Below, one piece after another: positions 1-55,331 of a stretch of 55,331 nt of DNA. This stretch comes from an uncultured Eubacterium sp. (GTDB lineage Bacteria > Bacillota > Clostridia > Lachnospirales > Lachnospiraceae). The stretch spans positions 1-55,331 of the forward strand of contig CAMUML010000026.1 of the NCBI GenBank assembly GCA_947089855.1, in the 5' to 3' direction. The position numbers were made by a program, and so were the translations under genes. The stretch's first letter is position 1, and the number at the start of each line of letters is the position of its first letter. The notes under the pieces are model-generated. The model had not been told where the DNA came from, did not search any database, and saw only the letters and a program-made list of their open reading frames with translations.

Positions 1-53
1 CAATATCGCCCCGAATGGTTACTATGAGCGGCCCCCAGGCCGTGAATAGTAAC
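1..53 (-). repeat. R1 repeat, copy A (cut by the window edge)
   Basis: This is the last 53 bases of the R1 element; it matches the end of copy C at 26169-26221 with few differences. It contains the GGCC-CCCA-GGCC hairpin and ends in GTGAATAGTAAC, the R1 terminus. The remainder lies outside the window. Strand is given relative to copies E and F, which are defined as plus. Confidence 0.85.
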
Positions 54-93
54 CTGCGGATTTAGATGGCGTGTTTGATCCGTCTGCTGCATC

Positions 94-122
94 TCGACGG
101 TAGCCTCCTCTTGTGATATACT
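94..122 (+). promoter_or_regulatory. Possible promoter of the TetM-NYN gene
   Basis: A -35-like TCGACG (94-99) is followed by 17 bases and TATACT (117-122). If used, transcription starts near 129 and the R2 repeat becomes leader RNA. The -35 is weak, and a second TATACT at 122-127 is the repeat's own end, so this is tentative. Confidence 0.35.
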
Positions 123-208
123 ATACTCACGAACGATAAAGTTTACCATATGATTCAAGATCATGCCGCTTGTGAGTCTGCGTTATTTGGCAAACTTTAG
201 TGTTTTAC
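122..208 (+). repeat. R2 repeat, copy 1
   Basis: Closely matches 35594-35686 (copy 2) and more loosely 49175-49266 (copy 3). It begins TATACTCACGAACG and keeps the TAAAGTTT ... AAACTTTA pair. Its right end lacks the closing AGTATA seen in copy 2 and runs into the GAGGAGG ribosome-binding site (211-217) of the next gene. Confidence 0.8.
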
Positions 209-224
209 GCGAGGAGGAATTTTT

Positions 225-3065
225 ATGGGCGGACAGGCGGAAGAAATGGAAGGAAAGAAACAAGCGAAACGTATTTGTGCGGGCCTGTTGGCCCATGTGG
301 ATGCGGGAAAGACGACATTATCAGAGGCCATGCTTTATGTAAGCGGAAATATCCGGAAAATGGGCAGGGTTGACAATAAAGATGCATTTTTGGACACGTA
401 TGAATTGGAACGGGCACGGGGGATTACCATTTTTTCCAAGCAGGCGCTTTTACAATGGGATGGCATAGAGCTTACGCTGCTGGATACGCCAGGGCATGTG
501 GATTTTTCGGCTGAAATGGAGCGGACGCTGCAGGTATTGGATTATGCGGTTTTGCTGGTCAGTGCTACGGACGGCGTACAGGGGCATACCCGGACGCTTT
601 GGCGGCTTTTGGAGCGGTATCAGGTTCCGGTATTTGTCTTTGTAAATAAAATGGACCAAAATGGGGCTGACCGGGCAGCTTTGCTGGCACAGCTGCAGGA
701 ACGGCTGGACGGGGACTGTGTGGATTTTACCGATCCAGAAAGCGGGGATTTCTACGATGCGCTTGCCATGTGCAGCGAAACAGCAATGGAACAGTTTTTG
801 GAACAGGAAACAGTAGGTTTGGATTGCATACAGGATATGGTAAGCAGGCGTGAAGTATTCCCCTGCTTTTTTGGCTCGGCATTAAAGCTTCAGGGTATCC
901 AGGAATTTATGGAAGGGTTTGTAAAATACTGCAAGGCGCCGCAGTATGGGGATGCATTTGCCGCAAAGGTGTTTAAGATCGCGCGGGACGGGCAGACAAG
1001 GCTTACGTATATGAAGATTACGGGCGGTTCCCTAAAAGTGCGCACAGTCCTGGCCGGCACAGCAGCTTCTGTGGCAGGCTGTGCCGGGGTCGGGGGCAAA
1101 GCACCGGCAGGCGGTACAGCGCCAGGCCCATCCAGCCATGCAGTACCCGCAGGGCAGATGGAGCAGGCATCCGCTGGCACGCAATTATGGGAGGAAAAGG
1201 TCAACCAGATACGCATCTATTCGGGTGCGAAGTATGAAGTTGTCCAGGAAGCGGCTGCCGGGACGGTCTGCGCGGTTACCGGGCTTACACAGTCCTGGCC
1301 AGGGCAGGGGTTTGGTGCGCAGCCGGATTCTGGGATGCCGTTGTTAGAGCCGGTGCTCACCTACCAGATAATATTGCCGCAGGGGTGTGATGCGGCGTCT
1401 ATGCTGCCAAAGCTGCGCCAGCTGGAGGAAGAAGAGCCACAGCTGCATATTGCCTGGAATGAGCAGCTTCAGGAAATACAGGCCCAATTAATGGGGGAGG
1501 TGCAGCTGGAAATACTGGCAAGTTTGGTAGAAGAGCGTTTTGGGGTTGCGGTTTCATTTGGGGAAGGGAATATTGTCTATAAAGAAACTATTGCTGGCTG
1601 CGTGGAAGGCGTCGGGCATTTTGAACCGCTGCGCCATTATGCGGAGGTACACCTGCTGCTGGAACCGGGCGAGCAAGGAAGTGGGATGCAGTTTGCGGCC
1701 GATTGCAGCGAGGATGTGCTGGACCGCAACTGGCAGCGCTTGGTTTTAACCCATTTGGAAGAGCGGGAACACATAGGGGTGTTGACCGGGTCTGTACTGG
1801 CTGACATGAAGATTACACTTGTGGCGGGCCGCGCCCATTTAAAACATACCGAAGGCGGCGATTTTAGGCAGGCGACTTACCGCGCAGTCCGCCAGGGTTT
1901 GATGCAGGCGCAGTCCATCCTACTGGAACCTTATTACCAGTTCGAACTGGAGCTGCCGGAGGCAATGGTGGGCCGCGCTATGACCGATATAGAGCGGATG
2001 CATGGCCAGCCTGGCTTGCCGTATATTGAAAACGGGGTAGCCAGGCTGGCTGGAAGTGCGCCGGTTGTAACCATGCGCGGTTATCAGAAAGAAGTTACGG
2101 AGTATACAAGGGGGCTTGGCCGGCTGCAGTGTGTGCTTGGGGGATATGCGCCATGCCATAATACTGAAGAAGTGTTAGCCAAAGCGGCGTATGACCCATT
2201 AAATGACCCTGCAAATCCATCCGCTTCTGTTTTTTGTACACATGGGGCAGGTTTTTTGGTGGAGTGGTATGAGGTCAAAGACTACATGCATGTAGAAAGC
2301 GTATTGGCACTCCACAAGCCAGAAGATGTGCGCCTGCTGGAAGAAGCGGAAAAACAAAAAAAGCACGCTTCCTCATGGGACCGGAACATTGGCACAGAAG
2401 AAGTAGACAAGATAATTGCCAGTACTTACCAGGCAAATCAGCGGGACAAACCTGCCCATGCCCATAAAAAACGCAACAGTACGAAAACAGCGGATACCGT
2501 GTATGCACCAGGCCAGCCAACTGGCCGCCAGGCAGCTACAACCCGCCGCTATGGTACGCAAAAGGGGCCTGCCCGCAGGCAGTATTTTTTAGTTGATGGC
2601 TATAATATTATCTTCGCCTGGAAAGAGTTAAGCATGCTTGCAAAGGATAATATTGACGGGGCGCGGGGGCGGCTGTTAGATATTCTGTGCAATTACCAGG
2701 CGCTTAAAAAAAATTCGTTAATTGTAGTATTTGACGCCTACCGGGTAGAAGGCCATCAGACAGAATACTATGACTATCATAATATCCATGTCGTATTTAC
2801 AAAAGAAGCTGAAACCGCAGACCAATATATTGAACGATTTGCCCATGAAAACGGCAGGAAATATGATGTAACGGTAGCGACCTCCGACGGGCTGGAACAG
2901 ATTATTATTATGGGGCAGGGTTGCTGCCTGATGTCGGCGCGGGAGCTGGAAGCAGAAATCGAGGCAGAAAGTAAAAAGATGCATACCGACTACCTTGCAA
3001 ACCAGCCGGATGGGCGTAACATGCCATTTGCAGAGGCGCTCCGGGGGCGGGGGAAAGAGGTTTGA
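225..3065 (+). CDS. TetM/TetO-like ribosomal-protection GTPase fused to a NYN (YacP/Rae1-like) nuclease domain
   Basis: 946 residues. The N-terminal ~640 residues are an EF-G-type translational GTPase of the Tet(M)/Tet(O) branch: P-loop AHVDAGKTT at 23-31, RGITI switch I near 65, DTPGH near 87, NKMD near 141, then domains II-V. Known relatives bind the ribosomal A-site region and release tetracycline; whether this one confers resistance cannot be told. A Gly/Ala/Pro-rich insert lies near 290-330. After a basic linker (about 730-780) comes a NYN domain, starting FLVDGYNIIFAW near 785 and holding the acidic DGYN, FDAY and ATSDGLEQ blocks of the YacP family; Bacillus Rae1 is an A-site mRNA endonuclease. 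Tet(M) proteins are about 640 residues, so the fusion explains the extra length. GAGGAGG at 211-217 sets the start at 225 rather than Met8. Confidence 0.88.
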   Translation: MGGQAEEMEGKKQAKRICAGLLAHVDAGKTTLSEAMLYVSGNIRKMGRVDNKDAFLDTYELERARGITIFSKQALLQWDGIELTLLDTPGHVDFSAEMERTLQVLDYAVLLVSATDGVQGHTRTLWRLLERYQVPVFVFVNKMDQNGADRAALLAQLQERLDGDCVDFTDPESGDFYDALAMCSETAMEQFLEQETVGLDCIQDMVSRREVFPCFFGSALKLQGIQEFMEGFVKYCKAPQYGDAFAAKVFKIARDGQTRLTYMKITGGSLKVRTVLAGTAASVAGCAGVGGKAPAGGTAPGPSSHAVPAGQMEQASAGTQLWEEKVNQIRIYSGAKYEVVQEAAAGTVCAVTGLTQSWPGQGFGAQPDSGMPLLEPVLTYQIILPQGCDAASMLPKLRQLEEEEPQLHIAWNEQLQEIQAQLMGEVQLEILASLVEERFGVAVSFGEGNIVYKETIAGCVEGVGHFEPLRHYAEVHLLLEPGEQGSGMQFAADCSEDVLDRNWQRLVLTHLEEREHIGVLTGSVLADMKITLVAGRAHLKHTEGGDFRQATYRAVRQGLMQAQSILLEPYYQFELELPEAMVGRAMTDIERMHGQPGLPYIENGVARLAGSAPVVTMRGYQKEVTEYTRGLGRLQCVLGGYAPCHNTEEVLAKAAYDPLNDPANPSASVFCTHGAGFLVEWYEVKDYMHVESVLALHKPEDVRLLEEAEKQKKHASSWDRNIGTEEVDKIIASTYQANQRDKPAHAHKKRNSTKTADTVYAPGQPTGRQAATTRRYGTQKGPARRQYFLVDGYNIIFAWKELSMLAKDNIDGARGRLLDILCNYQALKKNSLIVVFDAYRVEGHQTEYYDYHNIHVVFTKEAETADQYIERFAHENGRKYDVTVATSDGLEQIIIMGQGCCLMSARELEAEIEAESKKMHTDYLANQPDGRNMPFAEALRGRGKEV

Positions 3066-3100
3066 AATAGTGTTTCTTTGAAGGGGCGGGGTGTGGTTTT

Positions 3101-3356
3101 CCACGGACGCTGGGTGATGGGGGCTGCCCGGGTTTCTTGTTCCTAATCCAGAATGTAAGGGGCCCTAAGTATTCTGCAATTTTGGTTATGGCACCGGACG
3201 GACGCGGCACCTTGTCCGCCCTGGCTAACGCCAGCAGCTACAGGTGCCGCTTTCGGCTTCGCCGCCTGTTTTACGGGCAGAATACTAAGGGCCCCTAACA
3301 TTCTTCCAACGTCACAAGAGACCCGGGCAGCCCCCATCACCCGGCTGGTTTCGGCA
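3101..3356 (+). repeat. R3 long fold-back repeat, copy 1
   Basis: A nested hairpin. The outer arm 3109-3140 pairs with 3314-3345, nearly perfectly. The inner arm about 3149-3176 (AATGTAAGGGGCCCTAAGT) pairs with about 3278-3305. The core is GC-rich and holds an apical CTGGCTAACGCCAG hairpin flanked by GCGGCACCT/AGGTGCCGC. The core is shared with copy 2 in the opposite orientation, while the distal part of the outer arm (GGGGGCTGCCCGGG) is specific to this copy. It lies between the convergent TetM-NYN and htpG genes. No coding signal was found. Confidence 0.85.
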
Positions 3357-3544
3357 GGCTATACGTAAAAAACATTTTGGAATTGGATACTTAGGTACTG
3401 TGAAAAAATAACTTTGCAATTTACTTTCCTTTATCTCCGATAGCGCAGCTCAAAAACCAGTTTCATAGCCCGCTATGCGCCTGATTTTTACCCTGCACTC
3501 TCGTATTGCCAACTTGATTCAATTGCCCAGCCTACGGAAAGCTT
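3357..3544. other. Spacer between the two R3 copies
   Basis: About 190 bases with no gene. It is A+T-richer than the flanking repeats. Edges of both R3 copies share CAGCTGG-type sequence next to this spacer (GGCTGGTTT at 3342-3350 and AAACCAGCTGG at 3548-3558, inverted), so the whole block 3101-3800 is a large imperfect inverted repeat around it. The full gene-free stretch here is 3066-3895. Confidence 0.6.
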
Positions 3545-3800
3545 GAGAAAACCAGCTGGATGAGGCGGCGGGGTGGATTGCGGCGACGTTGGAAGAATGT
3601 TTAGTAGCCCTTAGCATTCTGCCCGATAAACAGGCGGCGGAGCCGGGAGCGGCACCTGTAGCTGCTGGCGTTAGCCAGGGCGGACAAGGTGCCGCGTCCG
3701 TCCGGTACCACAGTGTAAATTGCAGAATGCTTAGGGATACTTAACATTCTGGAATAGGAGCCGCAATCCACCCCGCCGCCTCATCCAGCGTCCTGCTTCC
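3545..3800 (-). repeat. R3 long fold-back repeat, copy 2 (inverted)
   Basis: The outer arm 3556-3584 pairs perfectly over 29 bases with 3760-3788; its sequence (GCGGCGGGGTGGATTGCGGC in the distal part) is unlike the arm of copy 1. The inner arm (GAATGTTTAGTAGCCCTTAG, from 3595) pairs with 3724-3751 imperfectly. The core 3640-3705 (GCGGCACCTGTAGCTGCTGG and onward) is the reverse complement of the core of copy 1. Confidence 0.85.
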
Positions 3801-3895
3801 ACCTGCCCCCAAAAAAAGGCCCATACCCACTCCCTACAAAAAACCAAGCCCTGCAAGGAAAGGGTACGGGCGCCAAATATCTTGTTTATCCGTTT

Positions 3896-6067
3896 CTATT
3901 TTGCAAGCAGCATCATAATCTCATTGCTTCTCGCAATAAATTTCGTCATAGCTTCCGGTGCAAGCGGCTGGTTGCTGATCATGGCCAGGTCGTAAAGCTG
4001 CTGGCAGAAGGTTGGTACATGTTCTGAGTCTTTATGCTCAAAAATGTATTTTACAAGCGCGTTGTTGGCGTTTAATGTCAGTGAAATATCTCCGCCAAAC
4101 ATATTTGCGTCCATGCCGCCCATACCGCCCATAGCGTACATTTTCATCATGTCCTGCATACGGCGGCCTTCTTCGGACAGTGTAATGACAGACGAGATAC
4201 TTTCGTTTTTCAGTTTTTCTACTTTAACAGTTAGCTTATCGTTGCCTAACGCTTTGCGGAAGGTTTCGGTCAAGGTATCAGTTTGGGCCTTTAATTCTTC
4301 TTCCGGTACATCCTCTTTTAATGATTCCGTTACGTCAGCATCGATGCGCATGAATTTGAATTTTTCATTGCGGCGCTCTAACTGTGTGATAAACGACGAA
4401 TCGATATTGTGGTCTAAAATAACAGCGTCCATGCCCTGCTCTTTGAACATGTTGATATACTGGCTCTGCTGCTGTTCATCCGTTACATAGTAAATAACCT
4501 TGCGCGTATCTTTTTCCGGTTCGTCATCCATATTATCAAGGGCGTCAGAACCGTCTGCATTTACGACATCGGCTGCGGCACCGGTATTGCTGCCGTCGGC
4601 TGCGGCATCAGAGCCGTCTCCAGCGTCTGCCTGGCCTGCGCCGGCAGCACCTTCCGTTTCCGGATTGGTTTCATCGGTTGGCTTTTCATCTGCTTTTAAG
4701 CATTCTGGCAGTGTCAGGTATTTATGGTCAAGGTTTTTAAATAAAATATAATCGTTGATCTTATCGCAGAATTTTTCATCCCGCAGGCATCCATATTTAA
4801 TAAACGGGCTAATGTCATCCCAATATTTTTCATAAGATTCTTTTTCCGTCTTGCACATACCGATCAGCTTGTCGGCAACTTTTTTTGTAATATATTCGGA
4901 AATCTTTTTCACAAACCCGTCATTTTGCAGTGCGCTCCTGGATACATTGAGCGGAAGGTCTGGACAGTCGATTACGCCTTTTAACAGCATCAGGAATTCC
5001 GGAATTACTTCTTTGATATTATCGGCGATAAATACCTGGTTGTTGTACAGCTTTATGGTGCCTTCGATCGAATCGTATTCCGTATTGATCTTTGGGAAAT
5101 ATAAAATGCCCTTTAGGTTAAACGGGTAATCCATATTCAGATGGATCCAAAACAGCGGTTCTTTGTAATCGCGGAATACTTTGCGGAAAAATTCCTTATA
5201 TTCATCGTCGGTACAGTCCTTTGGCGTTTTTGCCCAAAGCGGGTTTGTGTCATTTAATGGGACTGGGCGTTTTACGATTTTCAACTTTTCTTTGCGCGGG
5301 GAAATTTCTACGACTTCCTTTTCGCCGTTTTCATTTTCTTTTTCTTCTGTTTTTGCTTCTTCAATAACCGTTTCAACTACCGTATCGTCATCTTGTTTAT
5401 CTTCTGGGTCAATGGTTTCATATTCGGTTTCCGCGCCAGCCTTATTCAGATAGATTGGGATTGGCATAAACGCACAGTATTTTTCCAATACTTCCCTTGC
5501 ACGGTATTCATTGGCAAACTCAAGGCAGTCTTCATTTAAGAAAAGGGTTATGGTTGTCCCAACACTGTCTTTTGTGCCGTCTTTCATATCAAATTCCGTG
5601 CCGCCGTCACAGGACCAGTGGACAGCTGCGGCACCTTCTTTATAAGAAAGCGTATCGATGGTCACTTCATCTGCGACCATAAACGCCGAATAAAAGCCTA
5701 GGCCAAAATGGCCGATAATCTGGTCTTCGTTTGCTTTATCTTTATACTTTTCAAGGAAATCTGCAGCGCCGGAAAACGCAATCTGGTTAATGTATTCTTC
5801 TACCTCTTCTGCGGTCATGCCGATACCGTTATCCGTAACGGTAAGTGTCTTTTTGTCCGGGTCAACGGTAACCTGGATCTGCGGCTTATAGTCTGCTGGT
5901 AAAGAATATTCCCCCATCATATCCAGCTTTTTTAATTTTGTAATTGCGTCGCAGCCATTGGAAACTAATTCACGGTAAAAAATATCGTGGTCGGAATACA
6001 GCCACTTTTTAATAATAGGAAAAATGTTTTCGCTGTTAATAGAAAGGTTTCCGTGTTTGTTGTCCAT
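3896..6067 (-). CDS. htpG: Molecular chaperone HtpG (Hsp90 family)
   Basis: 723 residues; cytosolic ATP-dependent chaperone. The N-terminal GHKL ATPase domain shows ELVSNGCDAITKL, the DNGIGM motif near 80-85 and GHFGLGFYS near 120. It is followed by a charged linker (K/E-rich, about 235-265), the middle domain (LNVSRSALQ near 375) and a C-terminal dimerisation domain. Bacterial HtpG is usually about 620-650 residues; the excess is an Ala/Gly/Asp/Glu-rich insert at about 458-520 (ADAGDGSDAAADG) before the conserved KVIYYVTDE block. AAGGAG about nine bases upstream supports the start. It is convergent with the TetM-NYN gene, and a promoter plus CIRCE lie upstream, pointing to HrcA control. Confidence 0.95.
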   Translation of the reverse strand: MDNKHGNLSINSENIFPIIKKWLYSDHDIFYRELVSNGCDAITKLKKLDMMGEYSLPADYKPQIQVTVDPDKKTLTVTDNGIGMTAEEVEEYINQIAFSGAADFLEKYKDKANEDQIIGHFGLGFYSAFMVADEVTIDTLSYKEGAAAVHWSCDGGTEFDMKDGTKDSVGTTITLFLNEDCLEFANEYRAREVLEKYCAFMPIPIYLNKAGAETEYETIDPEDKQDDDTVVETVIEEAKTEEKENENGEKEVVEISPRKEKLKIVKRPVPLNDTNPLWAKTPKDCTDDEYKEFFRKVFRDYKEPLFWIHLNMDYPFNLKGILYFPKINTEYDSIEGTIKLYNNQVFIADNIKEVIPEFLMLLKGVIDCPDLPLNVSRSALQNDGFVKKISEYITKKVADKLIGMCKTEKESYEKYWDDISPFIKYGCLRDEKFCDKINDYILFKNLDHKYLTLPECLKADEKPTDETNPETEGAAGAGQADAGDGSDAAADGSNTGAAADVVNADGSDALDNMDDEPEKDTRKVIYYVTDEQQQSQYINMFKEQGMDAVILDHNIDSSFITQLERRNEKFKFMRIDADVTESLKEDVPEEELKAQTDTLTETFRKALGNDKLTVKVEKLKNESISSVITLSEEGRRMQDMMKMYAMGGMGGMDANMFGGDISLTLNANNALVKYIFEHKDSEHVPTFCQQLYDLAMISNQPLAPEAMTKFIARSNEIMMLLAK

Positions 6068-6169
6068 GAAAATACACTCCTTTTATTCGTTAGATTTTAT
6101 ATGTTTGCCTGTTGTTTTCTGATGAATCAGGCGGTTTTTTGGTTCTGCCTGTTTTGTTGTCCTGTTGCA

Positions 6170-6198
6170 ATAGTAATACTCTGTTTTTAAAAAGTCAA
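6170..6198 (-). promoter_or_regulatory. Sigma-A type promoter of htpG
   Basis: On the minus strand, TTGACT (6198-6193), a 17-base spacer and TACTAT (6175-6170). It lies about 100 bases upstream of the htpG start and directly beside the CIRCE operator. Confidence 0.7.
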
Positions 6199-6205
6199 TA
6201 GAAAA

Positions 6206-6232
6206 TCAGCACTCTTTTGAGATGAGTGCTAA
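6206..6232. promoter_or_regulatory. CIRCE operator (HrcA binding site)
   Basis: TCAGCACTC, nine bases, GAGTGCTAA: eight of nine positions match the consensus inverted repeat TTAGCACTC-N9-GAGTGCTAA. It sits immediately upstream of the htpG -35 box. HrcA is known to repress groE/dnaK through CIRCE; its presence on htpG implies that HtpG belongs to the HrcA regulon here. No hrcA gene is in the window. Confidence 0.88.
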
Positions 6233-6340
6233 CAATTGACGCGGAAGGCTGATTTTTCAAGGGTTTTGGAATTCTTAAAATTTTATAAACTGATTTTAAA
6301 GTGCCTGTGGCCAAAGTACGCTCCTATGGGGCAGTTTTAT

Positions 6341-6400
6341 GTTACTTCTACGGGCCAGGAATGCGCATAAACTGCGCATTCCGTGAGAACATGATTCAGT
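6341..6400 (-). repeat. R1 repeat, copy B (fragment)
   Basis: Matches the first 60 bases of copy C (26078 onward): GTTAC end, the GGAATGCGCA/TGCGCATTCC hairpin and GTGAGAACATGATTCAG, then stops abruptly. It lies in the 478-base gap between htpG and the lipoprotein gene; apart from the htpG control sites and the next promoter, nothing else was seen in the gap. Confidence 0.8.
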
Positions 6401-6436
6401 TTTATAAAAATAACCGCAAACGTATGATGGGAACTG

Positions 6437-6465
6437 CATACAAAACGCATTTATTGTGGTATAAT
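6437..6465 (+). promoter_or_regulatory. Extended -10 promoter of the sugar-sensing module
   Basis: TGG-TATAAT at 6457-6465 is an extended -10 element. The -35 at 17 bases, CATACA (6437-6442), is weak, as is usual for extended -10 promoters. It is about 80 bases upstream of the lipoprotein start. Confidence 0.55.
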
Positions 6466-6545
6466 AAAAACTGTTTACAGAACATATTTATACCAAACCG
6501 GGCACGAATAGGCGCAAAGCAAAGATCGCAGCAGGAGGTAAGCGG

Positions 6546-7547
6546 ATGGAAGGGAATGGAAAGCAGACGGTTGGGTATGGTACGCCGGCGGGTGTTTATG
6601 GGTTTTGGAAGCGGGGCTGCCTGGCAGCGCTTTTTTTGGCGGCCCTGTTTTTTTTGGCAGGATGCCAGGAGGCGGAACGGCAGCTGGAAGCAGCGGATAA
6701 ATATATTGTAGGTGTGGTGGCAAAATCCGGAACGAGCGAATACTGGATGACAGTACGCAGGGGGATGGAAGTTGCCGCACAGGAGCTGGGGATGGAAATT
6801 ATCCTGTTGGCCCCAGATTCGGAAGTAGATGAAGAAGTGCAGGTCAAAATGGCGCAGTCACTGTTAAAAAGAGGGGTGGATGCGTTAGCTATTTCACCGA
6901 TCGACTCTTACCATAAGCCATCGTACCTTGCGATGGCACAAGAACAGGGGATTCCGGTCGTTTCTTATGATACGGGGTTTGCAGATTTGGATATTCCCTA
7001 TATCGGGATTGACAATGAAAAGGCAGGCTATGAGCTGGCAGAATATCTGGCAAAAGAATTGGGATATGAAGGCCAGGTGGGGATTGTGAGTGGGGATTTA
7101 AACCAAATGAGCCACCGCCAGCGGATGGAGGGGTTTTTGGCGTATATGGATACCCAGCCCAAGATACAGGTAGTATTTACGGAAAGCGGGTATAGCAATC
7201 TGCGCATGTCGGAAAAAAAGATACGCAGGATACGCAAGGAATATCCGAAGGTGTGCGGGATTATGGCGACCAGTGCAGTAACGGCGATGGGTATCACGCA
7301 AAGCATCCCGTCCGATGAGGTGAAAGTCGTATCGATCGATGTCCAGGACGATGCCGTCAGGGCTGTCCGCGACGGCAGGATCTGTGCATTGTCCGCACAG
7401 TCAGGCTATGAAATTGGCTATCGTACGGTACAGTATATCAGCAGGCTGCTAAAGGGCGGGGCGCAGGCTTCGGATTTGGTTTTAGATGCTGGGCTTTTGA
7501 CCAGGCAGAATATAGAGTCATATATGGAAAGGGAAGATACGCCATGA
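6546..7547 (+). CDS. Sugar-binding lipoprotein (periplasmic-binding-protein type 1 / LacI-like fold)
   Basis: 333 residues. A signal peptide with hydrophobic stretch about 26-38 ends in the lipobox FLAGC (Cys near 40), predicting a membrane-anchored extracellular lipoprotein. The rest resembles ribose/galactose-binding proteins (Peripla_BP_4): YIVGVVAKSGTSEYW start, the DALAISPIDS block, PVVSYDTG, IGIDNEKAGYELAEYL and a C-terminal GYRTVQYISRLLKG. GGAGG at 6533-6537 supports the start. The stop overlaps the start of the downstream kinase by four bases (ATGA) and there are no ABC permease genes, so it probably presents a sugar to the kinase rather than to an importer. The ligand is unknown. Confidence 0.85.
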   Translation: MEGNGKQTVGYGTPAGVYGFWKRGCLAALFLAALFFLAGCQEAERQLEAADKYIVGVVAKSGTSEYWMTVRRGMEVAAQELGMEIILLAPDSEVDEEVQVKMAQSLLKRGVDALAISPIDSYHKPSYLAMAQEQGIPVVSYDTGFADLDIPYIGIDNEKAGYELAEYLAKELGYEGQVGIVSGDLNQMSHRQRMEGFLAYMDTQPKIQVVFTESGYSNLRMSEKKIRRIRKEYPKVCGIMATSAVTAMGITQSIPSDEVKVVSIDVQDDAVRAVRDGRICALSAQSGYEIGYRTVQYISRLLKGGAQASDLVLDAGLLTRQNIESYMEREDTP

Positions 7548-9241
7548 AGAGCATTCGTAGCAAGGTATTTGCCGCTATCTTATTAATCACACTGGTGACA
7601 TCATTGGCCGTTACTTTCCTTTTTTACCGAAGGTCTGCCCATATGATCGAGGAAAATTACAGTACGGACCTTCAGATGCGGACGGTGCGGGCAGTAGAAA
7701 CGCTGGATGTGCTATTTCAGAATATTTATCATGTGAATGTAAATGCATCGTGCGACAAGGAGTTAAAAGGCACGCTGCAGGCATACCTGTCTGGCCGGGA
7801 TGAGGGCGGTCTGGAAGATTTGGCAAAACTGCTGGAAGTGTTCCGCAGCCGGAATGCTTCTATGGATTCGATGTACCTGTTGGTACCGCAGGCACATGTG
7901 CTGGTGACGTCAGAAGAATACCCCGCCTATAAAAAAGGGGTGCCGGACGATGTTATGGATGCTGTAGTACAGGCAGCGGGCCAAGCTGGCCCAGCCATAT
8001 TAGAGGATATGGCGAATGAGGATGCGTATTTTTTGTCATTTGTGGAAACGGTAGAAGATGAAGGGCATCAGGTATTGGGTTATCTGCTTTCCAATATAGA
8101 AGAACACCTGCTTTACTATGATTATCTTACCGGCATTGATGACGGCATGGTAAAAGAAGCAGTCCTGTTAAATAGAAACGGGCGGGTGGTTACTTCGTTG
8201 GACCAAAAACAGATGGGCAGCGTATACGAGAATGCGGAAACGTATGGGCAGTGGCTTTCGAAGGAAGAGGCCATATACAGCTATTATGAAGCGCCGTTTT
8301 CCCAGTGCGGCCTGCTGGTTGTTGTGGAAAAGGCGGCTGTCTTGGAGGAACTTATCGTAACACGCCGGTATTTTTTTGGTATCCTGATTTTATTTTTGGC
8401 GCTGTCCTTGATTCCGGCTACCGGTATTACCAGCGCAATCTATAAGCCGTTGGGCAGGCTTACGGCTGCGATGCAAAAGGTTTCTGAAGGGGAGCTAGGA
8501 ACCCGGGCCGAAGTGGCCTCACGGGATGAGATCGGGATGCTGGCCATTGACTTTAACCGGATGCTAGACCGGATCGAAGAATTGATCCATCAGCTGTTGG
8601 AGGAAGAAAAGCAGCGCAAAGATGCAGAGCTGGAAGCGCTGCAGTACCAGATCACACCGCATTTTATGTACAATACGTTAAATTCCATTAAATGCTCGGC
8701 GATGTTAAAAGGGGAACAGGAGATTGGTGAAATTATCGGCGATTTTATTGATCTGCTGCAGGCATGTATCAATAAGAAAGGGGCCTTTTTGACTGTAGCA
8801 GAGGATATACGGATTCTAGAAAATTATATCCGGCTTCAGGAATTCCGCTACGGCGGCCAGTTCCATGTCCAGTATGAAATCCAGCCAGAAACAAGGGACT
8901 GCCTGGTTCCAAGGCTTGTGCTTCAGCCGCTGGTAGAAAATGCGCTGCTGCATGGAATTGATATGAAGGTAGAAAACAGTAAATTAGCCATCTGTTCCCA
9001 GGAGGAGGAAGGGGTTTTGTACCTGAAAGTATCTGACAATGGGCGCGGGATGACCAAAGGGCAGATTGAGAAACTGTTAAACAACGGGGCGCGCAAGACG
9101 AAAGGGCTGACGGCCGTAGGTATACCAAATGTACGCGACAGGCTGGAGCTATATTACGGAAGTAGTGCGGGGATTACCTATGAAAGCAGCGAAAAAGGGA
9201 CTACAGCGATTATTTATCTGCCGGTAACGAGGAATACCTGA
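7544..9241 (+). CDS. YesM/LytS-family sensor histidine kinase
   Basis: 565 residues. One N-terminal membrane helix (about 8-27), a roughly 240-residue extracellular sensor, a second helix (about 275-300) and a HAMP segment (KPLGRLTAAMQKVSEGELG). The His_kinase domain follows, with the phosphorylatable His in QITPHFMYNTLNSI near 373, then a HATPase domain with LQPLVENALLHG (N box) and VSDNGRGM (G box). Translationally coupled to the binding lipoprotein (ATGA overlap), so the lipoprotein is probably its co-receptor. The likely partner is the AraC-type regulator at 11146, beyond the symporter. Confidence 0.9.
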   Translation: MKSIRSKVFAAILLITLVTSLAVTFLFYRRSAHMIEENYSTDLQMRTVRAVETLDVLFQNIYHVNVNASCDKELKGTLQAYLSGRDEGGLEDLAKLLEVFRSRNASMDSMYLLVPQAHVLVTSEEYPAYKKGVPDDVMDAVVQAAGQAGPAILEDMANEDAYFLSFVETVEDEGHQVLGYLLSNIEEHLLYYDYLTGIDDGMVKEAVLLNRNGRVVTSLDQKQMGSVYENAETYGQWLSKEEAIYSYYEAPFSQCGLLVVVEKAAVLEELIVTRRYFFGILILFLALSLIPATGITSAIYKPLGRLTAAMQKVSEGELGTRAEVASRDEIGMLAIDFNRMLDRIEELIHQLLEEEKQRKDAELEALQYQITPHFMYNTLNSIKCSAMLKGEQEIGEIIGDFIDLLQACINKKGAFLTVAEDIRILENYIRLQEFRYGGQFHVQYEIQPETRDCLVPRLVLQPLVENALLHGIDMKVENSKLAICSQEEEGVLYLKVSDNGRGMTKGQIEKLLNNGARKTKGLTAVGIPNVRDRLELYYGSSAGITYESSEKGTTAIIYLPVTRNT

Positions 9242-9338
9242 TTAATTATCTAAAAAAAAGACAACAAAAAAGGACATGAAAAAGGCAATTATAAAATTTT
9301 ACTAAATAAGATACTGAATAACCTAAAAAAATGCACAC

Positions 9339-9366
9339 TATGACAGGGAAATTTCTTTTGTATAAT
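9339..9366 (+). promoter_or_regulatory. Promoter of the symporter gene
   Basis: A perfect TATAAT at 9361-9366 has a weak TATGAC/ATGACA at about 9339-9345 (spacing 15-16). It overlaps the upstream in-frame Met codon at 9331, arguing against that start and for 9403. Confidence 0.55.
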
Positions 9367-9402
9367 GTTTTTACAAAGCAATATATAGAAAGGAGATTTC
9401 TT

Positions 9403-11040
9403 ATGTGGTTAACTGTAATCGAATTTGTAGCGTTTACGGTATTTGTCGCGGTCCTTTCCTGGTACAAAACAAAAGATGAAGATTTGTCTTCCAAGGAGGG
9501 GTATTTCCTCGCAGGCAGGGGGCTGCCTGGTATTGTAATCGCAGGTTCTTTGATGATGACCAATTTGTCCGCAGAGCAGCTGGTCGGAACCAATGGCCAG
9601 GCATTTTCCGGCTCAATGAGTACGATGGCTTGGGAGGCGACCTCTGGGTTTGCACTGCTGGTGCTGGCATTTGTGATTTTGCCGCGTTTCTTAAAAGGCG
9701 GTATCGCGACCATTCCGGAATTTTATAAAATGCGTTACGATACGTTCACAATGCGTATGTTTTCTTGCATGTTTTTGATTGCCTACGTAGTTACGATGCT
9801 TCCTACGATCCTTTATTCGGGTTCGGTTGCATTGGTTAAAATTTTCAAAATTGAGGAGATTTTTGGTATCAGCTATTTTTGGGCCATCCTGATTGTTTGC
9901 TTTTCGACCGGTGTGATCGGTATGGCCTATTCCGTATTTGGCGGTTTAAAAGCAGTGGCTTATTCCGATACGGTAAACGGCGTCGGGCTGATTATAGGCG
10001 GTTTTGCGGTGCCGGTTTTGGGCATTATCGCACTGGGGAGCCTGGCGGGCGGCGACGGCAGCTTTGGCGCAGGGCTGCAGCATTTATTAAGTGCTACTCC
10101 GGAAAAGATGAATGCGTGGGCAGCGCCGGATACCGTTGCGCCTTACGTCCCTTGGCCGCTTTTGTTTACAGGTATGTTTGTAAACAATATGTTTTACTGG
10201 GCGACAAACCAGTCTATTATCCAACGGTCGTTGGGTGGCAAAAACCTTGCGGAAGCGCAAAAAGGCGCTATTTGGGCAGGATTTTTCAAATGCCTGGACG
10301 TATTTGTAATTGTCCTTCCAGGGATTATTGCTTACCAGCTGTTAACAGCACAAGGCAATATTGATACTTCTGTCGGTTCAGCTGGCGACCAGGCATATCC
10401 AATGCTTGTTATGGAAGTTATGCCGACAGCGATCATGGGTTTTTTTGCAGCTGTAATGTTTGGCGCGATCCTGTCTTCGTTTAATTCCGTTTTAAATTCA
10501 GCTTCTACGATTTTTGCGCTGGATTTCTGGCAGCCGATCTGGGGGAAAGATGCGGATGCAGAAAAAACCGTAAAAATAGGGAAAAATTTTGGGCTGCTTG
10601 TCGGTGTAGTTGCTATTTTCATTTCACCGTTTGTTATGTATTTTGGAACGGGTATTATGAACTTTATTAATGAGTGCTGGGGCTTTTTCTCCATGCCGAT
10701 CCTTTTGGCGGTGCTATTCGGCTTGCTGAGTAAGAAAGCGCCTTCGATTGCACCAAAGATTACCGTTCCAGTACATATCATCATTTATGGTGCGACCAAA
10801 GTCATTCCGTTTTGCCAGAAATGGCATTATCTGTATTGGGTATTTGCATGTTTCGTGGTGGAAGCTGCTATTTACCTAGTCTGCATTAAGGTCTGCCCGC
10901 GCCAGGTGGATTGGGAAATGCCGGACGCAAAAGTTATGGATATGACGCCGTGGAAGACCGGAAAGGTATGGGCGGTTGTTGGTGTAGCAGTCATTATCGT
11001 AATGTATGTAATATGTTCTCCGCTTGTGCTTGGCGCATAG
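9403..11040 (+). CDS. Sodium/solute symporter (SSS family, sugar transporter-like)
   Basis: 545 residues, a typical SSS length with 13-15 predicted membrane helices. Family features: YFLAGRGLPG after helix 1, the LSAEQLVGTNGQAF unwound segment of helix 1', the YSVFGGLKAVAYSDTVNG segment, and WATNQSIIQRSLGGKNLAEAQKG, typical of SGLT-like sugar symporters. It probably imports the sugar sensed by the neighbouring lipoprotein/kinase, coupled to sodium; the substrate is inferred, not shown. AGGAG at 9391 with a 7-base gap to ATG 9403 fixes the start; the longer frame from 9331 would begin inside the promoter. It has its own promoter, so it may be the induced target of the two-component pair. Confidence 0.9.
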   Translation: MWLTVIEFVAFTVFVAVLSWYKTKDEDLSSKEGYFLAGRGLPGIVIAGSLMMTNLSAEQLVGTNGQAFSGSMSTMAWEATSGFALLVLAFVILPRFLKGGIATIPEFYKMRYDTFTMRMFSCMFLIAYVVTMLPTILYSGSVALVKIFKIEEIFGISYFWAILIVCFSTGVIGMAYSVFGGLKAVAYSDTVNGVGLIIGGFAVPVLGIIALGSLAGGDGSFGAGLQHLLSATPEKMNAWAAPDTVAPYVPWPLLFTGMFVNNMFYWATNQSIIQRSLGGKNLAEAQKGAIWAGFFKCLDVFVIVLPGIIAYQLLTAQGNIDTSVGSAGDQAYPMLVMEVMPTAIMGFFAAVMFGAILSSFNSVLNSASTIFALDFWQPIWGKDADAEKTVKIGKNFGLLVGVVAIFISPFVMYFGTGIMNFINECWGFFSMPILLAVLFGLLSKKAPSIAPKITVPVHIIIYGATKVIPFCQKWHYLYWVFACFVVEAAIYLVCIKVCPRQVDWEMPDAKVMDMTPWKTGKVWAVVGVAVIIVMYVICSPLVLGA

Positions 11041-11058
11041 CAGCAAGCAGGTTCTTGG

Positions 11059-11093
11059 ACGCCCACGCTCCGCAGGAAACGGAGCATGGGCGT
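11059..11093 (+). terminator. Hairpin after the symporter gene, terminator-like
   Basis: ACGCCCACGCTCCG (11059-11072) pairs with CGGAGCATGGGCGT (11080-11093) with a single mismatch. The following bases (GCCTTTG) hold only a short T run, so it may be a partial terminator or an mRNA-stabilising hairpin ahead of the regulator gene. Confidence 0.5.
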
Positions 11094-11145
11094 GCCTTTG
11101 TATGGGTGGCCGATGGCCAAAAGCGGTATAAGGAGCGTAACCGGT

Positions 11146-12753
11146 ATGCAGGATGGGGCAAAGTGGATACAGACAGTCATTGTGGATGACGATTTTTTAG
11201 TACGCAGCTATTTGAAACAATTAAAAGCATGGGAAAAAGCAGGATACCAGATCATTGCGGATGCCAGGGATGGAGAAGAAGCTTTGGAATTGGCAGAGGA
11301 ACGGAAAGCGGATCTGGAAGTTATTTTTACCGATATATCGATGCCGCTTGTGGATGGCATTGAGTTGATACGCAGGCTCCGGGAAACCAACAATGCTGTC
11401 TATATCGTTGTGTTAAGCTGCCACGATGATTTTGAATATGTAAAAGAGGCGATGAAGTGGGGTGCGGATGAATATGTGCTGAAAAATTCACTGGATGAAT
11501 GCAGCCTATATGAGATGCTGGTTGCGATCAAAAAGCAGGTAGAAGGCCGCAAGGAAAAAGCACGCAGGGATGCAAAAGCACGCTGCCTAATGGAAATGGG
11601 CCGCCATACGCTAAAATACCATTTTTTTAATGGGCTTATTTCCGGGAATTTCCAGCCCCAAGAGCGGGAACGTAAACGGGAGGAAGCAGGGATTGCGGGG
11701 AAATATACAAACAGCGCGATTGTTAATATGTGCATTTTAAAATGGGGCGAATTAAAAAATTCATACTCCCCGCTGGATTTGGAACAGTATGCACAGGGCT
11801 TTTTGCAGAAATTGTCCGAGGAAACGAAAGGGAAAAGGGCGGACTTGCCCGATACCGAAATTGTGTACCTGGGGGAAGGGATCTTTTGCTGTTTCGCCGA
11901 TATGTCGGATTTGCGCCTTAGCAGCTTAATGCAGCAGAAACTGGCAAGTATTGCGGCTGCGTGCCTGCGTTGCTGTAAAAAAGAAATCCATACGTTTGCG
12001 ATAGGCGTCAGCAACGTCTGTTTTGGGGAAGCGGGGATCCAGGAAGCTTACCAGCAGGCAAGGGAAATGATAAAGGTCAGTTTCTATAAAGAAGGGGATA
12101 TATTTTTTTATGGGGACAGCCCCAAAGTGGGCAAAGTTTTGCCGCAGGAAGCAGAAGATCTGCTGGAACAAGCGCCTTCCTATGTGCAGCGCCAGCAGTA
12201 TGACCTTTTAAAAGACGGATTCCAGGCTGTAATAGACGCGGCCTCCCGCCAGTATACGGACAGCCGGCTAATCCTGCATTGGATCAAAAGGATGGACAGG
12301 CAGCTCCATTTCGAGCGAGGGGCAGAACAATATGCCGGCATTATCCGGATTCGGCAGCTTTTGGATATTTGTGGGGAATACCGAAATAAATTTTTTTTGA
12401 AAGGCAAACGCCCTATCCCCGAAAGCACCAGCCAAGGGGTGCGCCTGGCAGTCCATTTCCTGCATGGACACTACAAAGAGCAGGTTGGGCTGCCGGAAGC
12501 AGCAGAGGCGGCAGGGCTGAACCCCTCATATTTAAGCTATATATTTAAGCAGGAATTAGGGATCGGGTTTTCTGCTTACCTTTTAAACCTGCGTATGGAA
12601 CATGCAAAAGCATTGCTTTGCAGTACAAATGAAAAGGTAAAAAATGTAGCTGCGCAGTCAGGCTTTAACGATTACCATTATTTTTCCAAAGCATTTAAGA
12701 AAAATACCGGCGTCAGCCCGGCTGACTACCGGAAACAAAACCATTTAAAGTAA
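11146..12753 (+). CDS. YesN-type response regulator with AraC-family DNA-binding domain
   Basis: 535 residues. The N-terminal receiver domain begins TVIVDDDFLVRSYL; the phospho-acceptor Asp is in VIFTDISMPLVDG near residue 58, with the Lys in YVLKNSLDE. A long middle region of about 250 residues follows, then two helix-turn-helix motifs of the AraC type at the C-terminus (LPEAAEAAGLNPSYLSYIFK and VKNVAAQSGFNDYHYFSKAF). AAGGAG at 11130-11135, ten bases before ATG 11146, favours this start over the upstream Met at 11086, which lies inside the hairpin. It is the natural partner of the kinase at 7544 and probably activates the symporter. Confidence 0.88.
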   Translation: MQDGAKWIQTVIVDDDFLVRSYLKQLKAWEKAGYQIIADARDGEEALELAEERKADLEVIFTDISMPLVDGIELIRRLRETNNAVYIVVLSCHDDFEYVKEAMKWGADEYVLKNSLDECSLYEMLVAIKKQVEGRKEKARRDAKARCLMEMGRHTLKYHFFNGLISGNFQPQERERKREEAGIAGKYTNSAIVNMCILKWGELKNSYSPLDLEQYAQGFLQKLSEETKGKRADLPDTEIVYLGEGIFCCFADMSDLRLSSLMQQKLASIAAACLRCCKKEIHTFAIGVSNVCFGEAGIQEAYQQAREMIKVSFYKEGDIFFYGDSPKVGKVLPQEAEDLLEQAPSYVQRQQYDLLKDGFQAVIDAASRQYTDSRLILHWIKRMDRQLHFERGAEQYAGIIRIRQLLDICGEYRNKFFLKGKRPIPESTSQGVRLAVHFLHGHYKEQVGLPEAAEAAGLNPSYLSYIFKQELGIGFSAYLLNLRMEHAKALLCSTNEKVKNVAAQSGFNDYHYFSKAFKKNTGVSPADYRKQNHLK

Positions 12754-12762
12754 AACGTGCAG

Positions 12763-13620
12763 CTAATGTTTGATATGCTGGTGCGTAAACAAATGCTCCT
12801 GGCAGTATTCATAATTGCCGTCGCATTTTGAACAAAACCGGAATTCAAGCGAGGGGTCGTCCAGTTCTGTCCTGCCGCAGATCGCACATTTATGCTTGGT
12901 AATGCCGCCGCTGCTGCGCGGCTGGCGCACAGCTTGGCGGTATACCTGTTTGCGGTGGATTTCTTTTGGGGAAAACCGGCGGTAATCCCTGGTTGTTAAA
13001 AAGAAGATCAAAAAATTGAGCAGCGACATGACTAGCATGATCCTGCCTGGCCATGCGCTTTGGATAAAGTCAAATATCATCAGGGCCGCATAAACATAGG
13101 CCAGCCATTTCATTTTAATTGGTATAATAAAGTACAGCATTACCTGCATATTTGGATAGCAGACTGCAAATGCAAGGAAAATCGACATACAGATATAATA
13201 CGTGCTGACATAAGCCCCCACATAAGCCCCTACATAAGCAGCGTTTCCCATAAAAGCAGCCATGATCAGCCAAGTTGCCATCGCGCCAACCGCCGTATAA
13301 AGGATCCCGCCAAAAATATATACGTTATACCGGAAGGTCCCCCACGTCCGTTCCAGGCTCATGCCAAGCTGGTAATAAAACAGCATCATGATAACATAAA
13401 ACAATATCGACTGCGTAGACGGCGGGATCAATACCCAGGTTATCAGCCGCCAAACTTGGCCATGCAGAATCTGATACGGGTTCATAGTCAAATACCCAAG
13501 CATTCCTGGTGCAAACCTGCTTATGACATACCCTGCCACATATCCAAAAATCAGGTACATTGTCAGGTTAGAAATAGCGTACTTTGAAAATTTACGCTCC
13601 AGCTTATTCATAAAGTTCAT
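12763..13620 (-). CDS. Rhomboid-like membrane protein with C-terminal zinc ribbon, probably not a protease
   Basis: 285 residues. Five to six membrane helices (about 15-215) with a rhomboid/derlin-like layout: NPYQILHGQVWRLITW resembles the loop-1 Trp-Arg motif, and YYQLGMSLERTWGT resembles the region after helix 2. The GxSG serine motif and the helix-6 His of active rhomboids are not visible (the corresponding stretch is GAYVGAYVSTYY), so it is likely a pseudoprotease; this family assignment is by resemblance. The cytosolic tail carries CAICG, CSKC and C/H residues (YCQEHLFTHQHIKH), a likely zinc site. GGAGGT on the minus strand (13625-13630) precedes ATG 13620, preferred over the Met at 13650. 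Confidence 0.65.
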   Translation of the reverse strand: MNFMNKLERKFSKYAISNLTMYLIFGYVAGYVISRFAPGMLGYLTMNPYQILHGQVWRLITWVLIPPSTQSILFYVIMMLFYYQLGMSLERTWGTFRYNVYIFGGILYTAVGAMATWLIMAAFMGNAAYVGAYVGAYVSTYYICMSIFLAFAVCYPNMQVMLYFIIPIKMKWLAYVYAALMIFDFIQSAWPGRIMLVMSLLNFLIFFLTTRDYRRFSPKEIHRKQVYRQAVRQPRSSGGITKHKCAICGRTELDDPSLEFRFCSKCDGNYEYCQEHLFTHQHIKH

Positions 13621-13738
13621 TTGGACCTCCATATCGTCTGCTTTCGGCATCTACACAGCAAAACAGGGGCTGTATAGGATAGGAAACAGACATGTACAGC
13701 ATGGTAACCCGTGCTGGTTGTTATCGTTCCTGTCAAGC

Positions 13739-13767
13739 ATTATATAAATACGGACATATTTTGTCAA
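13739..13767 (-). promoter_or_regulatory. Sigma-A promoter of the rhomboid-like gene
   Basis: Minus strand: a perfect TTGACA (13767-13762), a 17-base spacer and a perfect TATAAT (13744-13739), about 120 bases upstream of the start at 13620. Confidence 0.75.
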
Positions 13768-13856
13768 TGAAACGGACGCCTGTTGCGCAAATTTAATAAA
13801 ATTTTCATAACTCATGGCAAATAGCAAGTATGGCAACGCAAAACAGTAAAACCCCA

Positions 13857-14966
13857 TTAATTGGAAACAGGGCTTTGGGAGAGGTACTCTGCCAGCATCT
13901 GTTTGCTTACCCCACAGTTTTCCCACGGCAGGGCCGTTCCGTCTGCGTTTGGCGCCTTCATCCCACAGCAGCCCTGCCCGGCGCCAAACCCCATCATAGC
14001 AGGCATAGGATCCCCGGCGGGCATGGAACTTAAAGCAGGCATAGGATCCCCGGCAGGCATGGAACTTAAAGCAGGCATAGGATCCCTAGCAGGCATGGAA
14101 CTTAAAGCTGACATAGAATCCCCGGCAGGCATGGGGCTTTCGGCTGGAATGGCATCCCCAGCTGGCATTGCGCCTGCGGCTGGCACGGCATCCGCATTTG
14201 GCGGTACATCATCTGACGGTACCCTTTCCTGCATCATTTTTCCGGCATCCGCAAATGCCCGTTCTTGTATTATTTTTCCGGTATCCGCTGGCCCCGTTTC
14301 CTGCATTGGTTTTTCGGTATCCGCCAGTAACGTTTCCTGTACCGTTTTTTTTGTATCCGCCGGCGGCATTTCCTGGATATTTTGTGGATATATGGATGGT
14401 TGTATTTGTGTAGCGCTGCCTTTCGGGTTTTCCAAAGGCATCCCAATTGGCCGGCTTTGCATATCCTGCATCGGGATAGGTCCCATCTGGTTTTGGCCTT
14501 CTTGCAAAGGCATTCTGCCATTCTGGTTTTGGCCTTCTTGCAAAGGCATTCTGCCATTCTGGTTTTGGCCATCCTGCCAAGTAAAATTGCCCATAGGGTT
14601 TCGCCTATCCTGGCTTTGACTAGTTTGCGGGGTGGACGCTCCATCCTGATTTTGCCCGGTTTGCATCGTAGGCCCTGCAGCCTGGTTCTGTCCATTCTGT
14701 GACGGGAATGCCCTGTCAGAAGCATCCGATGGTACTTTTGGTGGGCGGCTGCTTTCTGGCAGATACCGTGGCGTCATAACAGGCACACAGATTTCATCGC
14801 CAACCTGCATATTATATACATCGACATAAGGGTTTGCATAGAAAACCCTGGAAAGCGGTACCCCATACTTCCTGGAAATTTTATACAAGGTATCCCCTTC
14901 TTCTACAATGTGAAGCATCCCACGGCAGTGCATGTTTCCATCATTCCTTCCAAGGAAATTATCCAT
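13857..14966 (-). CDS. LysM-domain protein with repetitive Gln/Asn- and Met/Pro/Ala-rich tail
   Basis: 369 residues. A single LysM domain occupies about 18-65 (HIVEEGDTLYKISRKYGV ... YNMQVGDEICVP), which in this family binds peptidoglycan or spore cortex. The rest is low complexity: a Q/N-rich part with 12-residue repeats (LQEGQNQNGRMP), a part with about 17-residue repeats (QE..PADTGK.I), four 12-residue SSMPAGDPMPAL repeats, then a short end with GCCG and a Cys near 350. No signal peptide is visible, which together with LysM recalls spore coat proteins such as SafA; that role is inference. GAGGT nine bases upstream on the minus strand supports the start. Confidence 0.75.
   Translation of the reverse strand: MDNFLGRNDGNMHCRGMLHIVEEGDTLYKISRKYGVPLSRVFYANPYVDVYNMQVGDEICVPVMTPRYLPESSRPPKVPSDASDRAFPSQNGQNQAAGPTMQTGQNQDGASTPQTSQSQDRRNPMGNFTWQDGQNQNGRMPLQEGQNQNGRMPLQEGQNQMGPIPMQDMQSRPIGMPLENPKGSATQIQPSIYPQNIQEMPPADTKKTVQETLLADTEKPMQETGPADTGKIIQERAFADAGKMMQERVPSDDVPPNADAVPAAGAMPAGDAIPAESPMPAGDSMSALSSMPARDPMPALSSMPAGDPMPALSSMPAGDPMPAMMGFGAGQGCCGMKAPNADGTALPWENCGVSKQMLAEYLSQSPVSN
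14000..14143 (-). repeat. 36-bp tandem repeat, four units
   Basis: Units start at 14000, 14036, 14072 and 14108 (CAGGCATAGGATCCCC...). They encode the 12-residue SSMPAGDPMPAL repeats of the LysM protein; being a multiple of three, the repeats can change in number without breaking the frame. Confidence 0.9.
14487..14580 (-). repeat. 36-bp tandem repeat, about 2.5 units
   Basis: Units start at 14487, 14523 and 14559 (CTGGTTTTGGCCTTCTTGCA...), encoding the QNQNGRMPLQEG repeat of the same LysM protein. The sequence is unrelated to the 14000 array, but the period is the same. Confidence 0.9.
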
Positions 14967-15158
14967 ATTATGCTACCTCATTATTATCATTCTATAATAA
15001 TGTATTCCCATCGGAAGAAAAAGTGCCCGGCAAAGCTATATACTGGTTGTTCCTGGGCAAGCACTTGCTGCATAAACTATCACATCACGTTGGCCGTCCA
15101 CCGTTTTGACAGGCACACAATTGTATTTCTTAAAAGATCATAAATTCAAAATTAGGAA

Positions 15159-15187
15159 TTGTCTTTTCAGAAACAGTGTCGTATAAT
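15159..15187 (+). promoter_or_regulatory. Promoter of the 2-hydroxyacyl-CoA dehydratase activator-like gene
   Basis: TTGTCT (15159-15164), 17-base spacer, TATAAT (15182-15187). It lies in the 311-base divergent gap 14967-15277 between the LysM gene and this gene; nothing else convincing was seen in the gap. Confidence 0.7.
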
Positions 15188-15277
15188 GTAGAATGTTTTG
15201 AGGAACCAGTCATATTATAAATAAGTAACAATAGCAATATTTTCCATGCTTAAATACTATTACAAATGGGTGAGAAT

Positions 15278-18200
15278 ATGTCAAAAAAAATATTATGCAG
15301 ACTTGGGATCGACATCGGTTCCACAACCGTAAAAATTGCAGTCTTAAACGAATCCGGCAGCCTGCTTTTCGCAGATTACGAGAGGCACTATGCGAATATC
15401 CGCGAAACGTTAAGCAGCCTGCTTGCGAAAGCACACGACAAGCTCGGAGAAATTTCTGTTTCCCCGATGATCACCGGTTCCGGCGGCTTGACGCTGGCAA
15501 AACATCTGGAAATACCGTTCGTACAAGAGGTCATCTCTGTAGCGTCAGCCCTGGAGCGTTATGCGCCGCAAACTGACGCAGCCATTGAATTAGGTGGCGA
15601 GGACGCGAAGATTATATATTTTGAAAAAGGTAATGTAGAACAGCGTATGAATGGGATCTGCGCCGGAGGTACCGGTTCTTTTATCGACCAGATGGCTTCG
15701 CTGGTTCAGACGGATGCATCTGGCCTCAATGAATATGCGAAAAATTACCAGGAAATTTATCCGATTGCGGCCCGCTGCGGTGTCTTTGCAAAGACAGACA
15801 TCCAGCCTTTGATCAATGAAGGGGCAACCAAAGAAGACCTGGCTGCTTCCATCTTTCAGGCTGTCGTCAACCAGACGATCAGCGGGCTTGCCTGCGGGAA
15901 GCCTATCCGCGGCCATGTAGCGTTTTTGGGCGGCCCGCTGCACTTTTTATCCGAACTGCGCGCGGCCTTTGTCCGTACGCTGGGATTAGATGCAAAGCAT
16001 ACGGTCATACCGCAGAATTCCCATTTGTTTGCGGCAATCGGATCTGCATTAAATAGCAAAGAAGAAATACAGCTGCCGCTTGCTGGTGTATTGGAAAAGC
16101 TTTCATCCGACATTCATATGGAATTTGAAGTAGAACGGATGGAGCCGCTGTTTGCATCTCAAAAAGAATATGATACATTTTTGGAAAACCATAACAATAA
16201 CAAGGTAGCGTCCAAAAACCTTGCAGATTATGAAGGGGACTGCTACCTGGGCATTGACGCCGGCTCCACGACGACAAAGACGGCGCTTGTCGCGCAGGAT
16301 GGGTCCTTGCTGTATTCCTTTTATGAAAATAACAACGGAAGCCCGCTTGCTGCCTGTGTCCGTTCGTTACAGGAAATTTATACACACATGCCAAAAAATG
16401 CACAGATTGTCCGGGCCTGCGCTACCGGTTATGGGGAAGCTTTGATCAAGGCGGCATTGATGTTGGACGACGGTGAGGTGGAAACGGTATCCCATTATTA
16501 TGCAGCTGCATTTTTTGAACCGGATGTAGACTGTATCCTGGATATTGGCGGGCAGGATATGAAATGCATAAAAATAAAAGACAAAACGGTAGACAGCGTG
16601 CAGCTAAACGAAGCCTGCTCTTCCGGCTGCGGTTCTTTTATTGAGACGTTTGCAAAATCCTTAAATTTTTCGGTACAGGATTTTGCAAAGGAGGCATTGT
16701 TTGCAAAACATCCGATTGACCTTGGAACCCGCTGTACCGTATTTATGAATTCCAAAGTAAAGCAGGCACAGAAGGAGGGGGCATCGGTTGCTGATATTTC
16801 TGCGGGCCTTGCCTATTCTGTTATTAAAAATGCGTTGTTCAAAGTGATCAAGCTTACCGATGCGGCGCAGCTGGGCAGTAAAATTGTCGTACAGGGCGGT
16901 ACTTTTTATAATGACGCTGTACTGCGCAGTTTTGAAAAAATTTCTGGTGTCCAGGCAGTCAGGCCGGATATAGCGGGGATCATGGGGGCGTTTGGGGCGG
17001 CATTGATCGCAAGGGAGCGCCACGAAAAAGGGGCTGTTTCCTCTATGCTTTCCATTGAAGAAATCAATGCATTGTCTTATGATACCAAACTGGCCCGCTG
17101 CCAGAACTGTACGAACCACTGCCTGCTTACGATTAACCAGTTTTCCGGCAACCGGCGCTATATTACCGGCAACCGCTGTGAACGGGGGCTGGGAGGCAAA
17201 AAGCAAAGGTCAAATGTACCAAACTTGTATGCATTTAAAAATAAAAGGATCTTTGATTATGAGCCGAATACCGAGGATTATGCAGTACGCGGGAGCGTCG
17301 GCATTCCAAGGGTGTTGAATATGTATGAAAACTTCCCGTTTTGGGCTGTTTTTTTCAAAAAATTGAGTTTTCGTATTATATTATCGCCACAGTCGTCCAG
17401 AGAGCTCTATGAGATGGGGATAGAAAGCATTCCGAGTGAATCCGAATGTTATCCTGCCAAACTGGTGCATGGCCATATTGCATGGCTTATAAAGCAAAAT
17501 CCAGATTTTATATTCTACCCATGCATCCCTTATGAGCGGAACGAATTTCCGGACGCGAACAACCATTACAACTGCCCGATCGTTACGTCCTATGCAGAAA
17601 ACATTAAAAATAACGTAGACGAAATTTCCAGCGGCGCAGTGAAATTTTTAAATCCATTTTTGTCTTTTAAGGATAAAGAAACGTTGTGCCGCGGGCTGCG
17701 GCAGGTTTTTGGCCCACAGTTCCATATTATGGACTGCGAAATAAACGACGCGGTCGACGAAGCATGGGAAGAACTGCAAAATGCGCGCCACGATATGCAA
17801 AAACAGGGGGAGGAAGTCCTTGCCTACCTAAAAGCAACCGGAAAACGCGGCATTGTACTGGCTGGCCGCCCGTACCATGTCGACCCGGAGATCAACCACG
17901 GCATCCCAGAGCTGATTACATCTTATGGCATTGCCGTATTGACCGAGGATTCCATTTCGCATTTAGAACCGGTGGAACGCCCGCTGATCGTAATGGATCA
18001 ATGGATGTACCATTCCCGCCTTTATGCAGCCGCAAATTATGTCAAATATTCGGATAACCTGGACCTTATCCAGTTAAATTCATTTGGCTGCGGGCTGGAT
18101 GCAGTCACGACGGATTGCGTTAGCGATATTTTAACCAATTCCGGCAAAATATATACCTGTTTAAAAATTGATGAAGTAAATAATTTGGGCGCGGCCAGAA

Positions 18201-19615
18201 TCCGTATCCGTTCCCTGCTTGCCGCTATCCGTGTACGTGAAAAACGGAACGGGCCGCGTGAGATTGCACCATCCAATTTTACGCGCACAGTATTTACAAA
18301 AGAAATGAAAGAGACGTATACGATACTGTGCCCGCAGATGTCGCCGATCCATTTTGACCTGCTCCAGCCGGCATTCCAGGCGGCAGGGTACCATATAGAA
18401 GTATTAGGCAATGATAGCCGTACAGCAATCAACGCCGGCCTAAAATATGTAAACAACGATGCCTGCTACCCATCGCTGATCGTAGTTGGACAGATTATGG
18501 ATGCCGTTACTTCTGGCAAATATGATATGAAAAAAACGGCGGTCTTAATCTCGCAGACGGGGGGCGGGTGCCGGGCGTCCAACTATATTGGGTTTATCCG
18601 GCGTGCACTGCAAAAAGCAGGCTATGCGGATGTACCGGTAATTTCCATTAACTTAAGCGGGCTAGAGAAAAATCCAGGCTTTTCCCTTTCGCCTGCAGTC
18701 CTTCAGCATGGGCTGTATGCATTGGAATTTGGCGATATTTTTATGCGCTGCCTATATGCAACCCGGCCCTACGAAGCAGTCCCTGGCTCCGCCAACGCGC
18801 TGCACCTAAAATGGAAACATCAGGTAATTGCGTTTGTTTCGCAGGATAAAATACTTTCCCACCGCAAGTTTAAACAGCTTTGCAGGGAAATTATCCGGGA
18901 ATTTGACGCATTGCCAAGGCTGGATATAAAAAAGCCGCGGGTTGGTATTGTAGGGGAAATACTGGTAAAATTCCATCCGGCAGCAAACAACCACCTGGTA
19001 GACCTGTTGGAAGCAGAAGGGGCAGAAGCGGTTGTGCCAGATTTGACCGACTTTTTGCTTTACACCTTTTATAACCAGAACTTTAAACATGAGGTACTGG
19101 GCAGCCCCAAAAAATCAGCCCGTATCGCAAACATGGGCATCCGGTTTTTTGAATGGCTGCGCGGTGCAGCCCGTGATGAATTTGCCAAAAGCAAGCATTT
19201 TACCCCGCCTGCGCGGATTGAGGAGCTTGCGCAATATGCGCAACCAATCGTATCGCAGGGCAACCAGACCGGGGAAGGATGGTTTTTAACCGGTGAAATG
19301 TTGGAGCTTATCCATAACGGAATCAACAACATTGTATGCACGCAGCCATTTGCCTGCCTGCCGAACCATATTGTAGGCAAGGGCGTGATCAAAGAACTGC
19401 GGCACCGCTACCCGCTTTCCAATATCGTAGCCATTGACTACGACCCAGGTGCAAGCGAGGTAAACCAATTAAACAGGATTAAACTGATGCTGTCTACCGC
19501 GCAGAAAAATTTGGCAAGGGAGACCGCTGCGGATGCCGTCTGGGCGGAAGAAAAGACGGTTGAGAAACAAGAGTGCGTTGCACGGGCAGATGTGTGGCGC
19601 AATGCCGGGGTGTAA
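15278..19615 (+). CDS. Giant double-ATPase 2-hydroxyacyl-CoA dehydratase activator / dehydratase-like fusion protein
   Basis: 1445 residues. Two BcrA/BadF-type ATPase domains lie in tandem: [10 protein letters not shown] near residue 8 with CAGGTGSF and [12 protein letters not shown], and [10 protein letters not shown] near 325 with CSSGCGSF and [12 protein letters not shown]. The Cys in CxxGTGxF and RCxVF bind the bridging [4Fe-4S] cluster in known activators; both domains keep them. A Cys-rich stretch ([10 protein letters not shown] near 610) and a DUF2229 region follow, and the C-terminal half resembles HgdB-type dehydratase subunits. Known activators transfer an ATP-driven electron to the dehydratase; the reaction of this large form is not established. 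Met 15278 is preferred to 15266 because GGTGAG precedes it, though the spacing is short. No CoA-transferase or dehydrogenase is adjacent. Confidence 0.85.
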
Positions 19616-19679
19616 GGCTGGCTAGCAGGCCGGATGATGCCATCGCCCTTTAACCAACAACGGAAGAACCAAATAAATC

Positions 19680-19706
19680 AACCAGGGTGTAAAGTACACC
19701 CTGGTT
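19680..19706. terminator. Bidirectional terminator between the activator gene and vanT
   Basis: AACCAGGGTGT, loop AAAGT, ACACCCTGGTT: a perfect 11-bp stem. T-rich sequence follows on each strand. It separates two convergent genes. Confidence 0.8.
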
Positions 19707-19728
19707 ATCATTTGTTGCTGCTTCTTTT

Positions 19729-21978
19729 CTAGACCAATATACGTTCCAGCCGTGCGCCCAAGCGGCTTAATATTTCGTTTGAAATAGTTCCGGCCTGCTG
19801 TGCCAGGTCGCAGGCTGAGATTTCCAGCGTACCGCTGCGTCCGATAATGACGGCTGTATCGCCTGCCTGTACGCCTTCGATCCCGCTTATGTCCACAATA
19901 GCCTGGTCCATACAGATGCGTCCGATGATTGGCGCACGGTGCCCTTTTATAAGGACGCTCCCTGCCCCACAGGACAATGCACGTGGCAGGCCGTCTGCAT
20001 AGCCAATGGCAATCGTTGCAATCTGCATGTCGCTGCCAGCAGTAAATTGGATGCCATAACCGGCAGACTCCCCTGCATACAAGGTTTTTACGGTTGCAAT
20101 CCGCGCTTTTAGCGACAGCACCGGCTGCAGTTTCCCCTGCCATTGGCGGGTGTCTGCCGCCGTACTTAGTACGCCGTACAAGGCAATTCCGACGCGTGCA
20201 TAGTCTCCAGCCAGTTGTGGGTAGTTAAAAATGCCATAGCTGGCCAGCATATGGATTTTCGGGCATGTGATGCCACGTTTTTTTAAGTCAGATAAAAGCT
20301 GGAAGAATGCGTTAACCTGTGCATCCGTATAAGCCTGGCCGCGCGGGGACTGTGTATCGGAAGTACATAAGTGCGTAAACATCCCGTCTACCATCAGGTG
20401 TTCCATTGCAAAAATAGCGGCAATCTGTCCGGCATTTTCACTGCGTTCCCCAATCCGGTGCATCCCGGTGTCTACGCCAATGTGTACATGGATGCTGGCT
20501 CCGTAATTGTTTAACTGTTTGGCATATGAGTAGTCAATAACGGTCTGCGCCAGCTGGTACTGGCATAACAGCGGGAATTCCTGCGGATGTGTATAGCCCA
20601 GGATTAAAATTTCGCCGTCGATCCCATGCCTGCGCAGCGTGGCGCCTTCCTGTACACTGGCTACGCAAAATGCGCTGACGCCCATTTTTTGGAGTTCATC
20701 TGACAATAGCAGTGCCCCATGCCCATAAGCGTCGGCTTTGACGGCAGGCATGAGTTTGCAGGAGGGCGGCAGCATGGAACGCAGCATGCTTACATTGTGC
20801 TGCAGTGCTTTATGGTCAATTTCAATCCATGCACGCCCACATTGGAATGGCGGGGCAGATTTACGCGGTTTTGCACTGGCCTTTACGCGCTGGGATGGAG
20901 GGGCGGCACTGGCAGGATGCGGGGCAGATTTGCGCGGTTTTGTACCGGCCTTTGGGGCAGCTGCCAGCAGTTGGCCGGCAGCTGCTAGTACCGTTGCCGC
21001 GATGGCGGAGCCAATCAGTACTGCTAAGTAGTGTATCAGGCTATTTTCTGCCAGTACCGGCAGGTGTACCGCTTTTGCCGCTCCACGCACTACGACGATC
21101 ATTGCTGGGTGCAGGATATAAATCCAGGTGGAAATTGTGCCTAAATGCCGCAACCGCCGTTTGTTTTTCGTACGGGCACCGGTTGCCAATAAAAGCTGGT
21201 AAAGGAAAAACATGACAGGGATCAGGAAAATATACATGCTGTCGTGCCTTTGCAGTTCAAAATGGCGCAGCAGGAATGCTTCTTCCGTCATAGCCAGGAA
21301 AGAGATCAACAAGCCTGCCCATAAAATACGGATGCCTATTTCACGCTTTTTGCTGGCAACCACGCCCAGCAGCAGGAAGATGGGCGCCATAAAAATTCCG
21401 TTTCTGGTATAGGAAAATACTGTGAAAAATGCTTCATATATTACCCGCAGGACAGGTACCTGCGCTGCCAGCCCATAGTAGCTGTCGCCCAAAAGCCCAA
21501 AGGCATAGAGCAGGCCCGCGGCCGCAATGATAGGGCGGATGTCCTGGTTTTTATACAGCAAAAGGCCCATTGCGTAGACAAGCAGCACCCCAAGGATACA
21601 GGCTGGAAAATACCACAAATGGTAAAACGTGCCGTCAAAAATCAGCAGTTTCAGCCCATCGGCAATTCCCAGCCCTTTGTAATGGCCGGCATAGATCCCG
21701 ACCGGCAGGTAGAGCAGGATGGCGGCGCCATAAAGCAGTGCGATTTTTTTCACGTACCGCAATGCTATTGCAAACCCTCCGCCTAAAAACTTTGATACGA
21801 CAAACTGCCCGGTAACCATAAAAAAGAACGGAACCGCAATCCGCCCCAGTACCCTTGTCAGGAAAAAGTCGGCATCTGCGCTATAAGAGGTAAACGGCGA
21901 TGTGTGGATTGCCACAACGAGGGCTGCTGCCAGTATACGGAACCGGTCCAGGCTGTCATAACGCTGTTTCTCACGCAT
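19729..21978 (-). CDS. vanT: VanT-type membrane serine/alanine racemase
   Basis: 749 residues, two domains. Residues 1 to about 345 form an acyltransferase-3-type membrane domain of about 10 helices, opening SLDRFRILAAALVVAIHTSP as in VanT; in VanT it is thought to take up L-Ser. A basic Ala/Pro/Lys linker (345-390, with a duplicated AKPRKSAP motif) leads to an alanine-racemase-fold PLP domain from about 393: AWIEIDHKAL, the PLP-lysine motif AVKADAYGHG and the second catalytic Tyr in ESAGYGIQF. The cytosolic domain would make D-Ser for the ligase. GGAGG upstream of ATG 21978 favours this start over 22011; it overlaps the vanXY stop by eight bases. Last gene of the van operon. Confidence 0.9.
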   Translation of the reverse strand: MREKQRYDSLDRFRILAAALVVAIHTSPFTSYSADADFFLTRVLGRIAVPFFFMVTGQFVVSKFLGGGFAIALRYVKKIALLYGAAILLYLPVGIYAGHYKGLGIADGLKLLIFDGTFYHLWYFPACILGVLLVYAMGLLLYKNQDIRPIIAAAGLLYAFGLLGDSYYGLAAQVPVLRVIYEAFFTVFSYTRNGIFMAPIFLLLGVVASKKREIGIRILWAGLLISFLAMTEEAFLLRHFELQRHDSMYIFLIPVMFFLYQLLLATGARTKNKRRLRHLGTISTWIYILHPAMIVVVRGAAKAVHLPVLAENSLIHYLAVLIGSAIAATVLAAAGQLLAAAPKAGTKPRKSAPHPASAAPPSQRVKASAKPRKSAPPFQCGRAWIEIDHKALQHNVSMLRSMLPPSCKLMPAVKADAYGHGALLLSDELQKMGVSAFCVASVQEGATLRRHGIDGEILILGYTHPQEFPLLCQYQLAQTVIDYSYAKQLNNYGASIHVHIGVDTGMHRIGERSENAGQIAAIFAMEHLMVDGMFTHLCTSDTQSPRGQAYTDAQVNAFFQLLSDLKKRGITCPKIHMLASYGIFNYPQLAGDYARVGIALYGVLSTAADTRQWQGKLQPVLSLKARIATVKTLYAGESAGYGIQFTAGSDMQIATIAIGYADGLPRALSCGAGSVLIKGHRAPIIGRICMDQAIVDISGIEGVQAGDTAVIIGRSGTLEISACDLAQQAGTISNEILSRLGARLERILV

Positions 21979-22747
21979 TTGTGTGCCTCCATTCCGTAAT
22001 GATAAATCCATCCACGTTGTTGCCGGAAACGCTTCCCGCCTGCTGGTGGGGCAAGTTTTGCCATATCGTGCCAGCAGCTGCCTGTTTCTCTAAAAACGAA
22101 ATAGCAGCTTCCCGCGGCCCATTGCGGAAACAATATGGTTTTTGCCCATATGGGAACTGGCGCAGGAAGGCGATATATTCTTCCAAGACCAGCCCATGCT
22201 GCTTCATAATTTGGGCATGCGGTACGCCGACAAAGCGGAAATGCCACGGTTCATGCCCAATTCCAGTAACCGTTCCACGGCCTTTTGGATACCGTTCTAC
22301 AAACCCGTATGCAGCCGCCTGTTCACGGAATGTCTGGCAAATACCGTTATAAGGGAAATCCGGGCGGATAAAATCAATGGGTTCCTGATTTTTGCCGAGG
22401 TCGACCGCCAGCCCTGTCTGGTGTTCGCTGCAGCCAGGCTTTGCAACATAAGTTTCGGTAAATGCCTGTCCATTTTCTAATTGGGACTGGTTCCAGATGT
22501 GCTGCTGGTCCTGCAAAGACCGCCAGCCGCTGACAGGCACGATTTCCTGTTGGGCATGGATCCTGTGCAGTAGGCAGAGCAATTGGGAAGCCGCGCCTTT
22601 TTGCAGCCGTATGGGCGGCTTGGTACCAGGCAAAGGGACAAGCGGCCCGTTTGGAACCCCTTCCGGATATGGGCAGTCTGCATTTACCAATATCAAAGCC
22701 CCCATATGGACTGCTTTTTCCATTTTCCACGGGATCAGGCTTGTCAT
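21971..22747 (-). CDS. vanXY: VanXY/VanY-type D,D-peptidase
   Basis: 258 residues. It carries the zinc-peptidase motifs of the VanY/VanXY family: VSGWRSLQDQ near 97, SEHQTGLAVD (zinc His and Asp) near 131-140, and GIGHEPWHFRFVG (catalytic Glu, zinc His) near 186-198. The family cleaves D-Ala-D-Ala dipeptide and/or the terminal D-Ala of pentapeptide precursors, clearing vancomycin-sensitive ends. No signal peptide is visible, consistent with a cytosolic VanXY rather than a membrane VanY. It overlaps the vanG stop by four bases (ATGA) and vanT by eight, so the three genes are translationally coupled. Confidence 0.88.
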   Translation of the reverse strand: MTSLIPWKMEKAVHMGALILVNADCPYPEGVPNGPLVPLPGTKPPIRLQKGAASQLLCLLHRIHAQQEIVPVSGWRSLQDQQHIWNQSQLENGQAFTETYVAKPGCSEHQTGLAVDLGKNQEPIDFIRPDFPYNGICQTFREQAAAYGFVERYPKGRGTVTGIGHEPWHFRFVGVPHAQIMKQHGLVLEEYIAFLRQFPYGQKPYCFRNGPREAAISFLEKQAAAGTIWQNLPHQQAGSVSGNNVDGFIITEWRHTNA

Positions 22748-23811
22748 GCTTCCACCGCCAAAGCAATGATGTGGTCTAAAATTTCCCCAAAAGGATGCCC
22801 AGCCGCCTTCATCATGCCAGGGTAACGGCTGTGTTCGGTAAAACCTGGGATCGTATTGACTTCGTTAAATACAATGTCCCCGTCAGGCGTTAAAAACATG
22901 TCCACACGCGCAAAGCCGCTGCATCCAAGGGTGCGGTAGATGAGTTTTGCAGCCTGCTTGCACGCTTGCGCTTTTTCAGCGGAGATTCGGGCCGGTACAT
23001 GGATCGCAGATGTTTTTAAAGTATATTTTTCTGTAAAGTCAAAAAATCCACCGGAAAGCTCAATTTCATCGATTTCGCCGACAGCCAGTTCAGCATTTCC
23101 CAACACCGCACAGCCAACTTCAAAGCCGTCGATCATTTCTTCCAAAATTACCTGGTCGTCGTACTGGAACGCAAGCGTAATGGCATTTTGCAGGTTTTCC
23201 TGGCTGGATACTTTTGTTATGCCATAGGAAGATCCTGCTTTAACCGGTTTTACAAAAAGCGGGAACCCGGACTGGGCAGCGAAAACATCCGCTTTGTTGC
23301 GGCTGCTGTATTTCGATAAAACAACTGCACGCGGCACGCGTATCCCGGCGGCAGCCACAAGCTTATGCGCACGGTCTTTGTCCATGCACAGCGCAGAAGC
23401 TAATACGCCGCAGCCTGCAAGCGGGATACCGGCAAGTGCAACCGCACCCTGTATCGTACCGTCCTCCCCGTTCTTTCCATGAAGCACTGGAAAAGCAACG
23501 TCGATTGGCTGTTTTGCCGCAAGCCCTTTTGCCGCAGCCTCCTCAGGCGCAAGCAGCAGGCAATGTTCCTGGCGGCTTGGGGAAAGTGCAGCCGGGATAC
23601 AGTCCTTTTCATTCTGCCAGGTATTCTCCTGGATTTTTGCAGTATCCCCCATAAAATAAAACCAATCCCCTGTTTGGGTAATACCAACAGGAACCGGGTG
23701 GTATTTACTGGAATCCAGGTTGTTTATGACAGCACTGGCGGATTCTAATGATACACTGTATTCAGAGGAGCAGCCGCCAAAAAAAACGGCGATGTTTAAT
23801 TTTTTCATCAT
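22744..23811 (-). CDS. vanG: VanG-type D-alanine--D-serine ligase
   Basis: 355 residues, ATP-grasp fold of the D-Ala-D-X ligase family. Visible motifs: FGGCSSEYSVSLESA near the N-terminus, FPVLHGKNGEDGTIQG, ALCMDKDRAHKL, FVKPVKAGSSYGITKV, and the C-terminal metal-binding FNEVNTIPGFTEHSRYP. The omega-loop motif EKYTLK and the general wording match VanG, the D-Ala-D-Ser ligase of enterococcal and C. difficile vanG clusters, better than housekeeping Ddl. Gene order with vanXY and vanT agrees. The specificity is inferred from motif and context. Start ATG 23811 is preceded by AAAGGA. It is expressed from its own promoter in the 263-base gap after vanS. Confidence 0.9.
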   Translation of the reverse strand: MMKKLNIAVFFGGCSSEYSVSLESASAVINNLDSSKYHPVPVGITQTGDWFYFMGDTAKIQENTWQNEKDCIPAALSPSRQEHCLLLAPEEAAAKGLAAKQPIDVAFPVLHGKNGEDGTIQGAVALAGIPLAGCGVLASALCMDKDRAHKLVAAAGIRVPRAVVLSKYSSRNKADVFAAQSGFPLFVKPVKAGSSYGITKVSSQENLQNAITLAFQYDDQVILEEMIDGFEVGCAVLGNAELAVGEIDEIELSGGFFDFTEKYTLKTSAIHVPARISAEKAQACKQAAKLIYRTLGCSGFARVDMFLTPDGDIVFNEVNTIPGFTEHSRYPGMMKAAGHPFGEILDHIIALAVEA

Positions 23812-23953
23812 ACGGGATCCTTTCTATTCGCGCTTAAAATGTAATAAAATGTATGAAACTCTCATCTTATGTTTTGCCGCTCTGTTAAATTTATGCAAAG
23901 GCAGGCATAGGTTTGCCGCCTTTGCGTATTGCGCGTATTATTTGTACTAGTAC

Positions 23954-24014
23954 ACTATAGTACGTAACCGGCTATTTGTCAATAAGGAACTTCTTATGAT
24001 TTTCTTATGATTTT
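23954..24014 (-). promoter_or_regulatory. vanG promoter with 11-bp direct repeats (probable VanR boxes)
   Basis: Minus strand: TTGACA (23982-23977), exactly 17 bases, TATAGT (23959-23954). Just upstream are two identical direct repeats, on the plus strand CTTATGATTTT at 23993-24003 and 24004-24014. Direct repeats with an 11-bp period next to the -35 are the usual binding pattern of OmpR/PhoB-family regulators, to which VanR belongs. Confidence 0.75.
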
Positions 24015-24074
24015 TTAACTATTTTATGAAATTTTTCTGACAGGTTTAGAAGCAAGTTATTTCACGACAGTTCC

Positions 24075-25253
24075 TTAGGCAATATCTTGCACCGGCAGCT
24101 CTACCGTAAATACAATATGCTCATCCGCACTTTCCGCCCGGATTACCCCATGATGCAGCTCCACAATCTCTTTTGCGATCGCAAGCCCCAGCCCCGCCCC
24201 GCCGGTGGACGAAGCACGTGAAGAGTCTATACGGAAAAATTGCTCAAATACATGCGAAAGCTTTTCCGGTGGGATGGTCCTGCCATGATTACGGACATAA
24301 ATGATCACCTTATGGCCTGCCGCCGTTTTGCCTTGTGCTTCCCCCTCAGGCCCGCCAGTACCGGATGTGTGCATACTCAGTGAAATTTCGGTTCCGGCAT
24401 AGCTGTAATTGACCGCGTTGCGGATTAAATTGTCAAATACCCGCTGTAATTTGTCTGCGTCGCAATAAAGCTCAATATCTGGCTCAATATCCATATGCCA
24501 TTGGAGCTTTTTTTCTGCAAGCACGGGCAGGAATTCATTTGCGAGCTGTTCCAGCATCCGGCTTAAATTAATGAGTTCCGGCTCTAATACCAGCGTTGTT
24601 AAATTAAACCGTGTAATGTCAAAAAATTCGTTGATCAAATCTTCCAGGCGCTGCGCTTTATCCAAGGCAATCCCCGTATACCGTTCCCGCATCAGGGGCG
24701 AAATCTGCGGTTCATCCTGCAGCAGCGTCAGATACCCAATAATGCTGGTAAGCGGCGTTTTTAAGTCATGCGCAAGGTATACGATCAGGTCATTTTTACG
24801 CTGTTCCGCTTCTTTTGCGATCAATGCGTTGCGCAGGGCCTGTTCACGGACGAGGTTTAATTCATCTTCTACGCTGCGGACTGCAAGCGGGAGCTCAATC
24901 GGTTCTTCGGTTGGGTGCGCAAGCTGTTCCGCTGCAAGGATAATGGCATCCAGGTGGTGGAACGACCGTGACAGGTAGTAGCAGGCAAACGCAATACTGG
25001 CGACCAGGCAGGCTGCGGTAAATGTAAACGACGAATGCTTTTTGATCCAGGTTAAAACCGGATACAAAGTTTCCGTACCATACCATATCTGGCTGGTGCA
25101 GACCGTCCATGCCAGCACGGCAACGATGCACAGCAGGGCCGCAAACCCCAGGCAGGACATAATATACTGGAACATCAGCTGTACCGCCATAGAATTTTTG
25201 CGTTTCCGTTTGCATTCTTGCTTATTTAGCCATTTTTGTATGTTCTTATCCAA
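24075..25253 (-). CDS. vanS: VanS-type sensor histidine kinase
   Basis: 392 residues. Two membrane helices (about 32-52 and 77-97) flank a short extracellular loop of about 25 residues, as in VanS-type kinases. The dimerisation/phosphotransfer domain has the H box LAHDLKTPLTSIIGYL near 165, the N box VFDNLIRNAVNYS near 280, an FRIDSSRASSTGG linker and the G box GLGLAIAKEIVE. It phosphorylates the adjacent VanR in response to glycopeptide or cell-wall disturbance in characterised systems; the signal here is inferred. It starts 53 bases after the vanR stop. Confidence 0.88.
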   Translation of the reverse strand: MDKNIQKWLNKQECKRKRKNSMAVQLMFQYIMSCLGFAALLCIVAVLAWTVCTSQIWYGTETLYPVLTWIKKHSSFTFTAACLVASIAFACYYLSRSFHHLDAIILAAEQLAHPTEEPIELPLAVRSVEDELNLVREQALRNALIAKEAEQRKNDLIVYLAHDLKTPLTSIIGYLTLLQDEPQISPLMRERYTGIALDKAQRLEDLINEFFDITRFNLTTLVLEPELINLSRMLEQLANEFLPVLAEKKLQWHMDIEPDIELYCDADKLQRVFDNLIRNAVNYSYAGTEISLSMHTSGTGGPEGEAQGKTAAGHKVIIYVRNHGRTIPPEKLSHVFEQFFRIDSSRASSTGGAGLGLAIAKEIVELHHGVIRAESADEHIVFTVELPVQDIA

Positions 25254-25306
25254 TGCTTACCTCGCTTCTATTATCTAAGGAATGTTGCCCTGCTTTTGCG
25301 GCTTTC

Positions 25307-25996
25307 CTATTCAATCGTATATCCAACGCCCCAGACGGTTTTGATATACTTCGGCCTCCTTGCAGGTTCGTGCATTTTTTCGCGCAGCCTTGCAATATGC
25401 GTCATAACGGTATTGTTGTTATCCAAATATGCTTCTCCCCAAACCGATTCAAACAGTTCTTCCGAAGATACGACATTTCCGCGGTGTTCGCAAAGGTACC
25501 ATAAAATATTAAATTCCAGCGGCGTTAAAATCAGCTCCCTGCCGTTTAAAAAGCATTTATGGCTGCTTTTGGAGATAGAAAGCCCACGGAAATCATGTTC
25601 TTCTGTTTCATGGAGGTCTGCCGTATTATAGCGGGTATATCTGCGCAGCTGCGATTTTACCCTTGCCATTAGTTCCAGTGGCTGGAAAGGTTTTGTAATA
25701 TAATCATCCGCCCCGAGCGTAAGCCCCATAATCTTATCTACATCTTCTACTTTAGCGGTCAACATGATAATGGGGAATAGATGCTTTTCCCGGATTTTCT
25801 GGCATAGGGTAAACCCATCCATATCCGGCAGCATAATGTCCAAAATAGCCAGGCTCAGTTCTGCCTGGCCTACACATTGCAGTGCATCGGTGGCATTATA
25901 AAATTTGTATACATCATACCCGTCATTTTTTAGGTATACTTCTACTAAATCTGCAATCGCAGTTTCATCATCGACAATCAATATTTTTTCGTTCAT
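25307..25996 (-). CDS. vanR: VanR-type OmpR-family response regulator
   Basis: 229 residues. Receiver domain: KILIVDDE at the start, phospho-Asp in LAILDIMLPDMDG near 52, the Lys in DDYITKPF near 101. The C-terminal winged helix (about 130-228) has LTPLEFNILWYL and GNVVSSEELFESVW, followed by TVMTHIARLREK and the WGVGYTIE end. AAGGAG (plus-strand CTCCTT, 26006-26011) lies nine bases before ATG 25996; the longer frame from 26089 lacks this site. First gene of the van cluster; the direct repeats upstream of vanG are its probable target. Confidence 0.9.
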   Translation of the reverse strand: MNEKILIVDDETAIADLVEVYLKNDGYDVYKFYNATDALQCVGQAELSLAILDIMLPDMDGFTLCQKIREKHLFPIIMLTAKVEDVDKIMGLTLGADDYITKPFQPLELMARVKSQLRRYTRYNTADLHETEEHDFRGLSISKSSHKCFLNGRELILTPLEFNILWYLCEHRGNVVSSEELFESVWGEAYLDNNNTVMTHIARLREKMHEPARRPKYIKTVWGVGYTIE

Positions 25997-26020
25997 TTGT
26001 ATTTGCTCCTTACCATCATT

Positions 26021-26048
26021 ATTATACCTGAAAAATTTATTTCGTAAA
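26021..26048 (-). promoter_or_regulatory. vanRS promoter
   Basis: Minus strand: TTTACG (26048-26043), 16 bases, TATAAT (26026-26021). It gives a leader of only about 20 bases before the ribosome-binding site. Confidence 0.55.
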
Positions 26049-26077
26049 GGCAAATGAGGATAAATTAAAGAGAAATT

Positions 26078-26221
26078 GTTACTATTCACGGGCCAGGAAT
26101 GCGCATAAGCTGCGCATTCCGTGAGAACATGATTCAGGAGTGAGGGGCGATTTTGCGAAGCAAACTTCCAATATCGCCCCGAATGGTTACAATGAACGGC
26201 CCCCAGGCCGTGAATAGTAAC
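26078..26221 (-). repeat. R1 repeat, copy C (complete, 144 bp)
   Basis: A complete element with GTTACTATTCACGG / CCGTGAATAGTAAC ends. Internal hairpins: GGAATGCGCA/TGCGCATTCC, GGGGCGAT (26144-26151) / ATCGCCCC (26173-26180), and a GGCC pair near the end. It is nearly the reverse complement of copy F (45327-45469). It lies between the divergent vanR and AI-2E-family genes; the gap 25997-26332 otherwise holds only the two promoters. Confidence 0.92.
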
Positions 26222-26254
26222 GAGAAATTAAGATATGCCCATCATTACAATAGC

Positions 26255-26283
26255 TTGTCTTTGTACTTTTAAAATGGTATGAT
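26255..26283 (+). promoter_or_regulatory. Promoter of the AI-2E-family gene
   Basis: TTGTCT (26255-26260), 17 bases, TATGAT (26278-26283), about 50 bases before the start codon. Confidence 0.6.
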
Positions 26284-26332
26284 ACATCTTACAATAATTT
26301 TTTCATACATTTTTTAAGGAGGAGCGCAAATT

Positions 26333-27553
26333 ATGAAAAAAGAGGATTGGATAAAAATATTTTACCAGTCGCTGACCGGGTTTATGTCCCTTGCGCTGGC
26401 GATCTTACTGTTTTTTGCTATCCAGCGTATGGGCCAGATAAAGGAGTCGTTCCACTGGCTGATGGGTGTCCTTACGCCGTTTGTTTATGGTGGGGTGTTG
26501 GCCTATTTATTAAAAACGCCGTGTAATTTTCTGGAAAAACGGATGGAAGCCATCCTGCCGCAGAAACATAAAAAGCGTGCAGATGCCTTAACGGTCCTGC
26601 TGGTGCTGCTGCTGGCTTTTTTCATTATCTATCTGTTACTTAGCATGGTCATTCCGGAAATGGTAAACAGCATTGGGATATTGGTCAATGCAGTACCGCA
26701 AAGGATCGATGAATTTGCCGTGTGGGTAAACGGGATGCTGGACGGGAACGAAGTTGCACAAAAGTATGTGACGACAGGGATCGCAAGTATGGAAGAACGG
26801 CTCCAGGAATGGGCAAAGACGGACCTGCTGCCTACAATGCAGGGTATGATGGGCGGCTTTACGGATGCGGTAGGTTCTGTGTTTGGCGTGGTCATGAACC
26901 TGATTATTGGGGTGATCATCTGTATTTATCTGCTGCTGGGGCGCAAGACATTTGCAAGGCAGGCAAAAATTGTGTTGTATGCGGTGTTTAAAAGCAGCCG
27001 GGCGGAAAAGATCTTAAATGAGTTTGCATTTATCGATAAGACATTTGTTGGATTTTTTGGTGGAAAAATATTGGACAGTGCGATTGTTGGGCTGATCTGC
27101 TACGTATTCTGCCTGATCATGTCAGTCCTTATGGATTTTCCAAATGCAGTGCTGGTTAGCGTTATTGTTGGCATTACAAACGTGATACCATATTTCGGGC
27201 CATACATAGGGGCCATCCCATCTGCATTGCTAATATTAATATCCAGCCCGGTAAACTGTGTGGTTTTTATTGTATTTATTATTATTTTACAGCAGTTTGA
27301 CGGAAATATTTTAGGGCCGAGGCTGCTTGCGGACAGTGTAGGGCTGACCGGTTTTTGGGTGCTGTTTTCCATTACGCTGTTCCAGGGGCTGTTTGGGTTT
27401 GCTGGTATCCTAGTCGGTGTGCCGGTATTTGCAGTTATCTATGATTTGGTAAAACGCATGGTTATCATCGGCCTGGAAAAGCATGGGAAGCTAGAACTTT
27501 TACATACCGCGGCGGAGAAGCCGGCCGTGCAGGAAGAACCGGGCAAAATATAA
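26333..27553 (+). CDS. AI-2E transporter family (PerM/YtvI-like) membrane protein
   Basis: 406 residues with about eight membrane helices: two near the N-terminus (about 15-60), one at 80-105, and the remainder from about 185 to 375, separated by an amphipathic region 110-175. The conserved C-terminal part reads TNVIPYFGPYIGAIPSALL and QQFDGNILGPRLLADSVGL, characteristic of the family. Members have been linked to AI-2 export, cation/proton exchange and, as YtvI, sporulation; no substrate can be assigned. AAGGAGG about ten bases upstream supports the start. A single-gene unit between its own promoter and a strong terminator. Confidence 0.88.
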   Translation: MKKEDWIKIFYQSLTGFMSLALAILLFFAIQRMGQIKESFHWLMGVLTPFVYGGVLAYLLKTPCNFLEKRMEAILPQKHKKRADALTVLLVLLLAFFIIYLLLSMVIPEMVNSIGILVNAVPQRIDEFAVWVNGMLDGNEVAQKYVTTGIASMEERLQEWAKTDLLPTMQGMMGGFTDAVGSVFGVVMNLIIGVIICIYLLLGRKTFARQAKIVLYAVFKSSRAEKILNEFAFIDKTFVGFFGGKILDSAIVGLICYVFCLIMSVLMDFPNAVLVSVIVGITNVIPYFGPYIGAIPSALLILISSPVNCVVFIVFIIILQQFDGNILGPRLLADSVGLTGFWVLFSITLFQGLFGFAGILVGVPVFAVIYDLVKRMVIIGLEKHGKLELLHTAAEKPAVQEEPGKI

Positions 27554-27569
27554 ATTGTGGGCGGAAAAC

Positions 27570-27620
27570 GGACCAGTAAAAAACAGGCGGAAACAGCTTA
27601 GGCCTGTTTTTTACTGGTCC
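27570..27620 (+). terminator. Strong terminator of the AI-2E-family gene
   Basis: A perfect 19-bp stem, 27570-27588 with 27602-27620 (GGACCAGTAAAAAACAGGC and its complement). The T run is inside the stem, and loss of the lower stem leaves a GC-rich hairpin followed by TTTTTT. Confidence 0.8.
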
Positions 27621-27626
27621 TGCGGC

Positions 27627-27684
27627 GTTACAGTTCACACCCACGCCATACAGCGGAATGCATGGCGTGGGTGTGAAAAGTAAC
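27627..27684. repeat. R1-like minimal palindrome, copy D
   Basis: A 58-bp hairpin with arms of 23 bases (27627-27649 and 27662-27684), which has the R1 ends GTTAC...TTCAC / GTGAA...GTAAC but its own arm sequence ACCCACGCCAT and no internal modules. In the 334-base gap 27554-27887 it and the preceding terminator are the only features seen. Confidence 0.7.
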
Positions 27685-27887
27685 TCTGCAGCTTCTGTCG
27701 AAGCATGCCGTCGAAAATAAATAGTAGGATTTATGTATATTTTTTGCTATAATAGAAAAGCGTTCCTTGCGTCACACAAAGGAAAAAGCATTTGACAGGA
27801 CAGTACATAGGAATAAAGGGAATAGAAAATAGATTGAAAAAGAGGGCTGGCAGCCGGTATTTGCAGGCGAGATAAGGAGGAAAAGAA

Positions 27888-29450
27888 ATGGCACATAATT
27901 TTATATGCAATGAGGATACAGCAGTTGTACAGACAAAGCAGGGCAAGGTCAGGGGGTATATTTATGATGATGTTACTATTTTTAAAGGTATCCCATATGC
28001 CAAGGCGGCACGTTTCCATGCACCGCATCCGCTAAAGCCGTGGAAGGGCGTAATGGAAACGACCAGCTATGGCTATGTATGCCCGTTATTGGAGCTGCCA
28101 AAGCCTACAGGGGAACTTAGTGTACCGCACCGTTATTGGGTAATGAACGAAGACTGCCAGAATCTGAATATTTGGACGCCATGCTGTGATGCTGGGAAAC
28201 GGCCTGTACTGGTATGGCTGCATGGGGGTGGATATGAATCGGGCTCTGCAATCGAGCATATCGCTTACGACGGTGAAAATATGTGCCGTATCGGCCAGGC
28301 TGTTGTGGTATCGGTCAACCATAGGCTGAATCTTTTGGGCTATTTTGACTTATCGGCATATGGGGAAGAATATGCAGATTCAGGAAATGCAGGGACGCAG
28401 GATTTAGTGGCGGCATTAAAGTGGATACAGGATAATATAGAGAATTTTGGCGGAGACCCTGGCAATGTAACCCTTTTTGGCCAATCCGGCGGCGGGGATA
28501 AGGTCACATCCCTATTACAGACGCCAGCGGCGGACGGCCTGTATGCGAAAGGGGTTAATATGAGCGGCGTCCTTGGCCATAGGCTTTCTTGCGGAGAAGG
28601 AGATGGCCAGGAACTGGCCATTGCCATAATGGCCGAGCTTGGAATTGATGACGATATAAAAGAATTGGAGGCAGTACCGTATGCAGAGCTGGCGCAGGCA
28701 TATCTGCGTATCCGTCCGGAATTTATGGCGGCTGGCAAGTATATTGGGTGTGCGCCATATCCAAATGCCTTTTACAAAGGCAGTCCGGAAACGGTAGGGT
28801 TCCGGGGAGAAACCGCCCATATCCCGCTTTTGGTAGGTACGGTTTACGGGGAATTTTCATCCTTTTTGCCGTCGGCGTACAAAAAACAGGGTATGACGGA
28901 TGAAGAGGGCGTACAGGCTGTGTACAAGGCAGCCGGGGCAGAAGCTGCAGATAAGCTGCTGCCATATTTTAGGGAAGCTTATCCGCAGCGCAACCCAGTA
29001 GACCTGCTGGCGCTGGATTTCCTGTTCCGCCATCCAGCACAGCAATTTATCAGGCAGCGCAGTGCTTTGAATCATTGTACTTATTCGTACTTATTTAATC
29101 AGGACTTGCCGTTAAATGGAGGGACGCCGCCGTGGCACTGCGCCGATATACCGTTTGTTTTCCATAATACCGGGATGGTTTCGGCAACACAGAAAGAAGG
29201 GGTGACGGATAAACTGGAAGCGCAGATCTTTGGCAGCATAATTGCATTTGCTTTTACCGGTGACCCAAACCATATCGGGATCCCGCAGTGGCCGGCAAGC
29301 AGCCCGCAGGAAGAACAGACCATGGTGTTTGGGGAAGATACAAAACTGCGGTGCAATTTCGATGCGCAGCTGGTGCCGCTGGCAGAACGGTATCTGTCGG
29401 AGGGGTTTGAAAAAATGTTGGCGGAACATGCGCAAGAGGTGCAGCATTAG
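27888..29450 (+). CDS. Type-B carboxylesterase (para-nitrobenzyl esterase-like)
   Basis: 520 residues, alpha/beta hydrolase of the carboxylesterase/cholinesterase family. The oxyanion-hole segment is LVWLHGGGYESGS near 105-117; the nucleophile is the Ser of GDPGNVTLFGQSGGG near 200; the acidic residue is probably in VGTVYGEFSSF; the His is in PPWHCADIPFVFHN near 410. No signal peptide is visible, so it is probably cytosolic. The substrate (an ester such as an acylated sugar or xenobiotic) is unknown. AAGGAGG lies nine bases upstream of ATG. Transcribed alone, with a terminator right after the stop. Confidence 0.9.
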   Translation: MAHNFICNEDTAVVQTKQGKVRGYIYDDVTIFKGIPYAKAARFHAPHPLKPWKGVMETTSYGYVCPLLELPKPTGELSVPHRYWVMNEDCQNLNIWTPCCDAGKRPVLVWLHGGGYESGSAIEHIAYDGENMCRIGQAVVVSVNHRLNLLGYFDLSAYGEEYADSGNAGTQDLVAALKWIQDNIENFGGDPGNVTLFGQSGGGDKVTSLLQTPAADGLYAKGVNMSGVLGHRLSCGEGDGQELAIAIMAELGIDDDIKELEAVPYAELAQAYLRIRPEFMAAGKYIGCAPYPNAFYKGSPETVGFRGETAHIPLLVGTVYGEFSSFLPSAYKKQGMTDEEGVQAVYKAAGAEAADKLLPYFREAYPQRNPVDLLALDFLFRHPAQQFIRQRSALNHCTYSYLFNQDLPLNGGTPPWHCADIPFVFHNTGMVSATQKEGVTDKLEAQIFGSIIAFAFTGDPNHIGIPQWPASSPQEEQTMVFGEDTKLRCNFDAQLVPLAERYLSEGFEKMLAEHAQEVQH

Positions 29451-29462
29451 TGGGTTGTGGGA

Positions 29463-29507
29463 AGGCGGCCAAAATTCTCGGGGAGGGGGTTTTGGCCGCC
29501 TTTTTTT
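29463..29507 (+). terminator. Rho-independent terminator of the carboxylesterase gene
   Basis: AGGCGGCCAAAA (29463-29474) pairs with TTTTGGCCGCCT (29490-29501), followed by TTTTTT. The rest of the 502-base gap 29451-29952 holds the next promoter and leader; nothing else was recognised. Confidence 0.9.
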
Positions 29508-29775
29508 GGGTGGTTTTCTGATGCTTTACGTGCATTGTAACAAACATTGCGGCAAAGCTGTGCAGTACCACAACTTGATAAAATCCTGCTGCCCGGCCAG
29601 GCAAGGCAGCGGCCCCCATCCGGCGTCCGGGATGCCACAATTAACAGCGTTCCTGGTTAGGCATTTCCTGGGCCAGGTTGTGTGAGGGATTTTTTAAGTA
29701 AATAACATTGGTTTCATGGGTTATCCGAACTGTTACGTTGGTTTTTAAATATGTCGATAGGAGGTGCTTTTTTTG

Positions 29776-29804
29776 TTGTGAAAGTTTGGGGCTTGTGGTA
29801 TGAT
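29776..29804 (+). promoter_or_regulatory. Promoter of the solute-binding protein / chemoreceptor unit
   Basis: TTGTGA (29776-29781), 17 bases, TATGAT (29799-29804). It predicts a leader of about 140 bases. Confidence 0.65.
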
Positions 29805-29849
29805 ATGCTAGGACATGTTTTAAAAAAGCTTTCTGTGGGCAAAATACAG

Positions 29850-29877
29850 CTGCATAGCCAAGTGCCTCGGCTTGCAG
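29850..29877 (+). promoter_or_regulatory. Leader hairpin upstream of the solute-binding protein gene
   Basis: CTGCA-T-AGCC ... GGCT-TGCAG, a 9-bp stem with one bulge, is followed by GATGCGGCGGCCGG. It lies inside the transcribed leader; the class is not recognised. Confidence 0.4.
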
Positions 29878-29952
29878 ATGCGGCGGCCGGAAATCTAAAA
29901 AATGAAATAGCTCAATAAAACATCATTCGATAAAGAAAGGCAGGCATAGGCA

Positions 29953-31320
29953 ATGAAACAATGTACAGATGTCCAAACAATATACCATGCATCCGCAAAG
30001 CATCCATACAACTGGCACAAAACATCCGGCCTACTGCTGGCCACAGCTATATGCATTACCGCACTGTCTGGCTGCAGCAGTGGTAACAGCGGGCCGAAAG
30101 GAAAAACTGCAAATGGAACGGGCAGTGGTACGCAGCGGCCGGAAGGGAAAGAAGAAGCTTCTAGCCAGGAAAATCCTGACGGCGGTGCGCAGGATGTAAC
30201 GCTTACGGTATGGGGCGCGCAGGAGGATGCGGCGCTGATGGAGCAGGTTATCCAAGGGTTCGAGCAAGAATACCGGGGACAGGCGGATTTTTCTATTACA
30301 TATGAAGTGCAAGGGGAATCCTCCTGTAAAGATGCCCTGCTTGGCGGCCTGGAAGAAGGCGCGGACGTATTTACATTTGCAGACGACCAGCTAAACGCAC
30401 TGGCTGCAGCCGGGGCGGTAGAGCCGGTCGCCAATGCTGATGAAATACGCACAGAGCATTTAGAGCGTGCAGTCGAAGCGGCTTGCGTGGGGGACGAACT
30501 GTATGCCTATCCCTTAACGGCGGATAATGGGTATTTCCTCTATTATAATAAAGAGTATTTTACGGAGCAGGATGTCAGGTCGCTGGATCAAATACTGGAA
30601 ATTGCAGCGAAGAACCACAAATTTTTTTCGATGGACTGGACTTCGGCCTGGTATGTGTATTCCTTTTTTGGAAATACAGGGCTGGAAACCGGGCTGAATG
30701 AGGATGGAATTACAAATTACTGTACCTGGAACCAGACCGGCGGGGCAGTGGAAGGCGTGGATGTGGCACAGGCGATGCTGGATATTGCGGCAAGCCCAGG
30801 GTTTTCCAGCAGGCCGGATGGGGAATTTTTAGCAGGCGTGCAGGATGGGAGTATTATCGTTGGTGTCAGCGGTGTTTGGAATGCGGTAGGGGTAGCGCAA
30901 GCCTGGGGCGAAGCGATGGGTGCCTGCAAACTGCCGGAGTATACCTGCGGCGGGCAGCAGATCCAGATGGCATCGTTTTCCGGCTGCAAGCTGATCGGCG
31001 TCAATGCGTATTCTAAGCATCCGGACTGGGCGGCAAAGCTGGCGGAATGGATTGTAAGCGGGCCGAACCAGCAGCTTCGTTTTGAAATGCGCGGGCAGGG
31101 CCCTTCGAATAAGCAGGCAGCGGAGTCGCCACAGGTGCAGGGGTCGGCAGCCATCGCCGCCCTGTTGGACCAGTCGGAGTTTTCCCAGCTTCAGCGTATC
31201 GGCGGGAAATTTTGGGATCCGGTTGCGGCGTTTGCAGCAAATATGGAAGCGGGCAACCCGGACGGAAAAGACCTGCAGGCGCAGCTTGACGAGATGGCGG
31301 AGGGCATTATGGCCCGGTAA
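29953..31320 (+). CDS. Extracellular solute-binding lipoprotein (family 1, maltose-binding type)
   Basis: 455 residues. The N-terminal extension and hydrophobic segment (about 26-38) end in lipobox ALSGC (Cys near 41), then a Ser/Gly/Lys/Glu-rich tether (42-75). The mature domain starts DVTLTVWGAQEDAALM and has the DVFTFADDQLNALA hinge and YPLTADNGYFLYYN segment typical of maltose/oligosaccharide-binding proteins. No ABC permease or ATPase gene is near; the next gene, nine codons or so downstream, is a chemoreceptor, so it may deliver ligand to that receptor. The ribosome-binding site is weak (AAAGG about 14 bases before ATG). Confidence 0.85.
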   Translation: MKQCTDVQTIYHASAKHPYNWHKTSGLLLATAICITALSGCSSGNSGPKGKTANGTGSGTQRPEGKEEASSQENPDGGAQDVTLTVWGAQEDAALMEQVIQGFEQEYRGQADFSITYEVQGESSCKDALLGGLEEGADVFTFADDQLNALAAAGAVEPVANADEIRTEHLERAVEAACVGDELYAYPLTADNGYFLYYNKEYFTEQDVRSLDQILEIAAKNHKFFSMDWTSAWYVYSFFGNTGLETGLNEDGITNYCTWNQTGGAVEGVDVAQAMLDIAASPGFSSRPDGEFLAGVQDGSIIVGVSGVWNAVGVAQAWGEAMGACKLPEYTCGGQQIQMASFSGCKLIGVNAYSKHPDWAAKLAEWIVSGPNQQLRFEMRGQGPSNKQAAESPQVQGSAAIAALLDQSEFSQLQRIGGKFWDPVAAFAANMEAGNPDGKDLQAQLDEMAEGIMAR

Positions 31321-31361
31321 AGGATAGGATGGTAAAGGAAGAGGCTGTGGGAGGGCAGACA

Positions 31362-32957
31362 ATGAAAAGCAGGTTCAGCATAAAACAGCGTTTGATATTG
31401 CCTATTGTTTTATTGGGGGTTGTAGCACTTATATCAAATGCGTTATCTATATACAGCATTCATAAAGTGGATGCCAATGCAGTGGATATTGCAGACAACT
31501 ATATGGACGGGGCGGCAAAATTGGCAGACATCCGGCGTATCCTGTTAAATACCCATAAAATGGCGTTGTCGCATATTGTTGCAGCAGATTATGACACAAT
31601 GATTACGATTGTAAATCAGATAAAACAGGAAGAGGAAGAATTAAGCCGGGCATTGGAAGATTTTGCCGTTTACCTTGCCTATATCCCGGAGGGGGAAGCG
31701 GCTGCGTATACACAGCTAAAAGACGATTACGGGGCGTTTTGCCATGCTTTGGTTTCTTTGGTATGTGCAAGTGCGGATAGCAAGACACAGGAGGCCTATG
31801 CCTGTGCAAATGGGGATGTGGCCTATTATAGCAGCGAAATGGAACAAAAAATGGCGCAGCTGGATGATGCCATTAGCAGCCAGGCCAGGCAAGCCAGGCA
31901 GCGGCTAAAAACAGTTTACCATTCTTCGATCATTGTAATGGGCATATCCAGTGTGGCAGGCGTTATCCTTGTAATAGCAGCGATTAGTATTTTGCTGAAA
32001 TATGTCGTAAAACCGATCCAGCATATGATGAAAACGCTGCATGGCAGTTCGGAACGTATGAATGAAGTAGTCGGAGAAGTGCTGGAACGGACCAAAAATT
32101 CCAATAAAAGCGCAAGGGGCCTGCATTCTGTGACGGAATCGCTCTCTGCCGCTATCCGCAAGGTTGCGGGCAGTGTTTCTAAGATCAATGCAAGTGTGCT
32201 GCAGGTAAACGGGGATGTGGATGAGATTGTGCAAGAATGCGGTTCGATCACGGACTATGCTTCGGCTATGAAGATGCGCGCAGGGGAAATGGAACAGAGT
32301 GCGCAAATGAATACAGAGATTATCCGTAAAAAAGTAGACAGTATCCTGGAGGTGTTAAACCAGGCCATTAAAAACAGCGAAAGTGTCGACCAGGTAAACA
32401 GCCTGACCAAAGATATTTTAAATATCTCTACGACAACGAACTTGATTGCCTTAAATGCTTCTGTAGAAGCATCCCATGCAGGGCAGGCAGGCAAAGGGTT
32501 TGCAGTTGTGGCAGGCGAGATCCGGGAACTTGCCGATTCTTGTGCCAAAACGGCTACGCGCATCCAGGAAGTCAATGGGATTGTTACGGATACCGTGCAT
32601 AACCTTTCCCAAAATGCGCAGGAACTGGTGGATTATTTAAATAAAAAGATTCTAAAGGAATTCCAGGTATTTGTCTGTGCAGGGCAGCAGTACAACGACG
32701 ATGCAGCCTATATTGAGCAAAAGATGGAAAAATTTAACAGCAAGGAGGAACAGCTGCGCAGCACCATGCAGGAAATCGCGGTATCTTTGGAGAGTATCAG
32801 CAATGCGATTTCCGAAGGCGCCGGGGGCATTACCGGTGCGGCAGGCAGCACAAAAAGCCTGGCTGGGGATATGGCGGATATTACAAGGCGTATGGATATT
32901 AACTATGAGATTGTAGAGGAGCTGCGTAGGCAGACGGAAGTATTTGCAAATTTGTAG
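31362..32957 (+). CDS. Methyl-accepting chemotaxis protein
   Basis: 531 residues from Met 31362, chosen because GGGAGGG lies six bases before it; a start at 31329 (adds 11 residues) is possible. Membrane helices at about 10-30 and 190-213 flank a helical extracellular domain of about 155 residues of four-helix-bundle type. A short HAMP-like segment precedes a long coiled-coil signalling domain whose hairpin tip is NLIALNASVEASHAGQAGKGFAVVAGEIRELA, the site that contacts CheA/CheW in known receptors. Probably senses the ligand of the upstream binding protein. No che genes are in the window. Confidence 0.88.
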   Translation: MKSRFSIKQRLILPIVLLGVVALISNALSIYSIHKVDANAVDIADNYMDGAAKLADIRRILLNTHKMALSHIVAADYDTMITIVNQIKQEEEELSRALEDFAVYLAYIPEGEAAAYTQLKDDYGAFCHALVSLVCASADSKTQEAYACANGDVAYYSSEMEQKMAQLDDAISSQARQARQRLKTVYHSSIIVMGISSVAGVILVIAAISILLKYVVKPIQHMMKTLHGSSERMNEVVGEVLERTKNSNKSARGLHSVTESLSAAIRKVAGSVSKINASVLQVNGDVDEIVQECGSITDYASAMKMRAGEMEQSAQMNTEIIRKKVDSILEVLNQAIKNSESVDQVNSLTKDILNISTTTNLIALNASVEASHAGQAGKGFAVVAGEIRELADSCAKTATRIQEVNGIVTDTVHNLSQNAQELVDYLNKKILKEFQVFVCAGQQYNDDAAYIEQKMEKFNSKEEQLRSTMQEIAVSLESISNAISEGAGGITGAAGSTKSLAGDMADITRRMDINYEIVEELRRQTEVFANL

Positions 32958-32982
32958 GTTCTGGACATAGGATGATTATACT

Positions 32983-33016
32983 GGCGGCAGCAGTGTTTTT
33001 AGGCACTGCTGCCGCC
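32983..33016 (+). terminator. Hairpin after the MCP gene
   Basis: GGCGGCAGCAGTG (32983-32995) pairs with CACTGCTGCCGCC (33004-33016) perfectly around TTTTTAGG. It is not followed by a T run, so termination efficiency is uncertain. Confidence 0.6.
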
Positions 33017-33079
33017 GTATGTTTATGGTGCAAGCTTGCTTGACGTAAAGGCGGAGGTAAGAAATTATAAAATCTGCGG

Positions 33080-33133
33080 TTGACATTTAGTTCTACATAT
33101 TGTAGACTATAAAAAGGTCGACAATATGTAGAA
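33080..33133 (+). promoter_or_regulatory. Promoter with two BlaI-type operators
   Basis: TTGACA (33080-33085), 17 bases, TAGACT (33103-33108). Operator 1, TTCTACATATTGTAGA (33091-33106), fills the spacer and the -10. Operator 2, TCGACAATATGTAGAA (33118-33133), is its near-exact reverse complement. The TACA...TGTA core resembles known BlaI/MecI sites. Confidence 0.82.
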
Positions 33134-33150
33134 TTAAAGGAGGATACAAG

Positions 33151-33513
33151 ATGGCGGATTATGGACTGGGCAGTGCGGAAATGCGGTTTGCAACCATAAT
33201 ATGGGGCAACGAACCCATTCCTTCCGGGGAACTTGCAAAGTTAAGCGAAAAAGAACTAGGCTGGAAAAAATCAACCTCGTATACGGTACTAAAACGCCTA
33301 TGCGGGCGCGGGCTTTTTCAAAATGCAAAAGGGATGGTCACTTCGCTGGTTTCGTATGAAGAGTTCCAGGCAAAACAAAGCGAAAAGTTTGTGGAAGAAA
33401 AATTTAAAGGCTCGCTTCCAAGTTTTGTAGCCGCATTTTGTTCGCGCAAACCATTGAGCAGGCAGGACATTGCGCAGCTACAGGAAATCATTGATAAGGA
33501 GGGCAGGCGATGA
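33151..33513 (+). CDS. BlaI/MecI-family transcriptional repressor
   Basis: 120 residues. Winged-helix DNA-binding domain at 8-75 (GLGSAEMRFATIIWGNEP, KSTSYTVLKRLCGRGLF), and a C-terminal dimerisation part (ALPSFVAAF-like SLPSFVAAFCSRK ... DIAQLQEIID) as in BlaI. AAAGGAGG is nine bases before the start. Its stop overlaps the start of the M56 peptidase gene (ATGA), the standard blaI-blaR1 type arrangement. It should bind the two operators just upstream and be inactivated by the partner protease. Confidence 0.92.
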   Translation: MADYGLGSAEMRFATIIWGNEPIPSGELAKLSEKELGWKKSTSYTVLKRLCGRGLFQNAKGMVTSLVSYEEFQAKQSEKFVEEKFKGSLPSFVAAFCSRKPLSRQDIAQLQEIIDKEGRR

Positions 33514-35591
33514 CCTATTTTTTGGTACAGCTGGCAGCCATGAGCCTGCAGGGTGTGTTTATGGTCTGCGTGGTTTTGGTACTCCGTAAAATCTGCGGTG
33601 TTTTGCATACTGCCAAAAGGCAGGCCGCGGCGCTTTGGCTTATCCCTTATTTCTTTTTGGTATTCCCATGGAAAATCCAGGTTCCAGGCGGTTTTTGGGA
33701 CGGGGCACCGGTATGGGCCGCATTGGAAAGCTATATCGGGCAGGACGGGGCGCTAGGGAAAAGCGGGCAGGACGCTTCCGGAACTACCCGTATTCCATCT
33801 GCTTCCAACGGCCAGGAAGGCGGTTTGGAGGAAGTTTTCAACAGCGGGGGGTTTTCCAGCAGCCTTCCAGGCGGCTTTTTCACGCAGGGAAACGATGCAG
33901 GACGCAAATCCGGCAGTGGAAAACAAAACGCCTTTGGCCAAGCCCAGGCAGGCAGCCAGCAGGCCGGACGTTTCGAAGGGATCTGGACCGTTGCAAAAGC
34001 AGCCCCGTTCTTGCTTGCAGTGTGGGCAGCAGGGGCGCTGTTTTTTATCTTCCGTGGGGCGGCTGCATACTGGCGTTTGAAAAGGTTTGTCCGGTACCAC
34101 AGCATACCTGCCGGCCAGGATACAGCCTGCTATGTAGACAGCCTGCCTGTGCCAATGGCATTTGGATATATCCACCCACGGATCTATTTGCCGTCCGGGC
34201 TGGAACAAGCCTATGAGCCTTATGTATCTGCACATGAATATACGCATATCAAAAGGAACGATGCGGTCTGGAAAACAGCTGCTTATGTAGTTTCCAGCAT
34301 CCATTGGTTCAATCCGGCCGTATGGCTTGCCTACGCTGTTTTATCCACAGACCTGGAACTTGCCTGCGATGAGGAAACCTTGCTGCGTATCGGCCTAGAC
34401 AAGAAAAAAGAGTATGCAACCGCCCTGCTGCACCTGGCAGCCGGGAAAGAGGGCTTGTTTGCAGCGCCACCGGCTTTTGGGAAAGGAGATATAAAATTGA
34501 GGATGAAACATATTATGCATTGCAGAAAACCCGTGCGTTTCGCTACGGTGCTTTCCGCGGCCGCAGGGATTTTTACAGCCTGTGTATTTTTAACCGCTGC
34601 AGAACCCAAACCAGGCCATACAGCACAAGGGGAAATTATGCCCAAGGATAACACCTCAAGCAATGCAGCTAAAATGGAAACAGGGCAACACACGCTGACT
34701 TTAGAAATGTTCCAGGAAGCAGTTGCCGCGCAGGCTGTAGGGCAGATGGACTTCCACCGTTTTACAAATGGCAGCAAAGGCAGCTACGATGCGTATGCGA
34801 TGAATTATGCACTTAATTTTGATTTGGAATACAAGGATGAGGCCTACCGCCTGTCAGTATCTTATGAAAAAAGTACGGATCAATTGCAAGATATTTATAT
34901 CAGGCGCCTATCGGATGCCGAGCAGGCATGGCTGTATACTACGCAGCTTGACTATCTGGAAGGCAAAGATCTTCCGGCAAAAAAAGACGGCAGAGGCGGG
35001 GCTTATCTACATGGCTTACAGGCGTTTTTGGATACGAAAAGGAATGTTGGGGACTGGCTGTCGGTCAAACTAAAGAAAGGCTATACACTAGGTTCCTACC
35101 AGGCAGACCTGGGGGAAGGCGGCGGAGCCCTCATTTATCCAAAAGCCTATGAAGTAAAGGCAGGCGGAGATTTTGTACCGAAAAACTGGATGTATTCCGG
35201 TTTTATCGGAAGGTTTCCTGGCGCTGGCAATGTATTTCCGTTCCACAATGGAAAAATTGGCCGGTCGGTAGAAACGGATCATAGTTTCTGGTCAATCTGG
35301 ATGCCAAACCATACGACAGTAGAAGATGCGCACATCTTAGAAGATGGGACAGCCGACAAGGGTTGGACGGTTATTATGGCGCATTTCGACCATGACCTGT
35401 ATACAGCCGCAGACCTAGCGGAATTGGAAATGCAAGGGGTTCCAGTGGACTCACTGGAAACAACAAGTGGGTACTGGTATTTCTATTTTGTAAAAGAGGG
35501 GGAAGAGGATGCTTACTATATCAGCCTGTCTGATAAGGAATTTTCAAAAAAAGAAGCAATTGCAACCGTAAGGTCAGTAAAAATGGTTTAA
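33510..35591 (+). CDS. BlaR1/MecR1-like M56 membrane peptidase with an unrecognised C-terminal sensor domain
   Basis: 693 residues. N-terminal membrane helices (about 5-28, 33-50) then a Gly/Ser/Gln-rich insert (about 85-150), another helix (about 170-190) and the M56 peptidase core: zinc motif HEYTHIKRND near 240 and the downstream metal ligand region DLELACDEE near 285. A fourth helix (about 345-365, ATVLSAAAGIFTACVFL) leads to an extracellular domain of about 310 residues. That domain lacks the SxxK/SxN/KTG motifs of the penicillin-binding sensor of BlaR1, so the signal is probably not a beta-lactam. No beta-lactamase gene follows. Confidence 0.85.
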   Translation: MTYFLVQLAAMSLQGVFMVCVVLVLRKICGVLHTAKRQAAALWLIPYFFLVFPWKIQVPGGFWDGAPVWAALESYIGQDGALGKSGQDASGTTRIPSASNGQEGGLEEVFNSGGFSSSLPGGFFTQGNDAGRKSGSGKQNAFGQAQAGSQQAGRFEGIWTVAKAAPFLLAVWAAGALFFIFRGAAAYWRLKRFVRYHSIPAGQDTACYVDSLPVPMAFGYIHPRIYLPSGLEQAYEPYVSAHEYTHIKRNDAVWKTAAYVVSSIHWFNPAVWLAYAVLSTDLELACDEETLLRIGLDKKKEYATALLHLAAGKEGLFAAPPAFGKGDIKLRMKHIMHCRKPVRFATVLSAAAGIFTACVFLTAAEPKPGHTAQGEIMPKDNTSSNAAKMETGQHTLTLEMFQEAVAAQAVGQMDFHRFTNGSKGSYDAYAMNYALNFDLEYKDEAYRLSVSYEKSTDQLQDIYIRRLSDAEQAWLYTTQLDYLEGKDLPAKKDGRGGAYLHGLQAFLDTKRNVGDWLSVKLKKGYTLGSYQADLGEGGGALIYPKAYEVKAGGDFVPKNWMYSGFIGRFPGAGNVFPFHNGKIGRSVETDHSFWSIWMPNHTTVEDAHILEDGTADKGWTVIMAHFDHDLYTAADLAELEMQGVPVDSLETTSGYWYFYFVKEGEEDAYYISLSDKEFSKKEAIATVRSVKMV

Positions 35592-35593
35592 TC

Positions 35594-35686
35594 TATACTC
35601 ACGAGCGATAAAGTTTACCATATGATTCAAGATAATGACGCTCGTGAGTCGGCATTATTTGGCAAACTTTAGTGTTTGTCAGTATA
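35594..35686 (+). repeat. R2 repeat, copy 2 (complete, 93 bp)
   Basis: The reference copy. Ends TATACT / AGTATA; ACTCACGAGCG (35597-35607) pairs perfectly with CGCTCGTGAGT (35639-35649); TAAAGTTT (35609-35616) pairs with AAACTTTA (35664-35671). The two pairs interleave. It begins three bases after the stop of the M56 gene and abuts the next terminator. Confidence 0.85.
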
Positions 35687-35724
35687 AAAAGCAGGAAACC
35701 GGAAAAGGCTTCCTGCTTTTTTTG
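35686..35724 (+). terminator. Rho-independent terminator of the BlaI/M56 operon
   Basis: AAAAAGCAGGAA (35686-35697) pairs with TTCCTGCTTTTTT (35710-35722). The T run completes a canonical terminator, directly joined to the right end of the R2 repeat. Confidence 0.88.
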
Positions 35725-35728
35725 GACA

Positions 35729-35757
35729 TTGACGTTTTTATTGCGAAACGTTATAAT
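35729..35757 (+). promoter_or_regulatory. Promoter of the DUF1015 gene
   Basis: TTGACG (35729-35734), 17 bases, TATAAT (35752-35757); a near-consensus housekeeping promoter, five bases after the preceding terminator. Confidence 0.82.
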
Positions 35758-35810
35758 GGGAATACTTGTAAAAAAGCTCTGGCATAAAAACAGAAAATAA
35801 GGAGAACAAT

Positions 35811-37052
35811 ATGGCAGAAATTAGACCATTTTCCTGCATCCGCCCATGCAGGGAAAAAGCAAGTAAGATCGCAGCGCTTCCATACGACGTCTATAGCCGG
35901 GCAGAAGCAAAACAAGCTGTTGGGGGAAATCCGGATTCATTTTTAAATATTGACCGTCCGGAAACGCAGTTTCCAGACGGCACCGATATGTATGCAGACG
36001 AGGTATACCAAAAAGCACACAGCCTATTGTGGGAAAAAGTAGCCGACGGCTCTTTTATCCGGGACAGCAGGCGCTGCTATTATATTTATGAACTTACGAT
36101 GGACGGCAGGACGCAGGCTGGGATTGTGGCCTGTGCGTCAATTGACGATTATCTTGGCCAAGTCATTAAAAAGCATGAAAATACCCGTGCGGATAAGGAA
36201 GCCGACCGCATCCGCCATGTCGATGCCTGCAATGCACAGACTGGCCCGATCTTTTTGGCTTACCGTTCCAATGAAATAGTGGAACAAGCCGTGCAGGAAG
36301 CATCCAGGCAGGAGCCGCTGTATGATTTTGTGTCAGACGACGGTATCCGCCACCGTGTATTTTGTATGCATGATAAGGCGCAGATCGAGTCTGTGCAGTC
36401 TGCGTTTGCCGCTATGCCAGCGGTTTATATTGCAGATGGCCACCATCGTGCGGCTTCTGCTGTAAAAGTCGGCTTACAGCGTAGGGAGGCGCATCCGGGC
36501 TACACTGGGGCGGAAGAATTTAATTATTTCCTTTCGGTCCTGTTTCCGGACGACCAGCTGATGATCATGGATTATAACCGTGTAGTCAAAGATTTGGCCG
36601 GAATGGGGCCGTCGCAGTTTTTGGAGGCGGTAGGCAGGGTATTTGATGTGGAAAACATAACAAAAGAAAACCGCAAGCCTCAAAAAAAAGGAAGTTTTTC
36701 CATGTACCTGGATGGAAACTGGTATTTGTGCGCAGTACGCAAGGAGGATATTCCAAACGACCCGGTAGGAAGCCTGGATGTATCGCTGCTACAGGATTTA
36801 CTTTTAGGGCCGGTGCTTGGCATCCAGGATCCGAAAACAGATGCACGTATTGATTTTGTAGGAGGAATCCGTGGTTTGGATGAATTGGAACGCAGGGTGC
36901 AGCAGGATTGTGCGGCTGCTTTTGCGATGTATCCGACGGATATATCGGAATTGTTTGCTGTTGCAGATGCAGGGCTTTTGATGCCGCCGAAATCTACCTG
37001 GTTTGAACCGAAGCTGCGCAGCGGGCTGTTTATCCATGAACTGGATAGGTAA
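35811..37052 (+). CDS. DUF1015 family protein
   Basis: 413 residues, the usual length of the family. Recognised by the N-terminal IRPFSCIRPCREKASKIAALPYDVYS, FLNIDRPE, the KKHENTRADKEADRIRH block near 120-138 and IADGHHRAASAVKVG near 205. These His/Glu/Asp-rich motifs suggest an enzymatic or metal site, but no function has been established for the family; in related clostridia it often sits near serine biosynthesis genes, which are not in this window. AAGGAG nine bases upstream supports the start. Followed closely (8 bases) by the MscS gene. Confidence 0.88.
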   Translation: MAEIRPFSCIRPCREKASKIAALPYDVYSRAEAKQAVGGNPDSFLNIDRPETQFPDGTDMYADEVYQKAHSLLWEKVADGSFIRDSRRCYYIYELTMDGRTQAGIVACASIDDYLGQVIKKHENTRADKEADRIRHVDACNAQTGPIFLAYRSNEIVEQAVQEASRQEPLYDFVSDDGIRHRVFCMHDKAQIESVQSAFAAMPAVYIADGHHRAASAVKVGLQRREAHPGYTGAEEFNYFLSVLFPDDQLMIMDYNRVVKDLAGMGPSQFLEAVGRVFDVENITKENRKPQKKGSFSMYLDGNWYLCAVRKEDIPNDPVGSLDVSLLQDLLLGPVLGIQDPKTDARIDFVGGIRGLDELERRVQQDCAAAFAMYPTDISELFAVADAGLLMPPKSTWFEPKLRSGLFIHELDR

Positions 37053-37060
37053 ATAAGATT

Positions 37061-37984
37061 ATGGGGAGTATCAAAGTACTTTTAGACGGGATTGGGCAGG
37101 AGCAGTCGATTATTACAGAAAGTATTGAAAACCTGCAGAAAGTGGATGAAAGTGCGATCCGCAAGTATTTGGAAGACCTGATCCCAGGGATTTTGAATTT
37201 TGCCCTGCAAGTATTGCTGGCAGTGCTGCTGTATCTGGTCGGAAAGCGGGTGATCTCGTTCCTGCGTAAATTTTTGCGCAAGTCTTTGGAACGTCGGGAA
37301 GTAGACATTGGTGTGCGCCAGTTCTTAGATTCCATCAGCAACTGCGGGTTGAATATTGTGCTTTGGCTGATGATATTGACGTTGTTTGGTATAACGACTG
37401 CTTCTGTAGTAGCAGTGCTTGGCTCCGCAGGCTTAACGATCGGCTTGGCTTTGCAGGGGAGCCTGGCCAATTTTGCAGGGGGTGTGCTGATTTTGCTGTT
37501 AAGGCCGTTCCATGTGGGGGATTATATTATATCCGGCGGGACCGGGCATGAGGGGATCGTAGAAGAGATTTCTACTTTTTATACCAAACTGATGACGGCG
37601 GATAACCAGACCGTCCTTATACCAAACGGCAAGCTGGCCGACGGGGCGATTGTAAATGTCACAGGGCAGCAGACAAGGCGGGTGGACATTATAGTCGGCA
37701 TATCTTACCAGGCCGATTTAAAAAAGGCGAAAGGGCTGCTGGCCGAGCTGGTGGCGAAGGAAACCCGCGCGCTGCCAGACCAGCCGGTCAATATTTTTGT
37801 GTCCGGCCTGGCCGACAGCAGCGTGGAACTTGGATGCCGTTTTTGGGTGCTTTCGCAGGATTACTGGCAGACCAAATGGGATATGCTGGAGGCAGTGAAA
37901 CTATTATTTGATGAGAACCAGATCGAGATCCCATATCCACAGATGGATGTAACAGTCAAGCAGGAAGCGCAGGCGGAAAGCTGA
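37061..37984 (+). CDS. Small-conductance mechanosensitive channel (MscS family)
   Basis: 307 residues. Three membrane helices at about 45-65, 95-115 and 120-145; the third, pore-lining helix has the Gly/Ala pattern GSAGLTIGLALQGSLANFAGGVLIL, followed by the hallmark RPFHVGDYI of the beta domain and VLIPNGKLADGAIVN. A C-terminal alpha/beta domain ends IPYPQMDVTV. Opens on membrane tension to release solutes during hypo-osmotic shock. The spacing of eight bases to the DUF1015 stop suggests co-transcription. Confidence 0.92.
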   Translation: MGSIKVLLDGIGQEQSIITESIENLQKVDESAIRKYLEDLIPGILNFALQVLLAVLLYLVGKRVISFLRKFLRKSLERREVDIGVRQFLDSISNCGLNIVLWLMILTLFGITTASVVAVLGSAGLTIGLALQGSLANFAGGVLILLLRPFHVGDYIISGGTGHEGIVEEISTFYTKLMTADNQTVLIPNGKLADGAIVNVTGQQTRRVDIIVGISYQADLKKAKGLLAELVAKETRALPDQPVNIFVSGLADSSVELGCRFWVLSQDYWQTKWDMLEAVKLLFDENQIEIPYPQMDVTVKQEAQAES

Positions 37985-38041
37985 CATCATGTGAAATGTT
38001 ATCGTGCTGTTTGAAAAGGGCAGTAACAGGAGGGCTTTAGA

Positions 38042-40969
38042 TTGAAATTAAAAGATTTGACCACATATGAAATCATACAGGAAAAAGAGTTATCTGACAT
38101 CCAGTCGCAGGGGACGGTACTGCGCCATAAAAAAAGCGGGGCAAGGGTTACCGTGATTTCCAATGAGGACGACAATAAAGTATTTTATATCGGGTTCCGT
38201 ACCCCCGCAGAGGACAGCACGGGTGTGCCGCATATCATCGAACATTCCGTCCTTTGCGGTTCCGATGCATTTCCGGTTAAGGATCCGTTTGTGGAGCTTG
38301 TCAAAGGTTCCCTAAACACATTTTTAAATGCGATGACGTATCCCGATAAAACGGTTTACCCGGTGGCAAGCTGCAATGACAAAGATTTTCAAAACCTGAT
38401 GCATGTATACCTGGATGCCGTGCTGCATCCAAATATTTATAAATACCAGGAAATCTTCCAACAGGAAGGCTGGCATTATGAACTGGAATCAGAAGATGGG
38501 CCGGTTACGTTAAACGGGGTAGTCTATAATGAGATGAAGGGGGCTTTTTCCTCGCCGGAAGATGTGTTGGAACGTATGATCTTAACCTCCCTTTTCCCAG
38601 ATACTACTTATGCCAATGAATCGGGCGGGGATCCGGTGCATATCCCGGAGCTGGACTATGAGGGGTTTTTGGATTTTCACCGCAGGTATTACCATCCAAG
38701 CAATGCTTATATCTATTTGTACGGGGATATGGATGCGGCAGAAAAACTGGACTGGATGGACCGGGCCTACTTGTCGCAGTATGATGCGATCGATCTGGAT
38801 TCCAGCATAAAATTGCAGGCAGCGTTCGACAAGCCAAAAGAAATGGAGAAAAAATATCCGATCGCAAGTTCCGAAAGCGAACAGGACAATACCTACCTGT
38901 CTTATAATGCAGTGATCGGGACGGCGCTGGACCCAAAGCTCTCGCTTGCATTTGAGGTTTTGGACTATGCACTGATCAGTGCGCCGGGCGCGCCGTTAAA
39001 GCAGGCGCTTTTGGATGAAAAGATTGGTAAAGACATTATCGGCGGCTATGACAGCTCTACCTACCAGCCAGTCTTTACGGTAACGGCCAAAAATGCCAAC
39101 CCTTCCGATAAAGGGCGGTTTGTCGAGGTAGTCGAACGTACTTTAAAAGGGCTTGTGGAAAATGGCATCAACAAAAAAGCGCTGGCAGCAGGCATTAACA
39201 GCAGCGAGTTTAAATTCCGTGAAGCGGATTTTGGTTCTTTTCCAAAAGGGCTGATCTATGGCCTGCAATGCCTGGACAGCTGGCTATACCAGGAAGATAC
39301 GCCGTTTTTGTACCTGGAAGTACTGGATATTTTCCAGTTTTTAAAAGAGCAGGTTAAAACGGGCTATTTTGAAGGGCTGCTCAGGCAATATTTCCTTGAG
39401 AATACCCATCGGTCGATTGTAGCCATTGAACCGGAAAAAGGGCTAAACGAAAAGAATGAAAAAGCGCTGGAAGAAAAGCTGGCCGCGTTCAAAGCCTCTT
39501 TAAGCGGCGAAGAGGTAGCCAAGCTGGTTGCGGATACCAGGCATTTAAAAGAATATCAGCAGGCGCCTTCGTCAAAAGAAGATCTGGAAAAAATCCCGGT
39601 GCTGTCCCGGGCGGATATGCGGCGGGAATGTGCCCCGTTATATAACGAAGAAAAAGAAGCCGCAGGGATCCCGGTTATCCACCATAAGATGTTTGCCAAT
39701 GGCATTAACTATATCAGCCTGTTATTTGATATTTCCGATATACCGCAAACCCACGTTCCATACCTTGGGATTTTAAAAGCGGTGCTTGGGGATATGGATA
39801 CCGAAGATTATACCTATGAAGACCTTGCAAATGAAATCAACCTGCATACCGGCGGCGTTTCCATCATTATCCTGGCCGTAGATGATACCGCCCAAAAGGA
39901 TAAGCTGGTCCGTAAATATGAAGTACGTACCAAGGCGCTGCATGGGGAAACCAGTACGGCCATGAAGCTGTTGGCCAGTATGCTTTGCCATACAAAATTG
40001 GATGACGACAAACGGCTCTACGAGGTTATCGCACAGGCAAAATCGCGCCTGGAAATGCAGTTGATGCAGGCTGGCCATTCCCTGTCTGCTGTGCGTGCTA
40101 TGTCTTATTTCTCACCAGTGGCCCGCTACAATGACCTTTGCAGCGGCATAGGCCTTTACCGTATTGTGGCGCAGATAGAAAAATCGTTTGACCGTGAAAA
40201 AGAAAAGGTAAAAGAAATCCTGCGTCAGTTGGTTCAAACGATATTCCGCCCGGAAAAGCTGTCCGTCAGCCTGACCAGCGATGAAGAAGGGTATGCAGCA
40301 CTGGAGCCGGAGCTGGCAGGGTTCCAGGCAGGGCTGTTTACACAGGCCGTTTCCAAGCCGGAAGCGCCGCAGGCAGCAATCACCTGTACAAAGAAAAATG
40401 AAGGCTTTAAAAACGCTGCCCAGGTGCAGTATGTCTCAAGGGCGGGCAATTACTGCAGGCATGGCTATGCCTATACCGGCGCACTGCGGGTTTTAAAAGT
40501 AATATTAAATTATGACTACCTGTGGCTGAATATCCGCGTCAAGGGCGGCGCTTATGGCTGTATGAGCGGTTTTTCAAGGACAGGCGATACGTATTTTTGT
40601 ACGTACCGCGACCCGAACCTGCGCAGTTCGAACGAAGTGTTTGAAGGGATGGTGCAGTACCTGCATAATTTCCAGGCAGACGAGCGTGATATGGACAAAT
40701 ATATTATTGGTTCCATCAGTGAACTGGACACGCCGATGAACCCGTCCGCCAAAGGCTACCGTTCTATGGTTGCGTACCTGACCCATATGCAGGAGGCAGA
40801 CATTCAAAAAGAGCGTGATGAAGTGCTGGATGCAGGCCAGGACGACATCCGTGCGTTAGAGCCGCTGATCGCCAGCGTATTAGCAGATGGGAACCTATGC
40901 GTGATCGGCAATGAGCTGATGCTGGAGAAGGAAGCAGACATGTTCCAGGTATTGGAAGATTTGTTTTGA
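38042..40969 (+). CDS. M16C-family zinc metallopeptidase (presequence-protease / insulinase type)
   Basis: 975 residues, the expected length for M16C enzymes with four homologous domains. The inverted zinc motif HIIEHSVLCGS (HxxEH) is near residue 68-72, with the third ligand Glu in NGVVYNEMKGAFSSPE near 165. The C-terminal half has GGAYGCMSGFSRTGDTYFCTYRDPN, the substrate-binding R/Y motif. Degrades short unstructured peptides in known members; no signal peptide, so probably cytosolic. The start is TTG 38042: AGGAGGG at 38028-38034 is seven bases before it, and the first in-frame ATG is far inside the conserved fold. Confidence 0.9.
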   Translation: MKLKDLTTYEIIQEKELSDIQSQGTVLRHKKSGARVTVISNEDDNKVFYIGFRTPAEDSTGVPHIIEHSVLCGSDAFPVKDPFVELVKGSLNTFLNAMTYPDKTVYPVASCNDKDFQNLMHVYLDAVLHPNIYKYQEIFQQEGWHYELESEDGPVTLNGVVYNEMKGAFSSPEDVLERMILTSLFPDTTYANESGGDPVHIPELDYEGFLDFHRRYYHPSNAYIYLYGDMDAAEKLDWMDRAYLSQYDAIDLDSSIKLQAAFDKPKEMEKKYPIASSESEQDNTYLSYNAVIGTALDPKLSLAFEVLDYALISAPGAPLKQALLDEKIGKDIIGGYDSSTYQPVFTVTAKNANPSDKGRFVEVVERTLKGLVENGINKKALAAGINSSEFKFREADFGSFPKGLIYGLQCLDSWLYQEDTPFLYLEVLDIFQFLKEQVKTGYFEGLLRQYFLENTHRSIVAIEPEKGLNEKNEKALEEKLAAFKASLSGEEVAKLVADTRHLKEYQQAPSSKEDLEKIPVLSRADMRRECAPLYNEEKEAAGIPVIHHKMFANGINYISLLFDISDIPQTHVPYLGILKAVLGDMDTEDYTYEDLANEINLHTGGVSIIILAVDDTAQKDKLVRKYEVRTKALHGETSTAMKLLASMLCHTKLDDDKRLYEVIAQAKSRLEMQLMQAGHSLSAVRAMSYFSPVARYNDLCSGIGLYRIVAQIEKSFDREKEKVKEILRQLVQTIFRPEKLSVSLTSDEEGYAALEPELAGFQAGLFTQAVSKPEAPQAAITCTKKNEGFKNAAQVQYVSRAGNYCRHGYAYTGALRVLKVILNYDYLWLNIRVKGGAYGCMSGFSRTGDTYFCTYRDPNLRSSNEVFEGMVQYLHNFQADERDMDKYIIGSISELDTPMNPSAKGYRSMVAYLTHMQEADIQKERDEVLDAGQDDIRALEPLIASVLADGNLCVIGNELMLEKEADMFQVLEDLF

Positions 40970-41009
40970 CAAACCGGTTTTTACTGGGTAGGCAACAGAA
41001 AGGAAAAAA

Positions 41010-41924
41010 ATGGACAACACCATAAGCTTTAAATCAGGCTTTGTAACAATTATCGGAAGGCCCAATGTCGGGAAATCAACGCTGATGAACCAGATCATCG
41101 GCCAGAAAATTGCGATTACGTCCAATAAGCCGCAGACGACCCGCAACCGTATCCAGACCGTTTATACCGATAAGGAACGCGGGCAGATCGTGTTTTTGGA
41201 TACGCCGGGCATCCATAAGGCGAAAAATAAACTGGGCCAATATATGGTCAATACCGCAGAGCGCACCCTCCAGGACGTAGACGTGATTTTATGGCTGGTA
41301 GAACCGTCCAGTTTTATTGGGGCCGGGGAACGGCACATTGCCGAGGTACTGCAAAAAACGGGTACGCCGGTCCTGCTTGTGATCAATAAAATGGATACGC
41401 TTGCCAAAAAAGAAGAACTGCTGCGTTTTATCGACACATACCGCAGGATCTATGATTTTGAGGAAATCATTCCAGCCTCTGCTTTAAAAGGCCAAAATGT
41501 GCCGGACGTGATCGATATGATTTTTAAATATCTGCCGTATGGCCCGATGTTTTATGAAGAAGATACCATCACAGACCAGCCGGAGCGGCAGATCGTAGCA
41601 GAGGTTATCCGGGAAAAAGCACTGCATGCGCTTGACGAAGAGGTTCCGCATGGGATTGCGGTAACCGTAGAACGTATGAAACAGCGCACGGACAAAAAGA
41701 TCATGGATATAGAAGCAACGGTTGTCTGCGAACGTGAGTCCCATAAAGGTATTATTATTGGAAAAGGCGGCGATATGCTGAAAAAAATCGGTTCCAATGC
41801 CCGTTTTGAGCTGGAGAAGCATCTGGAGGAACAAGTCAACCTAAAACTATGGGTCAAAGTTAAGAAAAACTGGCGGGACAGTGATTCCATGCTGAAAAAC
41901 TTTGGCTATAAGGAAGACGTATAA
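41010..41924 (+). CDS. era: GTPase Era
   Basis: 304 residues, full length. The Era-type GTPase domain has the P-loop GRPNVGKSTLMN at 15-26, the switch I TTRN, DTPGIHKAKNKLG near 66, NKMD near 127 and the G5 SALKG. The C-terminal KH domain has RESHKGIIIGKGGDMLKKIG near 245-265, which binds the 3' end of 16S rRNA in known Era. Acts in 30S maturation. AAAGGA about seven bases before ATG. It lies in the conserved clostridial order era - yqzL - recO. Confidence 0.96.
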   Translation: MDNTISFKSGFVTIIGRPNVGKSTLMNQIIGQKIAITSNKPQTTRNRIQTVYTDKERGQIVFLDTPGIHKAKNKLGQYMVNTAERTLQDVDVILWLVEPSSFIGAGERHIAEVLQKTGTPVLLVINKMDTLAKKEELLRFIDTYRRIYDFEEIIPASALKGQNVPDVIDMIFKYLPYGPMFYEEDTITDQPERQIVAEVIREKALHALDEEVPHGIAVTVERMKQRTDKKIMDIEATVVCERESHKGIIIGKGGDMLKKIGSNARFELEKHLEEQVNLKLWVKVKKNWRDSDSMLKNFGYKEDV

Positions 41925-42008
41925 AACGGTTACCAGATTTTATCTCGTATTAGAATAAAACATATGCAGACCCTATATACGCAGGTTTTGTTGTTATTTT
42001 TACGGCAT

Positions 42009-42030
42009 CTGCCCAGGTTCTTTTGGGCAG
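42009..42030 (+). terminator. Small hairpin between era and the yqzL-like gene
   Basis: CTGCCCA (42009-42015) pairs with TGGGCAG (42024-42030) around GGTTCTTT. There is no T run after it; it may only partly separate era from recO. Confidence 0.35.
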
Positions 42031-42065
42031 TGCCGCAGGCAGGGCACAGATAAAGGGGAATGCAT

Positions 42066-42251
42066 ATGACAAGAAATTGCTGGAACGATTTTGCCGCCAG
42101 CGGCAGGGTCAGTGATTATTTAAAATACCGGGAACAGGAGGACAATGCCTGCCGGCAGGCGTCGGCTGTATGGCAGGATGGAGCGGCAGATGGGCCAGAC
42201 GATTGTCCTGACAGGCATGGTGCTCTCAGCAATGCCTATCGGGGAATATGA
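42066..42251 (+). CDS. YqzL-like small protein
   Basis: 61 residues. The start MTRNCWNDFAASGRVSDYLKYREQE fits the YqzL pattern (Trp, Phe, then Gly and YLxYK/RE), and the position between era and recO is exactly where the small yqzL gene sits in Firmicutes. AAGGGG (42052-42057) is eight bases before ATG 42066; the ATG at 42060 is too close. The C-terminal 20 codons overlap recO in another frame. Function unknown in all species. Alternatively a shorter product, but the motif and the ribosome-binding site make it a real gene. Confidence 0.62.
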   Translation: MTRNCWNDFAASGRVSDYLKYREQEDNACRQASAVWQDGAADGPDDCPDRHGALSNAYRGI

Positions 42252-42930
42252 CAAAAGGATATTGGTCTTGACAAGGGAAAGAGGGAAAATAGCAGCCTTT
42301 GCGCGTGGGGCGAGGCGCCCGAACAGCGCACTTTTGGCTGCGGCAAATCCCTTTTCTTTTGGCCAGTTTGAGGTTTATGAAGGAAAAAGCGCCTATAGCC
42401 TGGCAAAAGCGGAAATCAAGGATTATTTCCGGGAATTGGCGCAAGATCTGGATGCAGTTTCTTATGGGTTTTATTTTCTCGAAATGGCTGCTTATTATAC
42501 GCAGGAAAATATGGACGGGACGGATTTTTTGAACCTGCTGTATGTAACGTTAAAGGCATTGCTAAAACCGGCCATCGATAACCGGCTGGTGCGCCGGATT
42601 TTTGAATGGCGGGTACTTGCTGTTTTGGGTGAATATCCAGACGTATTTTCCTGTGTCAAATGCGGCAGGGAAGACGGGCTGCATTATTTTTCCGTCTATC
42701 GCCACGGTGTCCTTTGTGTGGACTGCGGGAAGGGGGAACATGCCGTGCCGATGGATGCGGCTGTGCTGTATGCGCTGCAGTACAGTTTGGCTGCGCCGTT
42801 GGAAAAACTGTACCAGTTTACACTTAGTGCACCGGTACAAAAGCGGATGGAAGAAATTGTGTCCGGGTACTTACAAGAACATAGGGGGCATGTGTTCCAT
42901 GCAGAAGAAATGCTTCGTTTTATATATTAA
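42190..42930 (+). CDS. recO: DNA repair protein RecO
   Basis: 246 residues. An N-terminal OB fold begins GQTIVLTGMVLSAMPIGEYDKRILVLTRERGKIAAFARGARRP, typical RecO. The C-terminal part holds the four-Cys zinc site CVKCGRE (near 157) and CVDCGKGE (near 178). Loads RecA onto SSB-covered DNA together with RecR. The start at 42190 matches the family's N-terminus; in-frame upstream ATGs at 42145 and 42178 would add unrelated residues. The beginning overlaps the yqzL-like gene. Confidence 0.93.
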   Translation: MGQTIVLTGMVLSAMPIGEYDKRILVLTRERGKIAAFARGARRPNSALLAAANPFSFGQFEVYEGKSAYSLAKAEIKDYFRELAQDLDAVSYGFYFLEMAAYYTQENMDGTDFLNLLYVTLKALLKPAIDNRLVRRIFEWRVLAVLGEYPDVFSCVKCGREDGLHYFSVYRHGVLCVDCGKGEHAVPMDAAVLYALQYSLAAPLEKLYQFTLSAPVQKRMEEIVSGYLQEHRGHVFHAEEMLRFIY

Positions 42931-42937
42931 GAAGTGA

Positions 42938-42966
42938 TTGAAATATGCGCCAACGTCTAGTATAAT
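42938..42966 (+). promoter_or_regulatory. Strong promoter upstream of R1 copy E
   Basis: TTGAAA (42938-42943), exactly 17 bases, TATAAT (42961-42966). Transcription would start near 42973, so R1 copy E (42990-43164) would be entirely within the leader of the lipoprotein gene. Confidence 0.82.
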
Positions 42967-42989
42967 GTTGCGCGTAGGCAGAATTTTCC

Positions 42990-43164
42990 GTTACTATTCA
43001 CAGCCAGTTTGCTCTTGACAAACATTCTAAGTTATGAGGCTGTAAATCGTAACATTCGCAGGCTCATGGAAAGAATTTGCCTTGCAAATTGGAGCCTGCT
43101 CACTCCTGAATCAGCTTGGCAGCCACCTGGACAGCTAGGTGTTCAGGTGGCTGTGAATAGTAAC
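42990..43164 (+). repeat. R1 repeat, copy E (complete, 175 bp, divergent arms)
   Basis: Same modular layout as copy F: GTTACTATTCACAGCC ... GGCTGT..GTAAC hairpin; ATTC; stem GCAGGCTC (43058-43065) / GAGCCTGC (43092-43099) around an ATGGAAAG...TTGC loop; the linker TCACTCCTGAATCA; a third hairpin CAGCCACCTG/CAGGTGGCTG; and the GTGAATAGTAAC end. The stems differ from F but remain paired; loop starts and linker are the same. Confidence 0.9.
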
Positions 43165-43204
43165 AATTTTCCTGCTGACACCATAACTAAGGAGGCACAT
43201 AGCT

Positions 43205-43831
43205 ATGAAACGGAAACGGTATGCGGCACTGTGTATCTTGGCAGCGGCCAGTATTGCGGCGGGCTGCGGAAATTCATTTAAAGCTTCGGATAGTACCGTT
43301 TATATAACAAAAAAAGGGCCAGTCATCGGCGCCAATATAGAGGATTTTAATAAAGAATATTATGATGAAGGGGAGCTCAAAAAATATATAACCGAATCCG
43401 TGGAGGACTATGTTGCATCCAATGGAAACGGAAGCGTTGAGCTGGACAGTTTTAAAACAGAATCGTCCGGCGATGGTGTCCAGGCACATTTGTACTTAAA
43501 TTATGCAAGCTATATTGACTATGCCCAGTTTAATGGCGTCGAGCTGTATGCAGGTACTGTGCAGCAGGCCCAGGAAGAAGGCTACGCGTTTGACGGGGCA
43601 TTTCAAAAAGCGGAAAAAGGGGAACTAGCCGGAAGCGCTGATGCGGCGGAGATTTTAGCGCAAGAGGGGCTGAAAGCAGTTATTATAAAAGAAGAAACAC
43701 TTGTCAAGATAGACGGGGACATACAGTATGTATCGGACGGAAACGTAGAATTGGCCGGGGAAGATACTGCGAAAGTACATTATGGCATGGAAGATGCAGA
43801 TGCCCAGGCGGCATATATTGTGTACCAGTAA
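43205..43831 (+). CDS. Unknown lipoprotein
   Basis: 208 residues. A short basic start and hydrophobic stretch end in lipobox SIAAGC (Cys at 20), so a membrane-anchored extracellular lipoprotein is predicted. The mature protein is acidic (DSTVYITKKGPVIGANIEDFNKEYYDEGELKKYI ... VEDYVASNGNGSVEL) without recognisable enzymatic motifs; secondary structure looks alpha/beta. AAGGAGG ten bases before ATG. It is preceded by a strong promoter and a 230-base leader made up mostly of R1 copy E. It lies between recO and glyQS; its function is not known. Confidence 0.8.
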   Translation: MKRKRYAALCILAAASIAAGCGNSFKASDSTVYITKKGPVIGANIEDFNKEYYDEGELKKYITESVEDYVASNGNGSVELDSFKTESSGDGVQAHLYLNYASYIDYAQFNGVELYAGTVQQAQEEGYAFDGAFQKAEKGELAGSADAAEILAQEGLKAVIIKEETLVKIDGDIQYVSDGNVELAGEDTAKVHYGMEDADAQAAYIVYQ

Positions 43832-43906
43832 AAAAGGGCTGCCGGCACAGCATGCTGGCCCCTGCCCGGATAGGATATACGGCAGCAAGGAAATGGAGGA
43901 AAGCAA

Positions 43907-45304
43907 ATGGAAAAATCAATGGAAAAAATAGTCGCTTTGGCGAAGGCAAGGGGCTTTATCTACCCTGGTTCTGAGATTTACGGTGGCCTTGCAAATACAT
44001 GGGACTATGGCAACCTTGGCGTAGAACTGAAAAACAATGTCAAACGGGCATGGTGGCAGAAATTTGTCCAGGAAAACCCTTATAACGTAGGCGTCGACTG
44101 TGCGATTTTAATGAATCCGAAGACCTGGGAAGCGTCCGGCCACCTCGGCGGATTTTCCGACCCGTTGATGGACTGCCGCGAATGCCATGAGCGCTTCCGT
44201 GCAGACCAGCTGATCGAAGATTATGCAAAAGGGCATGGCATTGCCTTGGAAGAAAGTGTAGACGGCTGGTCCAACGATGCTATGCAGTCCTTTATCGAAG
44301 AACACCAGGTAGCCTGCCCAAGCTGCGGAAAACATAACTTTACCGACATCCGCCAGTTTAACTTGATGTTTAAAACATTCCAGGGAGTAACCGAGGATGC
44401 GAAAAATACCATTTATCTAAGGCCGGAAACGGCACAGGGCATCTTTGTCAATTTTAGAAATGTGCAGCGTACTTCACGCAAAAAAATCCCATTTGGCATT
44501 GCACAGGTCGGCAAATCGTTCCGCAACGAGATCACGCCAGGCAACTTTACCTTCCGCACTAGGGAATTTGAACAGATGGAGCTGGAATTTTTCTGCGAGC
44601 CGGGCACAGACCTGGAGTGGTTCCAGTATTGGCGCGGTTTTTGCCGCGACTGGCTGGTCCGCTTGGGCATCAAGGAAGAGGAGCTGCGCCTGCGTGACCA
44701 CGACCCGGCAGAACTAGCATTTTACAGCAAAGCCACGACCGACTTTGAATTCCTTTTCCCATTTGGCTGGGGCGAGCTGTGGGGCATTGCCGACCGCACC
44801 GATTATGACCTGACGCAGCACCAAAATACATCCGGCCAGGACATGTCCTATTTTGACGATACCAAAAATGAAAAATATATCCCATATGTGATCGAGCCGT
44901 CACTCGGCGCGGACCGTGTCGTACTTGCATTTTTGTGCGCAGCCTATGATGAGGAAAATATTGGGACGGAAGAAAAGCCGGATATGCGCACGGTCCTTCA
45001 CTTCCATCCGGCCCTGGCCCCGGTTAAGATCGGTGTCCTGCCACTGTCCAAAAAGCTCAACGAAGGCGCGGAAGGCGTTTTTGCACAGCTTTCCAAAAAA
45101 TACAACTGCGAATTTGACGACCGTGGCAATATCGGCAAACGTTACCGCCGCCAAGATGAAATCGGTACGCCGTTTTGCGTCACCTATGACTTTGATTCCG
45201 AACAAGACCATGCAGTCACCGTGCGCTTCCGCGATTCTATGGAACAGGAGCGCGTAGCCATAGACGGGCTCTTTGCGTATTTTGCAGATAAATTTGATTT
45301 TTGA
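43907..45304 (+). CDS. glyQS: Glycyl-tRNA synthetase, dimeric eukaryote-like type
   Basis: 465 residues, class II synthetase. Visible: [23 protein letters not shown] at the start, the CxxC...CxxC zinc pair (CRECHERF near 88 and CPSCGKHNF near 137), motif 2 [25 protein letters not shown] near 205, motif 3 [14 protein letters not shown] near 330, and a C-terminal anticodon-binding domain ([11 protein letters not shown]). GGAGG nine bases upstream supports ATG 43907. No T-box leader was found in the 75 bases before it. Possibly co-transcribed with the lipoprotein gene. Confidence 0.95.
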
Positions 45305-45326
45305 GGATAGTTTTGGCAGTTTTTCA

Positions 45327-45469
45327 GTTACTTTTCACGGCCTGGGGGCCGCTCATAGTAACATTCGGGGCGATATGGAAAGTTTGCTTCGCAAAATCGC
45401 CCCTCACTCCTGAATCATGTTCTCACGGAATGCGCAGCTTATGCGCATTCCTGGCCCGTGAAAAGTAAT
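45327..45469 (+). repeat. R1 repeat, copy F (complete, 143 bp)
   Basis: Reverse-complement match to copy C. Modules in order: GTTACTTTTCACGGCC-TGGG-GGCC...TAGTAAC; stem GGGGCGAT (45367-45374) / ATCGCCCC (45396-45403) around ATGGAAAGTTTGCTTCGCAAA's loop; linker TCACTCCTGAATCA; GGAATGCGCA/TGCGCATTCC; end GTGAAAAGTAAT. It lies after the glyQS stop and before the ppdK promoter in a 350-base gap; no gene was seen there. Confidence 0.92.
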
Positions 45470-45508
45470 AGTTTTTCATCCGTTTTTGATACAAAACATA
45501 AAAAATAG

Positions 45509-45536
45509 TTGCGATTATGGAAAAATATGTTAAAAT
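45509..45536 (+). promoter_or_regulatory. Promoter of ppdK
   Basis: TTGCGA (45509-45514), 16 bases, TAAAAT (45531-45536). It gives a leader of about 110 bases. Confidence 0.55.
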
Positions 45537-45654
45537 AGATATGGGTACACGTAGGCTGTGCAGGCAATGTTAACGATGTGAATACATTTCGGACAAGCAT
45601 GTTTGGGGCATTCACACAAAATAAATTAAAGTAATTATTTAGGAGGAATATCAA

Positions 45655-48282
45655 ATGGCAAACAAATGGGTTTATTTGTTCAGCGAAGGCAATGCAGATA
45701 TGCGCGAGCTGCTCGGCGGCAAAGGTGCAAACCTGGCTGAGATGACGCACATCGGGCTTCCAGTTCCGCAGGGTTTTACGATTACCACGGAAGCATGTAC
45801 ACAGTATTATGAAGACGGCCGTGAGATCAATGCAGAAATCCAGGGCCAGATCAATGAGTACATTGGCAAGATGGAAGAGATTACAGGCAAAAAATTTGGC
45901 GATAAGGAAAATCCGCTCCTGGTATCTGTGCGTTCAGGCGCCCGGGCATCCATGCCTGGTATGATGGACACGATCTTAAACCTTGGTTTGAATGAGACAG
46001 TTGTAGACGTTATTGCTGCTAAATCTGGCAACCCACGCTGGGCATGGGACTGCTACCGCAGGTTTATCCAGATGTACTCAGACGTTGTTATGGAAGTTGG
46101 CAAAAAATACTTCGAACAGCTGATCGACGAAATGAAACAGAAAAAAGGCGTTACGTATGACGTTGACCTGACGGCCGACGACTTAAAAGAGCTGGCTGCA
46201 CAGTTTAAGGCAGAATACAAAGCGAAAATTGGCTCCGACTTCCCAGATGACCCGAAGGAACAGTTAATGGGCGCTATCAAAGCAGTATTCCGTTCTTGGG
46301 ACAACCCACGTGCAAACGTATACCGCCGCGACAATGATATTCCATATTCTTGGGGCACAGCTGTTAACGTACAGTCAATGGCATTCGGAAATATGGGCGA
46401 CGACTGTGGTACTGGCGTTGCATTTACCCGTGACCCGGCAACTGGCGAAAGGAAGCTGATGGGTGAATTCCTGATCAATGCACAGGGCGAAGACGTTGTA
46501 GCAGGCGTACGTACCCCAATGCCGATCGCAAAAATGGAAGAAGAATTCCCAGAAGCATTTGCACAGTTTAAAGAGGTATGCAAGACGCTCGAAGACCATT
46601 ACAGGGATATGCAGGATATGGAATTTACCGTTGAAAATAAGAAGCTCTACATGCTTCAGACCAGAAACGGAAAACGTACTGCACAGGCTGCGTTAAAGAT
46701 TGCCTGCGACCTCGTAGACGAAGGCATGCGTACCGAAGAAGAAGCGGTTGCAATGATCGACCCGCGTAACTTGGATACTTTGCTCCATCCGCAGTTTGAC
46801 GCTGCAGCATTAAAAGCTGCTACGCCAGTTGGCAGAGGGCTTGGGGCATCCCCTGGCGCAGCTTGCGGTAAAATCGTATTCTCTGCAGAAGATGCGGAAG
46901 AATGGCATGCAAGGGGCGAAAAAGTCGTATTAGTACGTCTTGAAACCTCACCGGAAGACATCACCGGTATGAAAGCATCCCAGGGTATCTTAACCGTCCG
47001 CGGCGGTATGACCTCCCATGCAGCCGTTGTAGCGCGTGGTATGGGTACCTGCTGTGTATCCGGCTGTGATGCCATTGCAATGGACGAAGAAAACAAGAAA
47101 TTTACCCTTGCTGGAAAAGAATACCATGAAGGCGACTATATTTCCATCGACGGTTCCACCGGTAATATTTACGACGGCGAAATCCAAACCGTAGACGCTA
47201 CGATTGCAGGCGAATTCGGCAGGATTATGGATTGGGCGGACAAATACAGGGTATTAAAAGTACGTACAAATGCAGATACCCCAGCGGATGCAAAGAAAGC
47301 ACGCGAACTTGGTGCAGAAGGCATCGGGCTTTGCCGTACGGAGCATATGTTCTTTGAAGAAGACAGGATTGCTGCCTTCCGTGAAATGATCTGTGCAGAT
47401 ACGGTAGAAGAAAGGGAAGCGGCACTCGAAAAAATCCTGCCATACCAGCAGGGCGATTTTGAAAAGTTATACGAAGCGCTGGAAGGATGCCCAGTTACGA
47501 TCCGTTTCTTAGACCCGCCGCTTCATGAGTTTGTCCCGACCGAAGAAGAAGATATTGAAAAGCTTGCAAATGCACAGGGCAAGAGCGTGGAAGACATCAA
47601 AACATTAATTGATTCCCTGCATGAGTTCAACCCAATGATGGGCCACCGTGGATGCCGCTTGGCAGTTACCTATCCGGAAATTGCAAAGATGCAGACAAAA
47701 GCAGTGATCCGTGCAGCAATCAATGTACAGAAAGCACATGCGGACTGGAATGTAAAACCAGAGATCATGATTCCGCTTATCTGTGAAATCAAAGAATTGA
47801 AATATGTCAAGAAAGTCGTTGTAGAAACAGCCGATGCTGAAATTGCAGCAGCGGGCGTAAAATTAGATTACGAAGTAGGTACCATGATCGAGATCCCAAG
47901 GGCTGCCCTGACAGCCGATGAGATTGCTACCGAAGCTGACTTCTTCTGCTTTGGTACCAATGACCTGACCCAGATGACCTTTGGCTTCTCACGTGACGAT
48001 TCCGGCAAATTCCTGGATGCTTACTACGATGCTAAGATTTTTGAAAACGATCCATTTGCAAAACTGGATCAGACGGGTGTCGGCAAATTAATGGAAATGG
48101 CAATTAAGCTTGGCAAACCAGTAAACAACAAACTGCACGTAGGCATCTGCGGCGAACATGGCGGAGATCCTTCTTCCGTTGAGTTCTGCCATAAGATTGG
48201 ACTGGATTATGTATCCTGCTCACCGTTCCGTGTTCCGATTGCTAGGCTGGCGGCAGCACAGGCGGCGATAGCACAAAAGTAG
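45655..48282 (+). CDS. ppdK: Pyruvate, phosphate dikinase
   Basis: 875 residues, full length. N-terminal ATP-grasp domain (GGKGANLAEMTHIGLPVPQGFTI, SVRSGARASMPGMMDTILN, GTGVAFTRDPATGE), the phosphohistidine domain with GGMTSHAAVVARGMG (His near 454), and a C-terminal PEP/pyruvate-binding barrel (GLCRTEHMFF, NDLTQMTFGFSRDD, GICGEHGGDPSSVEF with the catalytic Cys). Interconverts ATP, Pi and pyruvate with AMP, PPi and PEP; central to glycolysis/gluconeogenesis in clostridia. AGGAGG nine bases before ATG. Base composition and codon use look optimised (many GGC/GCA, few rare codons), as expected for an abundant enzyme. Confidence 0.97.
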   Translation: MANKWVYLFSEGNADMRELLGGKGANLAEMTHIGLPVPQGFTITTEACTQYYEDGREINAEIQGQINEYIGKMEEITGKKFGDKENPLLVSVRSGARASMPGMMDTILNLGLNETVVDVIAAKSGNPRWAWDCYRRFIQMYSDVVMEVGKKYFEQLIDEMKQKKGVTYDVDLTADDLKELAAQFKAEYKAKIGSDFPDDPKEQLMGAIKAVFRSWDNPRANVYRRDNDIPYSWGTAVNVQSMAFGNMGDDCGTGVAFTRDPATGERKLMGEFLINAQGEDVVAGVRTPMPIAKMEEEFPEAFAQFKEVCKTLEDHYRDMQDMEFTVENKKLYMLQTRNGKRTAQAALKIACDLVDEGMRTEEEAVAMIDPRNLDTLLHPQFDAAALKAATPVGRGLGASPGAACGKIVFSAEDAEEWHARGEKVVLVRLETSPEDITGMKASQGILTVRGGMTSHAAVVARGMGTCCVSGCDAIAMDEENKKFTLAGKEYHEGDYISIDGSTGNIYDGEIQTVDATIAGEFGRIMDWADKYRVLKVRTNADTPADAKKARELGAEGIGLCRTEHMFFEEDRIAAFREMICADTVEEREAALEKILPYQQGDFEKLYEALEGCPVTIRFLDPPLHEFVPTEEEDIEKLANAQGKSVEDIKTLIDSLHEFNPMMGHRGCRLAVTYPEIAKMQTKAVIRAAINVQKAHADWNVKPEIMIPLICEIKELKYVKKVVVETADAEIAAAGVKLDYEVGTMIEIPRAALTADEIATEADFFCFGTNDLTQMTFGFSRDDSGKFLDAYYDAKIFENDPFAKLDQTGVGKLMEMAIKLGKPVNNKLHVGICGEHGGDPSSVEFCHKIGLDYVSCSPFRVPIARLAAAQAAIAQK

Positions 48283-48366
48283 GCGAAAACCATTCTTGTT
48301 CCTGCAAAACAATTTTTTGCTGACGGCAGATTATAATTTTTGCTGAACGGATACAACTAAAAATAT

Positions 48367-48420
48367 AAGACCCTGGGATAAAAGAGCTTCTTCCTCTTTT
48401 CTTCCGGGGTCTTTTCTTTT
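48367..48420 (+). terminator. ppdK terminator
   Basis: AAGACCCTGGGATAAAAGAG pairs with CCTCTTTTCTTCCGGGGTCTT (48367-48413) with minor bulges, followed by TTCTTTTTT. Confidence 0.8.
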
Positions 48421-48460
48421 TTCAATGCTGCCATCCACCATAGAACTGCTGCCAGTAAAA

Positions 48461-48566
48461 TCTTCTTCCTCCCCTTCTTCTTCCCAATTCCCCTCAAACC
48501 CTTGAAAACACTGGGTTTCCAGCACTTTTAAACAGAAAGAATGGGAAAGAGGAGGGGAAAAAAGAT
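48461..48566 (+). repeat. R4 hairpin repeat, copy 1
   Basis: A pyrimidine-rich left arm (48461-48490, TCTTCTTCCTCCCCTTCTTC) pairs imperfectly with a purine-rich right arm (48539-48566, GAATGGGAAAGAGGAGGGGA). The loop holds the core ACCCTTGAAAACACTGGG followed by TTTCCAGC (48498-48523), shared with copy 2. Short apparent reading frames in this region look like by-products of the biased composition. Confidence 0.65.
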
Positions 48567-48610
48567 TCATTTTCTTCATCTGTATTGCCTGTTAATAACT
48601 GCTTCTTTAG

Positions 48611-48723
48611 CTTTCTTCTTCTTTCCAGTTTCTTTTCCCCACACCCTTGAAAATACTGGGGTTGCAGCTATTTCAGTTGAAAAAGAGGGAAGCGAGAGGT
48701 GTGGAAAAGAGGGAGAAAAAGGA
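48611..48723 (+). repeat. R4 hairpin repeat, copy 2
   Basis: Core ACCCTTGAAAATACTGGGGT with TGCAGC at 48643-48668; arms 48611-48643 (CTTTCTTCTTCTTTCCAG..., ending CCCCACACCC) and 48697-48723 (AGGTGTGGAAAAGAGGGAGA). The arms are purine/pyrimidine biased like copy 1 but not the same sequence. Confidence 0.6.
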
Positions 48724-49174
48724 TGCAGCAGTTGTGTAAGAAAGTGTGTAATGATAAGAGGGATGCTTCTAAAGCCAGTATTTATAAGGGTTTTGGAGGA
48801 TGGTTTCATGGCTAAATAGGACATGAAACCAGAGGGGGGAGGAAAGTATTTTAAGTGGTTTTTGAGAGGAGAAAGAGGGTAGAAAGAGGAGAGGAAGGAG
48901 GGGGATAAAGACATAGTATTATGGATGCATTCTATATGTTATGGCAGAGGGGCGAGCAAAAATTAAAATCTGCATAGAGCGAAAAGAAGTTCTGCAGTAA
49001 CATAGTATTTTTGAAAAATCCAATTTGGGGCATTTTTATAGCACAAAATTGCTGTAAAAATGCCTGTTTTTCATTAAAATCTGCCCAAAATGTCCGGAAG
49101 TGCCCGGAATTTTGCCCCAAATTAAATTTCGGGCATTTTTTAAAAATTTCGGGCGGTATCTGGGGCAGAATGAT
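48724..49174. other. Gene-free stretch with nested A+T-rich hairpins
   Basis: No convincing gene. 48770-48910 is purine-rich. A clear hairpin GGCATTTTTATAGCA (49029-49043) / TGCTGTAAAAATGCC (49050-49064) sits inside an outer pair AATTTGGGGCA (49022-49032) / TGCCCCAAATT (49113-49123). AAATTTCGGGC occurs twice (49124-49134, 49144-49154), and ATTAAAATCTGC occurs at 48962 and 49073. This looks like a fold-back repeat remnant. Confidence 0.5.
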
Positions 49175-49266
49175 TATACTCACGAGCGATGGCATTTACC
49201 TATACTGTTCAAGGCATTGTCACTGGTGAGTCAGCATTATCGACAAATTTTAGTGCTTGCCAGTAT
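49175..49266 (+). repeat. R2 repeat, copy 3 (divergent)
   Basis: Starts TATACTCACGAGCGAT and ends TTTTAGTGCTTGCCAGTAT. ACTCAC/GTGAGT and the AAATT pair remain, although the middle has diverged (GGCATTTACC for AAGTTTACC). Confidence 0.75.
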
Positions 49267-49548
49267 GAACTGCGGTTTATGAATCCAGCCTCTTTTGGCA
49301 AGGAGAAAATCGTAGATCTCCATGATGGCCAGGAAATTGTCATCAATACTTGTTTTGACATCATCCTTAGCAACAATAACTGTATTTTGCAGGCCAATAA
49401 TATTTGGAACTGATATACTTTTTACCTTCGACATCAATGCGGGAAGCATACCGTTGTCCTGCGGCTCCCATTGCAGTACCTCCGAAAAAATGCGGTGACA
49501 GCAAATATTCGGAATATCCGGGATGTGGATTGAAATGGGATTTGTCAT
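49237..49548 (-). pseudogene. Unrecognised ORF or gene remnant
   Basis: 103 codons: MTNPISIHIPDIPNICC ... NTVIVAKDDVKTSIDDNFLAIMEIYDFLLAKRG. No motif recognised. The 3' end runs into R2 copy 3, so the last ~10 residues are encoded by the repeat. A second minus-strand frame over 49367-49570 also stays open (ending KKYISSKYYWPAKYSYCC), which suggests a frameshifted older gene. No good ribosome-binding site. Confidence 0.25.
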
Positions 49549-49733
49549 GTGTCCGATTCTTTCTTAACATCCTGTATATATCCTTTGCCGGTTATCTGCT
49601 TTTCTTTTGGCAGCAGTATTTTGATAAAATGAATTGACACATGTTATACAGGAGAGTGAAAAGTTCTTATACAATTATGCTGTGTATGAAAGAAATGATA
49701 TTGGAAAGACATCGATCTGTCATTATATAAAGG

Positions 49734-49985
49734 ATGGGTAGAAAGTATGATATCCCATGTATAGAATATGATGATTTGTATGATAGCAGGAGTGCTTCAG
49801 TGACTGAGGCAGGTTTTAATGAAGAATTTATCCTAATTATGTTCTTACTTGTTATCCTATACAGCAGCATGGATTTGCAGGAATCACAGTATGAAAGGAT
49901 GTATCTACAAAGAGTATTATCTTTGTCTATGGAACAAATCAGCCTTTATGGAGATGGTTATGGTATCATAAGTACTGACTGCTAA
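49734..49985 (+). CDS. Unrecognised small ORF
   Basis: 83 codons, MGRKYDIPCIEYDDLYDSRS..., with one hydrophobic stretch (about 31-42, ILIMFLLVILYSS) and an acidic/polar rest. An AAGGATGGG sequence overlaps the start, so initiation is doubtful. It lies among decayed frames; it may be a real gene or a remnant. No family recognised. Confidence 0.25.
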   Translation: MGRKYDIPCIEYDDLYDSRSASVTEAGFNEEFILIMFLLVILYSSMDLQESQYERMYLQRVLSLSMEQISLYGDGYGIISTDC

Positions 49986-50024
49986 CACAGTTACTCCATC
50001 AGTGATAAATGTTGTCATCAGTGA

Positions 50025-50336
50025 TTACATGTTTTATGGAAACAGCTCCTATCTGTCTGGTATGATAACACCGGTCATATCAATCCGCTTTTAACCCAGG
50101 AGGGACAGCCTTATGTCAGACAGCAGCGTATTCTTGAAAGAGAAAGCATGGAGCGACAGTGTAAGAAGGACAGTGTGGATAAAGCGGTAAAGGCTTCCTT
50201 AATACAAAAATATCAGGGTAATGATGGTATTGAGGCATTTCTGGGCAGGCATTATGTTGATAATATTCTGGTGTCAGCTGAATTTGGAAGCATAGATTTT
50301 TCACCTACTGTAAAAAGACTATGTAGTTGGTGGTGA
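50025..50336 (+). pseudogene. Fragment of an unknown coding sequence
   Basis: About 103 codons remain open, without a start codon at the beginning: LLSVWYDNTGHINPLLTQEG ... IQKYQGNDGIEAFLGRHYV. The residue pattern looks like real protein, but an in-frame stop (50022-50024) precedes it and the first Met is only at 50148. Probably the 3' part of a broken gene. Family not recognised. Confidence 0.35.
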
Positions 50337-51439
50337 AAAAAATTGCTTATGGTGACTGTCTTGCTTTCCAGATTAGGTTCACTGGAAAGCAACGTATATG
50401 GTTTGGAATGTGCTGCTGTAACATTCCGAGTGAATTTATGGTTGTATAGAAAAAAGAAGAATGTCTGGTTTAAAAAGAATCCAAGTTAGTGTCATGCATC
50501 CTGATAGCGACTGTTTTATGCACAAAAAAAGGTCATGTTTGGATGGATATCCATGATTTGAAGTTTTAAGGGTGATGACTGTGTTTTGTGTGTAGAAGTA
50601 TACATAACCTCATATGAGCCCCAAGGTGATGATGATCTGTTCATCCAAAGTATAAACCAGATACTTAGTGAGACATGCTGTTTATCAGAACACTGTAATA
50701 AAATATACTGTCTGATGAATCCAGAAGAACTTCAAGAATAAAGAGAACAAGTGTCTGATATGGCATTACAAGAATAAAGAGGTAATTCTAAAAAAATTTA
50801 TCCAAATAGATAGTTAGGCGATGCCTTCTTTATATATATCAAACTAACTTCACCCATAACGGATGTGATGCCTTAATAAAAAAAATCTTTATCAAAGCTG
50901 CAAGGATACTTTTTTTATATCATCTTCTCTTTTTTTCTCCCACCAAAAGCTTCCTTCTCAAGAATACGTTTCACTATAAACATACGAAATAATGACAAGA
51001 AGCTTAGAGTGGAAAGGGGAGGATGCAGATTCTGAATCAAACAGAAATGAAAGCAACTAAAGCTACCTATTTAAAGATGCAGTGAGGAGGAAAAAGGAGA
51101 GGAAGAGTATCATTACCTCCTGCCATTCCTGCCAGAATCCGTTCCTTCAAACAGATGTATGGTGTTTGTAAAAGTGTGCTTTTAGAGACAGCAGAAAAGA
51201 AGCCTGAAAAGCATGGTTTAAAGTACTTCTGCAGTGTTTACAAATATTTGTAAATACAAAGAAATTTTACAAACAGAAGAGCGGCTGTTATTGGGAAAAA
51301 TCATCGGCTATGTAAGGGTGGGCAGGGATAGCAGGAGATTGTAGTTAACCGGGTATGAGTAGAATCGTGGATTGGCTGCTTTTTTCTTCCTCTTTTGTAA
51401 AATTTCATATTTATGTTATCACAAAAATAGTGAGGTGAA
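50337..51439. other. Gene-poor A+T-rich stretch with decayed coding fragments
   Basis: No complete gene seen over 1.1 kb. At 50562-50742 a frame of about 60 codons (VEVYITSYEPQGDDDLFIQ ... IYCLMNPEELQE) looks coding but has no start and follows a stop; the frame before it (VMHPDSDCFMHKKRSCLDGYP, 50493-50556) may be another part of the same lost gene. 50820-51300 shows nothing recognisable. Overall it looks like genetic debris of an old mobile element. Confidence 0.5.
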
Positions 51440-51619
51440 ATGGATATGGAAGAAAAAATAACGATGGCTGATATTGTTATCCGGATCATACGGGAAAACC
51501 AGCTGGCTCCTGAAGACGAAAACAGAATCCGGGAGCTGCTGGAGGAGAGGAAGCAGGAATGGATGAAAAACGGAGCTGCAGATGCCTTGCAGAATACATG
51601 GAAATGTAGACGAGTATAA
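51440..51619 (+). CDS. 59-residue acidic helical small protein, unrecognised
   Basis: MDMEEKITMADIVIRIIRENQLAPEDENRIRELLEERKQEWMKNGAADALQNTWKC-type sequence, strongly charged and probably helical. GAGGTGA lies just before ATG (short spacing of four bases); internal Met3 or Met9 are alternative starts. Its stop TAA overlaps the ATG of the integrase-like frame by one base (TAATG at 51617-51621), suggesting translational coupling or that both once formed one gene. No family recognised. Confidence 0.45.
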   Translation: MDMEEKITMADIVIRIIRENQLAPEDENRIRELLEERKQEWMKNGAADALQNTWKCRRV

Positions 51620-52409
51620 TGCTGGCCTGCGGTGAAAAACAGAAACAGGAAAAATGCAGCAGGTTAATCAAACTTTGTTTTACTGAAAGCAGGATTGGAA
51701 GCATGGATATCAAAGAGCTTTCTGCTGATGATATAAGAAAGCTGATTATTCTGATGTCACAAATGCAGGGAATGGACAGGAGGGACAGAATGTCTGTTAT
51801 AGTAATGCTGCAGCACACACTGGATGAACTGGACCGCAAAGGCATCATGGGTTTCACCCCGTCCAGAAAGATATACAGCGGGTGTAAGGCGGCTATGGAC
51901 AGGACCACGTTTATCGATAATCCTTATACACCGGAAGAGGTGCACAGGATCACGGAGTGGATTGACGCCAACCCATATGACATGAGGGGGCTCGCTGTAG
52001 GGTTGTGGCTTGCTTCTGACATTACGGCGGATGAAATTGTGGGATTAAAAAAGATAAATCTGATGGATTCTGACGGTATCAATACCGTGAATCCGACAGT
52101 TGTCAAAAAGAATGGAGCTGAAGATTATATAGCCCTTGCAGGACGAAGGGAGGAAATCATTCGTAATGTATTGAACATCCATGCAGGAAGGGATTTGGAA
52201 TATCTGTTTATGACTGAGAGTGATGAAGGGATATGGAAAAAGATGTCCGGCAGGAGTCTGCCTTTGAAAATGTCGCATATTTGCAGGAATATTGGTGTTC
52301 AGTATAAACCGTTCAAATGTGTGGAAGCTATAAAATGGTGTGAAAGATGAATATATGAGGGCTTCGGTCTGGCAACCCTTTTTAAATTTATGGGCCATAG
52401 GCGATTTTA
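51619..52409 (+). pseudogene. Tyrosine-recombinase (integrase)-like gene interrupted by a TGA stop
   Basis: 243 codons to TGA at 52348-52350; the same frame then stays open for 19 more codons to TAA at 52407-52409, reading IYEGFGLATLFKFMGHRRF. The YTPEEVHRITEWIDANPYDMRGLAVGLWL stretch near 105-135, followed by DEIVGLKKINL, resembles the core of tyrosine integrases (normally GLRxxEilaLkw), and the part after the stop resembles the LxxLxxxMGH box. The catalytic Arg of the first box is not visible (ASDITADEI). So this is a degenerate integrase relative; the premature stop cuts the last box. The start may be 51619 or Met 51703. Assignment is by resemblance. Confidence 0.5.
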
Positions 52410-52687
52410 AATTACTGTGGCCGCTCCTTTTTTTGCATCATATCTTTAATTCCACTTCCCTAAAGAATTCATATTTATTCTTTTCATTAGCTTAATACCC
52501 CTCTGTTTGCAGCATTCTGAAAAAGAAGGCTGGGATGGGATACCCGTAGCTTACGGCAGGGTTCATTTAAATGTGTAATGGAAAGGGAAGATATTTACAT
52601 ATTTCATAGAAGAATTTTGGCAGAAATCCGATCAGGATTTTTGAAACTTTTTAATGTGCAGCAAAATTGCAATCTGATTTTAAAATT
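52410..52687. other. Gap without a recognised gene
   Basis: A+T-rich sequence between the integrase-like remnant and the Rpn-type gene. Nothing recognisable was seen apart from the terminator that follows. Confidence 0.4.
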
Positions 52688-52732
52688 AAACTGCCAGTTC
52701 CATATACCAATACAAAACTGGCAGTTTTTATG
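52688..52732. terminator. Bidirectional terminator downstream of the Rpn-type gene
   Basis: AAACTGCCAGTT (52688-52699) pairs perfectly with AACTGGCAGTTT (52716-52727). T-rich sequence follows on both strands (TTTTTA on plus, TTTAATTTTA on minus). Confidence 0.75.
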
Positions 52733-52752
52733 ATTTTGTGGGTGTAGATAAA

Positions 52753-53703
52753 TTATTTGCCAATAAGATATTCTTCGTAAAGTTTATTTCTATATTGCTT
52801 ATCTTGTGTGGCTTTGATAACATCTTGTGACCTGTTGCTTTCCATCAGCTTTGCAATCAATCTGGAAAGTTTATATTCACCTTGTGCAATTCCTTCCTTT
52901 ACACCTTCCTGCTTTATTGTCTTAGCTTCATATTCCAGAACTTTTCCACCCATGACCGCTTTCACTCCTTCCCTGACAGCATCGTATTTTACTGCGATAT
53001 GTTCCAGCACTTTATTTGACATGTCAATAATGGTACATCTTGTGTATTCGCCGATTACCCCCTGGTTTAAGAGTTCTTCCAGCTTATTTTTGATCTGTCC
53101 ATATTCTTCCTGTAAGGCCTTCAGTTTGGTTTTATCCTTTTCATATTCTTCAAACCGTGTTTCGTGGGAAAAGATATGGAAAGGGATCAGCAGCAGGAGG
53201 TTTTTCTCAAAAATATCTTCCAGGGTGTACTGCTGGGATTTCATGACCGGGATGTCATATTCAACAGTCCCGCCCGGAGTTACCATCCTGAATTTCAGTG
53301 TATCAGGCGTTGATGCATGGTGCCTAAGATACAGTACAGCGGAGTGCGGCAGTGTCACAGTAAGGACATTCCCATTGATCTGTCCCTCATCCAGGGCGAT
53401 CTGGGTGCCGTACTCAAAAATTCTGACCAGCATGCTGTTATCGGCGCCGCTCTGGCATTCCAGATGGTATTTTTTTATTTTCCTTCCTTCTACCCGGAAA
53501 CTGGTGTCCGTAATCCGTTCCTCTTCATTCCCTCCCTGCCGGTTCAGGAAGTGTTCGTTTGGTGAGAAGACGATTTTTTCTTGCCCTGAATAATGCTCAC
53601 CGAACACCTCGTTTAACACAGGGATGACGAGGGGGCTGCAGTCATTCAGCAGCGTGCGGAACACATCATCATACGGTGTATTTGTTATCTTTATATTTTC
53701 CAT
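52753..53703 (-). CDS. Rpn-family PD-(D/E)XK nuclease / putative transposase
   Basis: 316 residues. N-terminal PD-(D/E)XK core: KITNTPYDDVFRTLLNDCSPLVIPVLNEVFGEHY, then the catalytic Asp in ITDTSFRVEGRKIKKYHLECQSG with the ExQ motif near 85-90, then MLVRIFEYGTQIAL. A charged coiled-coil region (about 190-215) and a C-terminal tail with VREGVKAVMGGKVLEYEAKTIKQEGVKEGIAQGE, the repetitive Gly-Glu-Gly end typical of Rpn/transposase_31-like proteins. E. coli relatives are recombination-promoting DNA endonucleases. The ribosome-binding site is poor. Common in the variable parts of Lachnospiraceae genomes. Confidence 0.85.
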   Translation of the reverse strand: MENIKITNTPYDDVFRTLLNDCSPLVIPVLNEVFGEHYSGQEKIVFSPNEHFLNRQGGNEEERITDTSFRVEGRKIKKYHLECQSGADNSMLVRIFEYGTQIALDEGQINGNVLTVTLPHSAVLYLRHHASTPDTLKFRMVTPGGTVEYDIPVMKSQQYTLEDIFEKNLLLLIPFHIFSHETRFEEYEKDKTKLKALQEEYGQIKNKLEELLNQGVIGEYTRCTIIDMSNKVLEHIAVKYDAVREGVKAVMGGKVLEYEAKTIKQEGVKEGIAQGEYKLSRLIAKLMESNRSQDVIKATQDKQYRNKLYEEYLIGK

Positions 53704-53882
53704 CGTTATCCGCTTTTATTATATATTACCACATCATGCTGATTTACTCAATCAGAAAACACGTTGCGTTTATGACAGATGCAGATGCTTATCTATTTTT
53801 GCAAATCCGGCTGGGAAAGTCCTTTGTGATATGCTGGATGTATAGAAAAAATCTAAAAAAAAGCAGAAAGGATGGTGCCTGT

Positions 53883-54415
53883 ATGAAAGGTAAAAAAGCG
53901 CATAGGCTGGTGGCTGGCAGCAATTTAAAAGAAGATAGGATCAGGGGGCATTCCATAGCGTATGAGGGGGATCTGGTTATCGATGATAAGCTTGAGGAAG
54001 AAGGCACGGTAAAATTCTTTGAGAATCTGGGTGGAAGCGTATACATGTTCATGGAACCTTCGGTAATGGAGAAACTAGTACACCGTAAAATAAATAACTG
54101 GTTATATTGCGCCGGATAAATCTTCGAGAGTGCATGGCAAAAACCGGAGGTGTACCGGGGTACATTGAGGATTTTTGCCATGTGCTCCCGGAGATTTAGA
54201 CAAACAAGATGGCCAGTTATTTATTTTACGGTGTACTAGTCATGATTGGTTCGGCAGAGCTTGAAGATCTGGGCGGGAAGAAACTGTATATGAGGAAGAT
54301 TTTTTACGAGTACGGGCATGACGAGCTGCAGGATACTATAGCAGACTGGATCTCGTATTTTGCAGACTTTTACGGTTTTTCCTTCATATTTCTGGATTTA
54401 AGGAAGCAGGCATGA
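53883..54415 (+). pseudogene. Unknown gene interrupted by a palindromic insertion
   Basis: Two open parts. Part 1 (53883-54119, 78 codons, MKGKKAHRLVAGSNLKEDRI ... YMFMEPSVMEKL) runs into the left arm of the palindrome and ends there. Part 2 (54209-54415, 68 codons) starts in the right arm and continues MIGSAELEDLGGKKLYMRKI ... SFIFLDLRKQA. The codon phase at CTA in the left ACTAGT (54075) and at CTA in the right ACTAGT (54236) is the same, so removing 161 bases rejoins one frame of about 123 residues (..VMEK-LV-MIGSAEL..). No family recognised. GAAAGGATGG precedes Met 53883. Alternatively these are two separate small genes sharing a hairpin. Confidence 0.5.
54074..54240. repeat. 167-bp nested palindrome (fold-back element)
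   Basis: Perfect 28-base outer arms, 54074-54101 and 54213-54240 (ACTAGTACACCGTAAAATAA...). Imperfect inner arms, 54118-54145 and 54169-54197 (GCATGGCAAAAA / TTTTTGCCATG). Apical TGTACC-GG-GGTACA at 54151-54164. No internal gene. The ends are ACTAGT, itself palindromic, so a CTAG target duplication would be hidden. Confidence 0.9.
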
Positions 54416-54565
54416 GATCATGTATGCAAAGCTTTATCTTCTTTTGCCATGGTGTTCTATAATAGAGACATTTCGGCAAGGGAGTGCCAGACTATGCCTG
54501 CCATAAACTGTAACAGGTGGAAGGAAGCCAGAGAATCACTGGTATGGATGATACGAGAACATGAA

Positions 54566-54610
54566 TAAAAAAGCGGCGGAATCGTGACCTGGTGATGCGG
54601 TTCCGCCGCT
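54566..54610 (-). terminator. Terminator of the toxin-antitoxin operon
   Basis: AGCGGCGGAA (54572-54581) pairs with TTCCGCCGCT (54601-54610). On the minus strand the stem is followed by TTTTTT, i.e. oriented for the toxin gene. The rest of 54416-54665 shows no gene. Confidence 0.85.
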
Positions 54611-54665
54611 GTTTCGGTCTGAGTGGATAAGTAATGTGCTGTTGGCGGCTGCTGGAATCTGCAGT

Positions 54666-54926
54666 TCAATCTTCATAATGTCCTTTGCATGATAATATTT
54701 CCAATATGCCATTATTGATGCGATAAACCAGCCTGTTACTGTCATCAATGCGGCGGCTCCAGAATCCTGCATAATCACCTTTCAGTGGTTCAGGCTTCCC
54801 TATTCCGTCAAAATACCCGCGCTCAATATCTTTTAGAAGTGCATTTATCCGTTTTATGCTCTTTCTGTCCTGGGTCTGCCAGTAAAGATATTCTTCCCAT
54901 GCTTCATCAAACCATATCTTTTTCAT
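54666..54926 (-). CDS. yoeB: YoeB/Txe-family mRNA interferase toxin
   Basis: 86 residues, the family's length. WFDEAWEEYLYWQTQDRKSIKRINALLKDIER at the start, then GKPEPLKGDYAGFWSRRIDDSNRLVYRI, and the C-terminal SCKGHYED with the catalytic His and Tyr of YoeB. Cleaves mRNA in the ribosomal A site in known members. The start overlaps the antitoxin stop by four bases (54923-54926). Confidence 0.95.
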   Translation of the reverse strand: MKKIWFDEAWEEYLYWQTQDRKSIKRINALLKDIERGYFDGIGKPEPLKGDYAGFWSRRIDDSNRLVYRINNGILEILSCKGHYED

Positions 54927-55174
54927 TCGTCGCAGTCTCCGATTATATCATGTTCTGTCCCTTTTCCATCATTAAGAGCTGAAATGCCACGCTGCAGCTT
55001 TGCCAGATACTCGGCATTCCGCTTCGCTTTCGTCAGTTCATTATACTCCCGCTCGGAAAGAATGACTACATTTTGATTATTCTTTCGGGAGACCATGACC
55101 GGCTCCCCATTAAAGGCATTATCAAGATAGGTTTTTAGATTTTCCCTTAAATCAATCGGCTTTGCGGCAATCAT
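54923..55174 (-). CDS. yefM: YefM/Phd-family antitoxin
   Basis: 83 residues. Phd/YefM DNA-binding fold: DLRENLKTYLDNAFNGEPVMVSRKNNQNVVILSEREYNELTKAKRNAEYLAKL, followed by an acidic tail (GKGTEHDIIGDCDE) that should wrap the toxin. First gene of the operon; neutralises YoeB and represses its own promoter in known pairs. AAAGGATG about ten bases before ATG. Confidence 0.94.
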   Translation of the reverse strand: MIAAKPIDLRENLKTYLDNAFNGEPVMVSRKNNQNVVILSEREYNELTKAKRNAEYLAKLQRGISALNDGKGTEHDIIGDCDE

Positions 55175-55206
55175 TTTTCCACATCCTTTCTTTTCGCCCT
55201 CTATTC

Positions 55207-55258
55207 ATGTACCGTTCTCAGTACCTATATTATATTTCAAAGTATGCCCCAGTGTCAA
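55207..55258 (-). promoter_or_regulatory. Promoter and probable autoregulatory operator of yefM-yoeB
   Basis: Minus strand: TTGACA (55258-55253), 18 bases, TATAAT (55234-55229). Downstream of the -10, GGTACTGAGAACGGTAC holds two GTAC cores 12 bases apart, similar to the TGTACA-type sites that YefM binds. 55259-55331 shows only A+T-rich sequence. Confidence 0.65.
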
Positions 55259-55331
55259 TGAAAAGAATAACCGCCGCAGGATAAACTTACAAAGTTACAC
55301 AAATATTACAACTAAAAAAATATTTCTTTCT

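What the first reader, a model, noticed from the sequence alone, without database searches (positions are those of the whole stretch)
42990..45469. R1: modular hairpin element with compensatory stem changes
Copies E (42990-43164) and F (45327-45469) align module by module: the middle stem is GCAGGCTC/GAGCCTGC in E and GGGGCGAT/ATCGCCCC in F, while the loop start ATGGAAAG and the linker TCACTCCTGAATCA are identical. The 5' and 3' hairpins also differ in sequence but pair in both. Copies A, B, C and D lie elsewhere in the window. Covarying stems with fixed loops are the mark of a structured RNA (or a structure-recognised DNA element), possibly undescribed.
Basis: seen in the sequence. Interest (0 to 1): 0.8.

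Follow-up and report, generated by a model that had tools for sequence, protein, structure and literature searches.

The report
Jumping DNA element of covarying hairpins
The two look-alike hairpin clusters are copies of a small jumping DNA element found many times in this gut bacterium and in a number of relatives; its hairpin arms change together while keeping their pairing, in a way that fits folded DNA better than a hidden RNA.

Summary
E and F are complete copies (175 and 143 bp) of a miniature transposon-like element: inverted ends, 8-9 bp target-site duplications, 148 linker matches in this genome. The copies read here form two subfamilies, each about 2% diverged. A model finds relatives in 24 of 299 genomes of the family, own included; 15 others show 8-bp duplications. 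Across 74 copies from 31 genomes, 23 of 25 stem pairs have changes on both sides, 447 cells against 157 in shuffles, while loops, linker and ends stay alike. So the covariation is real. An RNA is less well supported: in 32 distinct consensus hairpins G-U is 3 and A-C 4 of 235 pairs (tRNA stems 22 and 2 of 336); gene orientation is unbiased; Rfam has no match. A lean of single copies to A-C (39 against 24 events, p 0.08) leaves an RNA of the opposite strand open. Best reading: an apparently undescribed MITE family of Watson-Crick palindromes, kept complementary as folded DNA or by template switching. No autonomous parent was found.

The parts
42982..42989 (.). left target-site duplication of copy E (AATTTTCC)
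42990..43164 (+). copy E, complete element (E-type, 175 bp)
42990..43053 (+). copy E, 5' module (left end plus internal inverted copy of the end)
43058..43099 (+). copy E, middle hairpin: arms GCAGGCTC / GAGCCTGC, inner hairpin TTTGC..GCAAA
43100..43113 (+). copy E, conserved linker TCACTCCTGAATCA
43120..43153 (+). copy E, 3' hairpin
43165..43172 (.). right target-site duplication of copy E
45318..45326 (.). left target-site duplication of copy F (AGTTTTTCA)
45327..45469 (+). copy F, complete element (F-type, 143 bp)
45327..45362 (+). copy F, 5' module
45367..45403 (+). copy F, middle hairpin: arms GGGGCGAT / ATCGCCCC
45404..45417 (+). copy F, conserved linker TCACTCCTGAATCA
45427..45451 (+). 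copy F, 3' hairpin
45470..45478 (.). right target-site duplication of copy F
26078..26221 (-). complete F-type copy; duplication AATTTCTC at 26070-26077 and 26222-26229
1..53 (-). partial copy (5' part) cut by the contig end
6341..6399 (-). partial copy (linker end, 3' hairpin, right end)
27627..27684 (+). 58-bp hairpin with the same kind of ends and no linker

Best explanation
It is a non-autonomous DNA transposon (MITE) family of Lachnospiraceae, mostly 131-175 bp, made of a 5' palindrome (left end plus an internal inverted copy of it), a middle hairpin, a conserved linker, a 3' hairpin and a right end inverted to the left one. Shown: inverted ends, 8-bp target duplications in the window genome and 15 others, nesting, tandem copies, recent amplification, and covariation that keeps Watson-Crick complementarity. 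Inferred: a DDE-type transposase acts in trans, with cuts staggered by 8 bp; the palindromes matter as folded DNA (hairpins in single-stranded or cruciform DNA) when the element is recognised or copied; arms stay complementary by selection on mobile lineages, helped by template switching between arms.
For: 148 linker matches in G000, reversed-pattern control 0. Target duplications: 42 of 58 complete copies against 1.3% with shuffled flanks; 45 of 73 copies, these from 15 other genomes, match at 7 or 8 of 8 bases against 0.5%. F inserted in E with its own duplication (L005). Relatives in 24 of 299 family genomes, own included. Covariation: 447 doubly changed cells against 157 +- 10, score 0.553 against at most 0.166 for slid controls; the 3' hairpin stem, which is not paired in the search model, has 9 of 10 pairs changed on both sides. 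Few wobbles: 32 distinct consensus hairpins give 221 Watson-Crick, 3 G-U, 4 A-C, 7 other of 235 pairs, against 305, 22, 2, 7 of 336 in tRNA stems; p 0.003 for G-U, 0.007 for A-C as opposite-strand G-U. 51 of 58 copies are not inside an ORF; 19 point with and 14 against both neighbouring genes, p 0.49.
Against: No autonomous parent with these ends was found: IS256, ISL3, IS1595 and DDE_Tnp_1 searched in 13 genus genomes (flanks of only the listed loci examined), IS66 in the own and 14 other genomes; other transposase families were not searched. Nothing shows that the hairpins form or matter. Mismatches lean to A-C, which is G-U on the opposite strand: 27 cells against 2 in F copies (9 against 2 distinct changes), 39 against 24 distinct changes over 18 groups (p 0.08), 55 against 36 in A3, all of the excess in the 3' hairpin, 29 against 10, 58 against 13 in the middle stem of 201 copies. 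In F copies none of 38 departures in the local hairpins is compensated; the outer ends have 3 compensated changes.
Confidence: 0.66

Rival explanations
1. A structured RNA (regulator or ribozyme-like), read from the linker strand or more likely from the opposite strand, carried in a mobile element; selection keeps the RNA fold.
For: Strong covariation with fixed loop and linker; stable RNA folds; mismatches lean to A-C on the linker strand, that is G-U on the opposite strand; pneumococcal BOX elements are transcribed and folded (PMC3049150 abstract).
Against: G-U rare in consensuses on either strand; the A-C lean rests partly on two columns shared by 8 and 10 F copies; no orientation bias; no Rfam match; no match in 275 of 299 family genomes at the threshold used.
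Confidence: 0.18
2. Covariation without function: template switching between the arms of imperfect palindromes makes both arms alike, so stems drift together with no selection on structure; only ends, loops and linker are selected.
For: Near-perfect Watson-Crick arms with few wobbles are what arm-to-arm copying gives; in G153 the 5' palindrome has five end sequences, four matched at 10 of 10 and one at 9 of 10 bases by the internal arm, read by eye; where left and right ends differ, the internal arm sides with the left at 43 positions and with the right at 5. Template switching homogenises inverted-repeat arms (PMC8604942, PMC7202029: start of abstracts in the listing).
Against: F copies show 38 uncompensated and 0 compensated departures in the local hairpins, so correction is not fast there; over 18 groups doubly changed cells are 25 paired and 27 unpaired; arm length and spacing are largely kept across genera.
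Confidence: 0.35
3. The hairpins act after insertion, for example as terminators or mRNA stabilisers for the host genes beside them.
For: Most copies lie between genes, some within 30 bp of an ORF end pointing at them, as F does behind glyS.
Against: No orientation bias; no consistent T-run after the stems, judged by eye; patchy presence (exact pattern in 3 of 13 genus genomes, own included).
Confidence: 0.06

Closest known systems
MITEs of bacteria (review PMC10969869, passages read)
   Same: short, no ORF, inverted ends, target duplications, many intergenic copies, strong predicted folding
   Different: family-wide covariation of internal hairpins across genera; an internal third copy of the end; no parent found
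REPINs mobilised by RAYT transposases (PMC3116915, passages read)
   Same: mobile hairpin DNA; that paper reports compensatory changes on both sides of the hairpin
   Different: here inverted ends with 8-bp target duplications; no RAYT gene was looked for
BOX elements of Streptococcus pneumoniae (PMC3049150, abstract and section 5 read)
   Same: modular, folded, with inverted ends and target duplications
   Different: different host group and module plan; sequences were not compared here
bcr1 of the Bacillus cereus group (search listing and passages of PMC2267715; otherwise recalled)
   Same: mobile repeat of about 150 bp with a conserved fold
   Different: different hosts; recalled target duplication is 5 bp; not compared here

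Membership tests
MITE (non-autonomous DNA transposon) | terminal inverted repeats | tested here: met
   GTTACTATTCAC / GTGAATAGTAAC and variants
MITE (non-autonomous DNA transposon) | target-site duplications of fixed length | tested here: met
   8 bp; 42 of 58 own copies, 45 of 73 copies elsewhere, controls 1.3% and 0.5%
MITE (non-autonomous DNA transposon) | short, multi-copy, without transposase gene | tested here: met
   mostly 131-175 bp, 148 linker matches
MITE (non-autonomous DNA transposon) | ends match an autonomous element | tested here: inconclusive
   not found in the families, genomes and loci examined
Structured RNA (Rfam-like) | base pairs kept by compensatory change | tested here: met
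Structured RNA (Rfam-like) | G-U pairs at an RNA-like rate on the linker strand | tested here: not met
   3 of 235 distinct consensus pairs against 22 of 336 in tRNA stems
Structured RNA (Rfam-like) | G-U pairs preferred on the opposite strand (A-C on the linker strand) | tested here: inconclusive
   4 of 235 consensus pairs, but 39 against 24 distinct changes in copies, p 0.08
Structured RNA (Rfam-like) | match to a known family | tested here: not met
   0 at gathering in the window; one chance-level match over an element in six loci
Structured RNA (Rfam-like) | transcribed | not testable with these tools
   no RNA-seq data at hand
REPIN/RAYT | no target-site duplication (recalled) | tested here: not met
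   8-bp duplications present
REPIN/RAYT | RAYT transposase gene in the genome | not tested
   no search made
BOX element | boxA/boxB/boxC sequence modules | not tested
   BOX sequences were not fetched

The most novel reading that the evidence does not exclude
A family of mobile elements whose transposition depends on the shape, not the sequence, of several internal DNA hairpins, read by a still unknown trans-acting transposase; structure-level selection on DNA would have left a family-wide covariation record almost free of G-U pairs.
Probability: 0.23. Interest if true: 0.75.

Novelty: new variant of a known kind. Interest (0 to 1): 0.5.

Why it matters
Covariation is the standard proof of a functional RNA. 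This family passes that test, yet its consensus stems are almost free of G-U, so it is a test case for telling RNA folds from DNA palindromes and a possible source of false RNA calls in gut metagenomes. It also shapes genomes: 148 linker matches in one genome, copies close to genes on either side, and contigs that end inside copies. If hairpin shape is what a transposase reads, the 12 distinct consensus middle stems already seen in nature are a ready set of variants to test it.

Tried and rejected
Rfam: none at gathering in the window; in six loci one chance-level match over an element (CC0196, 20.7 bits against 35). IS66, IS256, ISL3, IS1595 and DDE_Tnp_1 as parent: ISL3 and IS1595 had no match in 13 genus genomes, IS256 none in the own genome; among the loci fetched (39, 12; for DDE_Tnp_1 30 loci of a list of well over 100 matches) none had a transposase between a pair of these ends. 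The DDE_Tnp_1 genes on contigs C82 and C93 first looked like the parent; C82 is a tandem transposase unit with other ends, and C93 is a fragment inside another element that sits in the 3' arm of a copy. Inverted end pairs 1-3 kb apart in G285: one pair, which encloses an ordinary gene (prfC-like, recalled from its sequence) and two separate short elements. G128: 13 exact ends; no transposase recognised in the four stretches read. Terminator role and RNA role: see rivals. Plasmids: no match to F or to a G285 copy. Phages: one partial match (49% of F, 77% identity, MT836555), not followed. Viral contigs: 2 pattern matches that lack the rest of the element. Four of 59 genome contigs stretches (L099, L103, L111, L138) were judged chance by eye and left out.

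Dropped rows: of 78 distinct copies read in G000, 20 were incomplete and left out of the duplication test; of 89 model matches elsewhere, 16 had no recognisable pair of ends; 2 matches without linker were left out; groups with fewer than 3 copies were left out; tRNA stems with fewer than 4 of 7 (acceptor) or 3 of 5 (T) Watson-Crick pairs were left out. Only the first 100 of 148 linker matches in G000 were listed.

Full report
What is there. Each runs from GTTAC to GTAAC or GTAAT and is bounded by a direct repeat: AATTTTCC around E, AGTTTTTCA around F. A third complete copy lies at 26078-26221 on the minus strand with AATTTCTC on both sides. Two partial copies and one 58-bp hairpin with the same kind of ends complete the set found in the window. 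The window is contig C26 of a 4.08-Mb, 101-contig assembly; its first 53 bases are a copy cut by the contig end, so the repeat probably breaks the assembly there.

Own genome. The linker with up to one mismatch occurs 148 times, the reversed control pattern never. I read 78 distinct copies. Apart from truncated ones they form two subfamilies: F-type (usually 144 bp, arms GGGGCGAT/ATCGCCCC) and E-type (175 bp, arms GCAGGCTC/GAGCCTGC). Copies differ from their consensus by 3.4 of 144 and 3.2 of 175 positions on average in 41 and 14 aligned copies, so amplification is recent. Of 58 copies with both ends, 42 carry a target-site duplication by my score, 37 of them perfect at 8 bp and 3 perfect at 9 bp; with flanks shuffled between copies the rate is 1.3%. 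In L005 an F-type copy sits inside an E-type copy with its own duplication. 7 of 58 lie inside an ORF of 80 or more codons; 19 are co-oriented with both neighbouring genes and 14 opposite (p 0.49), 11 lie between divergent and 5 between convergent genes, and 9 have one side unresolved.

Other genomes. A pattern for loop plus linker hits 3 of 61 genomes, own included, all in the same genus, 3 of 13 there. A covariance model of the middle hairpin and linker (11 sequences) matches 24 of 299 family genomes, own included, at E 1e-3 or better, in 23 of 298 genera, a lower bound because only 17 candidates per genome were scored. These relatives show many stem versions between the same anchors: GGGGCGAT, GCAGGCTC, GCAGCCCTC, GCAAATCC, GCAAACCC, GCAAAAATCC, GCGCTTAAAC and others; inner hairpins TTTGC/GCAAA, TCAGC/GCTGA, TCGCC/GGCGA; 3' hairpin arms equally varied, often around a loop GYAAR or GTTTA. 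In 73 of 89 such copies both ends were found; 32 have an identical 8-bp duplication and 13 match at 7 of 8, together from 15 genomes; shuffled flanks give 0.5%.

Covariation. I aligned 74 copies from 31 genomes by sequence alone (MAFFT; genomes counted). RNAalifold finds the middle stem only, 8 of 8 pairs with changes on both sides. With the middle stem, inner hairpin and 3' hairpin named (25 pairs), 83.9% of 1790 cells pair (60.7% in shuffles), 447 cells are changed on both sides (157 +- 10), 23 of 25 pairs have such a change, and the covariation score is 0.553 against at most 0.166 for structures slid by 1-3 columns. The tool warns that related sequences can exceed shuffles without structure; the slid control keeps relatedness. 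The 3' hairpin stem was not paired in the search model, so its 9 of 10 covarying pairs do not come from the choice of sequences. In 45 copies with a duplication (10 end positions each), left, internal and right copies of the end agree at 332 positions; left and right agree against the internal copy at 67, left and internal against the right at 43, internal and right against the left at 5, all differ at 3. So when the ends differ, the internal arm sides with the left end (p 1e-8); copies are not independent, and the offset of the internal arm was chosen for the best match, which leans the same way.

RNA or DNA. A structured RNA tolerates G-U on its own strand; the same change read on the other strand is A-C. 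In 32 distinct consensus hairpins (18 groups of 3 or more copies) I count 221 Watson-Crick pairs, 3 G-U, 4 A-C and 7 other. In 33 tRNAs found in the fetched stretches, acceptor and T stems give 305 Watson-Crick, 22 G-U, 2 A-C and 7 other (the own-genome tRNA search gave 24 matches). The share of G-U is lower in the element (p 0.003), and so is A-C taken as opposite-strand G-U (p 0.007). Single copies tell a less clear story: A-C outnumbers G-U 55 to 36 in the 74 copies, all of the excess in the 3' hairpin (29 to 10); 58 to 13 in the middle stem, level in the other two helices, in 201 copies (whose scoring favoured G-T in those two); 27 to 2 cells or 9 to 2 distinct changes in F copies, two columns giving 18 of the 27; and 39 to 24 distinct changes over 18 groups, p 0.08. 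So nothing speaks for an RNA of the linker strand; an RNA of the opposite strand is not excluded. What the consensuses keep is Watson-Crick complementarity.

How it most likely works. Shown: inverted ends, 8-bp duplications, nesting, tandem copies with 8-bp spacers (L258), recent bursts. Inferred: a transposase with cuts staggered by 8 bp, acting in trans. The internal inverted copy of the left end lets the left end fold back on itself or pair with the right end. Recombination between the internal and the right copy, which are direct repeats, would leave only the 5' palindrome; such 27-29-bp units between perfect 8-bp duplications exist (L281, L291, L315). The hairpins probably matter as folded DNA during recognition or copying; alternatively they stay complementary only because replication copies one arm from the other. 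F copies show no compensated change in the local hairpins (0 of 38 departures) and 3 in the outer ends, while G153 shows five versions of the 5' palindrome, four matched in full and one at 9 of 10 bases. Within the 18 groups 25 doubly changed cells pair and 27 do not. I cannot separate selection from template switching with one genome per species.

Comparison with the known. It meets the tests for a MITE except that no parent was found. It resembles REPINs in having compensatory hairpin changes (PMC3116915, passages read) but has target duplications. It resembles BOX in being modular and folded (PMC3049150, abstract and section 5). Prior description: searches for MITEs in Lachnospiraceae, in Roseburia or Butyrivibrio, for structured RNAs in Lachnospiraceae and for MITEs with compensatory stems listed no paper on this element; only open-licence papers are held and long result lists were capped (20 of 97, 12 of 5,119, 12 of 329 shown).

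Verdict. The element is a family-wide, apparently undescribed MITE whose palindromes covary in a manner closer to DNA than to RNA.

Noticed in passing
L007, L012, L036, L038, L044, L049, L059, L174 (also L104, L133 of CAJTDL): A second MITE-like element with ends CAATGTCATTWACTTA sits in the 3' arm (CCCGTGAAT) of copies, with that 9-mer on both sides in those read, in more than one species; it looks like a site-preferring element nested in this one. Only stretches around copies were read, so the preference is not tested.
   Followed up: partly
L008 from 2835, L027, L066: A further element type with the same ends and loop (ATTGGAAGTTCGCC..GGCGAA) but arms GCATCCGGCC and another linker.
   Followed up: no
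L277, L203, L106, L113: A module CCTAAAGGACTAGCTTYGCG inserted in or before the 3' hairpin of copies from two or more genomes.
   Followed up: no
L258 162-497: Copies in tandem separated by the same 8 bases.
   Followed up: no
L281, L291, L315: 27-29-bp units (5' palindrome alone) between perfect 8-bp duplications, like solo remnants.
   Followed up: partly
window 121-205, 35593-35677, 49175-49200: Another dispersed repeat, CTATACTCACGARCGATAAAGTTTACC.., 93% identical between its two longer copies.
   Followed up: no
window 54074-54240; L001: Inverted-repeat element with ends ACTAGTACACCGTAAAATAAATAACTGG; the same sequence interrupts a copy in L001.
   Followed up: no
window 3109-3789: Large inverted repeats (143-nt arms, 87% complementary).
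   Followed up: no
window 25307-26089 (-): Response regulator scoring above the NCBIfam cut-off for a VanR family (398 bits, cut-off 350), next to the copy at 26078-26221; other van genes were not looked for.
   Followed up: no
L196 1889-2114 (-): Match to Rfam SpF66 sRNA above its gathering score (45.8 against 42) near a tRNA, outside the element.
   Followed up: no
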